From the NCBI GenBank assembly GCA_946480915.1, contig CAMLLO010000023.1:4772-68771 (forward strand): a stretch of 64,000 nucleotides of DNA. Direction: 5' to 3'. Each line of letters opens with the position of its first letter. The stretch's first letter is position 1. The stretch comes from an uncultured Sphingobacteriaceae bacterium. Lineage in GTDB: Bacteria; Bacteroidota; Bacteroidia; Sphingobacteriales; Sphingobacteriaceae. Of the stretch, positions 1 to 64,000 are shown in pieces. The translations under genes and the position numbers were made by a program. The notes beneath the pieces are model-generated. The model did not search any database and was not told where the DNA came from. It saw only the letters and a program-made list of their open reading frames with translations.

Positions 1-894
1 ACTGATGATGCTGCAAAAAAGACAGCCTACTTTACAGAAAGTAAAAAGTATTCGGGTCTGGTGATTTCATCTCTTGAATATGGTTTAGAAACAAATGTTA
101 AAGATTTATGGATGTGGTGGAATACCAATAATAAACAAGGGAAGGAATCCATTTTCGAAATAGAGTTCGGATATAAAGGTTCTGGAAACTCATCCAGGTT
201 ACACACCGACGGTGGTTTGAATATTACCGACAAAAACCTGGGCTCCTATATGTTTTATCGGTACGGGCCATCGTTTAAAACCTACGATTCGTTTTCTAAC
301 ACGGATAAACGCAAGGAGGCAACTTTCTTAACCTCTATATTGCTTTCAACAAACAAAACAATTACCTGGTTAGAATCGGATAAAGGAAGTCATCCGGGAA
401 CGCTCGGCTGGACCAGCGCAACGCCAGGCAACCTTAAATATTACGACAGGTCTGCGCTGTCTGCATCTACAGAAAGCCCCGCAACAAACTTTTATGTAAT
501 ACGCTACGCAGAGGTTTTGTTAAACTATGCCGAAGCTGAGAATGAATTACACGGGCCAACATTAGATGCTTACTCCAAAATTAACTTAGTTCGTAACAGA
601 GCGAATATCGGAGATCTGCCCTTAACTTCTGATGTCCGGGTTTTCGCTGACGCGATCTATCAGGAAAGAGTTTGGGAGTTTGTAGGAGAAGGCCAGCTCT
701 ATTATGATGCTTTAAGGACCGGCAGACTTGGCTCGCTCGTTAAAGCCGAAGTGGATGAAGGGACGGCTATTGGTTTGTGGCTATATTCCAAGCTGCTCTT
801 CAAACCGAAGAAATCCTTTTTGTGGAAAATACCAACCTTTGATCTGAATTCTAATTCGGCCCTGGTCCAGAACCCCGACAATACCAGCGAGTAA
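1..894 (+). CDS. SusD/RagB family outer-membrane lipoprotein, C-terminal part
   Basis: The frame is open from base 1, so the 5' end with its signal peptide lies outside the window; about 297 residues remain. SusD proteins are surface lipoproteins that bind glycans and pair with a SusC TonB-dependent transporter in the outer membrane. The remaining part has family hallmarks: a helical stretch with YAEVLLNYAEAENE, the segment IYQERVWEFVGEGQLYYDAL, and a C-terminal IPTFDLNSNSALVQNP resembling the usual 'IP..E...N..L.QNPG' ending. A hairpin terminator follows at 907-930. SusC should lie just upstream. Family assignment is firm; the glycan is unknown. Confidence 0.9.
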   Translation, partial: TDDAAKKTAYFTESKKYSGLVISSLEYGLETNVKDLWMWWNTNNKQGKESIFEIEFGYKGSGNSSRLHTDGGLNITDKNLGSYMFYRYGPSFKTYDSFSNTDKRKEATFLTSILLSTNKTITWLESDKGSHPGTLGWTSATPGNLKYYDRSALSASTESPATNFYVIRYAEVLLNYAEAENELHGPTLDAYSKINLVRNRANIGDLPLTSDVRVFADAIYQERVWEFVGEGQLYYDALRTGRLGSLVKAEVDEGTAIGLWLYSKLLFKPKKSFLWKIPTFDLNSNSALVQNPDNTSE

Positions 895-906
895 ATACCT
901 TTTTAT

Positions 907-937
907 AAGCGGGATTATTTGATCCCGCTTTATTTTT
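907..937 (+). terminator. Rho-independent terminator after the SusD gene
   Basis: Perfect 9-bp stem (907-915 with 922-930, AAGCGGGAT/ATCCCGCTT), 6-base loop, then a T-rich tract. It starts 12 bases after the SusD stop codon. It also argues against a start at 919 for the next gene. Confidence 0.8.
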
Positions 938-972
938 TATATTCACCGCCATTCTCAAAACAACAATCATTA

Positions 973-2064
973 ATGAATAGTTCGTCTTTAAAAATACAGA
1001 CTTATAAATTGTATAAGGCTAAAGCAAAACTTAAAAAACCCATCGCAGATGCCACCCATACCTTAAGTGAAATATCATTCCTTGTATTACGTCTTCAGCT
1101 CGAAAACGGAGTAGTCGGAGAATCATACCTGCTTTCCTTTCAGTATTCGCCACAAGCTATACAGGGTGCCTTGCGGGATTTGCTTCCAGTGGTAAAAGGA
1201 TATTATGTAAATGAAACAGGCAAGGTTTATGAAAAGATAAACGGCCTTTCGGAATATTTTGGAAATGAAGGCATCAACCGATGGGCCCAGGCGGCTATTA
1301 ATGTTGCCATGTGGGATGCATGGGGAAAATGTCTCAATCAGCCTGTTGGAAAACTATTAGGTACCTGCAGCGACAAATGTGCAATTTATGGAAGCGGAGG
1401 ATGGTTGTCTTACACCATTGATGAGTTGGTTGAAGAAGTTTCTGATTATGTGGCGAGAGGATTTAAGGCAGTAAAGATTAAAGTAGGCTCACCCAAATGG
1501 CAAACAGATTACGAACGCTTGAACATTGTGCGTGATGCAGTTGGTAACGACGTCAATATAATGATGGATGCCAACCAGGGTATGGAGTTACCTGCTGCAA
1601 TTCAGCTTGCACGTGCAGCAACGCAACTAAATATTTATTGGTTTGAAGAACCCATAAACCATCAAAACTTCGACGGCTACCAGGTACTAAAAAATCAAAC
1701 TGGTATTTCTCTGGCAATGGGCGAAAGAGAATACGATACCTTAGCGCTTGTACAATTACTTCAGCGTAAAGCGATAGATATCTGGCAACCCGATTTATTA
1801 CGGATAGGCGGTGTTGAAGCCTGGCGACAGAGCGCGGCCCTTGCTCATAGCTATCATATCCCTGTTTTACCACATTATTATAAAGATTATGATGTTCCCT
1901 TGGTCTGTTCAATTCCGAATGGCAAGGGAGTGGAATCATTCGACTGGATTGATCCGCTGATCGATAATCCTATGGTGGTAAAAGACGGCTTTGCTATTCC
2001 GCATGAAGCAGCAGGCTGGGGTTTTAATTTCAGAGACGAAGTTTTAACTGAGATTAAGTTATAG
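973..2064 (+). CDS. Enolase-superfamily (mandelate racemase/muconate lactonizing type) dehydratase or racemase
   Basis: A 363-residue protein of the size normal for this superfamily, which abstracts an alpha proton from carboxylate sugars or acids using Mg2+. Visible signatures are the KxK catalytic lysine pair in AVKIKVGS, metal ligands in MMDANQG, WFEEP and MGERE, and a barrel strand with DLLRIGG; LPHYY supplies a possible late histidine. I chose the ATG at 973: the frame also opens at 919, but those codons lie inside the terminator hairpin of the preceding gene. The stop is 17 bases before the next glycosidase gene, suggesting co-transcription and a role in breaking down a sugar acid released by this locus. 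Substrate not deducible. Confidence 0.85.
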   Translation: MNSSSLKIQTYKLYKAKAKLKKPIADATHTLSEISFLVLRLQLENGVVGESYLLSFQYSPQAIQGALRDLLPVVKGYYVNETGKVYEKINGLSEYFGNEGINRWAQAAINVAMWDAWGKCLNQPVGKLLGTCSDKCAIYGSGGWLSYTIDELVEEVSDYVARGFKAVKIKVGSPKWQTDYERLNIVRDAVGNDVNIMMDANQGMELPAAIQLARAATQLNIYWFEEPINHQNFDGYQVLKNQTGISLAMGEREYDTLALVQLLQRKAIDIWQPDLLRIGGVEAWRQSAALAHSYHIPVLPHYYKDYDVPLVCSIPNGKGVESFDWIDPLIDNPMVVKDGFAIPHEAAGWGFNFRDEVLTEIKL

Positions 2065-2081
2065 TTTTTAGCAATGCCTTT

Positions 2082-3740
2082 ATGAAAGATTATCTCAAAT
2101 ATATCTTTATCCTGTCCCTGATGCTGTTCTTTCGTGAAGGATTTGCCGTAACTCCTGTTCCGCTTGAAATCCTGAGCAAAGGATATAAAAGATATGAAAC
2201 AGCCAAATTCAATGCTGTTTTTAGTAACAGCAAGCATAGTATTGTCAGGATTTCTCCGGAATTGAATGGTTTAAGTGGAGTTAAGCTTCGCTATAATAGC
2301 CCCGTACTGGCAGACGGCGAACTGAAATTTAGATTAAAACAGAATACCAAAATTCTTATAGGTGTATTTAGGGATTCCTTGAATGATAAAAGTTCAACTT
2401 ATTTATCATCAATAAACTTGCACGATGGGAAAGTCAACAGCCATCCAGTTCTCAAAAATGCTCTAACAATAAGCGGATTCCCATCAACAGATGTATATGG
2501 GGTTGACTTTCAAAAAGGCGTTCATCAAATTAATTGGAAAAACACCTTATTCGTCTTATTAGGTGCAGTAAATATTTCACATTCCTTTTCAGAGACAGAC
2601 GCTGGTTTACCCGACGGCCGGTTATGGGATCCATTTATAGTAGAAGGATTTTCCAACGAAAAACCTTTATTTGAGATAATCGGCGGACCCGAAAAACCTG
2701 TGATCTGCCAGGGAATGCCCGGAACAGAGGGCATATTGGGAGGGTTCGAAGGTGGTGCCTGTGTTAAAATAGGAGATACGTATCATATGTTTCCTACAGA
2801 GAGGGCCGGACAGGAAGGGATTGAGATGTACTTTGACAGGGTAAAAACCAGGATCGGACATTGGACAAGTAAAAATGCCATCAACTGGACACGTCAGTCG
2901 ACCATTTATCAGGCAAGCGGAAATTACGCTATAACGCCCGAAGACAATCCTTTAAATGACAGGAGGGGTGCGATCTGGTCGTATATGCCGGTATTTAGTA
3001 AGGAATCGAACCGCTGGTATGGATATTATTTGGCCTACACCGTCGATAAAAATATTTCTCCAAATCACTCATTTGGAAGAATTTGGCGCACAGAATCGGT
3101 GAAAGAAGGTTATGAAGGAATTGGAGGCCCGTACAAAGATTGTGGAATTATTATGGAACCGGGAATGGATACACAATTGTGGGAAGGCAGGCAGGGAGTA
3201 GATTCCTTTTTCCCCTATAAGGTTGGGAATGAATGGCTCGCATTTTATGGTGGTGCATACCCATATAAAAACAAACAAGATTATCCTGATAAATTAGGGA
3301 AAGGCTGGTTTGTAGGACTAGCTAAATCCAAAACAATGGAAGGTCCCTGGACGCGTTTAGACACTATTATTAATCCTATTCGGTCCATCCATCCATGGTT
3401 CATCGAAAATCCTATAGTTTATAGCTTACCAAACGGACTGTTCATCACCATATTTGATGGTGGCCCCGAAGGTTGGGGGCATCATTTACCAAACATGATT
3501 GGATATTCGCTTTCGAAAGATGGTTATAAATGGTCGGAAGCCCATTATTTACCCATAGAAACAAAAGTAAATAAGTGGTGGAATATTATGCGTACACCGC
3601 TTTGCCTTATTCCCGAAGGAAACGATACCTATACGGTGATGTATGCAGCGATAACTTCAGAGAGATTTCATCCCATGGGAATGGTGAAGCTAAAGCTCAA
3701 TAGAAGTGTTTTGGATACGAAGAAGGATGATTTAAGGTGA
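2082..3740 (+). CDS. Exported beta-propeller glycosidase-like protein (GH43/GH117-like)
   Basis: 552 residues with an N-terminal hydrophobic segment (IFILSLMLFFREGFA) fitting a signal peptide, so probably periplasmic or exported. The N-terminal ~190 residues resemble a carbohydrate-binding beta-sandwich (LPDGRLWDPFIVEGF). From about residue 200 the repeated 'Y.MFPTER', 'NAINWTRQS', 'EGPWTRLD' and 'DGYKWSEAHY' elements are typical of five-bladed propeller glycosidases. Likely acidic residues occur (e.g. in PEDNPLNDRRGAIWSYMP and HPWFIENPIVY), but the catalytic set could not be assigned. It follows the enolase-family gene by 17 bases and probably acts in the same glycan pathway. Confidence 0.65.
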   Translation: MKDYLKYIFILSLMLFFREGFAVTPVPLEILSKGYKRYETAKFNAVFSNSKHSIVRISPELNGLSGVKLRYNSPVLADGELKFRLKQNTKILIGVFRDSLNDKSSTYLSSINLHDGKVNSHPVLKNALTISGFPSTDVYGVDFQKGVHQINWKNTLFVLLGAVNISHSFSETDAGLPDGRLWDPFIVEGFSNEKPLFEIIGGPEKPVICQGMPGTEGILGGFEGGACVKIGDTYHMFPTERAGQEGIEMYFDRVKTRIGHWTSKNAINWTRQSTIYQASGNYAITPEDNPLNDRRGAIWSYMPVFSKESNRWYGYYLAYTVDKNISPNHSFGRIWRTESVKEGYEGIGGPYKDCGIIMEPGMDTQLWEGRQGVDSFFPYKVGNEWLAFYGGAYPYKNKQDYPDKLGKGWFVGLAKSKTMEGPWTRLDTIINPIRSIHPWFIENPIVYSLPNGLFITIFDGGPEGWGHHLPNMIGYSLSKDGYKWSEAHYLPIETKVNKWWNIMRTPLCLIPEGNDTYTVMYAAITSERFHPMGMVKLKLNRSVLDTKKDDLR

Positions 3741-3762
3741 GGATTTATATAGAAATAAATCC
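3741..3762. terminator. Weak AT-rich hairpin between convergent genes
   Basis: GGATTTAT (3741-3748) pairs with ATAAATCC (3755-3762) in the 39-base gap between the convergent glycosidase and AraC-type genes. No T-run follows on either strand, so termination is only a possibility. Confidence 0.3.
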
Positions 3763-3779
3763 CGAAATATCCATCCGAG

Positions 3780-4760
3780 CTAAACTAAAACTGCTTGTTT
3801 ATTAAACTTCGCCCGGTAATTCAAAGGAGAGAGGCCTGTTATCTTCTTAAAGACTTCCCTGAACGCTTTATCGTCCGAATATCCTACCTCATTCATCACC
3901 TCAAAAATACTTTTCCTGCCTTTTTCCAAAGTGCTTTTCGCCACTTCCACCTTTACACGCTGTAAATATTCCATCGGTGTATTACCCGTGGCTTTGATAA
4001 AACGCCTGTCGAAGTTTCGCCTGCTCGTCGCTAGTTTTGAGGCCAGATCTTCGAAAGAAATTCGTTCGCTTAAGTTCTCTTCAATATACGTTTGGGCTCT
4101 GCTGATCAATTCGTCGCCATGATTCTTCTGTGTTTGAAAAATTCTAAAAGGCGATTGCGAGTCTCTTTCAATATCAATTTGGAAAATTTTAGAGCAGTAT
4201 ATCGCCGTCTGTCTGTCAAAATATTTTTCAACCAGGAACAGTATCAGGTTCAGAAAAGAATATGCACCACCGTTGGTATATATTCCCTTTTCAACAGTAA
4301 GCAGCTTATCGATATGAAGCTTAATGTTTGGAAACAGCCGTGTAAAACCGGCTGCCGCATTCCAATGCGTGGAACAGCTCTTTCCGTCCAGTAACCCTGT
4401 AGCCGCCAGCAGAAATGCACCTGTACAAATACTTGCCAGTTCGGCACCACTTTCATACTGCTCTCTGACCCAAACAATAAGCTCTTTATTATCCTTAAGT
4501 ATATTGTCATAATCGTGGGCGAGCGAGGGAATAATCAGCAAATCGGTGTTCTTTATGTCTCTGATATTTACCGGATGAATTGAGAAAAAGCCCGCATCCA
4601 ATTTCAGGTTTGTTTCAAAACCGGCTATACGGATTTCAAACATTGGGTTGTTTCCTATCCTCTGCCAATAGTCATTTGCTCGGGTCAGGATTTCGAATGA
4701 ACCGGTTATGCTGCTTAGATTAACGTTTCCCTTTGGGACAACGATCGTTACTTGCTTCAT
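3780..4760 (-). CDS. GlxA-type transcriptional regulator (DJ-1/PfpI domain plus AraC HTH)
   Basis: 326 residues. The N-terminal ~185 residues form a DJ-1/PfpI-like sensor domain with the nucleophile-elbow sequence ELASICTGAFLLAATGLL, here probably used for ligand sensing. Residues ~215-320 form the AraC-family double helix-turn-helix (FEDLASKLATSRRNFDRRF, then EVGYSDDKAFREVFKKITG, then LSPLNYRAKF). This is the standard GlxA layout and a normal length. It is divergent from the AHSA1 genes starting at 4905 across a ~145-base intergenic region, so it may regulate them. Inducer unknown. Confidence 0.88.
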   Translation of the reverse strand: MKQVTIVVPKGNVNLSSITGSFEILTRANDYWQRIGNNPMFEIRIAGFETNLKLDAGFFSIHPVNIRDIKNTDLLIIPSLAHDYDNILKDNKELIVWVREQYESGAELASICTGAFLLAATGLLDGKSCSTHWNAAAGFTRLFPNIKLHIDKLLTVEKGIYTNGGAYSFLNLILFLVEKYFDRQTAIYCSKIFQIDIERDSQSPFRIFQTQKNHGDELISRAQTYIEENLSERISFEDLASKLATSRRNFDRRFIKATGNTPMEYLQRVKVEVAKSTLEKGRKSIFEVMNEVGYSDDKAFREVFKKITGLSPLNYRAKFNKQAVLV

Positions 4761-4904
4761 TGTAGATTTTTAGATAAAGATAAATGAATGGTTTGTCCAA
4801 ATCAACCCTTTAGAATGTCTATTTCACAACCTGCTAAACCATAATTAAGACCGTAATTTTACTTTATTCAATTTGAAAATTTGATCTTATAAAATAAAAA
4901 GAAA

Positions 4905-5394
4905 ATGGCTACATCAGATTTCACTACTACCATATTGGTAGACCAGACCCCGAGAGAAGTATTCGATGCCATCACCAATGTTCGTGGATGGGTGGTCGGA
5001 AGAGATTGAAGGCAACACAGAAAAAGTCAATGATGAGTTTAAGTATCATTATGAAGATGTCCACCGTTGCGAAATGAAATTAATAGAAGTCGTCCCCAAC
5101 GAGAAAATCGTGTGGCTGATTAAGGACAACTATTTTAAGTTTACTAAAGACAAAAGCGAATGGACAGGTACAAAAATCAGTTTTGACATTTTCGAAAATG
5201 ATAACAAAACGCAGCTCCGTTTTACTCACATAGGTTTAATTCCCGAATATGAATGTTTTGAAATTTGCTCAAATGCATGGACCCAATACATACAGCAAAG
5301 TTTATATAGCCTGATAAGCACAGGTAAAGGTATGCCCAATGCGAAAGGTAAACCGCAAACTGCCCATGAAAAAGAGCTGAGTTCGGCCTCATAG
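4905..5394 (+). pseudogene. AHSA1/SRPBCC (START-like) protein gene interrupted by a +1 frameshift
   Basis: From the ATG at 4905 the frame encodes MATSDFTTTILVDQTPREVF and on to a tryptophan at 4989, then runs into a stop (TGA, 5007-5009). Skipping one G of the GGG at 4990-4992 joins it to the downstream frame, giving a WWSEEIEG junction that matches WWTDDLEG in the neighbouring paralogue at 5427. The rejoined protein would be about 162 residues, close to the paralogue. So this is a single-base insertion: a recent pseudogene, a programmed shift or a sequencing error. The family binds hydrophobic ligands in a START-like pocket; specific role unknown. Confidence 0.8.
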
Positions 5395-5426
5395 ATAGAG
5401 CAATTCTTCTATTAAAAAATATAAAA

Positions 5427-5867
5427 ATGAAAGTAAAGGATTATACGGCAACCATTTTGGTGAATGCCACAGCACAGGAAGTGTTTAAAGGCATTAATCG
5501 TGTTTCGAAGTGGTGGACAGACGATTTGGAGGGCAGCTCGCAAAAGCTGAATGACGAATTTACAGTCCGGTTTGGCGACATCCATGTTTCAACCCAAAAA
5601 GTAATTGAACTTATCCCCGGTAAAAAAGTGACTTGGCTGGTTACCGACAGCAAGCTTAATTTTGTTGAAGACAAACAGACCTGGAAGAACACTGAAATTC
5701 GGTTCGAACTATCTGAGCAAAACAACAAAACCCAAATCAATCTCATTCACGTCGGCTTAGTTCCTGAACTTGAATGTTACCACGACTGTGAAAAAGGCTG
5801 GGATTATTATTTTAAAGGAAGCCTATTCAAATTATTAACAGAAGGAAAAGGAACACCAGGACTTTGA
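5427..5867 (+). CDS. AHSA1-like SRPBCC domain protein
   Basis: 146 residues, a full-length Activator of Hsp90 ATPase homologue 1-like START fold: N-terminal TATILVNATAQEVFKGI, then WWTDDLEGSS, a central EFTVRFGDIHVS, and the C-terminal helix around ECYHDCEKGWDYYFKGSL. It is a paralogue of the interrupted gene 32 bases upstream and probably shares its transcript. Such proteins bind small hydrophobic ligands; the Bacteroidota members are mostly uncharacterised. Family certain, function not. Confidence 0.85.
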   Translation: MKVKDYTATILVNATAQEVFKGINRVSKWWTDDLEGSSQKLNDEFTVRFGDIHVSTQKVIELIPGKKVTWLVTDSKLNFVEDKQTWKNTEIRFELSEQNNKTQINLIHVGLVPELECYHDCEKGWDYYFKGSLFKLLTEGKGTPGL

Positions 5868-5911
5868 ACCGACTCCTTTGTAAGGATACTTAACACTCAA
5901 TCAAAATAGAC

Positions 5912-6511
5912 ATGAAAAATTTACTTTTTGTAGCAATTGCTTTTTTAAGCATGAGCTTTAATAATTCTGCCGGTTTAACTGATGCAGAACGCAAACATGC
6001 CTTAAATTTTTTACAGGCGACACAAGAGAACTTCCTTAAAAAAGTGAGCGGACTTAGGCAGGAGCAATTGGCTTTTAAACCCGACGCGGCCAGTTGGTCT
6101 GTCGCAGAATGTGTGGAACACATTGCTATATCTGAGACTAACTTATTTGGATGGACTGAAAAGGCTCTTAGCGAACCCGCTGATCCATCAAAACGGAGCG
6201 AGGTAAAGACGAGTGATGAAGATCTTGTTAAAATGATCACCGATCGAAGTATCAAAAGAAACGCACCGGAAACGTTTAAACCTACCGGTAGATTTGGCAC
6301 GTATGAAGCCACTCTTAAGGAGTTCATAACCAAGCGGGAAGTCCACATTAATTATATTAAAACTACTGCTGATGACTTACGGAATCATTATTATGATTTG
6401 CCGTTTGGAAAAATTGATGCCTACCAGGCGATTCTGTTTATGGCCGGCCACTGCAAGCGACACACAGATCAGATTGAGGAAATAATGAAGAATGTAAATT
6501 TTCCAAAATGA
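5912..6511 (+). CDS. DinB-family (DinB_2 / YfiT-like) protein with a signal-like N-terminus
   Basis: 199 residues. The first ~21 (MKNLLFVAIAFLSMSFNNSA) look like a signal peptide, unusual for the mostly cytosolic DinB fold. The rest is a four-helix bundle: FLQATQENFLKKVSGL, then the WSVAECVEHIAISE helix with a candidate metal histidine, and C-terminal MAGHCKRHTDQIEEIM supplying two more (His...His). The three-histidine pattern is the family's metal site, linked in relatives to thiol-dependent transferases. It is 44 bases after the AHSA1 gene and may be in the same operon. Confidence 0.85.
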   Translation: MKNLLFVAIAFLSMSFNNSAGLTDAERKHALNFLQATQENFLKKVSGLRQEQLAFKPDAASWSVAECVEHIAISETNLFGWTEKALSEPADPSKRSEVKTSDEDLVKMITDRSIKRNAPETFKPTGRFGTYEATLKEFITKREVHINYIKTTADDLRNHYYDLPFGKIDAYQAILFMAGHCKRHTDQIEEIMKNVNFPK

Positions 6512-6582
6512 GGTTTTAATTGCGCTGGAAGAGTGGAAGTAATACTCATACAGAGCCTGTAAAAACGAAGTTTCAATTCTCT

Positions 6583-6682
6583 CGTCACCTCGAGCGCACC
6601 CCGTGGCAGGGGCTGCGCGGAGAGAGGTCTCCGGGCTATGGAAATACAGGATGCACCGCGGCGATATCTCACCCGCACAATT
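6583..6682. repeat. Intergenic palindromic (REP-like) element, copy 1
   Basis: A GC-richer block between the DinB and GH88/105 genes. It begins CGTCACCTCGAG and has the partly complementary GAGAGGTCT at about 6631-6639; the 3' part (TATGGAAATACAGGATGC, ACCGCGGCGATATCTCACC, GCACAAT) is closely matched at 16728-16785. Open frames crossing it look like chance. It lies downstream of the minus-strand GH88/105 gene, so transcript-end or stabilising activity is possible. Confidence 0.55.
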
Positions 6683-6704
6683 CTATCGCACTTACCAAAA
6701 CACT

Positions 6705-8036
6705 TTACTTCCTTCTTTCATACTCCAAACTAGCCAAAATGAATGGCCCGATTGCCTTGCCCTCATTTTGTGTAACCGTGACATCCTTACCACATAGATA
6801 ATAATTAACTGTCCCGGTTCTCGACTTGTCTTTCGCCGGCCCCAAACCCGCCGAAGCGCAGGATTGTAGTATGCTGAGTTGCCCATTGCTTTCTTCACGA
6901 ATGAAGTTGGTCAGCAAGCCCCGGTAGGCTTTCTCTGCCACAGGTAAATAAGTTTTTTTATCTAAAACGCCTAAACGGATGCCTTTTAAATAGGCATAAG
7001 TAAACATTGACGATGCTGATGACTCGAGGTAATTCGCTTTGTCGCATTGATTATAAACGTCCCCGGCAAGCTCGTCACCTCTATTGTCGGCTTTCTTCGA
7101 GCTGTCGTACTGTAAAAGCTGGTACCACACACCGGCCTGCTTATCCTGGTATCGTGCCAGTCCTGCTGCTACCTGATTTACGTTTTCCCTTAAGGCATTG
7201 TAGTCCTTGTGCTCCTTGGGCATAAACTCGAGTACATCGACCAGTGCCGCGAAATACCAGCCCATTCCCCGTCCCCAGAATTCCGGCGAACAGCCTTTGT
7301 ACGGACTGTTTTTTCTGGCCCAAAATGAGTTTTCGTCTTGCGGATCGGCGCTCCAGGCATGGTAATTAAGTTGTTTGTCCCGGTCGTATGTATACTGGTG
7401 GATAGTTTTGAACTGCAGGGCAATATCATCCCAAGACTGAATATTATCCTCGCTGCCTTTTTCTTTGCCAAAATTGCCCTGCCATTGAGCATACAGAGCC
7501 GGACCCATGTACAAACCATCGAGCCACATCTGGTTTGGATACTGTGCTTTATGGAAAAAACCTCCGGCTCCCGGTTTGGATGCATCGATGCGATTATGAC
7601 TGTACTTAAGCTTATTTCGCAAAAACGTTGCACAATTCTTATAGCGCTGCGCATCGGCGGTGTTACCTTTTTTTAACTCAGTCTGATATAAAGTAAAAAG
7701 AATCTTCCCTGCTGCCAGATCATCTATATTACTCTTGCCAACCTCGACAGTGTCCTGTCCCTGTAAGCAGTGATCGGCATAAGCCTTTACAATCTGGTAG
7801 TACTCTTCTTTTTCAGGATATTGCTCCCAAGCTTTTAAAACACTGAAAGCAACCAAACCCGGCACATAGTCCCAGTGGGCTTTGGCCAATTGCTGTTCGT
7901 TTCTGTTGGTATTGAAACTCTTCATAGCGCGAGTTTCTACCATCTTCCTGGAATAAACGGTCTGGAGCTCCAATTTTTTTAAAGGAGTGTTACAGGCAGC
8001 AAAACTGCATGCAAGGATAAAGAGATACTGTTTCAT
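6705..8036 (-). CDS. Glycoside hydrolase family 88/105 lipoprotein (unsaturated uronyl hydrolase-like)
   Basis: 443 residues. N-terminal MKQYLFILACSFAAC contains a lipobox (FAAC), so the protein is probably anchored to a membrane. The body is an (alpha/alpha)6 barrel with family features: the MWLDGLYMGPALYAQW segment with its catalytic-region Asp, FWGRGMGWYFAALVDVLEFM, and C-terminal GTVNYYLCGKDVTVTQNEG. GH105/GH88 enzymes hydrate the 4,5-double bond of unsaturated uronic acids left by polysaccharide lyases, e.g. from rhamnogalacturonan. It stands alone on the minus strand, divergent from the GH130-receiver gene. Substrate is inferred from family only. Confidence 0.85.
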   Translation of the reverse strand: MKQYLFILACSFAACNTPLKKLELQTVYSRKMVETRAMKSFNTNRNEQQLAKAHWDYVPGLVAFSVLKAWEQYPEKEEYYQIVKAYADHCLQGQDTVEVGKSNIDDLAAGKILFTLYQTELKKGNTADAQRYKNCATFLRNKLKYSHNRIDASKPGAGGFFHKAQYPNQMWLDGLYMGPALYAQWQGNFGKEKGSEDNIQSWDDIALQFKTIHQYTYDRDKQLNYHAWSADPQDENSFWARKNSPYKGCSPEFWGRGMGWYFAALVDVLEFMPKEHKDYNALRENVNQVAAGLARYQDKQAGVWYQLLQYDSSKKADNRGDELAGDVYNQCDKANYLESSASSMFTYAYLKGIRLGVLDKKTYLPVAEKAYRGLLTNFIREESNGQLSILQSCASAGLGPAKDKSRTGTVNYYLCGKDVTVTQNEGKAIGPFILASLEYERRK

Positions 8037-8258
8037 GATTGGGGCAAAATAGGATTTTTTTAGCAGCGGTTCCTATTCTCTACATAAACTGTTTTCAAAA
8101 TATTTAACTAAAGACATAAGAACAAGAGATCAGTTCGAACGTTAAATCAATACAGTTTCTGCATTGAAAATCAAAAAGATACAGTGAAGTTGTATAGATA
8201 ATGTCGTCGGTATCTAAGCCAGTCAGAATAAATAATATTGATTAGAAATTGTTGCGTT

Positions 8259-10127
8259 ATGGCTATGAATGTTACACGAATGCCTGTCCATTTTGATCCT
8301 GATCCAAAACGGGTTATCGTTCGTTTTTTTATGCCCGGAGGGCCCGGCAGAGCCAAAAAGATTATTTCCCGTGTTATGGAGTTATCGGAGAGTGACGCTT
8401 CGCAGGTTCTTAACCAAACACTTCGTGATTTTTCTAACCGGCACCGCAATATAACCCGCATTTTTTCTAAACATTTCGATCGTGTTTTACACTTGTTAGT
8501 AGAGCTGGGTTACGATCCCCAAAAAATGAAAAAGGAGCGTCAGCTTTTGGTGGGGGCTTATTTCACACATGAGTACTCAATTGAATCGGCGGCGTTTTTC
8601 AATCCTTCTTTGATAGAGGACCCGGATCAATCGCATCTTCAAAGTAATCAAAAGCGGGTCATCGTAAGTTTTAGAGCTACAGGGGAGGGGCATGTGTCAT
8701 CCGTCGTTTTTCGCGGCGGGGTGCTTGGTGCTGATAATAATATTGAATTTGATCCGGCCAGCCGACTGGTAGATGAAGCTGAAACTATCAAACTTCATAT
8801 TTATGAAAAGTCTAGCTTTTTATCAAAGCTGCATGATATGCACCTGGAAGATTATGATGTAGTTGATAAGATTTTTAGTCCTTTGGGTGATACTTTCGTT
8901 TTTAATGATTTGAGAAATAGAATTACAGAGTATCAAAAGACCGATGAAATAAAAATCACCGATCAAAAAGTATTACAATCGATTAAATGGATTGCCAACG
9001 CACAATATCAGATTACATTTTCTTTCGATACGGCAATAGCCGAGCGGGTCATCTTTCCGATAAGCGATACAGAAAGCAACGGCATTGAGGATGCCCGATT
9101 TGTGCGCTTTACCGAAGATGACGGAGATACCCGGTATTATGCTACTTATACGGCCTATAATGGTTTTGTTATTTTGCCTCAGCTAATTGAGACGAGTGAC
9201 TTTTATACATTTAAGATAATGCCGATTTATGGAAAATACGCGCAGAATAAAGGGATGGCGCTTTTTCCGAAAAAGGTTAATGGGTCCTATGCTATGCTTT
9301 CACGCAATGACGGGGAGAATAATTACATTATGTATTCTGACCAGATTAATAATTGGGATAACGACCCAGTATTACTTCAGGAGCCTCGTTTCCCCTGGGA
9401 GTTTATACAATTAGGAAATTCAGGATCGCCGATTGAAACCGAGCATGGTTGGCTAGTGATAACTCATGGTGTGGGTGCCATGCGCAGGTATTGCTTAGGA
9501 GCTATTTTACTTGATCCGGATGATCCGAGCAAGGTAAACGGGCAACTACCAATTCCATTACTTACGCCTAACGAAGAGGAACGTGAAGGCTATGTACCTA
9601 ATGTGGTATATTCTTGTGGTTCAATAATTCATAATAATACATTAATTATTCCGTATGCCATGTCTGATTATAGTTCGGGGTTTGCAAGTGTTTCTATGGA
9701 TGAGGTCTTTGAAAGTATGCTTTTTAAAGGAAGCAAAAAAGAATCGAACCGGATTGCTAAGAAGAGCCGCACTATACTGTTAGCGGAAGACAATGAATTA
9801 TCCCGGTTAATTACTGCCAAAATACTTACCGATGAAGGGTACAATGTCGTGCTTGCCGCTGATGGCATGGATGCTTTAATGGAAATAAGCAAAAGGCCTT
9901 TTGATTTGATTTTATCGGATATTTCAATGCCTAATGTAACAGGATACCAGTTACTGGAAGTTCTGAAGTCTAAGAATATAAAAATTCCAGTTGTTTTTCT
10001 CACGAGCCATACTAGCGAAGAAGATGAAGTAAAAGGTTTGGAACAAGGTGCCGTTGAATATCTTAGAAAACCAATTGCCAAAAACTTATTGGTATTAAGG
10101 GTTAATAAACTGTTTAACTTGAAATAA
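8259..10127 (+). CDS. GH130 glycoside phosphorylase-like enzyme fused to a response-regulator receiver domain
   Basis: 622 residues from the ATG at 8259 (a TTG 21 bases upstream is less likely, since the paralogue aligns from here). No signal peptide, so cytosolic. Residues ~95-490 are a GH130 five-bladed propeller; the GIEDARF element (Asp278) fits the family's EDPR catalytic motif, and residues 1-95 are a helical extension. Shared blocks with the gene at 15120-16580 include IQLGNSGSPIETEHGWLVIT and REGYVPNVVYSCGS. Residues ~505-622 form an apparently complete receiver: acidic pair in LLAEDNE, phospho-acceptor Asp554 in LILSDISMPN, Thr582 in VVFLTSH, Lys604 in YLRKPI. GH130 enzymes phosphorolyse or hydrolyse beta-mannosides. 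Receiver-controlled activity is inference. Confidence 0.85.
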   Translation: MAMNVTRMPVHFDPDPKRVIVRFFMPGGPGRAKKIISRVMELSESDASQVLNQTLRDFSNRHRNITRIFSKHFDRVLHLLVELGYDPQKMKKERQLLVGAYFTHEYSIESAAFFNPSLIEDPDQSHLQSNQKRVIVSFRATGEGHVSSVVFRGGVLGADNNIEFDPASRLVDEAETIKLHIYEKSSFLSKLHDMHLEDYDVVDKIFSPLGDTFVFNDLRNRITEYQKTDEIKITDQKVLQSIKWIANAQYQITFSFDTAIAERVIFPISDTESNGIEDARFVRFTEDDGDTRYYATYTAYNGFVILPQLIETSDFYTFKIMPIYGKYAQNKGMALFPKKVNGSYAMLSRNDGENNYIMYSDQINNWDNDPVLLQEPRFPWEFIQLGNSGSPIETEHGWLVITHGVGAMRRYCLGAILLDPDDPSKVNGQLPIPLLTPNEEEREGYVPNVVYSCGSIIHNNTLIIPYAMSDYSSGFASVSMDEVFESMLFKGSKKESNRIAKKSRTILLAEDNELSRLITAKILTDEGYNVVLAADGMDALMEISKRPFDLILSDISMPNVTGYQLLEVLKSKNIKIPVVFLTSHTSEEDEVKGLEQGAVEYLRKPIAKNLLVLRVNKLFNLK

Positions 10128-10476
10128 ATGCACTTGTGCGGAAGGGGGGACAGGATGGAAATGCCGATATTTTAAACACCTGCCCAACCACAGATTTTTT
10201 TCACAAAACTCAGAGGGTGGAGAATGCCTTTCGTTAGCAGCCAGAAGATTTACAATTACGTTTTTCGGCAACCCAATTTTGACCTTGGGCGCCTTTAAAG
10301 ACCAGGTAGCATTATCGCTGCATTCGCTTACAAATGGTTGTTATTCGGCCAACTTCATTTGCCTCTTTATATATAAAAATAGCAATGGATGATCTGGTTG
10401 GAAGTAAAAATAATATTAGAAAAATCAGATGAAACATAATCGAAATTGAATCATTAATACTCAGGAGGGCGCTTTT
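10128..10476. other. Intergenic region (349 bases), no gene seen
   Basis: Between the GH130-receiver and stress-protein genes. No credible ORF, terminator hairpin or RNA structure was found. Its last ~20 bases hold a purine-rich Shine-Dalgarno-like CAGGAGGG directly before the stress-protein start. Confidence 0.5.
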
Positions 10477-11559
10477 ATGAAACCGTTTACTGCGAAATTC
10501 CGAACCGGTAACCTGGATTTTGGAGTTATAATAACACCATCAGAGAATAATAGAAAATTCAAAGTTGAAATGGTTACGGGCGAGCGAAATCCCGCAATTC
10601 TCACTCGTTCGGATAATGATCAATGGATAATCGAGACCAAAGGGGTTCTTAATGTTTCAGATGAGGAATTTCAACAACTGGAACGGGCCATTGATGAATG
10701 TCTGAATAAAGTGTACGGTATGAAAACTATTGTTGTACTAACAGATTTCTCAGACGCTGCATTTAACGCGGCCCGGTATGCCGCGGCTTTAACACATCAG
10801 CTGGGAACATCTGATATGATATTGTATCATTCTTATCAATTTCGTTACAAGACAAAGAGCCTGCCCGAATTCATGCCCGCCGGCTCCGTTGAACTTTATA
10901 ATGAAAGTGTTAAAGATCTTGAAGATTTAAAAAGCAAACTTCAACCGCTGGTAAATGAAAAAACAACTATAGAGATCCGTACAGATGAACGTCCGCTTAT
11001 TGATGCAGAACAGTTGATTGCTGAGCAGCAGAATGCTGGCCTGGTTGTGATGGGTATAACTGGTAAAAGCAATCTTGAACAAATACTTGTGGGCAGCAAT
11101 GCGATTAATGTTGCAAAAGAATGTTCAGCCCCTTTACTCATAGTGCCAAAAGAAGCAACGTTTGAAAGTATAAAGAGGATATTATTTGCCTGCGATCTTA
11201 GAAAAATTTCCAACACGACCCCGGTAAATACTGTAAAAACATTTGTTCATGCTCTAAAGGCTAAACTTGTCATTCTAAACGTAGAACCTAAGGAGTGGGA
11301 TCATTTTAATCAGGACACGGTTTCTCAACAGTCCTTATTGCATAAACAATGGGATGATGAAAAACCGGAATACCATTATATTAATCACGATGATGCAGCC
11401 GACGGAATTATGGGGTTCGCGCTTGATCATGACATACAAGTGGTAATTACCGTGCCTCAAAAGTACGGTCTCTTTGAAAGTCTGTTTCATCGCAGTCTCA
11501 CTAAAAAATTAGCTTTCCATACAACAATTCCTTTATTACTATTAAAAGAGGAGATTTAG
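10477..11559 (+). CDS. Tandem universal stress protein with extra N-terminal domain
   Basis: 360 residues. Residues ~81-215 are a UspA domain (MKTIVVLTDFSDAAFNAARY) with the ATP-binding signature G-x2-G-x9-G-S seen in GITGKSNLEQILVGS; residues ~230-360 are a second UspA-like domain whose equivalent motif is degenerate (VPQKYGLFESLFHRS). Residues 1-80 are an additional small beta-rich domain of unknown type. The start at 10477 is supported by a strong CAGGAGG about 10 bases upstream, rare in Bacteroidota; the alternative is Met81 at 10717. Usp proteins respond to stress and bind ATP. Its place among GH130 and GT genes suggests stress-linked glycan metabolism. Confidence 0.85.
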   Translation: MKPFTAKFRTGNLDFGVIITPSENNRKFKVEMVTGERNPAILTRSDNDQWIIETKGVLNVSDEEFQQLERAIDECLNKVYGMKTIVVLTDFSDAAFNAARYAAALTHQLGTSDMILYHSYQFRYKTKSLPEFMPAGSVELYNESVKDLEDLKSKLQPLVNEKTTIEIRTDERPLIDAEQLIAEQQNAGLVVMGITGKSNLEQILVGSNAINVAKECSAPLLIVPKEATFESIKRILFACDLRKISNTTPVNTVKTFVHALKAKLVILNVEPKEWDHFNQDTVSQQSLLHKQWDDEKPEYHYINHDDAADGIMGFALDHDIQVVITVPQKYGLFESLFHRSLTKKLAFHTTIPLLLLKEEI

Positions 11560-11842
11560 TAGCCAGAGGATTAAGTATTCGAGGCTCAAAAACCACCAGA
11601 TATTTTATTTGCTTAAATTTTTTTAGAAAAAGTCAACAACAATAACAACATTAAAATGTACTACCTACATGGATCCCAATTTGTTATAGATCAGCCTCGG
11701 ATGAACGGGATGTAGAAAAGCTTCTCAGACAGAAAAAAGAAGCTAAAGTCAGTGAACTAAATCTTACTTAACAGTGAACCAAAAAAACTGAACGTAAGAT
11801 TAAATCTGCTGAATATTTAATAAGTGATACCTATAACCAGAT

Positions 11843-14122
11843 ATGAAAATAGCATATATTTCAACCTACCCTCCACGTGAATGTGGATTGGCGACTTTTA
11901 ATCATAATCTTATAAGGGCTATAAATTCTAGTTTTTCAACTAAAACTCTATCCCAATCCTGCTTTGTTGTTGCTTTAAACAATTCTGAAAATATGCAGGA
12001 GTATGATTATCCAGATGAAGTTAAATGTGTGATCAGACAAAACTACCAAAATGACTATACTGATGCGGCTAATTTTATAAATGCCAGCAATGTGGACGCA
12101 TGCATCCTTCAACATGAATTTGGAATTTATGGCGGTGAAAGCGGAGTTTATGTTCTTCCTTTTCTTAACAAACTTGAAAAACCTCTTATTACAATTCTTC
12201 ATACCATATTAAAGTCGCCTACCTTCTTGCAAAGAGTTATTATTCTCGAAATCGCAAAGAGGTCTGCAAAAGTGGTTGTAATGAGTAAACGTGCTGTAAA
12301 ATTTCTGATTGAGATTTATCAGGTGCCTGAAGAGAAAATTCAGCTTATTGAGCATGGAGTGCCAGATCTGGAAGCTCCGGATGTTAATCCTGTCAGAGAG
12401 TTTTCGGAATTGAAAAATAAGCGACTGTTACTCACTTTCGGATTACTCAGTAGAAATAAAGGGTTAGAGACAGTGATTCAAGCATTACCCCGAATTGTAC
12501 AAGAGCATCCTGATGTAATGTATGTTATCTTAGGAAATACACATCCCGGAATAGTGAAAAATTCTGGTGAAGAATACCGGGACGCGCTAAAACAGCTTGC
12601 CGTTGAATTAAAAGTTGATCAGCACCTTACCTTTATTAATAAGTTTGTTTCAGAAGACGAGCTGATTAATTACTTGACAGCCGCCGATATCTATATTACC
12701 CCGTATTTCAATGAAGCTCAAATTACTAGCGGTACACTTTCATATGCTGTTGGGGCGGGGGCCGCTATAGTATCTACTCCTTACTGGCATGCCCAGGAAC
12801 TTTTAGACGATAATCGTGGGCGTTTATTTAATTTTAAGGATGAGCTTGGACTTGCCAGTATTGTTAACCAACTCCTCGAAAGTCCGGAAAAGCTAAATAC
12901 ATTAAAAAATAATGCTTACCAATACGGTCTTAAACTTCGCTGGCCAAAAATAGGGCTTGAGTATATTGATCTGGTTGAAAATGCTGTAAGAAACCCTGAT
13001 TATAGTGAAAAGATCCTCAGTCAGATTATTGATCCCGGCGTGATGCCAGAATTTGATTTGGCATATGCAAAACGGTTAACAGATGATACCGGTATTTTTC
13101 AACACGCTAAGTATGGTATTCCTAATCGTAAAGAGGGTTATTGTCTGGACGATAATGCCCGTGCTCTGATTATGGCATTAATGGCATACCAGATGAATAA
13201 GAACAAAGAAGCTCTCGATTTACTTCCCGTTTACTTAAGCTTTATACACGATATGCAGCTAGATAACGGTAATTTCCGTAATTTCCTAAGCTTTAGCAGG
13301 CAATACCTTGATGACGAGGGTTCTGATGATTCCTTCGGCCGCACTATCTGGGCCCTGGGCTATCTGATACATACTGCCCCGAATAATTCATACAGAGAAC
13401 TGGGGCAAGAATTATTCCTCAAGTCTATCCCTCACTTCCAAAAGCTGACACATCTTCGAGGAATAGGCAATGCAATTACAGGTATAAGTTATTATTTAAG
13501 AACTTATCCTTATGATGAGAGATTAGTGCAGGAACTCAAAACGCTAACCAATAAATTGATGGAAGCGTATCATGTCACAAAAGGGGAGGACTGGCATTGG
13601 TTTGAAAATCATCTGACTTATGATAATGCCATCCTGCCTTTGGCTTTATTTCATTCGGCAGAGATAACAAGAAATGAAGATGTAAAAAGGGTCGCCTTCG
13701 AAGCATTAATATTCATTGAAAAACTTACCGTTAGCAATGATTATCTGAATCCTATAGGAAATAATGGATGGTACCTTAGAGATGGGAAAATGCCGCTGCA
13801 TGATCAACAGGCTATTGAAATAATGGCTATGGTATTGATGTATTTCCAGGCCTATCGCGTAACCGGGGAGACGAAGTATTTAAAGAAGGTATTTTCAAGC
13901 TATTTATGGTTTCTGGGAGAAAATTCGCTTCGTGTACCTTTATACGACACAGAAATCAAAGGCTGCTGCGATGGTTTACAGGAATCAGGCATTAACCGAA
14001 ACCAGGGAGCAGAGAGTACATTAGCCTATCTTATTTCTCATCTAACGGTACTTCAGGCTTTTAAACATGAATATCTGAATAACGAGAATATAGAAAAGCA
14101 GAAAAGCTTATTGTTTAAATGA
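11843..14122 (+). CDS. GT4 glycosyltransferase fused to an alpha/alpha-toroid domain
   Basis: 759 residues, no signal peptide. Residues 1-~385 are a GT4 (GT-B) transferase: YPPRECGLATFNHNLIRAI at the N-terminus, the nucleotide-sugar domain with LLTFGLLSRNKGLETVIQAL, and a degenerate EX7E region at YFNEAQITSGTLSYAVGAGA. Residues ~390-745 form an all-helical domain with GYCLDDNARALIMALMAY, WHWFENHLTYDNAILPLALF and NRNQGAESTLAYLI, resembling (alpha/alpha)6-type glycosidase or epimerase toroids. The fusion couples glycosyl transfer to a second carbohydrate-processing or binding fold. Its stop overlaps the next gene's start by 4 bases (ATGA), implying translational coupling. Donor and acceptor unknown. 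Confidence 0.82.
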   Translation: MKIAYISTYPPRECGLATFNHNLIRAINSSFSTKTLSQSCFVVALNNSENMQEYDYPDEVKCVIRQNYQNDYTDAANFINASNVDACILQHEFGIYGGESGVYVLPFLNKLEKPLITILHTILKSPTFLQRVIILEIAKRSAKVVVMSKRAVKFLIEIYQVPEEKIQLIEHGVPDLEAPDVNPVREFSELKNKRLLLTFGLLSRNKGLETVIQALPRIVQEHPDVMYVILGNTHPGIVKNSGEEYRDALKQLAVELKVDQHLTFINKFVSEDELINYLTAADIYITPYFNEAQITSGTLSYAVGAGAAIVSTPYWHAQELLDDNRGRLFNFKDELGLASIVNQLLESPEKLNTLKNNAYQYGLKLRWPKIGLEYIDLVENAVRNPDYSEKILSQIIDPGVMPEFDLAYAKRLTDDTGIFQHAKYGIPNRKEGYCLDDNARALIMALMAYQMNKNKEALDLLPVYLSFIHDMQLDNGNFRNFLSFSRQYLDDEGSDDSFGRTIWALGYLIHTAPNNSYRELGQELFLKSIPHFQKLTHLRGIGNAITGISYYLRTYPYDERLVQELKTLTNKLMEAYHVTKGEDWHWFENHLTYDNAILPLALFHSAEITRNEDVKRVAFEALIFIEKLTVSNDYLNPIGNNGWYLRDGKMPLHDQQAIEIMAMVLMYFQAYRVTGETKYLKKVFSSYLWFLGENSLRVPLYDTEIKGCCDGLQESGINRNQGAESTLAYLISHLTVLQAFKHEYLNNENIEKQKSLLFK

Positions 14123-15123
14123 AGATAGCTGTGTTAGCGCCAGTTGCGTGGCGGACACCGCCACGGCATTATGGCCCATGGGAACAGGTGGCGTCTAATG
14201 TTGCTGAGGGACTTGTTGCTGCAGGAATAGATGTTACCTTATTTGCCACGCAGGATTCTCTTACTAAAGGAAAACTGGATGCGGTGATAGCGAAAGGCTA
14301 TGCCGAAGATATGAATGTGGATGCCAAGACTGTTGAATGCCTGCACATTAGTAACCTGATGGAGAAGGCGGGGAGTTTTGATCTGATCCACAACCATTTT
14401 GATTTCCTTCCGCTTACGTATTCAAAACTAATCAGAACTCCTGTTTTAACTACCATACATGGCTTTTCATCTAAAAAAATAATTTCTGTTTATAAAAAAT
14501 ACAACCAGTCATCTCATTATGTATCAATAAGTAATTCGGACCGAAGCCCTGAATTACAATACCTGGGGACTGTGTATAATGGATTACGAATTTCTGATTT
14601 TACTTTCAATCCCGACCCTCACGATTATTTGTTGTTTTTAGGAAGAATACATCCTGATAAGGGTACAGCAGAAGCAATTGAAATTGCCCGTTGCTCTAAA
14701 AAGAAATTACTGATTGCAGGAATTATTCAGGATCAGGATTATTTTAATGAGAAGGTAAAACCCTTTTTAGGGGATGAAATTCAATTCCTCGGTCATGCCG
14801 GTCCGGAAATGCGTAACAAATTATTAGGGAATGCGATGGCGCTGCTTCATCCTATCCAGTTTAATGAACCTTTCGGGATGAGTGTAGCCGAAGCAATGCT
14901 TTGCGGAACACCGGTAATTGCTTTCAATAAAGGATCTATGCCCGAACTTATTGTCCATGAAAAAACCGGTTTTCTCGTAAATAATGTTCAGGAAGCCGTT
15001 GATGCACTGACTTCGATATCAAAATTAAACCGGCAATCTTGTAATGACTGGGCTGCTTCCCATTTCTCTCAGGAAAAGATGGCAGCCGATTATATTCATT
15101 TTTATAAAACCATTCTTAACTAG
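14119..15123 (+). CDS. GT4 family glycosyltransferase
   Basis: 334 residues, single-module GT4. N-terminal LAPVAWRTPPRHYGPWEQVA is the typical acceptor-side loop; LLFLGRIHPDKGTAEAIEIA opens the donor domain; FNEPFGMSVAEAMLCGTPVIA carries the canonical EX7E element. It overlaps the upstream GT4 fusion by 4 bases, so both are likely made in a fixed ratio. Its stop codon lies within CTAG at 15120-15123, shared with the convergent GH130 gene. No signal peptide or membrane segment is seen, so it should act in the cytosol. The sugar cannot be read from sequence. Confidence 0.88.
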   Translation: MKIAVLAPVAWRTPPRHYGPWEQVASNVAEGLVAAGIDVTLFATQDSLTKGKLDAVIAKGYAEDMNVDAKTVECLHISNLMEKAGSFDLIHNHFDFLPLTYSKLIRTPVLTTIHGFSSKKIISVYKKYNQSSHYVSISNSDRSPELQYLGTVYNGLRISDFTFNPDPHDYLLFLGRIHPDKGTAEAIEIARCSKKKLLIAGIIQDQDYFNEKVKPFLGDEIQFLGHAGPEMRNKLLGNAMALLHPIQFNEPFGMSVAEAMLCGTPVIAFNKGSMPELIVHEKTGFLVNNVQEAVDALTSISKLNRQSCNDWAASHFSQEKMAADYIHFYKTILN

Positions 15124-16580
15124 ATGCTTTTTAATTTATTCAGTAGATCCTTTAAATCTACTGAGGCAAAAGAGGACGAATAGTCTGATAGTCCGTAGGG
15201 AATAATTAGTTGGCCGTTGTTGATAATAGATCCGCAAGAGTAAACTACATTAGGTACGTATCCTTCACGTTCATCTGGATTTGGAACTAATAAAGGCTCT
15301 TTCAGCCGGCCGATTTCCACAGATGGATCGTCAAGCTTTAACAAGCAGGCACTCAGGCAATATCTGCGCATAGGGCCAACCGCATGAGTGATTACAAGCC
15401 ACCCTTCCTCGGTTTCAATAGGCGACCCGCAATTTCCGATTTGCACAAATTCCCAACTGTATTTCGGCTGATGCAGTTTTATAGGATTTTCCCATACATT
15501 AATATTTTCCGAATACATGATGTAATTATTCCATCCATCAATACGCGATAACATGGCATATTTTCCATTTATTTTACGTGGAAATAAAGCCAGATTTTTA
15601 TTTTGCGCGCCCGCACCAAATAGTGGTCCTATTTTAAAGTCATAAAAATCTTTAGTTTTTAAAAGTTTAGGCATTATAATGACACCATCATAAGCGGTAT
15701 AGGTGGCATAATAGGTTATCTGGCCATCGTCCCCGATAAACTTAGTAAAACGGGCATCTTCAATGCCTTTTCGTTCAAATTCTGATATTGGAAATATTAC
15801 CCTGTCGGAGATGTCAGTATCCATGGAAAAGATAATTTCGTAATATGAATCCGACAACCATAACACTTTTTCGAGCTCTACATCCCTTACCGGGTCGGGC
15901 TCAATTTTTTGTGATTCAAGAATGATCCTTCTTAATGTTAAATAATCGAAGTGTTCATCAAGTTTAGTATCCAATTCCTTTAACACATTAACACTAACAT
16001 GTGATACTAAAGCTTTTTCAAGAAAGAGCTTTTTATTGTAAGTAGCGCTCCGAATAATCTCGGCTTCATCAATATAATTTCCGACGGGGATAACACTAAT
16101 ATTATTGAATTTGTCGATTAATGCCCGTCTGAATACGATTGATGAAATGTGCCCTTCGCCAACTGCTCTGAAACTAATGATCAGGCGTCTTTCGCCTTCT
16201 TCAAGATCGGTCTGGTTGGGGTCTTCAATAATCGAGGGGTTAAAAAATGCGGCCGATTCAATAGAATATTCATGTGTAAAGTATGAGCCGAGAAGCAATT
16301 TTCGATAAGGTGGAATACTATCGTAATCAATTGCCAGGGCATCAAATAAAAATGTAAGCTTACTGCAATGCCTCTGCAGTATTTTTGTGATATTTCTATG
16401 CCTTTTTGAATATTCTTGTAAAAGCGGTGATATGATGCTGAAAACTTGTTCGTCGCTCAAAGCCATCACCATGTTGATTACTTCTTTGCCACGTTCATCT
16501 CCGTTAAAAAAAAATCTGGCAATTACACGTTTAGGATCAGGGTATACTTTAATGGGTTTCCGCTCTATAGGGAGTCTCAT
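15120..16580 (-). CDS. GH130 glycoside phosphorylase-like enzyme (no receiver)
   Basis: 486 residues, paralogue of the GH130 part of the gene at 8259-10127. It has the same helical N-terminal extension (YPDPKRVIARFFFNG) and propeller core, with GIEDARF (candidate catalytic Asp275), LALFPRKINGKYAMLSRI, and REGYVPNVVYSCGS. It ends without a receiver domain. No signal peptide. It points towards the two GT4 genes and overlaps the second one by 4 bases through the palindromic stop CTAG. GH130 members act on beta-mannosides, often by phosphorolysis; this long clade is less well studied, so the exact reaction is open. Confidence 0.85.
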   Translation of the reverse strand: MRLPIERKPIKVYPDPKRVIARFFFNGDERGKEVINMVMALSDEQVFSIISPLLQEYSKRHRNITKILQRHCSKLTFLFDALAIDYDSIPPYRKLLLGSYFTHEYSIESAAFFNPSIIEDPNQTDLEEGERRLIISFRAVGEGHISSIVFRRALIDKFNNISVIPVGNYIDEAEIIRSATYNKKLFLEKALVSHVSVNVLKELDTKLDEHFDYLTLRRIILESQKIEPDPVRDVELEKVLWLSDSYYEIIFSMDTDISDRVIFPISEFERKGIEDARFTKFIGDDGQITYYATYTAYDGVIIMPKLLKTKDFYDFKIGPLFGAGAQNKNLALFPRKINGKYAMLSRIDGWNNYIMYSENINVWENPIKLHQPKYSWEFVQIGNCGSPIETEEGWLVITHAVGPMRRYCLSACLLKLDDPSVEIGRLKEPLLVPNPDEREGYVPNVVYSCGSIINNGQLIIPYGLSDYSSSFASVDLKDLLNKLKSI

Positions 16581-16723
16581 ACTTTAAATTAAATCGACAG
16601 GAATATTACACAATAATTATCAATAACCGATAATGATTAAAAAAAGTATAATGCCATACAAGTTCCATCACAACAAATGGATAGAACACAGAGTTTGAGA
16701 CTGGATGAGATTTAAAGTTACTG

Positions 16724-16786
16724 AGAGAGATGTCCAAATTATGGAGGTATAAGCCTTTGTACCGCGGATATCTCACCTGCACAATG
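16724..16786. repeat. Intergenic REP-like element, copy 2
   Basis: Matches the 3' half of the element at 6583-6682 in the same orientation: GAGAGATGTCC, TATGGAGGTATAAG, ACCGCGGATATCTCACCTG, CACAAT align with copy 1, with a 2-base deletion and a few substitutions. A shorter related piece (TATAAGCCTTTG plus CCGCC) occurs at about 20090-20107. It lies between the GH130 start and the end of the DUF4256 gene. Confidence 0.5.
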
Positions 16787-16813
16787 CAATTACAAATTGC
16801 TGAAAGTCCCCCT

Positions 16814-17377
16814 CTAAACCCTAAGCGAACCCCGGAATGCTCTGGCTGCATAATAAGATTCCGCCCCGTTATGATACAGGAAGACATGATTGTAGCGGCG
16901 ATCGCAAAAAAAGGCACCGCCAAGTTCTCTGATCTCAGAGGGGGTTTTTATCCAGCTCGATGTTTTTAAATCAAAATTCCCAAGCTTCTGCAGCTCCCGG
17001 TACTGTTCTTCGCTTAAAAGTTCGATGGCCATATCGCTTGCCATACCAATGGCGCTATTTGCCGGTTTATGTTCTTTCCTGGATTCCAAAGCTTCAACGT
17101 CGTAACAAACACTTCTGCGACCTTTGGGACTCTCCGCTGAACAATCATAAAAAATGTATTCGTCCGTATTTTTGTCATGAGCAACAACATCCGGTTCACC
17201 ACCGGTACTCTCCATTTCATTCAGCGACCACATTTTTCCTGGGTCGGCTTCTAGCTTAGTTTGTACTTTAGCCCATTCAATATCTTTATGGCGGCTCATG
17301 TTTTTCTCAAAGCGGGTTTTCAATGTTCTGAGCAGTTCCTCAGTTTGTTGTAGCGATAGAGTTTTTTCGTTTCCCAT
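16814..17377 (-). CDS. DUF4256 family protein
   Basis: 187 residues, the usual size for DUF4256. Recognised from the N-terminal TLKTRFEKNMSRHKDIEW and the blocks WSLNEMESTGGEPDVV, YDCSAESPKGRRSVCYD and ELGGAFFCDRRYNHVFLYHN. Cytosolic, no membrane segment. The family is widespread and uncharacterised; the conserved Cys, His and Asp residues do not reveal a known active site. It sits alone on the minus strand, upstream of the VOC-type neighbour by about 100 bases. Confidence 0.8.
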   Translation of the reverse strand: MGNEKTLSLQQTEELLRTLKTRFEKNMSRHKDIEWAKVQTKLEADPGKMWSLNEMESTGGEPDVVAHDKNTDEYIFYDCSAESPKGRRSVCYDVEALESRKEHKPANSAIGMASDMAIELLSEEQYRELQKLGNFDLKTSSWIKTPSEIRELGGAFFCDRRYNHVFLYHNGAESYYAARAFRGSLRV

Positions 17378-17478
17378 ATCAATACTGTGTTATTTGGGTT
17401 TAGTTATAGTTTTTTTCTTTGTTGCTATCACCAAAAAAACTTATAAAGAATATTGTTTCCGCCTGTTAGACTGGCTTG

Positions 17479-17868
17479 TTACCCTTCATAGCTGTGAAAT
17501 TCTGTTACAGTTAAGAAATATCCGTCAGGATCACGGAAAGAAAACTCCTGTCTAAGGGAATTAGGATTTAAGTGAACCTCTTCCTCTATCACGCAACCGG
17601 CTTTTATTGCATTCTGATAAACCCCATTCATGTTTTCTGTCCTGAAGTAAAGTAAAAGTCCATTTCCCACAGGAATGTTTGGATTAGCAATTGTCGGATG
17701 ATTATGTTCTTCCCATTTGTGAAGGCAGAGAATGATTTTATTGTCATCTGAAACTAGAACAGCAAAATTGTCGCCACCGTGTTGCCTTTCAAATCGAAAT
17801 ATTCGTTCATACCATTGTGAGCTGGCTTCCACGTCTTTTACTGCAATTATTGGGTCTAATTTTGTCAT
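17479..17868 (-). CDS. VOC-superfamily (glyoxalase/bleomycin-resistance-like) protein
   Basis: 129 residues with the paired beta-alpha-beta-beta-beta pattern of the VOC fold: N-terminal LDPIIAVKDVEASSQWYERI and C-terminal FSFRDPDGYFLTVTEF, the latter a strong family marker. The final Glu in VTEF and acidic or histidine residues in HKWEEHNHP are possible metal ligands. Members include glyoxalases, dioxygenases and antibiotic-binding proteins; nothing here separates these. Monocistronic by appearance. Confidence 0.85.
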   Translation of the reverse strand: MTKLDPIIAVKDVEASSQWYERIFRFERQHGGDNFAVLVSDDNKIILCLHKWEEHNHPTIANPNIPVGNGLLLYFRTENMNGVYQNAIKAGCVIEEEVHLNPNSLRQEFSFRDPDGYFLTVTEFHSYEG

Positions 17869-17978
17869 AGATTTTTTCCTTTGTTTGTCCCACCAACAAT
17901 CTTGGTTTGGTATCGTTTAGTTCATAAAGTGTGCCCTGAACTCTTTAGCTAGCACCTGGTAAAGTTTGTAAGCTTTTT

Positions 17979-18743
17979 TTAATTCCAAATTTCATTCATT
18001 TCTGTCAGTATAATTGGTCTTCCGTCAGTAACAACAATTGTATGCTCGTGTTGGGCCATAAAACCTCCTTTATTTCCAACCATTGTCCAACCATCGCTTA
18101 AGGTTTCGGCATAGGTTGAACTTGTTGATATAAATGTTTCAATGGCAACGACAGAGTTTTTTTTAAATCTGGCCGGATTAAAAGGGTCTCTGTAATTCGC
18201 TATTTCGCTTGGCTCTTCGTGAAGGCTTTTTCCTACTCCGTGCCCTGTAAGGTTTTTGATGACTTTGTAACCACGTTTTTTGGCTTCCGTTTCTATTAAA
18301 TGCCCGATCTCCGAAATTCGAACCCCGCCTTTTATATTGTATATTGCTTTATGTAGAATCTGCTTTGAAGCTTCTATAAGTTTTTGGTGTAGGTTGACAT
18401 CATCGCCAATTACAAAAGAGCCGCCGTTGTCAGACCAAAAACCATTAAGCTCGGCTGAAACATCGATATTCACTAAATCGCCCTCTTTAAGTATTCTGGT
18501 GTCGGACGGAATACCGTGACAAAATTCATTATTCACACTTATGCAGGTCCAACCTGGGAAGCGATAGGTTAAAAATGGCGCTGATTTAGCTCCCATATCG
18601 TTAAGGATTTGCCCGCCATAGTTATCTAATTCCTTTGTACTCATACCTGGTTTGGCAAATTTTCTCATTTCTTTTAAAGTGATAGCAACTGCTTCACTTG
18701 CTTTTTTCATTCCGATTAATTCTGACTCATTTGTTATTGACAT
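17979..18743 (-). CDS. map: Type I methionine aminopeptidase
   Basis: 254 residues from the ATG at 18743; an in-frame start exists up to 18812 but adds a basic, non-conserved stretch. Removes the initiator Met from nascent proteins. The five metal ligands are visible: Asp in NIDVSAELNG, Asp in WSDNGG, His in GHGVGKSLHEEP, Glu in VVAIETF, Glu in MAQHEHTIVV. It lacks the ribosome-associated zinc-finger extension found in some type Ib enzymes. It lies apart from the ribosomal-protein cluster that often carries the main map gene, so it could be a second copy. Confidence 0.92.
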   Translation of the reverse strand: MSITNESELIGMKKASEAVAITLKEMRKFAKPGMSTKELDNYGGQILNDMGAKSAPFLTYRFPGWTCISVNNEFCHGIPSDTRILKEGDLVNIDVSAELNGFWSDNGGSFVIGDDVNLHQKLIEASKQILHKAIYNIKGGVRISEIGHLIETEAKKRGYKVIKNLTGHGVGKSLHEEPSEIANYRDPFNPARFKKNSVVAIETFISTSSTYAETLSDGWTMVGNKGGFMAQHEHTIVVTDGRPIILTEMNEIWN

Positions 18744-19017
18744 ATTTTTTTTAATTATAGTGTTGGTTTGTTTCGGTCGACGTAGTAGCCTGTTCGTCAA
18801 TATTTTGAACACAAGCTTCAGTTTACTAAGTTTAACAGTAGCATCCTTTTAAGTTGAGAACTTTGCATCTTTTAAATTTTAAGTATGCCGCCAGAGCAAA
18901 ACATTTTAAATGTAGAAAATTTCGAGAACAAGCTCATCTGCAGTTTTATTTTTCAGCGGCGTAGGAGAACATTTGCCGGGTGTGAGAGGCGAACCGTATC
19001 ACTTAATGGGAAGCCTG

Positions 19018-19902
19018 CTACTCGATTAGTGCCTGTCCTTCATTTCCTGTTGCCATTTTATAGGCCATTGCAGTCTCGGGAAGCGGCGTTAATGTATCCA
19101 TTAACAGATCGTAAGTCCCTTTTTCAGAAAGTTCGTCGGCAACTTTTTTAATTAAAGCTAAAGTAGCTTTCATCAAACTTGAACCGAGGCTTAAACGGCT
19201 GACGCCTAAATCCTGCAGTTCACGCACCGATGGAGGTAATCCTCCCCCAATTGCAGGATTTGAAAGAATATTGACCGGGGCATTAATTTCCTTAACCAAT
19301 GTCGAAATCATCTCTTTTTCCCACACAGGCTGTACAAATATGCAATCTGCACCAGCTTCGCGGTATTTATTGCCACGCTTTATTGATTCTGATAATTTTT
19401 CTCGCGGCGAACCTAATGACGTATAAAATGAATCAGTTCTGGCATTAATGACTAAATGAAAACCTAGTGAATCCGACAATGCTCGAATAGCTGATATTCT
19501 TTCACAAAATTCCATCTCGTCGATTAATACTGGATTTAAATTAATACTGTCTTCGATGTTTATTCCGATAATTCCTGTTGCGATTATCTTTCTAACCGAA
19601 TCAATTATTTCATTTAAATTATTTCCATATCCGGCTTCTATATCCACAGTTACAGGAACATGTACTGCATTTACGATTCCTTTAATAGTTTCAATCATTT
19701 CAGATAACTGTATCACCTCGCAGTCAGGATATCCCAAAGAGGCAGCTATTCCCATACTTGTTGTTGCGATTGCTTTATAGCCACATGCCTCTATTAATTT
19801 AGAACTTCCGGTGTCCCACGAGTTTAACAGAACCAGAATTTCTTTATCCTGATGATATTTCAAGAACAAGTCGGCTTTTTCTTTTTGAATACTTGAAACC
19901 AT
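19018..19902 (-). CDS. Isocitrate lyase/PEP mutase family protein
   Basis: 294 residues from the ATG at 19902 (a GTG three codons upstream is possible). A TIM-barrel of the PEP mutase/isocitrate lyase superfamily: LLNSWDTGSSKLIEACGYKA, the Mg2+ loop VDIEAGYGNN, GINIEDS, NARTDSF and ADCIFVQPV. The KKCGH motif of true isocitrate lyases is not present, as in the broad 'phosphonomutase-like' branch that includes 2-methylisocitrate lyase and oxaloacetate or carboxyvinyl phosphonate enzymes. Exact substrate unknown. No operon partner. Confidence 0.87.
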   Translation of the reverse strand: MVSSIQKEKADLFLKYHQDKEILVLLNSWDTGSSKLIEACGYKAIATTSMGIAASLGYPDCEVIQLSEMIETIKGIVNAVHVPVTVDIEAGYGNNLNEIIDSVRKIIATGIIGINIEDSINLNPVLIDEMEFCERISAIRALSDSLGFHLVINARTDSFYTSLGSPREKLSESIKRGNKYREAGADCIFVQPVWEKEMISTLVKEINAPVNILSNPAIGGGLPPSVRELQDLGVSRLSLGSSLMKATLALIKKVADELSEKGTYDLLMDTLTPLPETAMAYKMATGNEGQALIE

Positions 19903-20220
19903 ACCATGCACTTTATTGATTTTAATATAAAGTATTTTACTCTCATTGAACGTCCCTAGGGTTTAACGGTTTATATTATTTCCGGTTAAAAGCCCTTCAT
20001 GGTCGCATAAGTACTAATGTAAATAAAAAGCACAGCAGAATTTTCTCAAAGATCAAATACTTTTCTGCGAGCTTAGTGTATCAAACTATAAGCCTTTGCG
20101 CCGCCTAAAAATTACCGCGCGGCAGGCCCCACTCACAAGGAGCAGAATTCGAAAAAGCGGCAGCGTGATTTGGTGGCCTTTTTATAAACGCAGTCAATGT
20201 TCTTCCCAGCTTAAAAGGCA

Positions 20221-20253
20221 AAAAAAAACCAGGGGACGATGCGGCCCCCTGGT
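20221..20253 (-). terminator. Strong Rho-independent terminator on the minus strand with no assigned gene
   Basis: Stem ACCAGGGG (20228-20235) with CCCCTGGT (20246-20253), GC-rich; read on the minus strand it is followed by eight Ts (20221-20228). No recognised minus-strand gene lies upstream of it, so it implies an unannotated minus-strand transcript starting between about 20270 and 20600. Confidence 0.7.
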
Positions 20254-20266
20254 GTGGAATTGTTTT

Positions 20267-20443
20267 TCAGGAAATATTTTGCTTTCTAAGCTCTTTTGAC
20301 CAATGCTCTCTTTGTACATTGCTCTTAACAATGATGCTGCAAACTCTTTTAAGTTTCCATTCATCTGCTTTGTAGGATGCTCTATTACGGACTTGTATCA
20401 TAAGGGTTACATTACAATGTTTACGCTGGCTCCGAATGATCAT
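20267..20443 (-). CDS. Possible small protein gene upstream of the orphan terminator
   Basis: A 58-codon frame, ATG to TGA, whose stop is 13 bases before the strong minus-strand terminator. The peptide is basic (ASYKADEWKLKRVC, EHWSKELRKQN) and matches nothing I recognise. The opposite strand is also open over much of this stretch in register, and another minus-strand frame reads protein-like without a stop, so coding status is uncertain. A non-coding RNA is an equal alternative. Confidence 0.25.
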   Translation of the reverse strand: MIIRSQRKHCNVTLMIQVRNRASYKADEWKLKRVCSIIVKSNVQREHWSKELRKQNIS

Positions 20444-20555
20444 TTGATAACCAAAGCTTATAATTTCAGGAGCTTCGTATCAGCAGCCCGCAGCCTGTAT
20501 CCGCCTGAAATTCACCGCTCGTTTTATTGGCTTAATGTCACAATTCCATTAAGCA

Positions 20556-20599
20556 TTCGGTAAACGCAGAAAATGTTTTAGGTTTGTTGACTAATCAAC
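20556..20599 (+). promoter_or_regulatory. Promoter and probable MarR operator before the efflux operon
   Basis: A Bacteroidetes-type -7 box TAGGTTTG (20579-20586, matches TAnnTTTG) lies 19 bases after TTCG (20556-20559, one mismatch to TTTG). Directly overlapping its downstream edge is the inverted repeat GTTGA-CTAA-TCAAC (20586-20599), which ends 6 bases before the marR start codon. Position and symmetry fit an autorepressor site. Binding by this MarR is inferred. Confidence 0.6.
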
Positions 20600-20605
20600 T
20601 ATTGA

Positions 20606-21040
20606 ATGGGCAACGATTTGGAATTCTCTATTGGCTATATCATCGGGACAACCCGGCGGCTTATTCTTAAAAAGCTGAACGAGGCTTTTGTTAAAAATAA
20701 TATCCCGATTACCATAGAGCAGTTCATTTTTTTAAGCACTTTAAAGGATCAATCCGGCGATGTTACCCAGCAAGATATGGCCTGTCTTACCTGTAAAGAT
20801 AAATCGGCCATTTTAAGAACCATAGACATTCTGGAGAAAAAGGGCCTGGTAAAACGTCAGGCAGCGTCCGGGGATAGGAGAAAGAACACTTTAATAATTG
20901 CCGAAGGTTGCGAAGATCTTTTTGCACAGATTATAAAGATTGAAAAAGAAATAACCACCAGTTTGAAAGAAGGGATTAGTGACACCGATTACGAAGCAAT
21001 GCTGAGGGCTCTCGATAAAATTCAACACAACGCAAGATAA
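20606..21040 (+). CDS. MarR-family transcriptional regulator
   Basis: 144 residues, standard MarR length: winged helix-turn-helix with VTQQDMACLTCKDKSAILR as recognition region and LEKKGLVKRQAASGDRRKN as the wing, flanked by dimerisation helices. It is the first gene of an operon with an RND efflux system (26 bases to the membrane-fusion gene), the typical arrangement for a ligand-released repressor of efflux. The palindrome at 20586-20599 is its probable operator. Ligand unknown. Confidence 0.9.
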   Translation: MGNDLEFSIGYIIGTTRRLILKKLNEAFVKNNIPITIEQFIFLSTLKDQSGDVTQQDMACLTCKDKSAILRTIDILEKKGLVKRQAASGDRRKNTLIIAEGCEDLFAQIIKIEKEITTSLKEGISDTDYEAMLRALDKIQHNAR

Positions 21041-21066
21041 TACAATAACAATTAGAATACACCTAG

Positions 21067-22242
21067 ATGAACAAGTCTGTAATTACCCTTTTCCTGGCAA
21101 TTTTTTCAAGCAGTGCAATACTTGTATCCTGCGGTACCAGCACAGGCAAAAATGCGGCAGCCGCAGCCGATCCGAATGCAATTAAAGATTATAAAACACT
21201 CACTATCGAGCCACGTGAGGCCGTGTTAACAAGCGATTTTCCAGCTACGATTGAAGGCGAGCAAACGGTAGAGATCAGACCACGTGTGGATGGAAATATA
21301 GAAAGGATCTATGTAAGCGAAGGAGCACTGGTATCAAAAGGACAGGTACTTTTTCAAATAAACGGCGATTTGTTTGAGCAACAGGTACGCTCTGCTGCTG
21401 CAACTGTTGGCATCGCTCAGGCCAATGTAAACGCCGCCCGCATGCAGGTAAACAAAGTAAAGCCCTTGGTAGACAAAGATATTATCAGCAAGTACGAACT
21501 GGAAAGTGCACAATATAGCCTGCAGTCTATGCAGGCGTCGCTGGCACAGGCAAAAGCCGCATTAAGCAATGCGAAAACAAATTTATCGTATACCTATGTT
21601 AAAAGTCCGGCCAATGGTGTTATAGGCCGTATCCCCTATAAAATTGGCGCTTTGGTGAGCAGTAATATCACCGAACCTTTAACTACTGTTGCAAATGTGA
21701 GTAAAGTATATGCGTATTTTTCTATGAACGAAAAGCAGTTGCTAGAGTTTAGCCGCACTACAGGGGGTGCAACCTTGCAGGCTAAATTTGCCAGCCTTCC
21801 GCCGGTTCAGCTTATCCTTTCGGATGGTACTGTTTATCCTCAAACAGGAAAAATTGAAACGGCAAGCGGACTAATCAACACAGCAACAGGTTCTACAAGT
21901 ATAAAAGCCTCGTTTTCGAATAGTGCAGGAATACTTAGGAGCGGAGGCACGGGCCGGGTAAGAATTCCGGTGACCATCAGCGATGCATTGATGGTGCCGC
22001 AAAGCGCTACTTACGAAATACAGGGACGACGTTTTGTGTATGTAGTGGGTGATAGTGCTAAGGTGAAGTCTGTTGCTGTCAGGGTGAATCCTTCAGCTGC
22101 CGGCCAGGCATTCGTTGTACAGGAGGGAATAAAGGCAGGCGACCAGATCGTGATTGAAGGGGTCGCAGCTTTGCGTGAGGGTGCAAAAATAAAACCTGTA
22201 ACCGTAAATGCCGACAGTGTTTACACTACAGAAAAACTCTAA
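21067..22242 (+). CDS. RND efflux periplasmic adaptor (membrane fusion protein, AcrA/MexA type)
   Basis: 391 residues. Lipoprotein signal with lipobox LVSC near residue 21, so anchored at the inner membrane facing the periplasm. Family features: the split lipoyl domain (EIRPRVDGNIERIYVSEG, then TYVKSPANGVIGRIPYKIG), a coiled-coil hairpin between them (AAATVGIAQANVNAARMQV), then beta-barrel and membrane-proximal domains. It bridges the RND pump encoded next to the outer-membrane channel encoded third. Co-transcribed with marR and the pump. Confidence 0.93.
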   Translation: MNKSVITLFLAIFSSSAILVSCGTSTGKNAAAAADPNAIKDYKTLTIEPREAVLTSDFPATIEGEQTVEIRPRVDGNIERIYVSEGALVSKGQVLFQINGDLFEQQVRSAAATVGIAQANVNAARMQVNKVKPLVDKDIISKYELESAQYSLQSMQASLAQAKAALSNAKTNLSYTYVKSPANGVIGRIPYKIGALVSSNITEPLTTVANVSKVYAYFSMNEKQLLEFSRTTGGATLQAKFASLPPVQLILSDGTVYPQTGKIETASGLINTATGSTSIKASFSNSAGILRSGGTGRVRIPVTISDALMVPQSATYEIQGRRFVYVVGDSAKVKSVAVRVNPSAAGQAFVVQEGIKAGDQIVIEGVAALREGAKIKPVTVNADSVYTTEKL

Positions 22243-22293
22243 ATCCGTCTATTATCGTCACGTTCAATTTAAGGCTTCTTTTCCCTTATTCGT

Positions 22294-25200
22294 ATGTTTA
22301 AACAATTCATAGAACGACCAGTTCTTTCTACTGTAATATCTATTATTATCGTAATTCTTGGGGTTTTGGCCCTTGTCTCCCTGCCAATATCGCAGTATCC
22401 TGATATCGCACCACCAACTATACAGGTTACAGCTTCATACCAGGGCGCTAATGCCGATGTGGTATTGAACAGTGTGGTGGTTCCTCTCGAAGAACAGATT
22501 AACGGGGTTGAAGACATGACCTACATGACTTCTTCTGCCGGTAATGACGGAACTGCCAGCATTACTGTAAATTTTAAATTAGGCACCAACCCCGATTTAG
22601 CAGCGGTAAACGTACAAAACAGGGTGGCACGTGCTACCAATATGTTGCCTCAGGAAGTTACCCGGGCGGGAGTTACCGTGACCAAGCGGCAAAGCAGCAA
22701 CCTGGTTATTTTTGCTCTTTACAGCGATGATCCCGCATACGATCAAACCTTTCTTCAAAATTATGCGAGCATAAACCTGATCCCTCAAATTAAACGGATT
22801 CCCGGAGTGGGTGATGCCACAGTATTTGGCCAAATGGAATATGCCATGCGGATCTGGTTAAAACCGGATGTAATGGCTTCTTATGGTTTGGTACCCTCGG
22901 ACATAAGCTCCGCCTTAGCAGAACAGAATTTAGAAGCAGCACCCGGCCAGTTCGGTGAGCAGGGCGAGCAGTCTTTTCAATATGTTATAAAATACCGCGG
23001 CCGTTTAAAAAGTGCCGAAGAGTTTGGAGAAATGATTATCCGTTCGAACGGACAGGGGCAGATTTTAAGATTGAAAGATATTGCCCGGGTTGAGTTAGGT
23101 GCAATGAGTTACTCGAGCACAACTAAAACCAACGGAAAGCAATCTACCGCGGTTGCCATCGCCCAAACGGCTGGTTCGAACGCAAAGGATGTAATTGAAG
23201 GAAGTTTGAAAGTTTTGGAAGCGTCTTCAAAGAACTTTCCCAAAGGTGTTCATTATGTGAATCTTATCAACGTAAACGATTTTCTGGATGCCTCTATTGA
23301 AAAAGTATTGCATACGCTTATCGAGGCCTTTATTTTAGTGTTTATTGTGGTGTTCATTTTCCTTCAGGATTTTCGCTCCACATTAATTCCCGCCATCGCG
23401 GTGCCGGTTGCGATTATCGGAACCTTCTTTTTTCTCGACCTGTTTGGCTTCACCATCAACCTGTTAACCTTATTTGCAATGGTGCTGGCGATTGGTATAG
23501 TGGTAGACGATGCCATTGTCGTCGTCGAGGCGGTGCATTCTAAGCTCGATCACGGATACAAATCTGCCCGCAAAGCGACTGTTGATGCCATGAGTGAAAT
23601 ATCTGGAGCAATTATTTCCATCACCCTGGTAATGGCAGCAGTTTTTATTCCCGTAAGTTTTATCACAGGTTCGGCGGGGGTGTTTTATAAACAGTTTGGT
23701 TTAACCCTGGCAATTGCTATCATTATTTCGGCGGTAAATGCCTTAACTCTTAGTCCGGCTTTATGTGCCTTATTTTTGAAGCCACACGAAGAGGAGCGGC
23801 ACAAAGGATTTATGCAACGCTTTTATGCAGGATTTAATACTGCGTTCGATGTTACTACCGAACGGTACAGGAGATCGGTATCTTTTCTTATCAAAAAGAA
23901 ATGGATTGCCCTTATGGGGATATTTCTATTCGCCGGAGTGTTTTATTTCCTGATGAAAACAACTCCGACGGCTTTTGTTCCGAATGAGGATCTGGGAACG
24001 GTTATGTCCGATATCAGTCTGCCACCGGGAGCTTCCCAGGAACGTACGGCAGAAATTACCCTGCAGATTGCAAAGATGGCCAATACCATTCCGGAGGTAG
24101 AACATGTTTTGCGTATAACTGGAAGGGGACTAATAAGTGGTAACGGAAGTAATTACGGAATGGTAATTATGCGATTAAAGCCATGGGCACAACGCGCTGG
24201 CAAGGGGCAGGATGTTCAATCCGTAATCGGACAAATGTTTGCAAAAACCAGCTCTATCCGCGATGCGAAAGTTATATTTTTTGCACCTCCTACCATTCAG
24301 GGGTTCGGAACTTCCGGTGGATTTGAGTTTCAGTTGCAGGACAAGAGCGGAAGCGATATTGCAAGCTTCTTTAAAATAAACAGCGACTTTTTAGCGGCAC
24401 TTAACCAGCGCCCCGAAATTCAGTACGCTTCCACAGCTTTTAATCCGAACATTCCACAGTATCAGATTGATGTGAATGTGGCGCATGTAAAAGAAACCGG
24501 TCTAACGGTGAACGATGTGTTAAATACTATGCAGGGCTATTACGGTGGTGTTTACGCTTCTAATTTCAATCAGTTTGGTAAACAATACAGAGTGATGTAT
24601 CAGGCGGAACCGCAGTTTAGAGCAAATCCAGAAGGATTGAATGCTATTTACGTCCGGACCCCGAAGGGTATGATGGCGGCAATAAGTGAATTTATTTCCA
24701 TGACGAGAGTGTATGGTCCTCAATCCATTTCAAGATTCAATTTGTTTACCTCTATCGCAATTACCGGAGCTCCAAAACCAGGCTACAGTTCGGGTGATGC
24801 TATAAAGGCGGTTCAGGAAGTGGCAGCGCAAACCTTGCCTGCCGGATATGGATTTGAGTTTTCGGGGATAACACGAGAGGAGCTTTCTGCCGGTGGACAA
24901 ACAGTGTTTATCTTTTTGCTGGTAATTATATTCGTTTTTTTCCTGTTAAGTGCGCAATACGAAAGCTATATATTACCATTTGCGGTATTGCTGTCGTTGC
25001 CTATCGGTTTAGCCGGAGCCTTTATTTTTGCCTACATTTTTGGAATCACCAATAACATCTATCTGCAGATAACGCTGATTATGCTGGTGGGCTTACTGGC
25101 AAAAAATGCAATCTTGATTGTAGAGTTTGCGATCGACCGCAGAAGGCAGGGAATGCCAATTGTTGATGCCGCAATCCAGGGAGCGCAGGCTCGTTTAAGA

Positions 25201-25455
25201 CCTATTTTGATGACATCATTTGCCTTTATCCTCGGTTTGGTTCCATTGATGCTTTCATCAGGTGCTGGTGCTTATGGAAACCGGTCTATTGGAACAGGTG
25301 CGGTAGGAGGGATGCTTATTGGAACCGTATTCGGCGTCTTTGTAATTCCGGTCTTGTTTATCATTTTCCAAACATTACAGGAAAAGATCAGCGGTCCGCC
25401 ACATCCTTTTAATCAGGAAGATGAAGAGCTGGATACTACTGTTTCTACAAAATAA
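22294..25455 (+). CDS. RND multidrug efflux transporter (AcrB/MexB, HAE1 type)
   Basis: 1053 residues, full length for the hydrophobe/amphiphile exporter class. N-terminal FIERPVLSTVISIIIVILGV and PISQYPDIAPPTIQV are family signatures; the proton-relay aspartate pair is in IGIVVDDAIVVVE of transmembrane helix 4, and the matching lysine region appears in VGLLAKNAILIVEFA of helix 10. Twelve membrane segments and two large periplasmic loops are evident. Uses the proton gradient to expel drugs or lipophilic compounds. 51 bases after the adaptor and 17 before the channel gene. Confidence 0.95.
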   Translation: MFKQFIERPVLSTVISIIIVILGVLALVSLPISQYPDIAPPTIQVTASYQGANADVVLNSVVVPLEEQINGVEDMTYMTSSAGNDGTASITVNFKLGTNPDLAAVNVQNRVARATNMLPQEVTRAGVTVTKRQSSNLVIFALYSDDPAYDQTFLQNYASINLIPQIKRIPGVGDATVFGQMEYAMRIWLKPDVMASYGLVPSDISSALAEQNLEAAPGQFGEQGEQSFQYVIKYRGRLKSAEEFGEMIIRSNGQGQILRLKDIARVELGAMSYSSTTKTNGKQSTAVAIAQTAGSNAKDVIEGSLKVLEASSKNFPKGVHYVNLINVNDFLDASIEKVLHTLIEAFILVFIVVFIFLQDFRSTLIPAIAVPVAIIGTFFFLDLFGFTINLLTLFAMVLAIGIVVDDAIVVVEAVHSKLDHGYKSARKATVDAMSEISGAIISITLVMAAVFIPVSFITGSAGVFYKQFGLTLAIAIIISAVNALTLSPALCALFLKPHEEERHKGFMQRFYAGFNTAFDVTTERYRRSVSFLIKKKWIALMGIFLFAGVFYFLMKTTPTAFVPNEDLGTVMSDISLPPGASQERTAEITLQIAKMANTIPEVEHVLRITGRGLISGNGSNYGMVIMRLKPWAQRAGKGQDVQSVIGQMFAKTSSIRDAKVIFFAPPTIQGFGTSGGFEFQLQDKSGSDIASFFKINSDFLAALNQRPEIQYASTAFNPNIPQYQIDVNVAHVKETGLTVNDVLNTMQGYYGGVYASNFNQFGKQYRVMYQAEPQFRANPEGLNAIYVRTPKGMMAAISEFISMTRVYGPQSISRFNLFTSIAITGAPKPGYSSGDAIKAVQEVAAQTLPAGYGFEFSGITREELSAGGQTVFIFLLVIIFVFFLLSAQYESYILPFAVLLSLPIGLAGAFIFAYIFGITNNIYLQITLIMLVGLLAKNAILIVEFAIDRRRQGMPIVDAAIQGAQARLRPILMTSFAFILGLVPLMLSSGAGAYGNRSIGTGAVGGMLIGTVFGVFVIPVLFIIFQTLQEKISGPPHPFNQEDEELDTTVSTK

Positions 25456-25472
25456 TTATCAATAGAATACAC

Positions 25473-26864
25473 ATGAATAAGATATATATAAAGTACTGCC
25501 TGTTTGTTGTTTTGTTTGCAGTAGGTCTGACTTCCTGTAAGATAGGTCAGAGGTATAAAACGCCAGGTTTTACAACAGAAGGATTATTCCGGGATGCGGA
25601 ATCTGCAGATACGAACAGCATCGCGAATATTCCGGTAAAGGGCTTTTTTAAGGACACAGAACTTCAACAATTACTTCAGGAAGGGATCGGTAAGAACCTG
25701 GATTTAAAGATAGCGGTAAATCGTATTTTGCAATCGGAGGCTTATTACAAGCAAAGCCGCGCAGTTCTGTTGCCGTCCTTAAATGGAAATGCCAGTGCGA
25801 GCGTTTCTGAGCTTTCTGATGCGCAGGGTGGAAGACTGATTAACAATACCCGAACATTCCAAATGGGATTAATAAGCAGCTGGGAAGCAGATGTTTGGGG
25901 AAAATTAGGGAGTTCGAAACGGGCAAATCTTGCTTCACTACTGGAAAGCAAAGTCTATGCAAGAACGGTCCAGACCGGCCTTGTAGCTAATATTTCAACG
26001 TATTATTATCGTTTGCTTGCACTTGATCAGCAACTTGCAATTACCCGGCAGTCGGTAAAAAACTGGATCTCAATAGTTGAAACTATGAAGGCCCTGAAAC
26101 AAGGAGCTGTAGTTACTGGTGCCGCGGTGGTACAGAGTGAGGCGGCCCGCTATGCTGCTGAGGTTACCATTCCGGATCTTAAACAGAGCATACGGGAAAC
26201 GGAAAATGCATTAAGTATTTTGCTGGGACGAAACCCTGGACCGATTACACGGACCTCAATAGACCTGCAGAGTGAGCTTGTGCCATTGTCGGTAGGCATT
26301 CCAGCCCAATTACTAAGTAACCGGCCGGATGTGCAGCAAGCGGAATATAACTTCAGATATTATTTTGAACTCACCAATATGGCCAAAAGTTATTTCTATC
26401 CGGCTTTAACTATTACCGCTTCAGGGGGGCTTTCTAACATAACGCTTAAAGACTTCTTTAGCGCAGGTTCTGTTTTTGGAAATCTTGCTGGCGGACTTAC
26501 TCAACCCATATTTAATCAGCGGATAAATAAAACCCGCCTTGAAGTGGCCAAAGCTGCCCAGCAGCAGGCCTTGTTAGGCTTTGAAAATAGATTACTTGTT
26601 GCAGGTCAGGAAGTATCAAATGCGCTGTCAGCCTATCAAACCGCTACAGATAAAACTTCTTTGCGGCAAAATCAGATTGCATCTTTAGTTAAATCTGTTG
26701 ATTACAGTAAGGATTTGTTAAAGTCTGGCTTCGCCAATTATACGGAGGTATTAAATGCCCAACAAAGTTTACTGTCTGCTCAGTTGAATAGTGTGAACGA
26801 TAGGTTGCAGCGGCTGCAAGCGACTGTTGAATTATACAGAGCCTTGGGCGGCGGCTGGAGATAA
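25473..26864 (+). CDS. Outer-membrane efflux channel (OprM/NodT family lipoprotein)
   Basis: 463 residues with lipobox LTSC near residue 22. Two outer-membrane-factor repeats form the helical barrel; recognisable parts are LQQLLQEGIGKNLDLKIAV, SWEADVWGKLGSSKRA, LLSNRPDVQQAEYNF and the C-terminal ANYTEVLNAQQSLLSAQLN. It completes the tripartite efflux pump with the two genes upstream and is the last gene of the operon. Substrate range cannot be read from sequence. Confidence 0.94.
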   Translation: MNKIYIKYCLFVVLFAVGLTSCKIGQRYKTPGFTTEGLFRDAESADTNSIANIPVKGFFKDTELQQLLQEGIGKNLDLKIAVNRILQSEAYYKQSRAVLLPSLNGNASASVSELSDAQGGRLINNTRTFQMGLISSWEADVWGKLGSSKRANLASLLESKVYARTVQTGLVANISTYYYRLLALDQQLAITRQSVKNWISIVETMKALKQGAVVTGAAVVQSEAARYAAEVTIPDLKQSIRETENALSILLGRNPGPITRTSIDLQSELVPLSVGIPAQLLSNRPDVQQAEYNFRYYFELTNMAKSYFYPALTITASGGLSNITLKDFFSAGSVFGNLAGGLTQPIFNQRINKTRLEVAKAAQQQALLGFENRLLVAGQEVSNALSAYQTATDKTSLRQNQIASLVKSVDYSKDLLKSGFANYTEVLNAQQSLLSAQLNSVNDRLQRLQATVELYRALGGGWR

Positions 26865-27369
26865 CAGAGTAATCTTCTTTCCCGCCCCGGTTATGCGCTA
26901 AATACACTACACTTTTAGTTAAAAGCATTCACATTTTAACAACTTCGCATGTTTTTATATTTATGATAAAAATTATTTCGTTAAGCAAAGTACGGTAGAT
27001 TCATGTCTGGAGCCTATTAATCTAAAGGCATATTTAAAAAATTCATTCTCGGCACTTGCTTTGCAAGTCTGCTCGCATAGAAAATCTCATAAGTCTTTAT
27101 TGCATGATTGCATTAAAGCCTGAGTTGGAAAAACTCAGAATACATAATACCCTAACACAGTTAAAAAGCCAGAGTAATTTATTCTGCATCCCAAAACTAA
27201 CAACCAATTATTTCAACGAGCCAGAGAGCATCATTCGCTATCAGCTCAGTGAATAGCCAAACAGGCAGATGTATAAATCTAATAATCTTTAACACCGGGT
27301 TATAAATAACAAGCCTGGTGCAATCTGAATTCTCCTCTCGAGAAAATTGAAATCATTAAAAAATTAATT
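26865..27369. other. Intergenic region (505 bases), no gene seen
   Basis: AT-rich sequence between the efflux operon and the ice-binding-like gene. One 66-codon chance ORF on the plus strand has no family features. No strong hairpin terminator or repeat was recognised; it presumably carries the promoter of the gene at 27370. Confidence 0.5.
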
Positions 27370-28977
27370 ATGGACACAAACATTTCCTTAACAAGGAATA
27401 GTACTGCTGCACCTCAGAGCCGGGACTATTCAAGAATATACGCTGCGCTGGTATTGTTTGTAATAATACTTGCAGTCTCCATTACCGGATGTAAAAAGGA
27501 TGATTTTGAAGGTGAGATTTCGGGCGTTTGTCCGGTGGTCATCTCCGATCCAGTAAACGGAGCAGTTGATGTAGCTGTTAATAAAGTTATAGGTTTAACT
27601 TTCAATACCGACATGAAAGGTTCGACTGTTAATACCACAACGGTTACTTTAAAACAAGGTACTACATCAATTCCTGGAACCGTAGGACCTGCTGCCAATG
27701 GGAAAGATTTTACATTCACTCCCCAACAGCCGCTGGCCCCTTTCACTACTTATACTGGTACAGTAACAACCGGAGCAAAAGACACCTTGCGTTCGGCGAT
27801 GGCTGCTGATTATGTATGGAGCTTTACAACCGTACCGAGGATTACTCTATTATCCAACCCTGTTGCAGGTGGTACATCTACCGGTGGCGGAGACTTTGCC
27901 CAAGGATCATCAGTAACAGTAACAGCAACACCGAGCGCCGGTTATACATTTATTAACTGGACAAAGGTTGGCGCACCAACTGTACCCCTTTCTTCCGATC
28001 CAAGCTATCAGTTTAATATGGCGGGGAATGTAGACTTAGTTGCAAATTTTAGTCAGGTTCAAACTTTTACAGTTATTGTTGCAGCTAGCCCTGTGGCAGG
28101 AGGAACAACAACAGGATCAGGTGTATATGCATCGGGCACTTCTGCAACAATCAGAGCAATACCGAATAGCGGTTATTCATTTACAGGCTGGAGTGGTGAT
28201 GCTACAGGATCAACCAATCCATTAACATTGACGGTAAACGCGAATAAAAACATCACAGCAATCTTTGAGCTCGGCGGTCCGATTGCCGGTGCCGGAATTG
28301 GCCCGAACCTTCCCGGTTTAGGTGGATCAGGTACGTTCTCAATTCTAACAAAGGCTGGTATTTCAACTACAGGCATCACCTTAGTAAACGGTGACATCGG
28401 CGTGAGTCCTGCCGCAGCTACTTCAATTACAGGCTTTGGCTTAATAATGGATGCCAGCGGACAGTTTTCCCGTTCACCTATTGTAACTGGCAGAATATAC
28501 GCCTCAGATTACGCGGCACCAACACCGTCAAATATGACTACCGCAGTATCTAACATGGAAACTGCATATACAACTGCAAATGGCCTGGTAACACCCGCGC
28601 CGGTTCTGGAGAGAGGTGCCGGAAATGTTTCGGGATTGAATCTTGCCCCCGGTTTATATAAATGGAGTACAGGTGTACTTATCGACCCGAATACAACACT
28701 TACACTTACAGGTGGAGTAAATGATACCTGGGTGTTCCAGATAGCACAAAATCTTACGGTGAGCAATGGTGCCAAAATCGTTCTTCAAGGCGGTGCCCAA
28801 GCCAAAAACATTATGTGGGTAGTTGCAGGTCAGGCAACTCTCGGAACCAACACTAACTTTAGTGGAATCGTCCTGAGTAAAACCTTGATCTCGGCAAATA
28901 ATGGCACTATAATAACCGGCAGGTTATTAGCGCAAACAGCGGTTACACTGATTGGAACCACCATTATTCAACCTTAA
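27370..28977 (+). CDS. Surface lipoprotein with Ig-like, InlB-type repeat and DUF3494 (ice-binding) domains
   Basis: 535 residues. Lipobox in SITGCKKDD near residue 41 after a longish N-terminus. Domains in order: an SbsA-type bacterial Ig-like domain (~55-155, SDPVNGAVDVAVNKVI to VWSFTT); two InlB B-repeat-like units (~160-235 and ~237-300, with AGYTFINW and SGYSFTGWSGDA); and a C-terminal DUF3494 beta-helix (~315-535, with VNGDIGVSPAAA and LNLAPGLYKW). DUF3494 is the fold of bacterial ice-binding proteins, though many members have other or unknown surface roles. The next gene encodes an OmpA-type protein 72 bases on. Confidence 0.85.
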   Translation: MDTNISLTRNSTAAPQSRDYSRIYAALVLFVIILAVSITGCKKDDFEGEISGVCPVVISDPVNGAVDVAVNKVIGLTFNTDMKGSTVNTTTVTLKQGTTSIPGTVGPAANGKDFTFTPQQPLAPFTTYTGTVTTGAKDTLRSAMAADYVWSFTTVPRITLLSNPVAGGTSTGGGDFAQGSSVTVTATPSAGYTFINWTKVGAPTVPLSSDPSYQFNMAGNVDLVANFSQVQTFTVIVAASPVAGGTTTGSGVYASGTSATIRAIPNSGYSFTGWSGDATGSTNPLTLTVNANKNITAIFELGGPIAGAGIGPNLPGLGGSGTFSILTKAGISTTGITLVNGDIGVSPAAATSITGFGLIMDASGQFSRSPIVTGRIYASDYAAPTPSNMTTAVSNMETAYTTANGLVTPAPVLERGAGNVSGLNLAPGLYKWSTGVLIDPNTTLTLTGGVNDTWVFQIAQNLTVSNGAKIVLQGGAQAKNIMWVVAGQATLGTNTNFSGIVLSKTLISANNGTIITGRLLAQTAVTLIGTTIIQP

Positions 28978-28983
28978 AAATAT

Positions 28984-29006
28984 GTACCCGTTTAAAGGGC
29001 GGGTAC
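28984..29006 (+). terminator. Hairpin between DUF3494 and OmpA genes
   Basis: GTACCCG (28984-28990) pairs with CGGGTAC (29000-29006). It lacks a following T-run, so it may act as a partial terminator or stability element between the two genes rather than a full stop. Confidence 0.45.
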
Positions 29007-29049
29007 TTATTAAAGCTATTAATCAAAAAATAATTTAAAAGATATTAAT

Positions 29050-30984
29050 ATGTTACCCATAAATAAAAGTAAAGTATCCCTTATCATCTGTTCGCTGATG
29101 ATAATCCTCAGCCAAAGTATTGCTACGGCTCAAACAACACCGCCAAGATGGTGGTTCGGCTTGTCAGGTGCAGCCAACATGAATTTCTACAGCGGCACAA
29201 CACAGCGTTTAAACAATTCGTTAATTGTTCCAACGGCCTTCCATAAAGGTAATGGCGTACGTCCTTATGGCTCGCTTTTAATGGAATACCGTCCTGCTGG
29301 CATGCTGGGCTTCATGCTAAATGTCGGATACGATGGCCGGGGCGGGAAATTTGATAGCGTAATGGCTCCATGCAACTGTCCGGCTACCTTAAAAACTAAC
29401 CTGGATTACATTACGGTTGAACCCAGCTTACGCTTAGGTGTGCCTAAAACAAATCTTTTCTTTTTTGCCGGTCCGCGTGTGGCATTTGGAATGCAGAAGG
29501 AGTTTGAATATACTCAACTAAACCAGTCGGACACGAATGAGGATTTTAGTGAGATAAATTCGACCATATTTTCGGGTCAGATCGGAATGGGCTATGATCT
29601 GCCTATTTCTTCCGTGAACAGTAAAACAAAGGCGTCTCTATCACCCTTCATTTCTTATCATCCGTATTTCGGTCAGGATGCTCGTAACATAGAAAGCTGG
29701 TCTGTGTCCACAGTTAGAGCCGGTGTAGCCTTAAAGTTCGGCAGAGCCGGAAAAATAAAAGAAGCACCAGTTGTTGCGGTTCCGGCACGTGAGATTATGT
29801 TCAGTGTTCGTGCTCCGAAAACCGTTCCGACAAAACGCCTGGTAAGCGAAACTCTGCCTCTTCGTAATTCTGTATTCTTTGATGAGGGCTCAGCAGCCAT
29901 TCCGGCGAGATACGTATTACTTACAAACAACCAGGCATCCGCCTTTAAGGAGCTGTCTCTTCAAAATGAGCAATCCTCAAACACGACAGGACGTTCGGCA
30001 AGGCAGTTAAACGTATATCATAATATCCTGAACATTTTAGGGGATAGAATGAGGGCTAATCCGGGTGCGTCGATTTCGCTAAGCGGAGCGTCAGCTAACG
30101 GTCCGAAAGAGGGTAAGTTGTTTGCAGAAGCTATTAAACAATATATGGTTTCGATATTCGGGATTAACGCCGCAAGAATCTCTACCGATGGGCGCACAAA
30201 ACCATTTATCCCGTCAGAACAGCCTGGTGGCACAAAAGAACTGGTTCTCCTTCGTGAAGGCGATCGCAGGGTAGATATTACAAGTGCATCACCAGAACTG
30301 TTAATGGAAGTTGGCGGCGGAATGATGAAACCTGTACAAATTCTTGCAACTCAGGTAGATCCTTTGGATAGCCATGTAATTTTCAATGTTGACGGTGCAA
30401 ATGCAGTGCTTAAGTCATGGACATTAGATTTAACAGATGAAAGAGGAATGGTTAAGCATTACGGACCGTTTACACGTGATCAGGAAAGTATGACCGGAGC
30501 CTCAATCTTAGGCGACAATAAATCTGGCAGCTATAAAGTAGTGATGCTGGGTGAGTCAAAAAACGGACTTCCTGTAAGAAAAGAAAGCACCGTTTCTCTG
30601 GTTCGTCAGGACGAGACTACAGAAAAAGGTTTTCGTTATAGTATTTTGTTCGATTTTGATAAATCAAACTCGATCGCATCGTATGATAAATTCTTAACCG
30701 ATGTAGTTTCTCCCTTAATTACTTCTGGTTCAACCGTAATTGTGCACGGTCATACAGATATTATCGGGGAAGAAGATTATAATCACAAACTATCTCACAA
30801 CAGAGCAACAGAAACTCAAAAAATTATAGAGTCTGCCTTATCTCGGGCAGGTAAGAGTAATGTAACGTTTGAGACTTTTGGTTTTGGAGAAGACTTGAAT
30901 CGCGCACCCTTTGACAACAATCTACCTGAAGAGCGCTTTTATAATAGAACAGTTATTATTGATATAATTTCAGCAAAGAACTAA
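29050..30984 (+). CDS. OmpA-family outer-membrane protein
   Basis: 644 residues. Signal peptide at the start (IICSLMIILSQSIATAQ). Residues ~30-235 look like an outer-membrane beta-barrel (many short strands, e.g. FGLSGAANMNFYSG and RAGVALKFGRAG). A long middle region follows. The C-terminal ~525-640 is an OmpA/MotB peptidoglycan-binding domain: SILFDFDKSNSIASYD, VIVHGHTDIIGEEDYNHKLS, and NRATETQKII. The middle part also holds an incomplete OmpA-like segment (NSVFFDEGSAAIPARY). It probably anchors the envelope; the upstream DUF3494 lipoprotein may be a partner. Confidence 0.9.
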   Translation: MLPINKSKVSLIICSLMIILSQSIATAQTTPPRWWFGLSGAANMNFYSGTTQRLNNSLIVPTAFHKGNGVRPYGSLLMEYRPAGMLGFMLNVGYDGRGGKFDSVMAPCNCPATLKTNLDYITVEPSLRLGVPKTNLFFFAGPRVAFGMQKEFEYTQLNQSDTNEDFSEINSTIFSGQIGMGYDLPISSVNSKTKASLSPFISYHPYFGQDARNIESWSVSTVRAGVALKFGRAGKIKEAPVVAVPAREIMFSVRAPKTVPTKRLVSETLPLRNSVFFDEGSAAIPARYVLLTNNQASAFKELSLQNEQSSNTTGRSARQLNVYHNILNILGDRMRANPGASISLSGASANGPKEGKLFAEAIKQYMVSIFGINAARISTDGRTKPFIPSEQPGGTKELVLLREGDRRVDITSASPELLMEVGGGMMKPVQILATQVDPLDSHVIFNVDGANAVLKSWTLDLTDERGMVKHYGPFTRDQESMTGASILGDNKSGSYKVVMLGESKNGLPVRKESTVSLVRQDETTEKGFRYSILFDFDKSNSIASYDKFLTDVVSPLITSGSTVIVHGHTDIIGEEDYNHKLSHNRATETQKIIESALSRAGKSNVTFETFGFGEDLNRAPFDNNLPEERFYNRTVIIDIISAKN

Positions 30985-31001
30985 TCAAAATAGCCAAATT
31001 G

Positions 31002-31036
31002 AAAGAGGCCGGATCGTATGATCCCGGCCTCTTTTT
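31002..31036 (+). terminator. Rho-independent terminator after the OmpA gene
   Basis: GAGGCCGGATC (31005-31015) pairs with GATCCCGGCCTC (31020-31031) with one bulged base, followed by TTTTT. Flanking A's and T's make it potentially bidirectional, also serving the convergent DJ-1-like gene. Confidence 0.85.
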
Positions 31037-31082
31037 GTATATACTAATTCCGGCTTAGTCTGAATAAATGCACGAGTGGTTT

Positions 31083-31778
31083 TTAAATATCGGCATTCGA
31101 AAATTTCAACACACTCAGCAATTCTTTAGCCGCCTCTTCTGATGAAGCCGGGTTCTGACCTGTAATTAATAAACCATCTTTTACCACATATGAGGCCCAG
31201 TCTTCTTTTTTGGAGTATTTCGCCCCCTTATTTTTTAGCTCATCTTCCAGAAGAAAGGGAACAATGCTTGTTAACTGCACCGCTTCTTCTTCGGTGTTCG
31301 TAAAGCCAGTCACATTTTTTCCCTTTACCAGAGGTTCACCATATTGATCTCTGACATTTAGCAAAACCGCTGGGGCATGACACACCGCTGTAACAGGTTT
31401 GCCAGCAGACCAAAATTTTTCGATCAGCTGAATAGAGCTTGGATCATTACTTAAATCCCATAAAGGACCGTGACCGCCCGGAAAAAACACCGCGTCAAAA
31501 TCATCAGCTCGCACTTCGCTCAGCTTTTTTGTGTTTGCAAGTTGTTTCTTTAACGATTCATCTGCATCGAACCGTCTGGTTGCATCCGTCTGACTTGCCG
31601 GCTCGGCACTTTTTGGATCGATGGGTGGTTGTCCGCCTTTGGGCGAAGCCAAGGTGATTTCTGCACCGGCATCCTTTAAAGTGTAATATGGAGCGGCAAA
31701 TTCTTCGATCCAAAACCCTGTTTTCTTTCCTGTATTACCTAGTTCGCTATGCGATGTTAGCACGATTAATACTTTCAT
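31083..31778 (-). CDS. DJ-1/PfpI family protein (Hsp31-like, class I glutamine amidotransferase fold)
   Basis: 231 residues, the size of the short Hsp31-like branch. The nucleophile elbow is AVCHAPAVLL (Cys-His), with a likely assisting Glu in TGFWIEEFAAPYY and the strand FDAVFFPGGHGPLWDL. Relatives are chaperones, glyoxalase III or protein deglycase-like enzymes. Monocistronic, cytosolic, convergent with the OmpA gene. Exact activity not deducible. Confidence 0.88.
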   Translation of the reverse strand: MKVLIVLTSHSELGNTGKKTGFWIEEFAAPYYTLKDAGAEITLASPKGGQPPIDPKSAEPASQTDATRRFDADESLKKQLANTKKLSEVRADDFDAVFFPGGHGPLWDLSNDPSSIQLIEKFWSAGKPVTAVCHAPAVLLNVRDQYGEPLVKGKNVTGFTNTEEEAVQLTSIVPFLLEDELKNKGAKYSKKEDWASYVVKDGLLITGQNPASSEEAAKELLSVLKFSNADI

Positions 31779-31845
31779 ATTCTTTTTGTTAGGTGCATAA
31801 ATTAATTGAAGCTCTTGTGGCCTTATTGCCAGCTATTCTACTTAA

Positions 31846-32040
31846 ATAACAGGTTTAGAACAAGCGCTGCAAAGTTTCGTTTCTAAGAATTTCAATCTCT
31901 TTACCACAGATAAGTTTATCGGTGTGAGTGGAGCTTTCATGAGCAGGAAAGGCTCATTAAAATCAGTAAAAATGCTCGCTGAATTTAGAATCTCTGAAAA
32001 TACTCTTACCTTTCAGCAACAGATCTATCCTTATGCTTGA
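31846..32040 (+). pseudogene. Possible truncated gene remnant overlapping the pirin start
   Basis: An open, protein-like frame of 64 codons with no ATG near its beginning, containing ALQSFVSKNFNLFTTDKFIG, SRKGSLKSVKMLAEFRIS and TFQQQIYP, ending at a TGA that overlaps the first codons of the pirin gene. Internal ATG at 31939 or GTG at 31924 could start a shorter peptide. It may be the C-terminal stub of a decayed gene. The family is not recognised, and this could also be a chance frame. Confidence 0.3.
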
Positions 32041-32947
32041 TATTGTAATAGAAGCCCGAAAAGCATCAATTGCCCCCGGAATGGATGTTAAAAGAATCCT
32101 TCCGTATCGCCTTCGCAGAATGGTGGGGCCCTTTATTTTTATGGATCATGCCGGCCCTGTCGATCTGCAAATTCCGATAGTTTCGTCCATGGATGTGTTG
32201 CCTCATCCTCACATAGGCCTTTCTACCGTCAGTTACTTGTTTGGCGGCCAGGTTACCCATCGCGACAGCCTTGGAGTAGAACAGGTAATTCGTCCGGGAG
32301 AAGTGAACTGGATGACCGCCGGAAAGGGAATTGCACATTCGGAGCGCTTTGAGGATCCTTCGGTGCTGGCCGGCGGCAGTCTTGAGATGTTTCAGACCTG
32401 GGTCGCATTGCCCGAAAAAGATGAGGAATCAGACCCTGCTTTTAACAATTATCAGCCTGCGGAGCTACCAGTGTTTACTGATACAGGTGTATGGATGCGT
32501 TTGATAGCCGGTAATGCCTATGGGGTAACCAATAACGTTAAAATACATTCACCCTTGTTCTATATCCATGTCATGCTCGACAAAGAGGCCCGTTTCGGAC
32601 TTCCAAGAGAGCATTCGGAACGCGGTGTTTATATAGCCAAGGGAAGTGTTGAGGTGTCGGGCACAACATATCCCGCCGGCCAGTTACTTGTGTTTACAAA
32701 AGGTGTTGACCCTCTGATAGTGGCAAAAGAAACGTCGGTACTGATGCTGTTGGGAGGCGAGCATTTGGGCGATAGACATATCTGGTGGAACTTCGTATCC
32801 TCCAGAAAAGAACGCATTGAACAAGCCAAGGCCGATTGGAAGGAGGGAAGGATTAGCTTGCCGCCTGCAGACAATCTGGAATTTATTCCGCTTCCCGAGG
32901 ATAAATCAAGGCCGGCAGGTGACCCGCCTCCCGAAGTATTATCGTGA
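32033..32947 (+). CDS. Pirin family protein
   Basis: 304 residues, bicupin. The N-terminal cupin carries metal-binding histidines in LPHPHIGLSTVSYLF and VTHRDSLG, plus the TAGKGIAHSERF block; the C-terminal pirin domain has HSPLFYIHVMLDK and LLGGEHLGDRHIWWNFV. Bacterial pirins include quercetin dioxygenase-like enzymes and redox-dependent regulators. The start ATG overlaps the end of the frame at 31846-32040. Cytosolic; no operon partner within 150 bases downstream. Confidence 0.9.
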   Translation: MLDIVIEARKASIAPGMDVKRILPYRLRRMVGPFIFMDHAGPVDLQIPIVSSMDVLPHPHIGLSTVSYLFGGQVTHRDSLGVEQVIRPGEVNWMTAGKGIAHSERFEDPSVLAGGSLEMFQTWVALPEKDEESDPAFNNYQPAELPVFTDTGVWMRLIAGNAYGVTNNVKIHSPLFYIHVMLDKEARFGLPREHSERGVYIAKGSVEVSGTTYPAGQLLVFTKGVDPLIVAKETSVLMLLGGEHLGDRHIWWNFVSSRKERIEQAKADWKEGRISLPPADNLEFIPLPEDKSRPAGDPPPEVLS

Positions 32948-33101
32948 TACAGATGTTTTTTGCAATTTCCGTTTTCCTTAAAGGTCTGCGCTTTTTGTAT
33001 CTATGTACAACTGCGTTGTGCCGCCCAAGAACCTAAAATCGTTATCTGTATCCCCTCCCAAAGAAACAATTACTGTAACTAGTAGTTTGTCTTTATAAAA
33101 C

Positions 33102-33836
33102 ATGTCCGTGAGATTTACTAATAAAATTTGCCTCGTTACCGGAGGCACTTCCGGAATTGGAAGGGCAATCTGTTTGCGTCTGGCTACTGAGGGAGCCACC
33201 GTTGTTGTCATAGGAAGGAATGATGAAGAAGGAGCGGAGTCTGTCGGCTTAATACAAAAAAGCGGAGGCTCAGCCATTTATATTAAAACAGATATTGGTT
33301 TTTCAGACCAAATAAAATCATGCATAGATAAAGTAATTGAAACCTACGGCAGAATTGATGTGATCGTTAATAATGCGGCGATGATGACCTTTAAACGTAT
33401 CGTTGATCTTGAAATTGAAGAATGGGATCAGTTGATGCATGTGAACCTCAGATCAGTATTCTTGTTTTGCAAATACAGTTTGCCTCACATGAAAAATGGC
33501 GCCGTAGTTAATATCGGTTCGGTACACGGCCATCAAACCACACCGAATGTTTTGCCTTACGCTGCCAGCAAAGGAGGAATCGAAGCATTTACAAGAGGAC
33601 TTAGCCTTGAATATAAACCCGATGTTTCAAGGTTTAACACGGTTGCACCCGGAGCAGTCGACACACCGATGCTTTGGTCTAATCCAAATGTAAAAAGCGG
33701 TAAAGAAAAGATAATAGGTGTTGTTGGTAAGCCTGAGGATGTTGCTGCGGCAGTATGTTTTCTTGCTTCAGATGAGGCTGCCTATATCAATGGAACTACG
33801 CTGGTTGTAGATGGCGGACGATTAGATATTCTTTAA
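33102..33836 (+). CDS. Short-chain dehydrogenase/reductase
   Basis: 244 residues, classical SDR: cofactor motif TGGTSGIGRAI, NNAAMM, catalytic Ser in VNIGSVHG, YxxxK in YAASKGG, and C-terminal YINGTTLVVDGGRLDI. An Arg after the second strand (VIGRND) favours NADP(H), though this is a soft inference. It is 9 bases upstream of the GH1-like gene, so the two are probably co-transcribed, suggesting action on a sugar or glycoside aglycone. Confidence 0.93.
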   Translation: MSVRFTNKICLVTGGTSGIGRAICLRLATEGATVVVIGRNDEEGAESVGLIQKSGGSAIYIKTDIGFSDQIKSCIDKVIETYGRIDVIVNNAAMMTFKRIVDLEIEEWDQLMHVNLRSVFLFCKYSLPHMKNGAVVNIGSVHGHQTTPNVLPYAASKGGIEAFTRGLSLEYKPDVSRFNTVAPGAVDTPMLWSNPNVKSGKEKIIGVVGKPEDVAAAVCFLASDEAAYINGTTLVVDGGRLDIL

Positions 33837-33845
33837 ACTTTCAGT

Positions 33846-35045
33846 ATGCGAAATAAATTTATGTTCTCTACAGGTATCGAAAATAGTTATCCCACTATTT
33901 TAATTGAAGGAAAGAGAATTCGGGTAGATGAACTTAAAACTACAGATCATTATAACCGCTGGAAAGAAGATTTTCAGTTGGTAAAGTCAATAGGAATTGA
34001 ATTCCTGCGATACGGCCCATCATATTATGTCTCTCATGAAGGTCCCGGAAAATATAACTGGGATTTTGCTGATGCCACTTTTGCTGAATTAAATGAACTT
34101 GGTATAACTCCTATTGTTGATTTGTGCCATTTCGGAGTGCCCGACTGGATAGGAGATTTTCAGAACAATGATTGGCCACAGTACTTTGCCGAGTATGCCA
34201 AAGCTTTTGCAAGTCGCTTTCCTCAGCTTCAGTTTTATACGCCTGTTAACGAAATCTTTATTACCGCCACATTTTCTGCCCAATATGGATGGTGGAATGA
34301 GTGCCAAAGTTCGGATAAAGCATTTGTTAATGCCCTGAAAAATTTGTGTAAGGCGAATGTACTTGCCATGCAGGCTATATTAGAGATACAGCCCGAGGCA
34401 ACATTTATCCAAAGCGAATCATCCGAATACTTTCATGCCGAAGATCCTTCATGCAGAACTCAGGCTGATTTTTTAAATGAAAAGCGGTTTTTATCCCTCG
34501 ACCTTTCTTACGGCCACCCGGTAAACGTACCCCTTTATAAATATTTACTCGATAATGGCTTAACTGATAAAGAATATCAATGGTTCGAGAAAAATTTCAT
34601 CAAAGCCCGCTGTATTATGGGTAACGACTATTATGTAACCAATGAACATACTGTACATGCGGATGGAAATACATCTCCTTCGGGCGAAATTTTTGGCTAT
34701 TATATTATTACCCAGCAATATTATAACCGTTATCGTTTGCCTGTAATGCATACGGAAACCAATATTTCTGAGCCAAACTCGGTTAGATGGTTAAAAAAAG
34801 AATGGGCAAATGTTTATCGTTTTAAACAAGACGGCTTTCCTATAGTTGGGTTTACTTGGTACAGCCTCCTAGATCAGATAGATTGGGACTCTGCCCTCAC
34901 AAAGAATGCTGGAAATATAAATCCATTAGGTCTGTTTGATCTTAACAGGCAAATCCGGCCTGTTGGAACAAGCTATAAAAATCTAATCAACTTATGGAAG
35001 GGAGTTCTGGAGGATGAAAGCTACGGTTTACATTTTGCTTATTGA
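33846..35045 (+). CDS. GH1-like beta-glycosidase
   Basis: 399 residues, somewhat shorter than typical GH1 (~450), with no signal peptide, so cytosolic. TIM-barrel with a GH1-style acid/base in YTPVNEIF (Glu136) and nucleophile in MHTETNIS (Glu304); the fold also shows DLCHFGVPDWIGDFQN and FTWYSLLDQIDWDSAL, matching the GH1 'HFDLP.WL' and 'GYF.WSL.DNFEW' regions loosely. A related GH5-clan enzyme is possible. Follows the SDR gene by 9 bases; a terminator follows. Confidence 0.8.
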   Translation: MRNKFMFSTGIENSYPTILIEGKRIRVDELKTTDHYNRWKEDFQLVKSIGIEFLRYGPSYYVSHEGPGKYNWDFADATFAELNELGITPIVDLCHFGVPDWIGDFQNNDWPQYFAEYAKAFASRFPQLQFYTPVNEIFITATFSAQYGWWNECQSSDKAFVNALKNLCKANVLAMQAILEIQPEATFIQSESSEYFHAEDPSCRTQADFLNEKRFLSLDLSYGHPVNVPLYKYLLDNGLTDKEYQWFEKNFIKARCIMGNDYYVTNEHTVHADGNTSPSGEIFGYYIITQQYYNRYRLPVMHTETNISEPNSVRWLKKEWANVYRFKQDGFPIVGFTWYSLLDQIDWDSALTKNAGNINPLGLFDLNRQIRPVGTSYKNLINLWKGVLEDESYGLHFAY

Positions 35046-35085
35046 ATGCAATAATTAATCTTACTGTAAATGCTAAAACCAATCG

Positions 35086-35116
35086 CAGCTCCCGAAATTT
35101 ACGGGAGCTGTATTAT
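35086..35116 (+). terminator. Hairpin terminator after the GH1-like gene
   Basis: Perfect 9-bp stem CAGCTCCCG (35086-35094) with CGGGAGCTG (35102-35110), then TATTAT. It sits between the convergent GH1-like and histidine-kinase genes. Confidence 0.75.
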
Positions 35117-35151
35117 ATAGGGTTTTAGCCGGGTTTTCCCTGATCAGGCAT

Positions 35152-37500
35152 TTAACAAACATTGGCCAGTTCAGATGCTTTCTTTAACGCTTTTAACAGA
35201 TCTTCTAAATTTATCGGCTTTGATAAATAATCGTCCATTCCAGCATTGAAACATTTCTCTCTATCTTCCGATAGTGCATTGGCTGTTAAAGCAATAATAA
35301 CGGGTTGATTGTGATGACTTTTTCTAATTATTTGCGTTGTTTCAAGTCCGTCGAGTTCGGGCATTTGCATGTCCATTAAGATGACATCATAGTTCCGTTC
35401 AGCTAACCGATCAAGCGCTTCTCTGCCGTGATTTGCCAGGTCGGGACTATAGCCAAGCTTACCTAGTATCTTTAATATTAATTTTTGATTGATAAGATTG
35501 TCCTCCGCTATTAATATTTCCAGAGGATGATTGACTGCAAAATCTTCCGAAAGTACCTTAGTCGAAGGTTGTTCAGATTTTAAGGGCTCCTTTATTTGCT
35601 TCAATTCTGATTGAATGACTTTAATTAATTGCTGTTGTTTAACAGGCTTGGTCAGAATGGACGAAAATAGTTCAGAATACTTCTTCTTGGTTTCGTCCCC
35701 AATCGAACTTAATAAGATGATTGGAATATCTGGCGCCAATTCTTTTATCCGTCTGCTTAAATCTACTCCGCTCATTTCCGGCATTTGCATATCGGTGATT
35801 ACCAGATCGAAATTTTTGTTATAGTTGAGGATAAATAATGCCTCTTGTCCCGAAAGGGCTGTTAGTACAGATAGTCCCCAGTTTTCTAACTGAGTTTTTA
35901 ATATAGTGAGATTTGTTTTATTGTCATCAATAATCAGAATTTGCTTCCCTTCACAGCCTACAAGATTGCGATTGGCATATATTCTTGACGATTGCGTGCC
36001 TGCCAGACATTTAACCGTAAAGCTAAAAGAAGAGCCTTGTCCTTCTGTGCTTTCCACAGAAATCTGGCCACCCATTAAATCAACCAGTCGTTCGCTTATT
36101 ACTAGCCCCAAACCAGTGCCTCCGTATTTGCGGGTAGTAGATGAGTCGACTTGCGAAAATGCTTTAAATAATCTGGATAGTTTATCAGGAGCTATCCCGA
36201 TACCCGTATCTTTCACCTGAAAGCCAATGGTTAACAGCCCACCTTCATTTATCTCCACCAGCTTCACATCTATAAAAATCTCCCCTTCATCAGTGAATTT
36301 TGTTGCGTTTGCTACAAGGTTTATTAAGATCTGGCGCAACCTCAACCCATCGGCTATAATTTGTGCAGGTATTTGAGGGTCTATCTGATAAATTAAATCG
36401 AGTCCTTTCTCGGAAGCTTTCACGGAGAATAGATCCATAATATCCTCCACACAAGTTCGCAATTCAAAGTCATGAGGGTCAAGTTCAAGGCTTCCTGACT
36501 CAATTTTTGAAAAGTCAAGAATATCGTTAATAACCGTTAGCAGATTTTCGCCACTGGTATGAATTACTTCCAAATACTCTTGCTGCTCTTTGCTAAGGAT
36601 TGTTTCTGACAATAAGGCTGTCATACCGAGCACGCCATTCATCGGAGTTCTTATTTCGTGACTCATCGTTGCCAAAAACGCACTTTTAGCTTGATTCGCC
36701 TGGTCGGCTTCTTCTCTGGCCTGGCGTTCCTGTTCTTTTTGAGCAATTAAGGCCGTATTGATCTGAACCAGCTCAATTTGCTGTGCTTCAAGTTCCTCAG
36801 CCTGCAACTGTGTAGTTTCGTACAGATCCTGAAGTTTAATGTTGGCACGGTTTGTTCGTTCTTCAATTAATTTCTGATGTCCGAACGTCCGCTTGATATA
36901 CCGAAACAGGATATACACCAGAAAAAGGATAATTGACAGGGCAAACCCAAGAAATACCAAGGTATTCCGGGCGTTTTTTTTACTGTCAAATCGCCTCTGT
37001 GCTAATAATCTTCCTTCAATTTTCTTAAGGTTTTCAATACTGTTTTCCACCTTCACCATCGTACTGTCGGCATTAATTTCGTTTTTTGCTTCTTCCAGAC
37101 CACCTCCATTATAGGCCCAAAGAATCTTACTTAATGCAAAAAGCTTTTGTGAAGCGTAAATTCTTATCGAATCCACACGTTTTAATTGCCTTCCCTCATG
37201 TATAACAAGCGACCTAAGCCTGTCTATCGAAGGCATGATCTTACTAAGTGATTCGTTATACAGATCAAGGTATTTAGTGTTTCCTGTTGTTATATAGGCT
37301 CTGCTGCTACTTTCGGCCAGGCTGATATTAATCAGCACCACATTCGAAAATTTGATAATTTCCTGTGTCTGATCAACAGAAATATTATCCTTTTCCATTT
37401 CGGTTATACGGATGTAGGAAATAATTCCAACAGAGAAAACAAATCCCAATGTAATCGCAAAGCCTGCTAAAACTTGTTGTTGGAAAGTGAATTTTTTCAT
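35152..37500 (-). CDS. Hybrid sensor histidine kinase with CHASE3-like sensor and two receiver domains
   Basis: 782 residues. Transmembrane segments at ~9-31 and ~180-201 flank a periplasmic CHASE3-like domain (AYITTGNTKYLDLYNES). A coiled coil (~205-270) leads to HisKA with phospho-acceptor His281 (TMSHEIRTPMNG), then HATPase_c (NLVANATKFTDEGE, KYGGTGLGLVISERL). Two receivers follow: the first with Asp in VITDMQMPEMSG, the second with Asp in ILMDMQMPELDG and Lys in DDYLSKPI. There is no Hpt or DNA-binding output, so it needs a partner. It is ~25 kb from the receiver-bearing GH130; a link is speculative. Confidence 0.93.
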   Translation of the reverse strand: MKKFTFQQQVLAGFAITLGFVFSVGIISYIRITEMEKDNISVDQTQEIIKFSNVVLINISLAESSSRAYITTGNTKYLDLYNESLSKIMPSIDRLRSLVIHEGRQLKRVDSIRIYASQKLFALSKILWAYNGGGLEEAKNEINADSTMVKVENSIENLKKIEGRLLAQRRFDSKKNARNTLVFLGFALSIILFLVYILFRYIKRTFGHQKLIEERTNRANIKLQDLYETTQLQAEELEAQQIELVQINTALIAQKEQERQAREEADQANQAKSAFLATMSHEIRTPMNGVLGMTALLSETILSKEQQEYLEVIHTSGENLLTVINDILDFSKIESGSLELDPHDFELRTCVEDIMDLFSVKASEKGLDLIYQIDPQIPAQIIADGLRLRQILINLVANATKFTDEGEIFIDVKLVEINEGGLLTIGFQVKDTGIGIAPDKLSRLFKAFSQVDSSTTRKYGGTGLGLVISERLVDLMGGQISVESTEGQGSSFSFTVKCLAGTQSSRIYANRNLVGCEGKQILIIDDNKTNLTILKTQLENWGLSVLTALSGQEALFILNYNKNFDLVITDMQMPEMSGVDLSRRIKELAPDIPIILLSSIGDETKKKYSELFSSILTKPVKQQQLIKVIQSELKQIKEPLKSEQPSTKVLSEDFAVNHPLEILIAEDNLINQKLILKILGKLGYSPDLANHGREALDRLAERNYDVILMDMQMPELDGLETTQIIRKSHHNQPVIIALTANALSEDREKCFNAGMDDYLSKPINLEDLLKALKKASELANVC

Positions 37501-37931
37501 AAAATTTAATACGTGAGAAATTGATAAGGATAGTTTGATCTTAAATAGTACTTCGTATCTGATAAAAAAAAAGCGTTAATTTTATGCGGCAAGTTTACAA
37601 AGTCCATTCCTCACTTGTTGTACATCAGCTATTATGTTATTGTTAAGTTTTCAATTTTGAAAAATGCTAAAAGCTGAGTGGTTGAAATATGCAAAATTCA
37701 CTGTAAAAAGAGAGTTTCTGACCAAAAGCTTTTCCTCTAACTGTCAAAAACATCAGAATACTTTACCTAAAAATAATATAATAGAAACACGCTGTTGATC
37801 TGAAATAAGCACCTTTGAGAACAGTGTTTAACATTTATCCCACGATTCGAAGCCATCATGAGCATGTTCCATCCAAATAATGTACCTGATTATAGCTCCA
37901 TCTCCATTATCAAAAAGCTTAATATAATTTG
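37501..37931. other. Divergent intergenic region (431 bases)
   Basis: Separates the histidine kinase (minus) from the glycosyltransferase (plus) and must carry both promoters. A TTTG with 19 bases before a TA-rich box is present on the kinase side (near 37600) but the -7 match is poor. A possible 24-codon upstream ORF lies at its right end. No repeat or RNA structure was seen. Confidence 0.45.
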
Positions 37932-37932
37932 A
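37858..37932 (+). CDS. Possible 24-codon upstream ORF coupled to the glycosyltransferase gene
   Basis: ATG at 37858 to TGA at 37930-37932; the stop overlaps the next start by one base (TGATG), the arrangement used for translational coupling. The peptide (MSMFHPNNVPDYSSISIIKK plus four residues) has no known match. It could equally be chance in AT-rich sequence. Confidence 0.2.
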   Translation: MSMFHPNNVPDYSSISIIKKLNII

Positions 37933-38927
37933 TGAAAATACTCTATGCAATTCAGGGTACCGGTAACGGTCACCTAAGTCGGGCCATGGACATTATTCCT
38001 TGTTTGCAAAAACACGGGGAAGTAGACATATTGGTAAGTGGTATCCAGGGAGATCTCAATCTCTCTTTTCCCATAACCTATCAGTACAGGGGATTAAGCT
38101 TTATTTTTGGTAAATCCGGGGGTGTTAATCTTTGGAAAACCTTCGCAAAAACAAATCTCAGGCGATTTTTTAAGAATTTAAATGACTTACCTTTAGATCG
38201 CTATAACCTGATTATAAATGATTTTGAGCCAGTATCCGCCTGGGCTTGCTACTTTAAAACTAAGGGTTGTGTCGGCTTAAGTCATCAGGCAGCAGTACTG
38301 ACCGAAGGTTATGCTTCGCCAGACAGTTCAGATAGAATGGGTAAGCTCATTCTGGAGCATTATGCTCCAGTGAATAGCAAATATGGCTTTCACTTTTCAG
38401 CAGATGGCGAAAATATATTCACACCTGTGATTCGCCAGCAGGTTAGGGAACACACGATATCAGACGAGGGGCACTATACTGTTTATCTGCCTTCCTATGA
38501 TGATAAACGATTAATTAAGCAACTATCAGAATATAAAAATATCCGTTGGCAGGTTTTTTCTAAACACAATAAGAAGAAATACGAATCCCGAAATATAACC
38601 ATATATCCCATAGATAATAAGCGCTTTACGGCGAGCATGGCTTCATCTAGCGGGGTATTGTGTGGCGCTGGTTTTGAAACTCCCGCCGAAGCTTTGTTTT
38701 TAGGAAAAAAACTTCTCGTGATCCCCATGAAAAATCAATATGAACAACATCTGAATGCTGCTGCTTTAAAATCAATGGGTGTTCCTGTCGTTAAAAACCT
38801 TAAGCCGAAAAATGCAGAAGTGATAGGAGAGTGGCTAGAGAGTGGCAAGGTGGTTCCGGTAGACTATCCCGATCAAACACAGCAAATTATCGACCATATT
38901 GTAGCTAACCATGCAACATTATTCTAG
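37932..38927 (+). CDS. GT-B glycosyltransferase (MurG/GT28-like)
   Basis: 331 residues from the ATG at 37932 (a TTG one codon earlier also reads in frame). N-terminal ILYAIQGTGNGHLSRAMDII resembles the glycine-rich acceptor loop of MurG/UDP-glycosyltransferases; C-terminal CGAGFETPAEALFLGKKLLV is the nucleotide-sugar binding turn of GT28. No clear transmembrane helix. Members in Bacteroidota are generally annotated only as glycosyltransferase family proteins. Its stop is 2 bases from the stop of the convergent LpxH-like gene. Confidence 0.82.
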   Translation: MKILYAIQGTGNGHLSRAMDIIPCLQKHGEVDILVSGIQGDLNLSFPITYQYRGLSFIFGKSGGVNLWKTFAKTNLRRFFKNLNDLPLDRYNLIINDFEPVSAWACYFKTKGCVGLSHQAAVLTEGYASPDSSDRMGKLILEHYAPVNSKYGFHFSADGENIFTPVIRQQVREHTISDEGHYTVYLPSYDDKRLIKQLSEYKNIRWQVFSKHNKKKYESRNITIYPIDNKRFTASMASSSGVLCGAGFETPAEALFLGKKLLVIPMKNQYEQHLNAAALKSMGVPVVKNLKPKNAEVIGEWLESGKVVPVDYPDQTQQIIDHIVANHATLF

Positions 38928-38929
38928 CT

Positions 38930-39772
38930 TCAGCCGTCATTTTTTATACTCTCTAACAATGTTTTAATATTGAGCATATCATTCAGGTCTTGAGAATCGA
39001 TAATATCCGTAAAGTCTGGTTCCGCATCAAGTTCCGGTTCATACTTATAAATCGTCCATTCGCCATTGTGATACTCCAAAGAAGTGAGGTTCTCTACCCA
39101 ATCTCCCGAATTAAGGTAAAGCACAGATCCTTTTTCCGTATCGATTTTCCTGATTTCCGGTTGATGGATGTGCCCGCAAATCACAAAGCTGTATCCATTT
39201 TCTATTGCTAGCTCTGCAGCGATGGTTTCGAAATCATTGATAAATCTAACCGCATCTTTAAAATGAGCCTTTATCCGTTTTGAAAAACTCATTTTTTCAC
39301 GTCCTATTAACGACAGACACCAGTTAACGAAACTATTAATCAGAATCAAGCTGTCATAGCCTACTGCTCCCAGTTTTGCCAGCCACTTTGAATTCTGCAT
39401 GGTCACATCAAATACATCGCCATGAAACAGCCATGCTTTTTCTCCCTCCAGATTTAATACAAGCTTATTTATTAATTTAAAACTTCCAACTTCCAGATCT
39501 GCAAATTTTCTAAGCATTTCATCGTGGTTGCCGGTAAGATAGTAAACAGGTATGTTCTCGGTAACGAACTTCATTATTCGTCTCACCACCTTCATGTGAC
39601 TTTCCGGCCAGTAAGATTTGCTAAACTGCCATATATCTATTATATCACCGTTTAATACGATTGCTTTTGGATTTATACTCTTTAGATAAGTAAGTAATTC
39701 CTTGGCATGGCAGCCATAGGTTCCAAGATGTACATCAGATATGACCACCAGGTCAACATTGCGTTTCGGCAT
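38930..39772 (-). CDS. UDP-2,3-diacylglucosamine diphosphatase-like metallophosphatase (LpxH-like)
   Basis: 280 residues from the ATG at 39772 (a TTG two codons earlier is possible). Calcineurin-like phosphoesterase motifs are complete: VISDVHLGT, VLNGDIIDIW, LTGNHDEM, LFHGDVFD and VICGHIHQPEI. This set and the length fit the LpxH-like family that cleaves UDP-2,3-diacylglucosamine in lipid A synthesis, but a housekeeping LpxH may be elsewhere and this one could act on another substrate. The convergent neighbour is a glycosyltransferase, suggesting envelope glycolipid work. Confidence 0.85.
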   Translation of the reverse strand: MPKRNVDLVVISDVHLGTYGCHAKELLTYLKSINPKAIVLNGDIIDIWQFSKSYWPESHMKVVRRIMKFVTENIPVYYLTGNHDEMLRKFADLEVGSFKLINKLVLNLEGEKAWLFHGDVFDVTMQNSKWLAKLGAVGYDSLILINSFVNWCLSLIGREKMSFSKRIKAHFKDAVRFINDFETIAAELAIENGYSFVICGHIHQPEIRKIDTEKGSVLYLNSGDWVENLTSLEYHNGEWTIYKYEPELDAEPDFTDIIDSQDLNDMLNIKTLLESIKNDG

Positions 39773-39889
39773 ATACAAATTACGGCGACCTAAATTAGCT
39801 CACTGTAAATTTAATGTGATCTAATTGTGCTGACATTATCAAAAAACAAACGACTATCAGGAATGACTATTCTCTAAAGGCGATCAAGC

Positions 39890-41275
39890 CTATAGCTCAT
39901 AGCTAATACCCTTTTCGGGGATAACGGCCCTATATCCTTCAGCATTCAGTTCGGTAGCCATTGCAGTCATACTCTCCAGCTCACCATGCACCAAAAATAC
40001 CTGCTTCAGTTTAATTTTATCCTGATGTTTCACCAGATCGATCAAATCATCATGATCGCCATGTCCGCTCAGTAGATCTGTTTTCTTGATAGTTGCATAC
40101 ACCGCCAGTTCACGGTCGCGAATGTGTACATACGGATCTCCTCTCAATAAACGATGACCCAAAGTGCCCTTTGCGCTATACCCGATAAAAAGAATCGTAC
40201 AGTAATAGTTGGATATGTTATAATATAAATGGTCTTGAATTCGGCCACCCTCAAGCATTCCCGCAGAAGAAACGATGATGCAAGGCTCCAGGTAATTTGA
40301 AAGCTCACGGCTTTCTTTCATATCCTGAACATAGAAAAGGTTTTCAAACTCAAATCCATCGCCCATCTTCTGATAAAATTCCTGCGCATCCTCACTTAAG
40401 TGATTTATGTATTTCCGGTAAATCTCGGTCGCGTAATTTGCCAGCGGACTATCTACAAAGATCTTAACCCGCGGAAGCAATCCTTTTGTGAAAATTTTAT
40501 TTAAACTATAAACAAGCGCCTGGGTGCGCCCGATACTAAAAGCCGGGATAATTAAACGTCCCGGAGTTTTTATACATGCATTTTCAATCTCCTCAACCAG
40601 CACATCCTCGATAGTACTGTCTTTAGAATGAAATCGGCCGCCGTACGTTGATTCACACACTAAAAAATCCAAAGCAGGTAATTCCTGCGGATCTACAAGC
40701 ACCGGATAATTTTTTCGTCCGATATCGCCGGTGAACCCAATCTTGCGCTGCACGCCATGTTCAGTAGCTGTGATCACAACCGAAGCAGCGCCAAGTAAAT
40801 GACCTGCTGGTATTAACTCTACCTCAATATCGCCGCTCAGTCTGAATGGCTTATTAAAGCTCAACGTTACAAATCGCTCCGCCGCCTCCATAACATGTTT
40901 TTGAAAAAATAAGGGTCTGGGCCCCGAAGAATGCTTTTTTCCTCTTCTATGGGTCTTACTTTTCTTCTCAAAAATACTAACAGAATCAAGCAGTAACAGC
41001 TCGGCTAAATCCGCAGTAGGAGAGGTACACACAACTTGTCCTTCAAATCCGGCTCTGATTAGTGTGGGCAGGTTTCCCGAATGGTCGATGTGCGCATGCG
41101 TTAACAGCACAACGTCAATGTCACCCGGATTAAACGGAAAAAACTCATTCTCCTCTAACCGGGTATCCCGTTCATAATCCAAACCACAATCGATCAGGAT
41201 TTTATAGTTATTTATTTCCAAAAGATGCATGCTTCCAGTTACCTGTTGTGCAGCACCCCAAATAGTTAGTTTCAT
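39890..41275 (-). CDS. MBL-fold beta-CASP ribonuclease (RNA-processing exonuclease family)
   Basis: 461 residues. Metallo-beta-lactamase metal motif LLTHAHIDHSGN, further ligands in PAGHLLGAAS and GFTGDIG, then beta-CASP signatures with CESTYGGRFH and IPAFSIGRTQALVY, and the C-terminal SGHGDHDDLI and VFLVHGE. This is the CPSF73-like bacterial family, thought to process RNA. Cytosolic, monocistronic by spacing (133 bases to the next minus-strand gene). Confidence 0.92.
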   Translation of the reverse strand: MKLTIWGAAQQVTGSMHLLEINNYKILIDCGLDYERDTRLEENEFFPFNPGDIDVVLLTHAHIDHSGNLPTLIRAGFEGQVVCTSPTADLAELLLLDSVSIFEKKSKTHRRGKKHSSGPRPLFFQKHVMEAAERFVTLSFNKPFRLSGDIEVELIPAGHLLGAASVVITATEHGVQRKIGFTGDIGRKNYPVLVDPQELPALDFLVCESTYGGRFHSKDSTIEDVLVEEIENACIKTPGRLIIPAFSIGRTQALVYSLNKIFTKGLLPRVKIFVDSPLANYATEIYRKYINHLSEDAQEFYQKMGDGFEFENLFYVQDMKESRELSNYLEPCIIVSSAGMLEGGRIQDHLYYNISNYYCTILFIGYSAKGTLGHRLLRGDPYVHIRDRELAVYATIKKTDLLSGHGDHDDLIDLVKHQDKIKLKQVFLVHGELESMTAMATELNAEGYRAVIPEKGISYEL

Positions 41276-41408
41276 CAGAAATAGATGTGAGAAATTAGAT
41301 ATGAGAGATGAGACAATGCAAATCGCAAACTCTGTTATTTGTTAAGCTAAAATTCATGTTACGAAGTCGTTCCGTTTTTAATTTTGACTTTTTAATTTTG
41401 ACTTAACA

Positions 41409-43232
41409 TTACGCTTCAAACTGTAACTGGCTCAAATACCTGTACAAACCTTCCTCGTTTTTTAAAAGCTCTTCGTGTGTTCCGCTCTCCAGTACAACAC
41501 CTTTTTCCAGAACAACAATTTTATCTGCTTCACGAATAGTAGAAAGCCTGTGGGCAATGATGATCGATGTTCGGTTCTTCATCAAAATCTCAAGCGCCTC
41601 CTGAACCAAACGTTCAGATTCCGAATCGAGCGATGAAGTTGCCTCATCAAGAATTAAGATCGCCGGGTCTTTTAGTAATGCTCTGGCTATCGCGATACGC
41701 TGGCGTTGACCACCTGATAATTTAATTCCCCGCTCACCAACCATTGTATTATATTGTTCTGGTAAGCTTGTTATAAAGCTGTGTGCGTTTGCTTTTTCCG
41801 CTGCCGCGATGATCTCTTCATCACTTGCACCAATTTTACCGTACGCTATGTTTTCTTTTATCGTGCCACCAAATAAAATCACATCCTGTGGAACGATCGC
41901 TACCTGATTCCTGATATCAGTTATCGCGAAACTATCAGCAGACATACCATCAAAAAGTAATTCGCCTTGCTGTGCTTTATAAAAACGAAGAATTAAAGCG
42001 GCTATTGTAGATTTTCCAGCTCCACTGGGGCCAACGATAGCCACTTTTTCACCCGCTTTTGCTTCGAAAGATAGTCCCTTTAATACTGTAATCTCCTTTC
42101 GGGACGGATATGCAAAAACCACATCTTTAAATTCTAAACTTCCGCTGATAACTTTTTTGGTATCATTCTCGGTAGCAACAATAGAAATAGGCTCGTTCTT
42201 TTCATTTAGTATCTCCATCACTCGTTCACTGGCCCCAATTGCTTTCTGAACGTTCGCATAAAGCTCCGGAAATGTTCCCATTGCAGCTCCAACAAACATA
42301 GCATACAATATATAAGTGGTCATGCTACCCACTAAAAGCTCGTTATGCGAAACCAAAATAGATCCATACCATATTACCCCCACAATGGTACCAAACAAAC
42401 AAAAGATAATAAACGATGCAAATCCACCACGATAAGTGGCGCCTCTAAGGGCTATTTTTACAACTTCCCTTAAACTTAGATTATACCTGTTTGCCTCATA
42501 AGCCTCGTTCACAAAAGCTTTAACATTAGCTATTCCCTGCAATGTCTCTTCCACAACAGTGTTCGACTCTGCCAGTTTATCCTGAGCCTCTCTGGAAACT
42601 TTACGAATAAGCTTTCCAAGGAAAATAGCCACCACTACCAGTACAGGAAGAATAGTTAGATTAAGAAAGGTCAGTTTAACCGAGATGATAAATAAAAACG
42701 CTATCCCACCAATTAAAACAACTATTTGTCTTAACATTTCGGCTAGGGTAGTAGTTAAAGTATCCTGAATTTGCGATAAGTCGGATGATAATCTGCTGTT
42801 TAACTCCCCAACTCTGCGATTGGCAAAGAAATCCATCGGCAGGGTGATTAATTTAAAATACGTATCCCTGCGAATATCTGCGAGCGCCTTTTCGGCAACT
42901 TCTACAAATAATTTTATCCTGAAAAAAGAAACAAATGACTGTAGAAATAGGATAACAAAAGCCACAATTCCAATAAGATTGATACTTGCCGGAATAAATG
43001 CATATTTCTGGTTCCCCTGAGCTGCATCAATCATCGCTCCCAATAGAATAGGAAAGGCGAGCCCGGTTAAGCTTGATAAGAAAAGAAAAATAAGTCCGAT
43101 GATAAACTTCCATTTGTAAGGCTTCAGGTAATTTAATAAGCCCGATATTCTGCGAAGTGATTCCTTGTTTATTTTAGCTTTTGATAGTTCCTGTTCAGGA
43201 GCTGTGCCACTATTAAATCTATTTCTTGCCAT
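41409..43232 (-). CDS. ABC exporter, fused permease and ATPase (MsbA/lipid-type)
   Basis: 607 residues: six transmembrane helices in ~40-335 and a nucleotide-binding domain ~365-605. Visible are Walker A GPSGAGKST, Q-loop VPQDVILFGG, signature LSGGQRQRIAIARALL, Walker B ILILDEATSSLDS and the H-loop IAHRLSTI. Half-transporter that works as a homodimer or heterodimer; the MsbA/multidrug branch exports lipids or hydrophobic drugs. Substrate not deducible. Confidence 0.93.
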   Translation of the reverse strand: MARNRFNSGTAPEQELSKAKINKESLRRISGLLNYLKPYKWKFIIGLIFLFLSSLTGLAFPILLGAMIDAAQGNQKYAFIPASINLIGIVAFVILFLQSFVSFFRIKLFVEVAEKALADIRRDTYFKLITLPMDFFANRRVGELNSRLSSDLSQIQDTLTTTLAEMLRQIVVLIGGIAFLFIISVKLTFLNLTILPVLVVVAIFLGKLIRKVSREAQDKLAESNTVVEETLQGIANVKAFVNEAYEANRYNLSLREVVKIALRGATYRGGFASFIIFCLFGTIVGVIWYGSILVSHNELLVGSMTTYILYAMFVGAAMGTFPELYANVQKAIGASERVMEILNEKNEPISIVATENDTKKVISGSLEFKDVVFAYPSRKEITVLKGLSFEAKAGEKVAIVGPSGAGKSTIAALILRFYKAQQGELLFDGMSADSFAITDIRNQVAIVPQDVILFGGTIKENIAYGKIGASDEEIIAAAEKANAHSFITSLPEQYNTMVGERGIKLSGGQRQRIAIARALLKDPAILILDEATSSLDSESERLVQEALEILMKNRTSIIIAHRLSTIREADKIVVLEKGVVLESGTHEELLKNEEGLYRYLSQLQFEA

Positions 43233-43322
43233 CCAATGTTAAAATAAAAAGCACCTAAAAGGTGCACAAAATTAGTCTTTTTCCTTGCTTAAAAAGCCAC
43301 TGTAAAATCACTTGAGCGTCAA

Positions 43323-44099
43323 TTAACTAAATTCAACCCGAACAATGTCTCCTAAATGTAAACCGAGCAATCCGCTCGCGTTCCCTTTGTTAATTGCTAT
43401 CTCTAAATAATTACTTATTCCAAATAAGCAAAGCTTTTCGCCTTCCGGAACTTCATTATAGTGCCAGCTTAACTGGGAGATAGATTCGTTTTTCCTAAAA
43501 TACAATATAAAGTCCCTGCTTTGTTGAATTTTAGAAAATAGATCCTTAGATATATTAGTGATTACATTCTGGAAAGAATCGATATATATAACGCTCCCTT
43601 TAATTACATTGTGTTCAATAACGGGTTGTAAGTGCACTTTTTCTTCCAGTTCATCAATCGGAACGCCGATCTGTTCCATTTTGCCCCCTGCAGCAAGGTG
43701 GCAGGCAGCTTTGGCAAATATATCCGTTAAGGGAAAGTGCAGGAATTTTAAATCCTGCATAATACTGAGCTCCACAATTTCTGAAGGATGCTCGTCAAAT
43801 ATCAAAGAAAAAACGCCATTGTCGGACCCTACAAAATAGTGCCCCTTATAATTTACTGCAAGATATTTCGTCTTTTCATCAAACACTGAATTTATCCCAA
43901 TTAAATGAACTGTTCCTTTAGGAAAGTAGGGAAATGCATTTTTTAAAACGAAAGCCGCCTGCGGAATGTTAAATGCAGATATGTTATGAGTGATGTCAAT
44001 AATATTCACATTCGGCAATAGGCTCAGAATGCTCCCTTTAAGGGCAGCCTGATAAAAATCTTTGTAACCGAGATCGGTTGTTAAAGTGATTATAGCCAT
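43323..44099 (-). CDS. SAM hydroxide adenosyltransferase (SAM hydrolase, DUF62 family)
   Basis: 258 residues. The family hydrolyses S-adenosylmethionine to adenosine and methionine, and is related to chlorinase/fluorinase enzymes. Markers are the N-terminal ITLTTDLGYKDFYQAALKG and the central HYFVGSDNGVFSLIF (DNG motif), plus C-terminal LFGISNYLEIAINKGNA. Divergent from phoH across ~100 bases; downstream of it the MsbA-like gene follows after ~90 bases. Physiological role poorly known. Confidence 0.9.
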   Translation of the reverse strand: MAIITLTTDLGYKDFYQAALKGSILSLLPNVNIIDITHNISAFNIPQAAFVLKNAFPYFPKGTVHLIGINSVFDEKTKYLAVNYKGHYFVGSDNGVFSLIFDEHPSEIVELSIMQDLKFLHFPLTDIFAKAACHLAAGGKMEQIGVPIDELEEKVHLQPVIEHNVIKGSVIYIDSFQNVITNISKDLFSKIQQSRDFILYFRKNESISQLSWHYNEVPEGEKLCLFGISNYLEIAINKGNASGLLGLHLGDIVRVEFS

Positions 44100-44199
44100 T
44101 AAAATATGAATATTTATTATTAACCTTGCGAGAGGCTTATAACCTGCAAATATTGAATTTTAATTGCATAAAAAATCAGGAAACTAAAAAAACTGGAAC

Positions 44200-45159
44200 T
44201 TGAACGAACTAAAAATAGATCTTGAGAATATTAATCCCGTAACACTCTGGGGATCAAATAATGAGTATTTTGAAGTAATAAAAAGGCAATTCCCGAAAAT
44301 TAAAATTGTAGCTCGCGGAAACGAGGTGAAGGTTTTAGGGGATGAAGCTGAAATAGCAATTTTTACTTCCAGATTTTCGAATATAATTCAGCACATCGAT
44401 AAATATCAAAGTTTAACCACTAACGAACTGGAACGTTTGTTAGATGCTAAGATCACCTTACAAGCCGAAGGCGAACCTGCACAAGCATCTTCGGCAGGCA
44501 GTGAAGCAATCGTTTTTGGGCACAATGGAATTGTTGTTAAAGCCCGTACCGCCAATCAGCGTAAAATGGTTGATAGCATTACTAAAAACGACATTCTCTT
44601 TGCTATCGGTCCAGCCGGAACAGGTAAAACCTACACTGCCGTTGCTCTTGCGGTTAGGGCTCTGAAAAACAAAGAGATAAAACGAATCATATTAACCCGC
44701 CCTGCAGTTGAAGCTGGTGAAAATCTGGGTTTCCTTCCGGGAGATTTGAAAGAGAAAATTGATCCGTACCTGCGCCCACTTTATGACGCGCTCGACGATA
44801 TGATACCTCCCGAAAAACTGAAGGTTTATCTCGAAAATCGTACCATTGAAGTTGCGCCTTTGGCATTTATGCGTGGTAGAACCCTTGACAACTGTTTCGT
44901 GATTTTGGATGAGGCTCAAAATACTACAGATATGCAAATCAAGATGTTCCTTACCAGGATGGGCCCATCTGCTAAATTTATCGTTACAGGAGACGTTACC
45001 CAGATAGATTTGCCTAAAAAGCAACAATCTGGCTTGCAAACTGCGCTCAGAATCTTAACCGATATCAAAGGAATTGATTTTATTTACTTGAACGGTGATG
45101 ACGTAGTTCGTCATAAATTGGTAAAACAGATATTAAAAGCATACGGAGATATACAGTAA
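44200..45159 (+). CDS. phoH: PhoH-like ATPase
   Basis: 319 residues, starting with TTG at 44200; the sequence aligns to the family from this point. Walker A GPAGTGKT at 137-144, Walker B FVILDEAQNTT, and the conserved LTRPAVEAGENLGFLPGDL. Cytosolic P-loop NTPase related to superfamily 1 helicases, linked to RNA metabolism with YbeY and RNases in many bacteria. Next gene is purC, 120 bases away, with separate promoters likely. Confidence 0.93.
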   Translation: MNELKIDLENINPVTLWGSNNEYFEVIKRQFPKIKIVARGNEVKVLGDEAEIAIFTSRFSNIIQHIDKYQSLTTNELERLLDAKITLQAEGEPAQASSAGSEAIVFGHNGIVVKARTANQRKMVDSITKNDILFAIGPAGTGKTYTAVALAVRALKNKEIKRIILTRPAVEAGENLGFLPGDLKEKIDPYLRPLYDALDDMIPPEKLKVYLENRTIEVAPLAFMRGRTLDNCFVILDEAQNTTDMQIKMFLTRMGPSAKFIVTGDVTQIDLPKKQQSGLQTALRILTDIKGIDFIYLNGDDVVRHKLVKQILKAYGDIQ

Positions 45160-45279
45160 AAGAAGATGGCATTTCTTAGAGTGAAGATTGAGTTTTTAGC
45201 AATAAAAAATTAATTTTGCCTATAGAAATTCAATCCATATTCAATTCTTTAATTCGTTCCATATTCATTCAGTTCATTC

Positions 45280-46227
45280 ATGTCAGCAATAAAAGAAACC
45301 CATTTTAAACTCCCAGGCCAAACTAATTTTTACAAAGGGAAAGTTAGGGATGTTTATACAATCGGTGATAAACTTTTAGTAATGGTCGTGTCAGACCGGA
45401 TTTCGGCCTTTGACGTTGTTTTGCCAGAGCCCATTCCCTTTAAAGGACAAGTTTTAAACCAGATTGCTGCGAAATTTTTGAACGCAACCCAGGATATAGT
45501 TCCCAACTGGGTATTAGACGTACCAGATCCGAGCGTTACGATTGGAAAAATATGTGAGCCCTTTAAAGTTGAAATGGTGATTAGAGGATATCTTGCTGGC
45601 CATGCCTGGCGAGAATATAGTGCTGGCAGACGAGAAGTTTGCGGCGTTAAATTACCGGAAGGATTAAAAGAGAACGATAAACTGCCCGAACCAATAATTA
45701 CTCCAACCACAAAGGCGTCAGTGGGGCATGATGAAGATATCTCCAGGGAAGAGATACTGTCGAAAGGAATTGTATCTGAAGAAGACTATTCTCAATTAGA
45801 AAATTATACCCGCCTTTTGTATCAACGAGGCACTGAGCTTGCTGCCGAACGCGGATTAATTTTGGTAGATACCAAATATGAATTTGGGAAAAATGATGGG
45901 CGAATTCATTTGATTGATGAAATACACACACCTGATTCTTCAAGATATTTTTACAAAGACGGATATCAGGAATTACAGGATAAAGGTCTGCCTCAGAGAC
46001 AGTTGTCAAAAGAATTTGTTCGTAAATGGTTAATAGAAAATGGATTTCAGGGAAAAGAAGGTCAAAAAGTTCCCGAAATGAATTTAGAACTTGTAGAATC
46101 GATTTCAAATCGGTACATTGAGCTTTATGAACATATTACCGGCGAATCATTTATCAGATCAGATTCACCCGAAATATATAAAAGAGTAGAAAAAAATATC
46201 ATTGAGAGTTTAAGTCGTTTAAATTGA
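45280..46227 (+). CDS. purC: Phosphoribosylaminoimidazole-succinocarboxamide synthase
   Basis: 315 residues, SAICAR synthetase of purine biosynthesis: joins CAIR and aspartate using ATP. Signatures include [40 protein letters not shown], the [20 protein letters not shown] loop and [10 protein letters not shown]. The length and N-terminus match the longer, yeast-like branch common in Bacteroidota. Apparently monocistronic. Confidence 0.97.
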
Positions 46228-46279
46228 AAATATTTTTTTAATATTGTAATCAAAGCATTTATTTACAGGAAAGAGTGAT

Positions 46280-46657
46280 ATGAAGTTCTCAATAGACAAA
46301 CACGAGAAATATGTTTTAATTAAGCTAAATGAATCGAAACTTAACAGTTTGATTTCACCACAGCTTAAATCTGAGTTTATTCTTACCAATACAGAAGGCT
46401 TACGAAATATCATTCTCGATCTTTCGGCTGTTAAATATTCCGATTCTTCCGGCCTGAGCAGCCTGCTAGTTGGTCACAGGCTTTGTAAAAATTCTGATGG
46501 AAACTTTATCATTACTGGCTTAAACGAAAATATTAATCGGTTAGTAACCATATCTCAATTAGAAAATGTTCTTTCCATTGTTCCAACCGTTGAAGAAGCA
46601 ATCGACCTGATCTTCATGGAAGAAATTGAAAGAGAATTAAAAAAAGAGGCCAGATAA
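46280..46657 (+). CDS. STAS-domain protein (anti-sigma factor antagonist-like)
   Basis: 125 residues, single STAS domain: YVLIKLNESKLNSLISPQL, then LDLSAVKYSDSSGLSSLLVG, where the Ser of the DSSGL turn is the usual phosphorylation site, and ITGLNENINRLVTISQLENV. Such proteins are released by phosphatases and bind anti-sigma kinases. No kinase or phosphatase partner sits next to it; ribonuclease Z follows after 16 bases, an arrangement seen in Bacteroidota that may be just operon linkage. Confidence 0.9.
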   Translation: MKFSIDKHEKYVLIKLNESKLNSLISPQLKSEFILTNTEGLRNIILDLSAVKYSDSSGLSSLLVGHRLCKNSDGNFIITGLNENINRLVTISQLENVLSIVPTVEEAIDLIFMEEIERELKKEAR

Positions 46658-46673
46658 TTGCTGACACATATGC

Positions 46674-47585
46674 ATGAGGTTTGATGTAACTATTTTAGGC
46701 AGCAGCTCTGCAACACCAATATATAACCGTAATCCCAGTTCCCAACTTTTAAATATTAATGAGCGCCATTTTCTTATAGATTGTGGCGAAGGAACACAGG
46801 TACAGCTACTCAGAAATAATATAAAAGCTCAGCGTATCGAGCATATATTAATCAGTCACCTGCACGGCGATCATTATCTTGGTCTGATTGGACTGCTTTC
46901 TTCTTTGCATTTAAATGGCAGAACCAGGCCAATGTATTTATATGGCCCTCCGGAACTCATGGAGATTTTGGATGTGCAGTTTAAATATTCACAAACTCAA
47001 TTAAGGTATCCGCTGGTTTTCAATCCAACCCAAGTTAATCATCCTGAAAAGATCTTTGAAAACGCGGATGTAATTATTGAAACATTCGTTTTAGATCACC
47101 GGATTCCATGTACAGGATTCAAGTTCGTTCAAAAGAAACGTTCAAGAAAGATCCGAAAGGATATTTTTGATGAGTTGAAAATCCCAATCGATCTAATTCC
47201 TGAATTGAAAAGAGGGGCCAGCTTTACTGATAAAAAAGGCCGGGTTTATTCTTCCGATGAATTAACAACTCCTGCACCGGCGCCAAGAAGTTACGCGTAT
47301 TGTTCAGATACACTTTGTAGCTGGAATTATCTTGAACATATTAAAGGAGTGGATACTTTGTATCATGAAGCCACTTTTATGAATGATATGCTAAATCGTG
47401 CGGTCGAAACATTTCACACAACATCGTTACAAGCCGGAGAGATTGCCGTGAAAGCAGGCGTAAAACAATTGCTTTTGGGTCACTTTTCTGCCCGCTATCG
47501 TGAGCTTGAACCTTTACTTGCAGAATGCAAATCAGTGTTTGCTAACTCTAAACTAGCGACAGAAGGACTAACCTTCGAGATATAG
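46674..47585 (+). CDS. rnz: Ribonuclease Z
   Basis: 303 residues. Removes the 3' trailer of pre-tRNAs as a zinc dimer. Motifs: DVTILGSSSATPIYNRNPSS, metal motif LISHLHGDHYLGL, exosite PxKxR-like region near ELKIPIDLIPELKRGASF, ALD-type DHRIPCTGF, and late ligands in TLYHEATFMND and LLLGHFSARY. Standard length. Immediately downstream of the STAS gene. Confidence 0.96.
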   Translation: MRFDVTILGSSSATPIYNRNPSSQLLNINERHFLIDCGEGTQVQLLRNNIKAQRIEHILISHLHGDHYLGLIGLLSSLHLNGRTRPMYLYGPPELMEILDVQFKYSQTQLRYPLVFNPTQVNHPEKIFENADVIIETFVLDHRIPCTGFKFVQKKRSRKIRKDIFDELKIPIDLIPELKRGASFTDKKGRVYSSDELTTPAPAPRSYAYCSDTLCSWNYLEHIKGVDTLYHEATFMNDMLNRAVETFHTTSLQAGEIAVKAGVKQLLLGHFSARYRELEPLLAECKSVFANSKLATEGLTFEI

Positions 47586-47597
47586 CAGAGGATTTTT

Positions 47598-47634
47598 TTT
47601 AAAGGATTATCGGTCGAAATAATAATCCTTTAAA
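47598..47634. terminator. Inverted repeat between convergent rnz and MlaD genes
   Basis: Perfect 13-bp stem TTTAAAGGATTAT (47598-47610) with ATAATCCTTTAAA (47622-47634), 11-base loop, preceded by a T-run on the plus strand. It is symmetric and sits between two stop codons, so it probably ends both transcripts, though a T-run after the stem is lacking. Confidence 0.6.
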
Positions 47635-47652
47635 TCATTCAGAAAAACTCTC

Positions 47653-48597
47653 CTAATCTTTTTTACCTCCAAATACTGAGAAGCTCACATAGCGTTTAGG
47701 GTTCGCTTTTAAATCGATCATCAATTTATCCAGATTTGCAGAAGCATTACTCAAATTATCGTAGAGTTTATTATCATTTATAAGTTGTCCTAGCGTACCC
47801 TGACCGCTGTTTACTTTATTAATTGCGGCTTGCATATCGGCAACAGCCTTATCTGCATTTTGAATAGTGTGCTCAAAATTGGAGCGTGCAAACTGATCGC
47901 TGACTTTCTCAAGATTAGTCATCACAGCATTAATGCGTTGATTGTTGTTTTTAAAGTTTGCAGAAACTGATTCGAGATTACCCATAATCGCACTGATACG
48001 TGTAGACTCGGCACCAACAAGATTATCAACCCTTTGAGTTGTTCCCTCCAATGTTTCCAGAGTTCTTGCGATGCTTGCGAAGCTTTTATTAAAGTTTCTT
48101 TGGAAATCAGGACTGATCGTATTATTAACAGAGGTCAAAACAGAATCAAGCCGGCCAATGATCTGTTCGGCTTTCTTTTGCATTGGTTGAACCTGCTCCA
48201 TAAGGTTTTTCTCTGAATTCGCTCTTAATGTGTCGCCGTCTACAGCATATAGCTTACTGTTACCAAGTTCAAAAACGATAGCTTTTCCGCCGAGTAAATC
48301 AGTGCTCTCCAAACGTGCGATAGTATTTTTAGGGATTTCGTAATCAGAATTGATTTTAAACTGAGCCAGAATGGTTCCGTTGGGCTGTAAATCTAAAGCA
48401 GATACTCTGCCAATTTGATAGCCGTTAACCAGTACGGGTTTTGAAACCGTTAATCCCTCTACACTTCTATATGTGGCGTAAAATTCTGTTTCACTGGAAA
48501 AAACGTTATTTCCTTTTAAGAAGCTGTAACCTAATACTAAAATAGTTATTGCAACCGCAGCAAGAATGCCGACCTTTGTTTCGTTAGTAATTTTCAA
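47653..48597 (-). CDS. MlaD/MCE-domain protein
   Basis: 314 residues, TTG start at 48597. One N-terminal transmembrane anchor (GILAAVAITILVLGYSFL), an MCE domain ~35-115 with FYATYRSVEGLTVSKPVLVNGYQI (first 20 residues of it are diagnostic), then a long coiled coil. MlaD forms hexameric rings that carry lipids between the membranes with an Mla-type ABC transporter; the transporter genes are not in this window. It lies downstream of two amidase genes on the same strand, a common Bacteroidota arrangement. Confidence 0.9.
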   Translation of the reverse strand: MKITNETKVGILAAVAITILVLGYSFLKGNNVFSSETEFYATYRSVEGLTVSKPVLVNGYQIGRVSALDLQPNGTILAQFKINSDYEIPKNTIARLESTDLLGGKAIVFELGNSKLYAVDGDTLRANSEKNLMEQVQPMQKKAEQIIGRLDSVLTSVNNTISPDFQRNFNKSFASIARTLETLEGTTQRVDNLVGAESTRISAIMGNLESVSANFKNNNQRINAVMTNLEKVSDQFARSNFEHTIQNADKAVADMQAAINKVNSGQGTLGQLINDNKLYDNLSNASANLDKLMIDLKANPKRYVSFSVFGGKKD

Positions 48598-48628
48598 AGC
48601 TATACCTTAATTTTATTGGGCAAAGATA

Positions 48629-49474
48629 CTATTGTAATTCAACTTGTTTCTTATATGTTTGAATTGCTTTCAACAAACCACTAACAATTTCGTTTTGCCC
48701 GTACTCAGAAGTAATATATTCTTCTTCCTGCGGACTGCTTATGAACCCTATTTCCGTTAACACAGCTGGCATACCAGCTTTTGCCAATACTGCCAGACTT
48801 TGCTCTTTTACACCCCGGTCAATTCTTCCCGTGGCAACATACTCTTTTTGCATTAAAGTTGCCAAACGAATACTCTGATCTCTGAACTGATTTTTCATTA
48901 AAGAAAAAATGATAATACTTTCAGGATCATTCGGGTCAAAACCTTCGTAATTATCTTTGTAATCTTTTTCTAGGAGCAGAGAAGCATTTTCGAGGATAGC
49001 AGCATCCTGTTGCCCTAGTCTGTTAAATCCAGAAACCAAGGTTTCGGTGCCCCTAACCGAGCTGCGGTTTCTCATGCTGGAAGGCATAGAATTACAATGA
49101 ATGGAGATGAAAATATCGGCCTTCACTCTATTAGCCAGGCCTATTCTTTCGTATAGCGGAATAAATACGTCTTCTGTTCTTGTATAGATTACCTTAACAT
49201 CCGGTAGAGTTTCTTCAATTGTTTTTCCTAGTCGAAGGGCTACTTGTAAAGCGACATCTTTTTCGCGGGCTATTAACCCGCGTGTGGATCCATCATGACC
49301 TCCGTGGCCAGCGTCAATCACAATTGTCTTGATCCGGAATGGACTGGGTTCTTCAATTTTACTAAAAGAGTAAAAGGGGAGGAAAAATATAATTGTAAAT
49401 ATTGCCACAATTGTTTTCAAATGATTTCTCTCTGCACTTAAATTTCTGATGTTCATTTTTTCTTGTGAAAACAT
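48629..49474 (-). CDS. N-acetylmuramoyl-L-alanine amidase (Amidase_3), copy A
   Basis: 281 residues with an N-terminal hydrophobic export segment (IVAIFTIIFFLPFYSFS); a Met six codons in (49456) is an alternative start. Amidase_3 zinc motifs: VIDAGHGGHDG, HCNSMPSS and TEIGFISSPQEE, which hydrolyse the amide bond between muramic acid and the stem peptide in the periplasm. It is a tandem paralogue of the next gene and lies between it and MlaD with 16-35 base gaps, so an operon is likely. Confidence 0.92.
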   Translation of the reverse strand: MFSQEKMNIRNLSAERNHLKTIVAIFTIIFFLPFYSFSKIEEPSPFRIKTIVIDAGHGGHDGSTRGLIAREKDVALQVALRLGKTIEETLPDVKVIYTRTEDVFIPLYERIGLANRVKADIFISIHCNSMPSSMRNRSSVRGTETLVSGFNRLGQQDAAILENASLLLEKDYKDNYEGFDPNDPESIIIFSLMKNQFRDQSIRLATLMQKEYVATGRIDRGVKEQSLAVLAKAGMPAVLTEIGFISSPQEEEYITSEYGQNEIVSGLLKAIQTYKKQVELQ

Positions 49475-49490
49475 GTTAAAAGCTGTTTTT

Positions 49491-50300
49491 CTATCTTAAT
49501 TCTGCTTGTGTTTTAAAGGTTTTGATTGCCTCAACAATATTATCAACGATTTCATTTTGCCCTGATGCAGAGTTTATGAATCTTTCTTCTTCAGGATTAC
49601 TGATAAACCCTATTTCTGTTAATACGGATGGCATACCAGCTCGCTGTAAAATAAGGATATTCTGCTCCTTCACGCCACGATCGATTCTTCCTGAAGCCAC
49701 ATATTGGTTCTGAATCAGTTTCGCAAGTTTTATACTTTGATCCCTGAACTGATTTTTCATCAAGGAGAATATAATCATGCTTTCAGGATCTTTAGGATCA
49801 TACCCGCCATACTTATTTTTATAATCTTTCTCTAACAGGATATCAGCATTCTCCCGAATAGCTACATCTTGTTCGTCTATTCTCCCAAAACCAGCAACAA
49901 AAGTTTCTACTCCTTTAATGCTTGTTCTGTTTGACTTTGATGAAGGCATCGAATTACAATGAACTGAGATAAACAAATCGGCTTTTACCCGGTTAGCCAG
50001 ATTTGTTCTGTTCTCATTCGGTACAAAAATATCCGAAGTTCTGGTGTAAACGACCCTGACATCCGGAAATGTATTTGATATTGCCTTTCCTAAACGCAAG
50101 GCGACTTGTAAGGTTACTTTTTTTTCGGTAGAATATTTGCCCAAAGCACCCGCTGCTTTTCCTCCGTGCCCAGCGTCAATTACGATCGTTTTTATACGAT
50201 ATTGGTTAACTGAGGAGTTATTAGTGAGCGATAGAAACAGCAGAGATGTTAAAAAACCTAAAAATACAATTTGCAATCTTCTCAATGGGTTTATTTTCAT
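49491..50300 (-). CDS. N-acetylmuramoyl-L-alanine amidase (Amidase_3), copy B
   Basis: About 269 residues from the ATG at 50300, chosen because it gives a clean signal sequence (LQIVFLGFLTSLLFLSL); the frame continues to 50348. Zinc motifs: VIDAGHGGKAAG, VHCNSMPSS and TEIGFISNPEEE. It shares long blocks with copy A (e.g. PESMIIFSLMKNQFRDQSI) and so arose by tandem duplication. Divergent from the LptD-like gene, with start regions nearly touching. Confidence 0.9.
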   Translation of the reverse strand: MKINPLRRLQIVFLGFLTSLLFLSLTNNSSVNQYRIKTIVIDAGHGGKAAGALGKYSTEKKVTLQVALRLGKAISNTFPDVRVVYTRTSDIFVPNENRTNLANRVKADLFISVHCNSMPSSKSNRTSIKGVETFVAGFGRIDEQDVAIRENADILLEKDYKNKYGGYDPKDPESMIIFSLMKNQFRDQSIKLAKLIQNQYVASGRIDRGVKEQNILILQRAGMPSVLTEIGFISNPEEERFINSASGQNEIVDNIVEAIKTFKTQAELR

Positions 50301-50350
50301 TAATTTTGAACTCGCATTTATCATTGCAAAAATAATATTCATTATCAAAT

Positions 50351-52990
50351 TTGAAATTTATCAAAAAGTTTTTTGTGAGAAACCTGTTTTTGATTTTACT
50401 AGTATTATCATGCCTTGATATCTATGCTCAGCAAAGACCTCAAAGACCTGATACATCCCGAAATATTGCCCCTATAGCCGATTCTTTAGCTATAACGGAT
50501 ACTTTGGCAAAAAATTCTAAATCAGCATCAGGATTAAATGCAGAGATTCATTACAGTGCCGACGACTCCATCAAATTCAGCATCGATGGCAATATAGTTT
50601 ACTTATATGGAAATGCACGAATTTCGTATGAAGAGATGGAATTATCGTCCAGCTTTATCCGTCTGGATCAAACCAAAAAGCTTTTGTTTGCAAGTGGCCG
50701 GAACAACAAATACTCGGTTTACAAAGGCCGACCAATAATTAAGCAAGGTTCTGAGCCTCCGGTTACTTCAGATTCTTTAACCTTCAATTTTACTACCAAG
50801 AGGGCGCTCTCGTATGGAGTAGTTACCGAAGTTGAAGGAGGATTTATACAAGCTAAAAAATTTAAGAAAAACGAATACAACGAAGGATTTTTCAAGAACG
50901 GGATCTACAGTACCTGTAGTTTGCCAGAGCCATACACCCATTTCGGTATTCATATCACTAAAGGTATCGTTACAGAAAAACAAGTGATCAGCGGGCCTGC
51001 TTACCTGGTTATTGAACACGTGCCTTTACCTGTTGCACTCCCATTTGGGTTCTTTCCTAAAACCAACAAACGCGCATCAGGATTGCTTTTTCCAACGTTT
51101 GGCGAGGATGCAAACCGTGGCTTTTTTATGAGAGGCCTGGGATGGTATTTCGGGATAAACGATTACTGGGACGCAGAAGTTAGAGGTTCGCTTTATAGTA
51201 AATTATCGTACGAATCCAATGTGGTGGCCCGATACCGGAAAAATTACAAATACAACGGCGGATTAAATTTGAGCTATGCTTCTTTAAGGAACGGCAATGG
51301 CATTGAAGGTACCCCAGGCGCCAAACCGAGTACAAGTTTTAACATTCAGTGGACCCATTCTCAAAGTGCAGAAGCCAACCCGGGTACAAGTTTTTCGGCC
51401 AACGTAAACGTCGGTACCAGTTCTTATTTCCGGGACACAAGGGTAGCGGGTGATAGAATAGAACAGGCAACTAACAATAGTATTTCTTCAGGTATAAGCT
51501 ATCAAAAAACATTTGCGAATAACCTGTTTAACTTTGGAGCCACATTAAGACACAACCAGGATCTTACCCGTCGGTTGGTTACACTCGACCTGCCCACATT
51601 CAATCTGGGAATGAGCACTTTAAACCCATTTGAAAATAAGAACAGCCTGGGTAATCCGAAATGGTACGAGCGGATTTCAGTGGGTTATAGTATGCAAGGG
51701 TCCAACTCTCTCAGCGGCGTACGCGAAGACTCTTTGTTTAAAAAATCCACCTTGAAGCAGTTCAGAAATGGAATTCAGCATAGTGTTCCTATAAGTATGT
51801 CCTTTAACATACTGAACTATTTTCAATTCAGTTCTGGGATAAGTTATGGCGAGCGCTGGACCTTACAAACTATAAGGAAGAGTTATGATAAAAATATTGC
51901 TGGTAATATTCGCATTGATACTATACAGGGCTTTAGAAGGAATTATAATTATTCACTAAACGGAGGTCTTAATACGAAGCTTTACGGCAAGGTTAATTTC
52001 CGAAGAGGAAACCTGGTGGCAATTCGTCACGTTTTAACTCCAAGTTTTGGTTTTTCTTACGTTCCTGACTTCAGTGGCAATAATTTTGGGTTTTATAGGA
52101 ATCTCTCGAATTTCGACGATATCCCGGTTGGTAATGCACTTAGAAATACCCGATATTCTATTTTTGAACAATCGCCAGGTGGCGGGCCAGGTCAGGGACG
52201 TTCTGCAAGTATGAGTTTTTCGTTTGAAAACAATATCGAAGCGAAGGTTAAGTCGAAAAGTGACACCACCTCGGCTGAACAGAAAATACCCATTATTCAG
52301 GGTCTCACTTTTAATGGAAACTACGATTTCACGGCTAAAGGATATAACAAACTTTCGACAATATCCTTTGGCGGCCGTACAGCGTTTTTTAAACAAAAGC
52401 TCGCCATATCATTTCAGGGAAATTTGGATCCATATCGTTTGGATAGCCTTGGCCAAAGAGAAGGATATCTATTTAAAGAGGGAAGATTAGCACGATTAGC
52501 CAGTTTCTCCTTTTCTACCGGGTTTAATCTTAACCCTGCTGCATTTAAAAGAAGACAGGAAAATTTAACCAACAGACAAGATAACCCGAACACAACACAA
52601 CAACAGCAGCAGGATATTTCCGAAATTTTGAGGAATCCAAATGGTTTCATCGACTTTAGTGTTCCATGGAATTTGAGTGCGCAGTATAGTTTTTTCTTTT
52701 CAAATAATGGTTTAATGAAAAGTATAACCAATAACCTTAATTTTAATGGCGATTTTAGCGTCACCCCGAAATGGAAGGTTAGTTATCAGTCCGGCTGGGA
52801 TTTTAAGGACAATAAATTCACTACAACATCGCTGGCAATCAATCGTGATCTTCATTGCTGGGATCTAGCCATCAGCTGGGTTCCCTTCGGCTTATATAAA
52901 AGTTATAGTGTAGATTTGCGCGTAAGGGCATCCATACTTCAGGATTTAAAACTAAGCCGCCGAAGCCCTTATAGCGGTGGTCCCTATTAA
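50351..52990 (+). CDS. LptD-like outer-membrane LPS assembly protein
   Basis: 879 residues, TTG start at 50351, with signal peptide (NLFLILLVLSCLDIYAQ). N-terminal OstA-like beta-jellyroll (~60-180, with GNARISYEEMELSSSFIRLD and GRPIIKQGSEPPVTSDSLTF) then a large beta-barrel with many aromatic-ended strands and a C-terminal end like outer-membrane proteins. It fits the Bacteroidota LptD branch that inserts lipopolysaccharide in the outer membrane. Its stop overlaps the next ATG by one base (TAATG). Confidence 0.88.
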   Translation: MKFIKKFFVRNLFLILLVLSCLDIYAQQRPQRPDTSRNIAPIADSLAITDTLAKNSKSASGLNAEIHYSADDSIKFSIDGNIVYLYGNARISYEEMELSSSFIRLDQTKKLLFASGRNNKYSVYKGRPIIKQGSEPPVTSDSLTFNFTTKRALSYGVVTEVEGGFIQAKKFKKNEYNEGFFKNGIYSTCSLPEPYTHFGIHITKGIVTEKQVISGPAYLVIEHVPLPVALPFGFFPKTNKRASGLLFPTFGEDANRGFFMRGLGWYFGINDYWDAEVRGSLYSKLSYESNVVARYRKNYKYNGGLNLSYASLRNGNGIEGTPGAKPSTSFNIQWTHSQSAEANPGTSFSANVNVGTSSYFRDTRVAGDRIEQATNNSISSGISYQKTFANNLFNFGATLRHNQDLTRRLVTLDLPTFNLGMSTLNPFENKNSLGNPKWYERISVGYSMQGSNSLSGVREDSLFKKSTLKQFRNGIQHSVPISMSFNILNYFQFSSGISYGERWTLQTIRKSYDKNIAGNIRIDTIQGFRRNYNYSLNGGLNTKLYGKVNFRRGNLVAIRHVLTPSFGFSYVPDFSGNNFGFYRNLSNFDDIPVGNALRNTRYSIFEQSPGGGPGQGRSASMSFSFENNIEAKVKSKSDTTSAEQKIPIIQGLTFNGNYDFTAKGYNKLSTISFGGRTAFFKQKLAISFQGNLDPYRLDSLGQREGYLFKEGRLARLASFSFSTGFNLNPAAFKRRQENLTNRQDNPNTTQQQQQDISEILRNPNGFIDFSVPWNLSAQYSFFFSNNGLMKSITNNLNFNGDFSVTPKWKVSYQSGWDFKDNKFTTTSLAINRDLHCWDLAISWVPFGLYKSYSVDLRVRASILQDLKLSRRSPYSGGPY

Positions 52991-54240
52991 TGATATTAGC
53001 TGAGATAATAACTATTGGCGATGAGATTCTCATTGGGCAGGTCGTAGATACCAATTCTGCATGGATTGCAAGTAAACTGAATGAAGCGGGCATCCGTGTA
53101 AAACAAATTACCTCTGTTTCTGACGACAAGAGCCACATACTTGAAGGACTTAAGTCTGCCTCTAAACGCGCTCAAGTAATTTTGATTACCGGTGGTCTGG
53201 GTCCCACAAAGGACGATATTACCAAAATTACGTTGGCGGAATTTTTTAGAGTTGGTTTCAAGCGAGATGAGGCGACATTGGCGAATGTTGCCAGAATTTT
53301 TGAACGTTACAATCGTCCCTTGCTCGAAGCAAATATCAGACAGGCTGATGTGCCCGAAAATTGCACGGTTTTATTAAATAAGAATGGTACAGCACCTGGA
53401 ATGTGGTTCAATTCTGAAGGTATTATATACGTATCGATGCCAGGCGTTCCTTTTGAAATGAAATACCTGATTGAAGAAGAAGTGCTCCCGAGGTTACGGA
53501 AAGAATTGCTATTAGACTCTATAGTTCATCGTACCATATTAACTGCAGGTCTGGGGGAATCATTTTTAGCTGAACGGATTTCATCAATCGAAGATTCGTT
53601 GCCTGCACATATAAAACTGGCTTATCTTCCCAGTTTAGGTCAGGTACGACTTCGTTTAAGTGCTTATGGCGGAAATGAGGCGAGCTTGAAAGCCGAAATA
53701 CAAACCTACCTTGAAAAAATAGTAAACGAACTTGACGACTTTGTTGTTACGACCGAAGATATTCCTCTTGAAAAAGCCATATTGGATTTTATGGAAGAGA
53801 AGGGTTTAACTTTATCTGTAGCCGAGAGTTGTACAGGTGGTTTTCTTTCACATCTTCTCACTAAGCATGCGGGTTCAAGCGCGGTTTTTCTTGGCGGCGG
53901 CGTAACTTATTCTAATGAGTTGAAAATAAAAATATTGGATGTATCTGCTGATGCACTGAATGAATACGGAGCAGTAAGCGAAGAAGTTGTGAAGGAAATG
54001 GCCTGTGGTTCTATCAATAAATTCAACTCAAATTATTCGGTTGCAATAAGCGGCATAGCAGGTCCTGGCGGTGGAACAGAAGAGAAACCCGTTGGCACTG
54101 TGTGGATTGCAGTTGCAGGTAAGAAACGGGTGATAACTAAAAAGTTCTTATTTGGCAGTCGCCGTCTGCAAAATATAGAAAGGGCAGCAGTTAATGCTTT
54201 GACATTACTTTTCCACATCCTCAAAGAAGAACATCAATAA
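52990..54240 (+). CDS. cinA: CinA-family protein (nicotinamide-nucleotide amidohydrolase PncC)
   Basis: 416 residues, two domains: N-terminal molybdopterin-binding-like fold ~1-170 (ITIGDEILIGQVVDTNSAWI, ITGGLGPTKDDITK) and C-terminal CinA amidohydrolase ~255-410 (SVAESCTGGFLSHLLTKHAG, AISGIAGPGGGTEEKPVGTV). The C-terminal domain deamidates NMN to NaMN in pyridine-nucleotide salvage. It overlaps the LptD-like stop by one base and is probably translated from the same mRNA, a link seen in this phylum. Confidence 0.94.
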   Translation: MILAEIITIGDEILIGQVVDTNSAWIASKLNEAGIRVKQITSVSDDKSHILEGLKSASKRAQVILITGGLGPTKDDITKITLAEFFRVGFKRDEATLANVARIFERYNRPLLEANIRQADVPENCTVLLNKNGTAPGMWFNSEGIIYVSMPGVPFEMKYLIEEEVLPRLRKELLLDSIVHRTILTAGLGESFLAERISSIEDSLPAHIKLAYLPSLGQVRLRLSAYGGNEASLKAEIQTYLEKIVNELDDFVVTTEDIPLEKAILDFMEEKGLTLSVAESCTGGFLSHLLTKHAGSSAVFLGGGVTYSNELKIKILDVSADALNEYGAVSEEVVKEMACGSINKFNSNYSVAISGIAGPGGGTEEKPVGTVWIAVAGKKRVITKKFLFGSRRLQNIERAAVNALTLLFHILKEEHQ

Positions 54241-54271
54241 GTCCTAAAAAGGTTTATTTTTGCTGATTCAT

Positions 54272-55612
54272 ATGTCTCAATTTGAACTAATACTTCCAAA
54301 AATGGGCGAAAGCGTTGCTGAAGCTACCATTGTAAAGTGGTTGAAGCAACCTGGCGATCAAATAAAAGAAGACGAAACGATAGTGGAGATTGCAACCGAT
54401 AAAGTAGATTCGGAGGTGCCTTCACCAGTTTCAGGAAAGTTAATCAAGCATTTATTTAGCCAAGATCAGGTGGCCTCAGTAGGGGATGTAATTGCTTTAA
54501 TTGAAACCGAAGAAGATGGCCCTGTTGAACCCATCAAGCATCAGGAAGAAATTACCGATAATAAATCGACAAATTCTGATAAAGCAGAAGAAGTTGTAGT
54601 TGAAATTGAGATTCCCGGAATTGAGCAAATAAAAGATACTCAACCCGAAATTCAATCAATAATTCAAAATACTTCTTCCAGATTTTATTCCCCATTGGTT
54701 AGAAGTATTGCTGCCGAGGAAGGTCTTTCGAACGATGAACTTGAAAAAATTCATGGATCTGGTGCAGATGGCCGCGTAACTAAAGAGGATATTTTTAATT
54801 ATTTAAGAAACCGCTCGGCTGGTTCAGCTAAGAAAGAACAACCGCAAACTGAAATTTCATCGGATGCTGGCAAAAGTTATGGTACATCTCCAATAGTTTC
54901 TGGCAATGATGAAATTATTGAGATGGACAGGATGCGGAAACTTATTTCTGAACATATGATGATGAGTTTGCAAACTGCGGCTCATGTCACATCCTTCGTC
55001 GAATCTGATGTTACCAATATTGTTAAGTGGAGAGATAAAAACAAAGCCGAATTCGAAAGGAAAGTCGGTGAAAAAATAACCTACACACCTATATTTATTC
55101 AGGCAGTCGCAAAGGCCATCAGAGATTTTCCGATGATTAATATCTCTCTTAATGGCACTCAGATAATTAAAAAAACTGATATCAATATCGGTTTGGCGGC
55201 TGCTTTACCTTCCGGGAATTTGATCGTTCCAGTGATCAAAAAAGCAGACCAGCTAAATTTAGTTGGTTTAACAAAGTCTGTTAACGATCTGGCAAACCGG
55301 TCGCGAAGCAATAAACTTCAGCCTGACGAGGTTAAAGACGGAACTTTTACGATCACAAATATCGGTTCTTTCGGCAATATAATGGGAACTCCTGTTATCA
55401 ATCAACCCCAGGTTGCTATTTTGGCGATTGGAGCAATCCAAAAAAAGCCTGCGGTTATAGAAACCGAGTATGGAGATATGGTGGGCATCCGCCACAAAAT
55501 GTATCTCTCTCTATCCTACGACCATAGAATAGTTGATGGCGCCTTAGGTGGAATGTTTTTAAAGAAAATAAGTGACTATCTCGAAGCCTGGGATATCAAT
55601 TACGAAATATAA
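54272..55612 (+). CDS. Dihydrolipoamide acyltransferase (E2) of a 2-oxo acid dehydrogenase complex
   Basis: 446 residues from the ATG at 54272 (an in-frame TTG lies 12 bases earlier). Lipoyl domain 1-~80 with the modified lysine in IATDKVDSEV (Lys44), a peripheral subunit-binding domain ~140-185 (SPLVRSIAAEEGLSNDELEK), and a catalytic domain with LSYDHRIVDG near the C-terminus. Assembles with E1 and E3; branched-chain or 2-oxoglutarate type cannot be decided from sequence alone. The E1 genes are not in the window. Confidence 0.92.
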   Translation: MSQFELILPKMGESVAEATIVKWLKQPGDQIKEDETIVEIATDKVDSEVPSPVSGKLIKHLFSQDQVASVGDVIALIETEEDGPVEPIKHQEEITDNKSTNSDKAEEVVVEIEIPGIEQIKDTQPEIQSIIQNTSSRFYSPLVRSIAAEEGLSNDELEKIHGSGADGRVTKEDIFNYLRNRSAGSAKKEQPQTEISSDAGKSYGTSPIVSGNDEIIEMDRMRKLISEHMMMSLQTAAHVTSFVESDVTNIVKWRDKNKAEFERKVGEKITYTPIFIQAVAKAIRDFPMINISLNGTQIIKKTDINIGLAAALPSGNLIVPVIKKADQLNLVGLTKSVNDLANRSRSNKLQPDEVKDGTFTITNIGSFGNIMGTPVINQPQVAILAIGAIQKKPAVIETEYGDMVGIRHKMYLSLSYDHRIVDGALGGMFLKKISDYLEAWDINYEI

Positions 55613-55659
55613 TTGTATCGATCAGCTTCCTAAGGATTCAAACTGTAGGGGCTTTCAGT

Positions 55660-56727
55660 TTACTCTAATTTGAAATCTTTTTGCAAGTGAACTGCCGAAT
55701 GCTCAGTAGCGGAACTTTTTAGAAACTTTATAATTTCATAAGTCAATATTCCAGTTTCGATCAAGAATCCATCATGACCATAAAAGGAGTCGATCTCCAG
55801 ATATGCTGCTCCGGGGATTTTCTCGGCCAATAATTGCTGTTCAGAAGGAGGGAACAATAAATCGGAGCTAATCCCAATTACCAAAGTCTTTGCAGTGATC
55901 TGTTTCAATGCATCTGAAACAGAACCTCTGTTACGCCCAACATTATGGCTGTCCATGGCCTTACTTAAATACCAATAACTGTAGGCATTAAAACGTTTAA
56001 CTAATTTATCACCCTGATAATTTTGATAGGAAGATGCTTTAAATTCGTCTGTTTTGTCGGCAGTATCTTCCTTCTGGGATATTCCGTAGGTTTGGTAGTT
56101 ACGATAGGATAAAAGAGCAATACTCCTCGCTGCCTTTAATCCTTTCATTCCGCCATCAGGAGTATTTTCAAAAAAACTCGGGTCGCTCGCAATTGCCAGT
56201 CGCTGACTTTCATTGAAAGCAATACCCCAAGGTGAATGAACGGCGTTGGTCGCCATTAATATCAGCTTCTTAATGCGATTCGGTTCTGATATCGCCCATT
56301 CTACAGCCTGTTGTCCGCCTAACGATCCGCCAATCAAAAGACTTATGTCATTAATTTCCAGGTGATCTGCTAAAAGTTTGTGAATAGCAGCCATATCTCT
56401 CACATTAAACATCGGAAACGATAAATAATAAGGCTGTTGAGTTTCCGGGTTTATACTTAAGGGGCAGCTGGTACCGTAATGCGATCCCAAGACATTGGGA
56501 CAAACAATATAGTAATCCCTGGGATTAAAAATATCGTCCTCTCCAAATAAGCCATTCCACCAATCAAATACATCCGAGTTGGCTGTCAACGCATGAGAAA
56601 CCCAGACCACATTATCTTTTTTTGCATTCAGTGTTCCAAATGTTTGATAAGCTATCTCCAGGTCTGATATCTCAGCTCCATTTTCAAATGTAAACTTGTT
56701 TGTATATGTGAATTTTCTTGTGCTCAT
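55660..56727 (-). CDS. metX: Homoserine O-acetyltransferase
   Basis: 355 residues, alpha/beta-hydrolase of the MetX family, which makes O-acetylhomoserine for methionine synthesis. Nucleophile elbow LLIGGSLGGQQAVEWAIS (Ser), oxyanion sequence VWVSHALTANSDVFDWWNG, VCPNVLGSHYGTSCPLSI, and late Asp/His residues in ISSDLLFPPSEQ and YGHDGFLIET. A SAM-I riboswitch lies in its leader on the same strand at 56905-57018, implying methionine/SAM control. The downstream partner, the PLP lyase, is 380 bases upstream with the riboswitch between. Confidence 0.96.
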   Translation of the reverse strand: MSTRKFTYTNKFTFENGAEISDLEIAYQTFGTLNAKKDNVVWVSHALTANSDVFDWWNGLFGEDDIFNPRDYYIVCPNVLGSHYGTSCPLSINPETQQPYYLSFPMFNVRDMAAIHKLLADHLEINDISLLIGGSLGGQQAVEWAISEPNRIKKLILMATNAVHSPWGIAFNESQRLAIASDPSFFENTPDGGMKGLKAARSIALLSYRNYQTYGISQKEDTADKTDEFKASSYQNYQGDKLVKRFNAYSYWYLSKAMDSHNVGRNRGSVSDALKQITAKTLVIGISSDLLFPPSEQQLLAEKIPGAAYLEIDSFYGHDGFLIETGILTYEIIKFLKSSATEHSAVHLQKDFKLE

Positions 56728-56904
56728 GTTTTAGAAAAATGTAGAAGTGTTTTTCACTTCATGCATCATAAAATTTCGACTTAATGTTTAGTGATTAAAG
56801 CAATTAATAAGTCAAATACATTCGAAGAAGATTCACATTAACAGTTGTTGGATTGGATAAGAAGGGGAGAGACAATGTCTTTTCGTTGTTCATGGTTTTA
56901 CATA

Positions 56905-57018
56905 ATTTATATCTTTCCCGGTGTTTCCGGGAACAGGATTTGGCACCTTTTCCGACACTATGCCGGTTAGGTTGTCAGCGGGTCGTGGAGCCTGTTCTCT
57001 CACCGCTTCTTTATAAAT
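56905..57018 (-). promoter_or_regulatory. SAM-I (S-box) riboswitch in the metX leader
   Basis: Minus-strand sequence matches the S-box: P1 TATAAAT (57012-57018 plus) pairs with ATTTATA (56905-56911 plus), 'GCTGACAACCT' joins P2 to P3 (CCGGC...GTCGG), 'AAGGTGCCAAATCCTG' is the diagnostic J3/4 and P2 pseudoknot partner zone, and CCCGG-AAACA-CCGGG is P4, followed by GAAAGAT. These elements are the hallmark of the class. A 177-base leader follows to the metX ATG at 56727. High SAM should turn metX off. No obvious intrinsic terminator was seen in the leader, so control may be translational or through a weak hairpin. Confidence 0.92.
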
Positions 57019-57109
57019 CAAAACCTTTTGAGGGGTAATGACAGAAATTTATTTCACTAAATTGCCCAAATATACACCCAAATGCACTATTTGCCAAAAT
57101 TATTCCTGA

Positions 57110-58225
57110 TTATTTTAAAGCCTGTTCAAGGTCGGCTATTAAATCATCGATAAATTCTAAGCCTACTGAGATACGGAGCAGGTTCTTTGGCGTCTTGGTG
57201 TCGGGTCCTTCCATGGATGCGCGATGTTCAATGAGACTTTCAACACCGCCGAGACTGGTAGCCCTGGTAAATAGTTTTAATTTGTTGGAAACACTCCTTG
57301 CATCGTCAGAGCTTCCTTTCACAGTAAATGAAAGCATCCCACCAAAATCACTCATTTGAGATTTAGCAATGGCATAGGAGGGATGATCTGGTAAACCAGG
57401 GTAAAAAACGTGTTCGATCTTGTCGTGAGTATGAAGATAATTCGCAATTTTCATGGCGTTCTGTACATGGCCTCTCATTCTATAGGGCAGGGTTTTTATT
57501 CCGCGTACCGCCATATAGCAATCGAACGGGGAAGGTACAGCACCGGAAAGCGCTTGGTTTGTTCTTATCTTCGACCAAAAATCATCGTTGTTTTTTGTTA
57601 TCAATGCTCCGCCTAAAACGTCGCTATGACCACCTAAATATTTAGTTGTGGCATGCATAACAATATCAGCACCTAAATCTAAAGGACGTTGAAAAACAGG
57701 TGTGGCAAATGTGTTATCACAGCAAACGATAATATCATGTTCGTGTGCAAGCTTGACGATAGCCTGTATGTCAGAAATTTTTAAGAGTGGATTTGAAGGT
57801 GTTTCTATCCAGATAAGTTTCGTATTTGATTTAATTGCAGATTCGATCAGCGATAAATCGGAATAATTGAGATAATCTACGGTTAAAATTCCAGCGAAAA
57901 CGGTATTAATTAAATTTCGTAATCCATGATACATGTCGTCAGGAGCGATAATATGACTACCTGATTTTAAAGCTTGCAATATTGCTGAGCCGGCAGCATT
58001 GCCCGAAGAAAATGCGCAACAATCAACACCACCTTCTAATTGGGTTAAAACATTTTCTAAGGATTTTCTATTGGGATTATCCGCTCTTGTATAAATATAG
58101 CCGCCAGGAAATTCCCCGTCTAGTCCCCGCTCAAACGTAGTCGACAGAGTGATGGGCTGGACAACCGCTCCGGAATTCGGATCAGTATGATTTCCGGCGT
58201 GTATTGCAATCGTTTCGAGTTTCAT
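57110..58225 (-). CDS. PLP-dependent Cys/Met metabolism enzyme (cystathionine gamma-synthase / O-acetylhomoserine sulfhydrylase type)
   Basis: About 371 residues from the ATG at 58225; the frame runs on to 58318 but the extra residues lack family similarity. Fold-type I PLP enzyme: ETIAIHAGNHTDPNSGAVVQ, PLP-anchoring AFSSGNAAGSAILQAL, DNTFATP, and the Schiff-base Lys in HATTKYLGGHSDVLGG. The nearby metX suggests it uses O-acetylhomoserine, either with sulfide or cysteine; the sequence alone does not separate the two. Divergent from mqnE over a short palindrome. Confidence 0.9.
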   Translation of the reverse strand: MKLETIAIHAGNHTDPNSGAVVQPITLSTTFERGLDGEFPGGYIYTRADNPNRKSLENVLTQLEGGVDCCAFSSGNAAGSAILQALKSGSHIIAPDDMYHGLRNLINTVFAGILTVDYLNYSDLSLIESAIKSNTKLIWIETPSNPLLKISDIQAIVKLAHEHDIIVCCDNTFATPVFQRPLDLGADIVMHATTKYLGGHSDVLGGALITKNNDDFWSKIRTNQALSGAVPSPFDCYMAVRGIKTLPYRMRGHVQNAMKIANYLHTHDKIEHVFYPGLPDHPSYAIAKSQMSDFGGMLSFTVKGSSDDARSVSNKLKLFTRATSLGGVESLIEHRASMEGPDTKTPKNLLRISVGLEFIDDLIADLEQALK

Positions 58226-58292
58226 ATTCCGCTTTTTAACAAAGATTAGATTTTCTATGATAAAATCGACATTAAAAACCGGGCTTAAAAGT

Positions 58293-58306
58293 ATTGTTAC
58301 AACAAT
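58293..58306. promoter_or_regulatory. Palindrome in the divergent PLP-enzyme/mqnE intergenic region
   Basis: ATTGTT-AC-AACAAT is a perfect 6-bp inverted repeat between the two divergent genes. Its placement would suit a dimeric regulator or be part of overlapping promoters. No regulator is identified; significance low given AT-rich context. Confidence 0.35.
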
Positions 58307-58346
58307 ATGATAGTACAATTTGCCGCTTTATTGTATTTTTGAGCTA

Positions 58347-59540
58347 ATGGATGCCGAACACAAACTCCACACTATTTTATCTGACAAACACCTTGATGCC
58401 GACCTGAAAGCTATCGCGGAAAAAGTATCTAAAAATGAGCGAATTAACTTTGCTGAAGGGGTGGTTCTTTATGAAAAAGGAGAATTAGGTTACCTCGGAA
58501 TTCTGGCTAATTATGTTCGTGAAAAGAAACACGGAGATAAAACTTTTTTCAACCGGAACTTTCACATTGAACCTACAAATCTCTGTGTGTATGATTGTAA
58601 GTTTTGTTCCTACTCGCGTTTATTAAAACAGAAGGAAGAAGGTTGGGAATTTACCATGGACGAAATGTTCGAAATGGTGAAAAAATATGATGCACAGCCA
58701 GTAACAGAAGTTCATATTGTCGGAGGAGTTTTACCTCAATATGATGTTGCTTTCTATTCTGAGTTTTTTCGTAAAATTCGTGCACACCGACCTGAACTTC
58801 ATATCAAAGCCTTGACGCCAGTTGAATTTCATTATATTTTCAAAAAGGCGAAAATAGATTACGCCACAGGTATGAAATTGATGAAAGAGGCGGGCTTAGA
58901 CTCTATCCCTGGTGGGGGTGCAGAGATTTTTGACTCTGAGATCCGTGAACAGATTGCTAAGGATAAATGCAACGCCGAACAGTGGCTGCAAATTCATGAA
59001 GAATGGCACAAACTTGGTCAGCGCTCGAATGCAACGATTCTTTACGGGCATATAGAGCAGTTCAGGCACCGGGTAGATCACATGGAGCGTCTTCGGCAAT
59101 TGCAGGATAAAACCGGTGGATTTCAGGCTTTCATTCCATTAAAGTTCAGAAATCAAGATAATCAAATGTCGCACGTTCCTGAAGTCTCGGTGATAGAAGA
59201 TCTTCGGAATTACGCGATATCCAGGATCTATCTTGATAATTTCGATCACATAAAAGCCTATTGGGCAATGATCAGCCGGGAAACCGCACAGCTTTCTCTT
59301 AATTTCGGTGTAGATGACATTGATGGAACCCTTGACGATACCACTAAGATTTACTCAATGGCTGGCGCTGAAGAACAAAACCCGGCAATGAGCACCAGAG
59401 AACTTGTTGAGCTCATTAAAAATGTGGGCAGACATCCTATTGAAAGAGATACACTTTATAATGTAGTTACCGATTATAAAGAATTTAAGTTTGAGGATGA
59501 ACCCAAACCTCAGTTTTATAAATTACCTGTTATTAATTAA
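58347..59540 (+). CDS. mqnE: Aminofutalosine synthase (radical SAM)
   Basis: 397 residues from the ATG at 58347; an upstream TTG at 58320 extends it by nine residues without family support. Radical-SAM cluster motif CVYDCKFCSYSR, plus GGVLPQYDVAFYSEFFRKIR and IPGGGAEIFDSEIR. Converts 3-(1-carboxyvinyloxy)benzoate to aminodeoxyfutalosine in the futalosine route to menaquinone. Followed by a phosphatase-like gene (6-base gap) and mqnA. Strong assignment. Confidence 0.95.
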   Translation: MDAEHKLHTILSDKHLDADLKAIAEKVSKNERINFAEGVVLYEKGELGYLGILANYVREKKHGDKTFFNRNFHIEPTNLCVYDCKFCSYSRLLKQKEEGWEFTMDEMFEMVKKYDAQPVTEVHIVGGVLPQYDVAFYSEFFRKIRAHRPELHIKALTPVEFHYIFKKAKIDYATGMKLMKEAGLDSIPGGGAEIFDSEIREQIAKDKCNAEQWLQIHEEWHKLGQRSNATILYGHIEQFRHRVDHMERLRQLQDKTGGFQAFIPLKFRNQDNQMSHVPEVSVIEDLRNYAISRIYLDNFDHIKAYWAMISRETAQLSLNFGVDDIDGTLDDTTKIYSMAGAEEQNPAMSTRELVELIKNVGRHPIERDTLYNVVTDYKEFKFEDEPKPQFYKLPVIN

Positions 59541-59546
59541 AAAGAT

Positions 59547-60176
59547 TTGGAGAAAACGATTTATTTGATTCGCCACGGTGAAACTGATTTGAATAAGAGG
59601 GGAGTGGTGCAGGGAAGGGGCATGGACACCGATTTAAATGATCACGGCAGAAAACAAGCCGAAGCTTTTTATAATACATATAAACACGTTCCGTTCGACA
59701 AAATTTACACATCAACACTAAAACGTACACATCAGACTGTGAAGCGGTTTATTGATGATGGAATTTCCTGGACCCAGTATGCCGGCCTTGATGAGCTAGC
59801 CTGGGGTATTTACGAAGGCAAGGAAAGTACGGAAGACATGAGGATGGCTTTTGCACAAATGATGGAAGGCTGGACAAATGGCGATCTTCATTTAAAATTC
59901 GAAAATGGCGAAAGTCCTTTAGACGTTAAGGAAAGACAGCTGGAGGTCTTAGAAAAGCTGATAGCGGAAAATGAAGCGAAAAATATTCTTATCTGCATGC
60001 ATGGCAGAGCAATGCGGCTTTTTTTATGTCTTCTAACTAACCGGCCGATTTCCGACATGGAGGAATTTCCACATCAAAATACAACTTTATATAAACTGTT
60101 TTTTGATGGGAACAAATTTGAGATTATCGATTTTCATAATACAGATCATTTAAAAGTTTTTTGTGAGCAAGATTAG
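59547..60176 (+). CDS. Histidine phosphatase family protein (phosphoglycerate mutase-like)
   Basis: 209 residues, TTG start at 59547. Branch-1 histidine phosphatase: catalytic RHG in IYLIRHGETDLNKRG, Arg in TSTLKRTHQT, Glu in LAWGIYEGKES and His in LICMHGRAMRL. Dephosphorylates small molecules or proteins; substrate unknown. Sandwiched between mqnE and mqnA with 6-base gap and 14-base overlap, so it shares their transcript and may serve menaquinone synthesis or be a passenger. Confidence 0.92.
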   Translation: MEKTIYLIRHGETDLNKRGVVQGRGMDTDLNDHGRKQAEAFYNTYKHVPFDKIYTSTLKRTHQTVKRFIDDGISWTQYAGLDELAWGIYEGKESTEDMRMAFAQMMEGWTNGDLHLKFENGESPLDVKERQLEVLEKLIAENEAKNILICMHGRAMRLFLCLLTNRPISDMEEFPHQNTTLYKLFFDGNKFEIIDFHNTDHLKVFCEQD

Positions 60177-60903
60177 AGTTTCTGCAGTTTCTTATACCAA
60201 CACCAAACCTTTTGTATACGGCCTGCAACATGCAGGAATTTTGAGAAAAATCGATTTAAGCTTAGATATTCCTTCTGATTGCGCACAGAAATTAATTGAA
60301 GATCAGGCTGATATAGGTTTAATTCCAGTTGCTGCGTTATTAGATATTCCCGGTCATAGCATTATTTCAAATTATTGTATCGGAGCAAACGGCGCAGTAA
60401 ACTCAGTATTTATTTTCAGCGAGAAACCGATAAAGGAAATTAAAACGATCAGGCTTGATTCTCAATCCAGAACTTCAAATGCTTTGGCCAGAATTTTATT
60501 AAAAAATTACTGGAAAGTTAATCCGGATCTTACCACAGATAATCACACTGATGCATTCGTTGAAATTGGTGACCGGACATTTGGAAAAAAAGATAATTTC
60601 CCGTTTGTGTATGACTTAGCTGAAGAATGGAAAAATTTCACCGGGCTGGAGTTTGCATTCGCAGTTTGGGCCGCCAACAAACCTATATCTCAGGAGTTTG
60701 TAGATGAATTTAATTCAGCTTTAAGTTTAGGCATTAACAATATCCCAAACGTAGTTTCCGAATTACCCAAAAGGAATGATTTTGATTTCGACGATTATTT
60801 AACCCATAAGCTTGATTATTGGTTAACTGATTCTAAAAGACAGGCGCTTAAATTGTTTTTAGGCTACTTAGAATCATTAAAAGATTCTGTACCTGCAATT
60901 TGA
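60163..60903 (+). CDS. mqnA: Chorismate dehydratase
   Basis: 246 residues, GTG start at 60163, overlapping the upstream phosphatase gene by 14 bases. Periplasmic-binding-protein-like fold of the MqnA family; characteristic RVSAVSYTNTKPFVYGL, the RLDSQSRTSNALARILL helix and LEFAFAVWAAN. Converts chorismate to 3-(1-carboxyvinyloxy)benzoate, the substrate of MqnE, so both ends of this operon act in successive steps. Other mqn genes lie outside the window. Confidence 0.94.
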   Translation: MSKIRVSAVSYTNTKPFVYGLQHAGILRKIDLSLDIPSDCAQKLIEDQADIGLIPVAALLDIPGHSIISNYCIGANGAVNSVFIFSEKPIKEIKTIRLDSQSRTSNALARILLKNYWKVNPDLTTDNHTDAFVEIGDRTFGKKDNFPFVYDLAEEWKNFTGLEFAFAVWAANKPISQEFVDEFNSALSLGINNIPNVVSELPKRNDFDFDDYLTHKLDYWLTDSKRQALKLFLGYLESLKDSVPAI

Positions 60904-61056
60904 ACTGTATTTGGTGACCTTAACTATAATTCCGCGCAGGTGTAGATTGTGTCCCATAATTAATATTATGTTAAATAGGATTTTCTTCTAGGTCTTTCCC
61001 TTCTTCCAAACTATTTCAATTTCATAACGTTTACTTAGTATTCTATTCAAACGATT

Positions 61057-61530
61057 ATGGAAACCTCATATCATGAAAATTACGTCAGGCAGCTGCACCA
61101 TTTGTTGAACGCCGTGATGAAAAGCGAAAAACGGTTTGTTGAAGCATCGGATCATGTTGATTCAGTTGATTATAAAAATCTTTTTAATCACTACGTTGAA
61201 GAACGTATAAATATAATTGCAGAACTTAAAGAAGCTATCATAAAATTAGGCGGAACTCTCAGTTCCGGCGAAATGGCTGAAATTGAGACACCTCACTCAA
61301 CAGAAGAAAAATTGAATCCTGATGTTAAAAAAGAACAATCCACTCTTGAGCGAGTAAGGAACTCTGAACGGGAAGCCCTTGAAGTTTACGATGAAGTATT
61401 GCAGGGAGCGATTCTGGAGGATTTCAACTTAAAAACACTTTTGATGGGGCACAGATTGATTATCAATGAAGCTTTTACGGAGCTCGACAAGAGATATTTC
61501 GCACATTTTAAATTGAGCCAGCCATACTAA
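61057..61530 (+). CDS. DUF2383 four-helix-bundle protein
   Basis: 157 residues, all-helical, ferritin-like bundle of the DUF2383/PA2169 family: NYVRQLHHLLNAVMKSEKRF, FNHYVEERINIIAELKEAI, ALEVYDEVLQGAILEDFNLK and LLMGHRLIINEAFTELDKRY. Homologues are linked to stress responses but unassigned biochemically. It is 6 bases before the Ku gene, so it is likely co-expressed with the end-joining proteins. Confidence 0.8.
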   Translation: METSYHENYVRQLHHLLNAVMKSEKRFVEASDHVDSVDYKNLFNHYVEERINIIAELKEAIIKLGGTLSSGEMAEIETPHSTEEKLNPDVKKEQSTLERVRNSEREALEVYDEVLQGAILEDFNLKTLLMGHRLIINEAFTELDKRYFAHFKLSQPY

Positions 61531-61536
61531 AATTCT

Positions 61537-62307
61537 ATGCGTTCCATTTGGAAAGGTTCCATTGGTTTCGGACTGGTAAATATTCCGGTTAAACTCTATT
61601 CTGCTGTGCAAAGTAGTTCGTTGGGACTTGATATGCTCGACAGTAGAGATCATTCGCGAATTCGATACCAACGCATTAACGAGAAAACCCGCCAGGAAGT
61701 CCCTTATGAAAAAATTGTAAAGGGCTACCCTATCAACGAAACTTATGTGATTCTGGAGGACAAAGATTATGAAGATGCTAGTCCTGAAAAAAGTAAAATG
61801 ATCGAAATTGAGAGTTTTGTGAATATTGACGAGATAAATCCGATGTATTATGAGACCTCTTATTATTCCGAACCAGAAACTCAGGGAAGAAAGGCCTATG
61901 CCCTACTCCTGCAATCGCTAAAAAAGTCAAAGAAAGCAGGTCTCGCACGTTTTGTTTTAAGAAGTACTGAAAATCTGTGCATTATACATCCGGTAGATAA
62001 GGTAATCGTAATAACTAAGATCCGGTTTGCTGAAGAAATTCGCTCATCTGAAGAGATACTTACACCTGACGATGTAGTGGTAAATAAAAAGGAGCTGGAT
62101 ATGGGACTTGCGCTGGTTAACCAGTACAGCAGTAAGTTCGAGATCGACAAATTTAAAGACGAGTATCACCACGAACTTCTTCGAATTATCGAAGCAAAAG
62201 CGAAAGGAAAACGTCCAACGATAAAAAAATTAAAACCTCAGAAAGCCTCAGATGACAATCTGTTTGATCAATTAATGCAAAGTCTGAACACCAAGAAAGG
62301 AGCTTAA
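61537..62307 (+). CDS. ku: Ku-type DNA end-binding protein
   Basis: 256 residues, the standard bacterial Ku length: SIWKGSIGFGLVNIPVKLYS at the N-terminus, TRQEVPYEKIVKGYPINETY, FVNIDEINPMYYETSYYSEP, and a Lys-rich C-terminal tail (KAKGKRPTIKKLK). Forms a homodimeric ring on DNA ends for non-homologous end joining. Preceded by DUF2383 and followed by a LigD-polymerase gene, a typical partnership. Confidence 0.96.
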   Translation: MRSIWKGSIGFGLVNIPVKLYSAVQSSSLGLDMLDSRDHSRIRYQRINEKTRQEVPYEKIVKGYPINETYVILEDKDYEDASPEKSKMIEIESFVNIDEINPMYYETSYYSEPETQGRKAYALLLQSLKKSKKAGLARFVLRSTENLCIIHPVDKVIVITKIRFAEEIRSSEEILTPDDVVVNKKELDMGLALVNQYSSKFEIDKFKDEYHHELLRIIEAKAKGKRPTIKKLKPQKASDDNLFDQLMQSLNTKKGA

Positions 62308-62418
62308 GCACAGGGCCTTAGTGTTTGTGCGTGAATTTATTGAGTGAACCAGAGATGCATCTCCATCATCGGTATTTAATTTGGTTGCAGGAAATCCTGA
62401 AAAACATCTTCTGTGAAA

Positions 62419-63366
62419 ATGAAAACTGCATCATCTAAGACATCAGAACCGAATGATCCTAATGATCGGGAAGAAACTCATGGCAAAATAATGCTTAAGC
62501 TGACCAATCTGAATAAATTATATTGGAAAAATGAAGGGATTTCAAAAGGACAGCTGATTGAATATTATCGTTCTATTTCAGATTATATTCTTCCCTACTT
62601 AAAAGATCGTCCTCTTTCCTTAAATCGTCATCCGAACGGAATCGAGGGGCCAAGTTTTTTTCAAAAGGATTTAGATACAGAACAAATTCCTGACTGGATA
62701 GCGTATCAACCCATGTATTCAGAGAGCGGTGATAAAATGATCGACTATTTGATTTGCAACGACCTGCCTACTCTTCTCTGGATGGCAAACTTAGGATGCA
62801 TAGAAATAAACCCATGGCTAAGTACATATCAAAAACCAGAACACCCTATTTTCGCTGTGATGGATCTAGACCCTAATGATGTGGACGATTTCACTGAAGT
62901 CGTCCGGGTTGCCTTAACAACCAAAGAGATCTTAATGAAAATGGGCATCAAACCCTGGATTAAAACATCTGGGTCTCGTGGACTTCATATTTTTATTCAT
63001 ACTGGGGCTCAATACGATTTTGACCTAATTAAGAACTTTGTTCAATATCTCGGCCAAATGATATTGAAGCAACATCCTGAAACCACAAGCCTGGAACGTA
63101 GTCCTTCGAAACGGAAGAAAAAAATATATTTGGATTATCTTCAAAACCGCCGAGGTCAGACCATTGCAGCACCTTATTCAGTCAGACCGAAACCTGGTGC
63201 AACTGTTTCGACACCTTTAGATTGGGATGAGGTAAATGAAAGTTTGAACATCAAGGCCTTTACCATTTTCAATACTCTTGAAAGGCTTAAAACAAAGGGT
63301 GATCTTTGGAAGGAAATGACAAAAGATAAAGCTGATCTGAAAGCTGCGTTAGAAAAAATGAAATAA
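62419..63366 (+). CDS. Stand-alone LigD polymerase (primase-polymerase) domain protein
   Basis: 315 residues from the ATG at 62419 (a GTG two codons earlier is possible). Archaeo-eukaryotic-primase-type polymerase of LigD: LTNLNKLYWKNEGISKGQLI, LSLNRHPNGIEGPSFFQKDL, catalytic Asp pair in VMDLDPND, and TSGSRGLHIFIHTG. It fills gaps or adds nucleotides at breaks during end joining. The ligase and phosphoesterase domains of full LigD are missing; no ligase is found nearby. The preceding gene is Ku. Confidence 0.9.
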   Translation: MKTASSKTSEPNDPNDREETHGKIMLKLTNLNKLYWKNEGISKGQLIEYYRSISDYILPYLKDRPLSLNRHPNGIEGPSFFQKDLDTEQIPDWIAYQPMYSESGDKMIDYLICNDLPTLLWMANLGCIEINPWLSTYQKPEHPIFAVMDLDPNDVDDFTEVVRVALTTKEILMKMGIKPWIKTSGSRGLHIFIHTGAQYDFDLIKNFVQYLGQMILKQHPETTSLERSPSKRKKKIYLDYLQNRRGQTIAAPYSVRPKPGATVSTPLDWDEVNESLNIKAFTIFNTLERLKTKGDLWKEMTKDKADLKAALEKMK

Positions 63367-63393
63367 AAAAAGCCGGACTTGTTGCTCCGGCTT
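63361..63393 (-). terminator. Rho-independent terminator for the TPR gene
   Basis: AAGCCGGA (63370-63377) pairs with TCCGGCTT (63386-63393). On the minus strand it is followed by a T-run (complement of 63364-63371), directly downstream of the TPR gene stop at 63415. It overlaps the end of the convergent LigD-polymerase gene, which may also use it. Confidence 0.8.
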
Positions 63394-63414
63394 CCTGATT
63401 CGTAATTGAATATC

Positions 63415-64000
63415 CTATTTCAATGCAGCTATTTTAGCGTCTATTTCAGCTACTTTTTGTTTATTCGATTTCGCGTTATAATAAGCACGTAAATTGGTCC
63501 ATGCTATTCTTGATTGAGGATCAATTTCAGTTGCTTTTAGCAAGTAAGGCAATGCCTTATCAAATTCAGCTGTAGCTTGATTTTTAATTTTATTGTATTC
63601 GGCAAGCTGTGCGGCAACGAGATTTTTGTTACCAAACTTTTTATTGGCTGCGTTATATTTATCGATACCGCTGTTCATAATCACGCTTCCTAAATTGATG
63701 TATGCGTTCACAAAAGTAGGATCAATAGCGATTGCTTTTTTATAAGCATCTTCAGCTTTTGCGGCATTATTCAAAGCGTTATAAGCAATCCCTAAATAGA
63801 ACGGATAATTTTTATTTCCAGGCTCACTTTGCATTTGGGCTTCTATTTTGCTGATTACTTCCTTATACTTGCCAGAGTTAATACTTAATTCAATTTCTCT
63901 TGTAACTAACTGGCTGCTTTTCGGGAATTTACTAAAGCCTTCAGAAAGCACTTTAATAGCCGCAGTGGTATCTTTATCACCTGCATATGCCTCGGCCAGA
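63415..64000 (-). CDS. Tetratricopeptide-repeat protein, partial (C-terminal part)
   Basis: The frame continues to base 64000 without a stop, so the N-terminus is beyond the window; about 194 residues are seen. Consecutive TPR helices are visible: YKEVISKIEAQMQSEPGN, YPFYLGIAYNALNNAAKAED, AIAIDPTFVNAYINLGSVIM and ALPYLLKATEIDPQSRIAWT. TPRs mediate protein-protein contact; the location and partners are not evident. Ends at a strong minus-strand terminator. Confidence 0.88.
   Translation of the reverse strand, partial: LAEAYAGDKDTTAAIKVLSEGFSKFPKSSQLVTREIELSINSGKYKEVISKIEAQMQSEPGNKNYPFYLGIAYNALNNAAKAEDAYKKAIAIDPTFVNAYINLGSVIMNSGIDKYNAANKKFGNKNLVAAQLAEYNKIKNQATAEFDKALPYLLKATEIDPQSRIAWTNLRAYYNAKSNKQKVAEIDAKIAALK

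Follow-up and report, generated by a model that had tools for sequence, protein, structure and literature searches.

The outputs of two-component systems are usually taken to be transcription or second messengers. Can a receiver domain be attached instead to a carbohydrate enzyme, and, if so, what might it do there? The question is raised by one open reading frame (ORF) in a stretch of 64,000 nucleotides from an uncultured Sphingobacteriaceae bacterium (contig CAMLLO010000023.1; hereafter, the window), in which a GH130-type domain is followed by a response-regulator receiver.

A GH130 domain and a receiver in one polypeptide

A sequence-only reading of the window had proposed that both domains belong to one protein, and the domain searches agree. 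Within a single unbroken ORF and in the same frame, Pfam matched Glyco_hydro_130 (PF04041) at residues 260 to 486 (102.3 bits; cut-off, 26) and Response_reg at residues 506 to 615 (94.4 bits; cut-off, 30.2). An alternative TTG start 21 bases upstream of the ATG is possible, but relatives start near the ATG. The residues singled out in that reading were correctly named, both the intact GIEDAR motif, which contains the catalytic pair E277-D278, and the acidic pair (E510/D511), D554, T582, and K604 of the receiver. Structure prediction of the whole protein gave a pTM of 0.68, with a low-confidence linker and no interdomain error estimate.

Table 1. Features of the window discussed in the text
Feature	Position	Strand	Basis
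GH130-receiver fusion gene	8259..10127	+	ORF with ATG start, 622 aa, sole stop at end
Long-form GH130 domain, residues 1-487	8259..9719	+	Pfam, structural matches, residue conservation
Catalytic E277-D278	9087-9092	+	Within GIEDAR
Interdomain linker, residues 488-502	9720..9764	+	Predicted model, alignment
CheY-like receiver, residues 503-622	9765..10124	+	Pfam, structural matches, residue conservation
Phospho-acceptor D554	9918-9920	+	Receiver
Universal stress protein gene, between fusion and GT4 genes	10477..11559	+	Pfam
GT4L, GT4 glycosyltransferase with C-terminal (alpha/alpha)6 domain, 759 aa	11843..14122	+	Pfam, GT4L tree
GT4S, second, short GT4 glycosyltransferase, 334 aa	14119..15123	+	Pfam
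Unfused long-form GH130, 486 aa	15120..16580	-	Pfam: GH130 domain, no receiver
Hybrid histidine kinase (CHASE3, HisKA, HATPase_c, two receivers)	35152..37500	-	Motif scan, Pfam

The fusion is genuine and spread over several orders

A stop codon splitting the two domains in close relatives, which the sequence-only reading had named as a sign of assembly error, was not found. All of the best 120 of 7,998 scored database candidates, one of which is the window's own protein, carry both domains joined, at 58 to 100% identity; because these are the best 120 of 7,998, "all fused" describes the nearest relatives only. Two more records from other sources (P0002 and P0003) encode the fusion protein with an identity that rounds to 100%, and a homologue from Pedobacter superstes P351 (P0009) is 87% identical. 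No internal stop interrupts any fused copy scored in the two scans of other genomes (6/6 and 1/1). Since the same unbroken fusion occurs in other records and genomes, an assembly or frameshift artefact is ruled out.

The fusion is not isolated, being spread over several orders of Bacteroidota, and it has been annotated only mechanically. Source names of the 120 best matches include Pedobacter, Chitinophagaceae, Maribacter, Flavivirga, Flavobacterium, and Bacteroidales, and they are annotated with nothing more than labels such as "response regulator" and "glycoside hydrolase family 130 protein." The record of one fused relative (P0079) names a sea spider, Nymphon striatum, as its source; that assembly probably contains contaminating bacterial DNA. 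Among GTDB genomes, the best 80 of 580 relatives comprised at least 37 fused loci, 42 unfused loci, and 1 unscored locus. One fused locus labelled Verrucomicrobia (L029) is from a metagenome bin and may be misassigned, and another (L026) has no phylum. Across 198 genomes of a single phylum (that of genome G009, which is included), 31 had a GH130 match, of which 23 were a long GH130 near full length, and 1 of the 198 had a full-span fusion match; long GH130 is thus common and the fusion uncommon in this phylum sample. A scan of 399 genomes from the family of Pedobacter sp. N36a under strict thresholds returned no fusion; it had no positive control and shows nothing.

The active site resembles that of beta-1,2-mannoside phosphorylases

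The GH130 part is of a long form, ~490 aa, of which Pfam covers just the last 227 residues. Structural matches begin at residues 1 to 3 and indicate a propeller fold like that of solved GH130 members, the closest solved folds being beta-1,2-mannoside phosphorylases and a related synthase. The active-site residues that we checked, K331, R349, H403, and D470 among them, are invariant in 90 of 90 proteins (47 fused and 43 unfused). These counts, the GH130 tree, and the GT4L analysis draw on 79 of the 80 loci, L048 being left out because ORF selection missed its GH130. In alignments with Teth514_1788, D278 falls on D92, the catalytic Asp, and D470 on D281, the second mannose-binding Asp. K331, R349, and H403 stand opposite basic residues in Teth514_1788, Teth514_1789, and Uhgb_MS; phosphate contacts of K331, R349, and H403 are suggested by alignment, not taken from structures. 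N115, also invariant (90/90), was matched to the mannose-binding Asn28 of Teth514_1788 by order and motif only.

Teth514_1788, Teth514_1789, and Lin0857, all GH130 beta-1,2-mannoside phosphorylases, are among the best structural and sequence matches and share with the fusion the propeller, a catalytic Asp after Glu, and the conserved basic residues. Their solved chains are 303 to 363 aa long, whereas the fusion adds helical segments at residues ~28 to 101 and ~184 to 247 as well as the receiver. Judged by their length, unfused long-form relatives have the extra helical segments in common with it. Mannose specificity is uncertain because the 15 solved sequences found (303 to 390 aa) include no long-form GH130. 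Scores against NCBIfam equivalog models fall far below the cut-offs (152 bits versus 550 and 141 bits versus 450). We infer cytosolic location, phosphorylase chemistry, and mannose specificity; the fusion enzyme is most likely a cytosolic beta-mannoside phosphorylase. The GT108 mannogen enzyme MPT-4 of Leishmania (6q50), with 12% identity and no receiver, is a comparison of role only, and no membership is claimed.

The receiver keeps its phosphorylation residues

By profile score, fold, and its acidic pair/Asp/Thr-Ser/Lys set, the C-terminal domain is a CheY-like receiver (PF00072). The phosphorylation residues are intact in all 47 fusions of the tree set and in 113 of the 120 best database matches. 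Seven of those matches (P0054, P0075, P0080, P0082, P0085, P0091, and P0095) have partly lost the set and are possible pseudo-receivers. The stretch from residue 480 to 504, the linker region, measures 20 to 27 residues in 47 of 47 fusions. Sequence change is faster in the receiver than in the enzyme part, with median identities to the query of 53% and 68%, respectively. The kept phosphorylation residues and the narrow range of linker length fit regulation by phosphorylation. The sequence-only reading is thus supported in that the receiver is complete and the carbohydrate enzyme to which it is attached has kept its active site.

A probable single fusion event and an old unfused sibling

In a GH130 tree (quick method, midpoint root), 46 of the 47 fusions form one group (SH-aLRT, 93), and the 47th, in L026, groups with the unfused L035 and L046. 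The receiver tree (118 columns) sets all 47 fusion receivers apart, as one group, from 23 others taken from the window and the loci (ultrafast bootstrap, 81; SH-aLRT, 99). Two independent fusions were considered and set aside, since the GH130 tree needs two changes but the receiver tree places L026 with the rest. Since the fusion receivers make up a single, moderately supported group, the domains were likely joined once. From these sequences we prefer one gain with few losses, a likely rather than firm history given the short receivers, long branches, and bootstrap of 81.

The window's other GH130 gene encodes the GH130 domain alone, as the sequence-only reading had stated, but its proposed use as a natural unregulated control does not stand. 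The window's two GH130 proteins are identical at 256 of 483 aligned residues (53%) and are placed well apart in the tree; a recent duplication is ruled out by this identity and the separate clades. As an old paralogue that belongs to a different clade and is tied to a GT4 pair of its own, the sibling is a poor, unmatched control.

Long-form GH130 genes travel with a two-domain glycosyltransferase

Among the best 80 of 580 relatives, GT4L adjoins the fusion gene in 28 of 37 fused loci and accompanies the unfused long GH130 in 28 of 42. It is absent from seven fused loci, two of them at contig ends. In the GT4L tree, which excludes the truncated GT4L of L009, the partners of fusions form their own clade; the GT4L of the window falls in the clade whose members occur with unfused GH130. 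One locus (L057:11467-13804) has GT4L as two adjacent ORFs of 402 and 372 aa, apparently its GT4 and (alpha/alpha)6 halves. The module of long-form GH130 and GT4-(alpha/alpha)6 recurs in Bacteroidota and several other phyla, and this analysis met no solved or characterised long-form member of it. The universal stress protein next to the fusion had no relative above 100 bits in the 80 fetched loci (best 80 of 580).

Candidate kinases and nearby receivers

The hybrid histidine kinase is the only kinase found in the window by a motif scan that misses some kinds, and it is a candidate partner solely by its location 25 kb away. Genes for a GH1-like protein and a glycosyltransferase lie in its vicinity. 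Kinase genes directly upstream of the fusion and on the same strand occur only in L009 (with receiver, PAS, and PocR domains) and L038 (with PAS and GAF domains), which group together in the tree. The motif scan placed a kinase in 7 of 37 fused loci; Pfam confirmed all seven and added L007, making at least 8 of 37. Five of the 43 other loci scanned positive, with L071, L076, and L078 confirmed by Pfam and L057 retained by motif alone, making at least 4 of 43; the hit in L037 was false, being DUF815. Since the motif scan misses kinases such as that of L007, both counts are minimum values, and we do not claim enrichment. Neither motif scan nor Pfam revealed a linked cognate kinase as a rule across the 37 fused loci, and most fusions look like orphan regulators.

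In L007 (9097-13037), the fused gene is flanked by LytTR response-regulator and His_kinase genes, with no GT4L in the stretch; that kinase has its own LytTR regulator. No single-domain receiver gene was recognised beside the unfused GH130 in 16 unfused loci inspected, and in L078 an OmpR-type regulator and a kinase adjoin it. A 146-aa receiver-only ORF upstream of the fused gene in L004 (3458-3898; 32.2 bits, cut-off 30.2) forms a very long branch in the receiver tree.

A proposed mechanism and its alternatives

The domains, intact residues, single-group receiver, linker constraint, and co-inheritance with GT4L were computed. With somewhat better than even confidence, we read the fusion as a response regulator with a cytosolic beta-mannoside phosphorylase as its output, partnered with GT4L on an intracellular glycan. 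The GH130 propeller, formed by the N-terminal 490 residues, would phosphorolyse, or reversibly build, a beta-linked mannoside, exchanging alpha-mannose 1-phosphate and phosphate. A histidine kinase, usually encoded elsewhere, would phosphorylate Asp554 and shift the switch residues Thr/Ser582 and Tyr601, and the short, length-conserved linker could relay the change to active-site access or oligomeric state. The enzyme would cooperate with GT4L, a retaining glycosyltransferase with an (alpha/alpha)6 domain, in turnover of an intracellular glycan or oligosaccharide. Phosphorylation in vivo, the direction of control, and the substrate and product are what we infer here. Since the fusion is genuine and common to many related bacteria, a sensor kinase may control the enzyme directly, not via gene expression.

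Other arrangements of the same parts deserve consideration. The receiver might be a phosphorylation-dependent docking or dimerization module that recruits a constitutively active GH130 to GT4L or another partner. Many receivers act through dimerization or protein contacts. Unfused long GH130s keep all checked active-site residues (43/43) and also accompany GT4L (28 of 42 loci), so the chemistry needs no receiver. The narrow linker range in 47 of 47 fusions favors close coupling instead, although docking could need the same, and we consider a docking role unlikely, if the strongest of the competing accounts. That the receiver is a phosphate sink or an evolutionary passenger with no effect on the enzyme would accord with its faster evolution, with the altered phosphorylation residues in 7 of the 120 best matches, and with the position of unfused L035 and L046 beside fused L026, suggestive of either loss or a separate history. 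Against this, the five phosphorylation positions and the switch tyrosine are conserved over wide divergence and the fusion persists through several orders, leaving a passenger role very improbable.

The receiver might also control a different chemistry, that of a hydrolase or a synthase. GH130 includes beta-1,2-mannosidases, according to PMC4599007, and the GIEDAR Glu precedes the catalytic Asp as in GH130_NC, a group holding both hydrolases and phosphorylases; one of the closest solved structures, Uhgb_MS, carries the title of a mannoside synthase. Arg349 and His403, however, stand where beta-1,2-phosphorylases also have basic residues, and the characterised mannosidases, as treated in PMC4599007, lack the three basic phosphate-binding residues (Glu227 and Glu268 of BT3780 were mapped onto Arg349 and His403 by spacing). 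A hydrolase or synthase seems improbable to us.

A bolder extension of phosphorylase output, doubtful at present, is that a histidine-kinase pathway directly gates mobilization of an intracellular beta-mannoside reserve in Bacteroidota, tying carbon release to stress or starvation. At least one genome has the fusion next to cyanophycin synthesis and breakdown genes. If true, mannose 1-phosphate would pass to fructose 6-phosphate via phosphomannose isomerase, and a receiver on a reversible glycoside phosphorylase would amount to posttranslational control of carbon flux by a sensor kinase, a bacterial, aspartate-phosphorylation counterpart of glycogen phosphorylase control.

Relation to known systems

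Glycogen phosphorylase is controlled by serine phosphorylation within the enzyme. If our favored explanation is right, the fusion would likewise be a stored-glycan phosphorylase switched by protein phosphorylation, but with an unrelated fold and with an Asp in a fused receiver in place of a Ser in the enzyme.

As its ORF, Pfam domains, and relatives show, the fusion unites a metabolic enzyme with a receiver in a single chain. Attachment of receivers to standard metabolic enzymes is a category already described in PMC5847659, with several bacterial cases, and archaeal receiver-enzyme fusions, including one to a glycosyltransferase, are described there as narrow in distribution. The Methanobacteriaceae fusions of a receiver to a BcsA-like glycosyltransferase, as presented in PMC5847659, likewise combine both functions in one polypeptide, with environmental control of the enzyme proposed; unlike them, the present protein has a GH130-type enzyme and a C-terminal receiver and extends over several orders of Bacteroidota. 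The open-licence PMC literature yielded no description of a GH130-receiver fusion, subscription papers being mostly outside that search; PMC5320581 mentions GH130 and receivers separately. We rate the fusion as a conserved, broadly distributed response-regulator class with glycoside-phosphorylase-type output, of which the category is known and the GH130 case apparently undescribed.

Other genes near GH130

Some neighboring genes were named by eye, except where Pfam or NCBIfam is cited. In L090 (5750-11929), the fused gene has a cyanophycin synthetase gene on one side and a cyanophycinase gene on the other, each scoring above its NCBIfam cut-off. A type I phosphomannose isomerase gene adjoins the fused gene in just three loci, which group together (L006:8765-9763, L018:11784-12581, and L031:11866-12864). 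Downstream of GT4L in L012 (10704-12389) are genes for a MurNAc-6-phosphate etherase (NCBIfam) and a BadF-type sugar kinase (by eye); L020 (15145-16830) has an etherase copy 86% identical to that of L012, again with a BadF-type sugar kinase (by eye) and downstream of GT4L. Directly upstream of the fused gene in L005 (8107-9846), a single ORF combines a GNAT acetyltransferase with a histone-deacetylase-type domain. In a Neomarinimicrobiota bin, a short GH130 (303 aa) occurs near a long one (L044:2227-3138 and 4481-5968). In the window itself, positions 27370-28977 encode an ice-binding-like protein with Big_5 and divergent InlB B-repeat domains.
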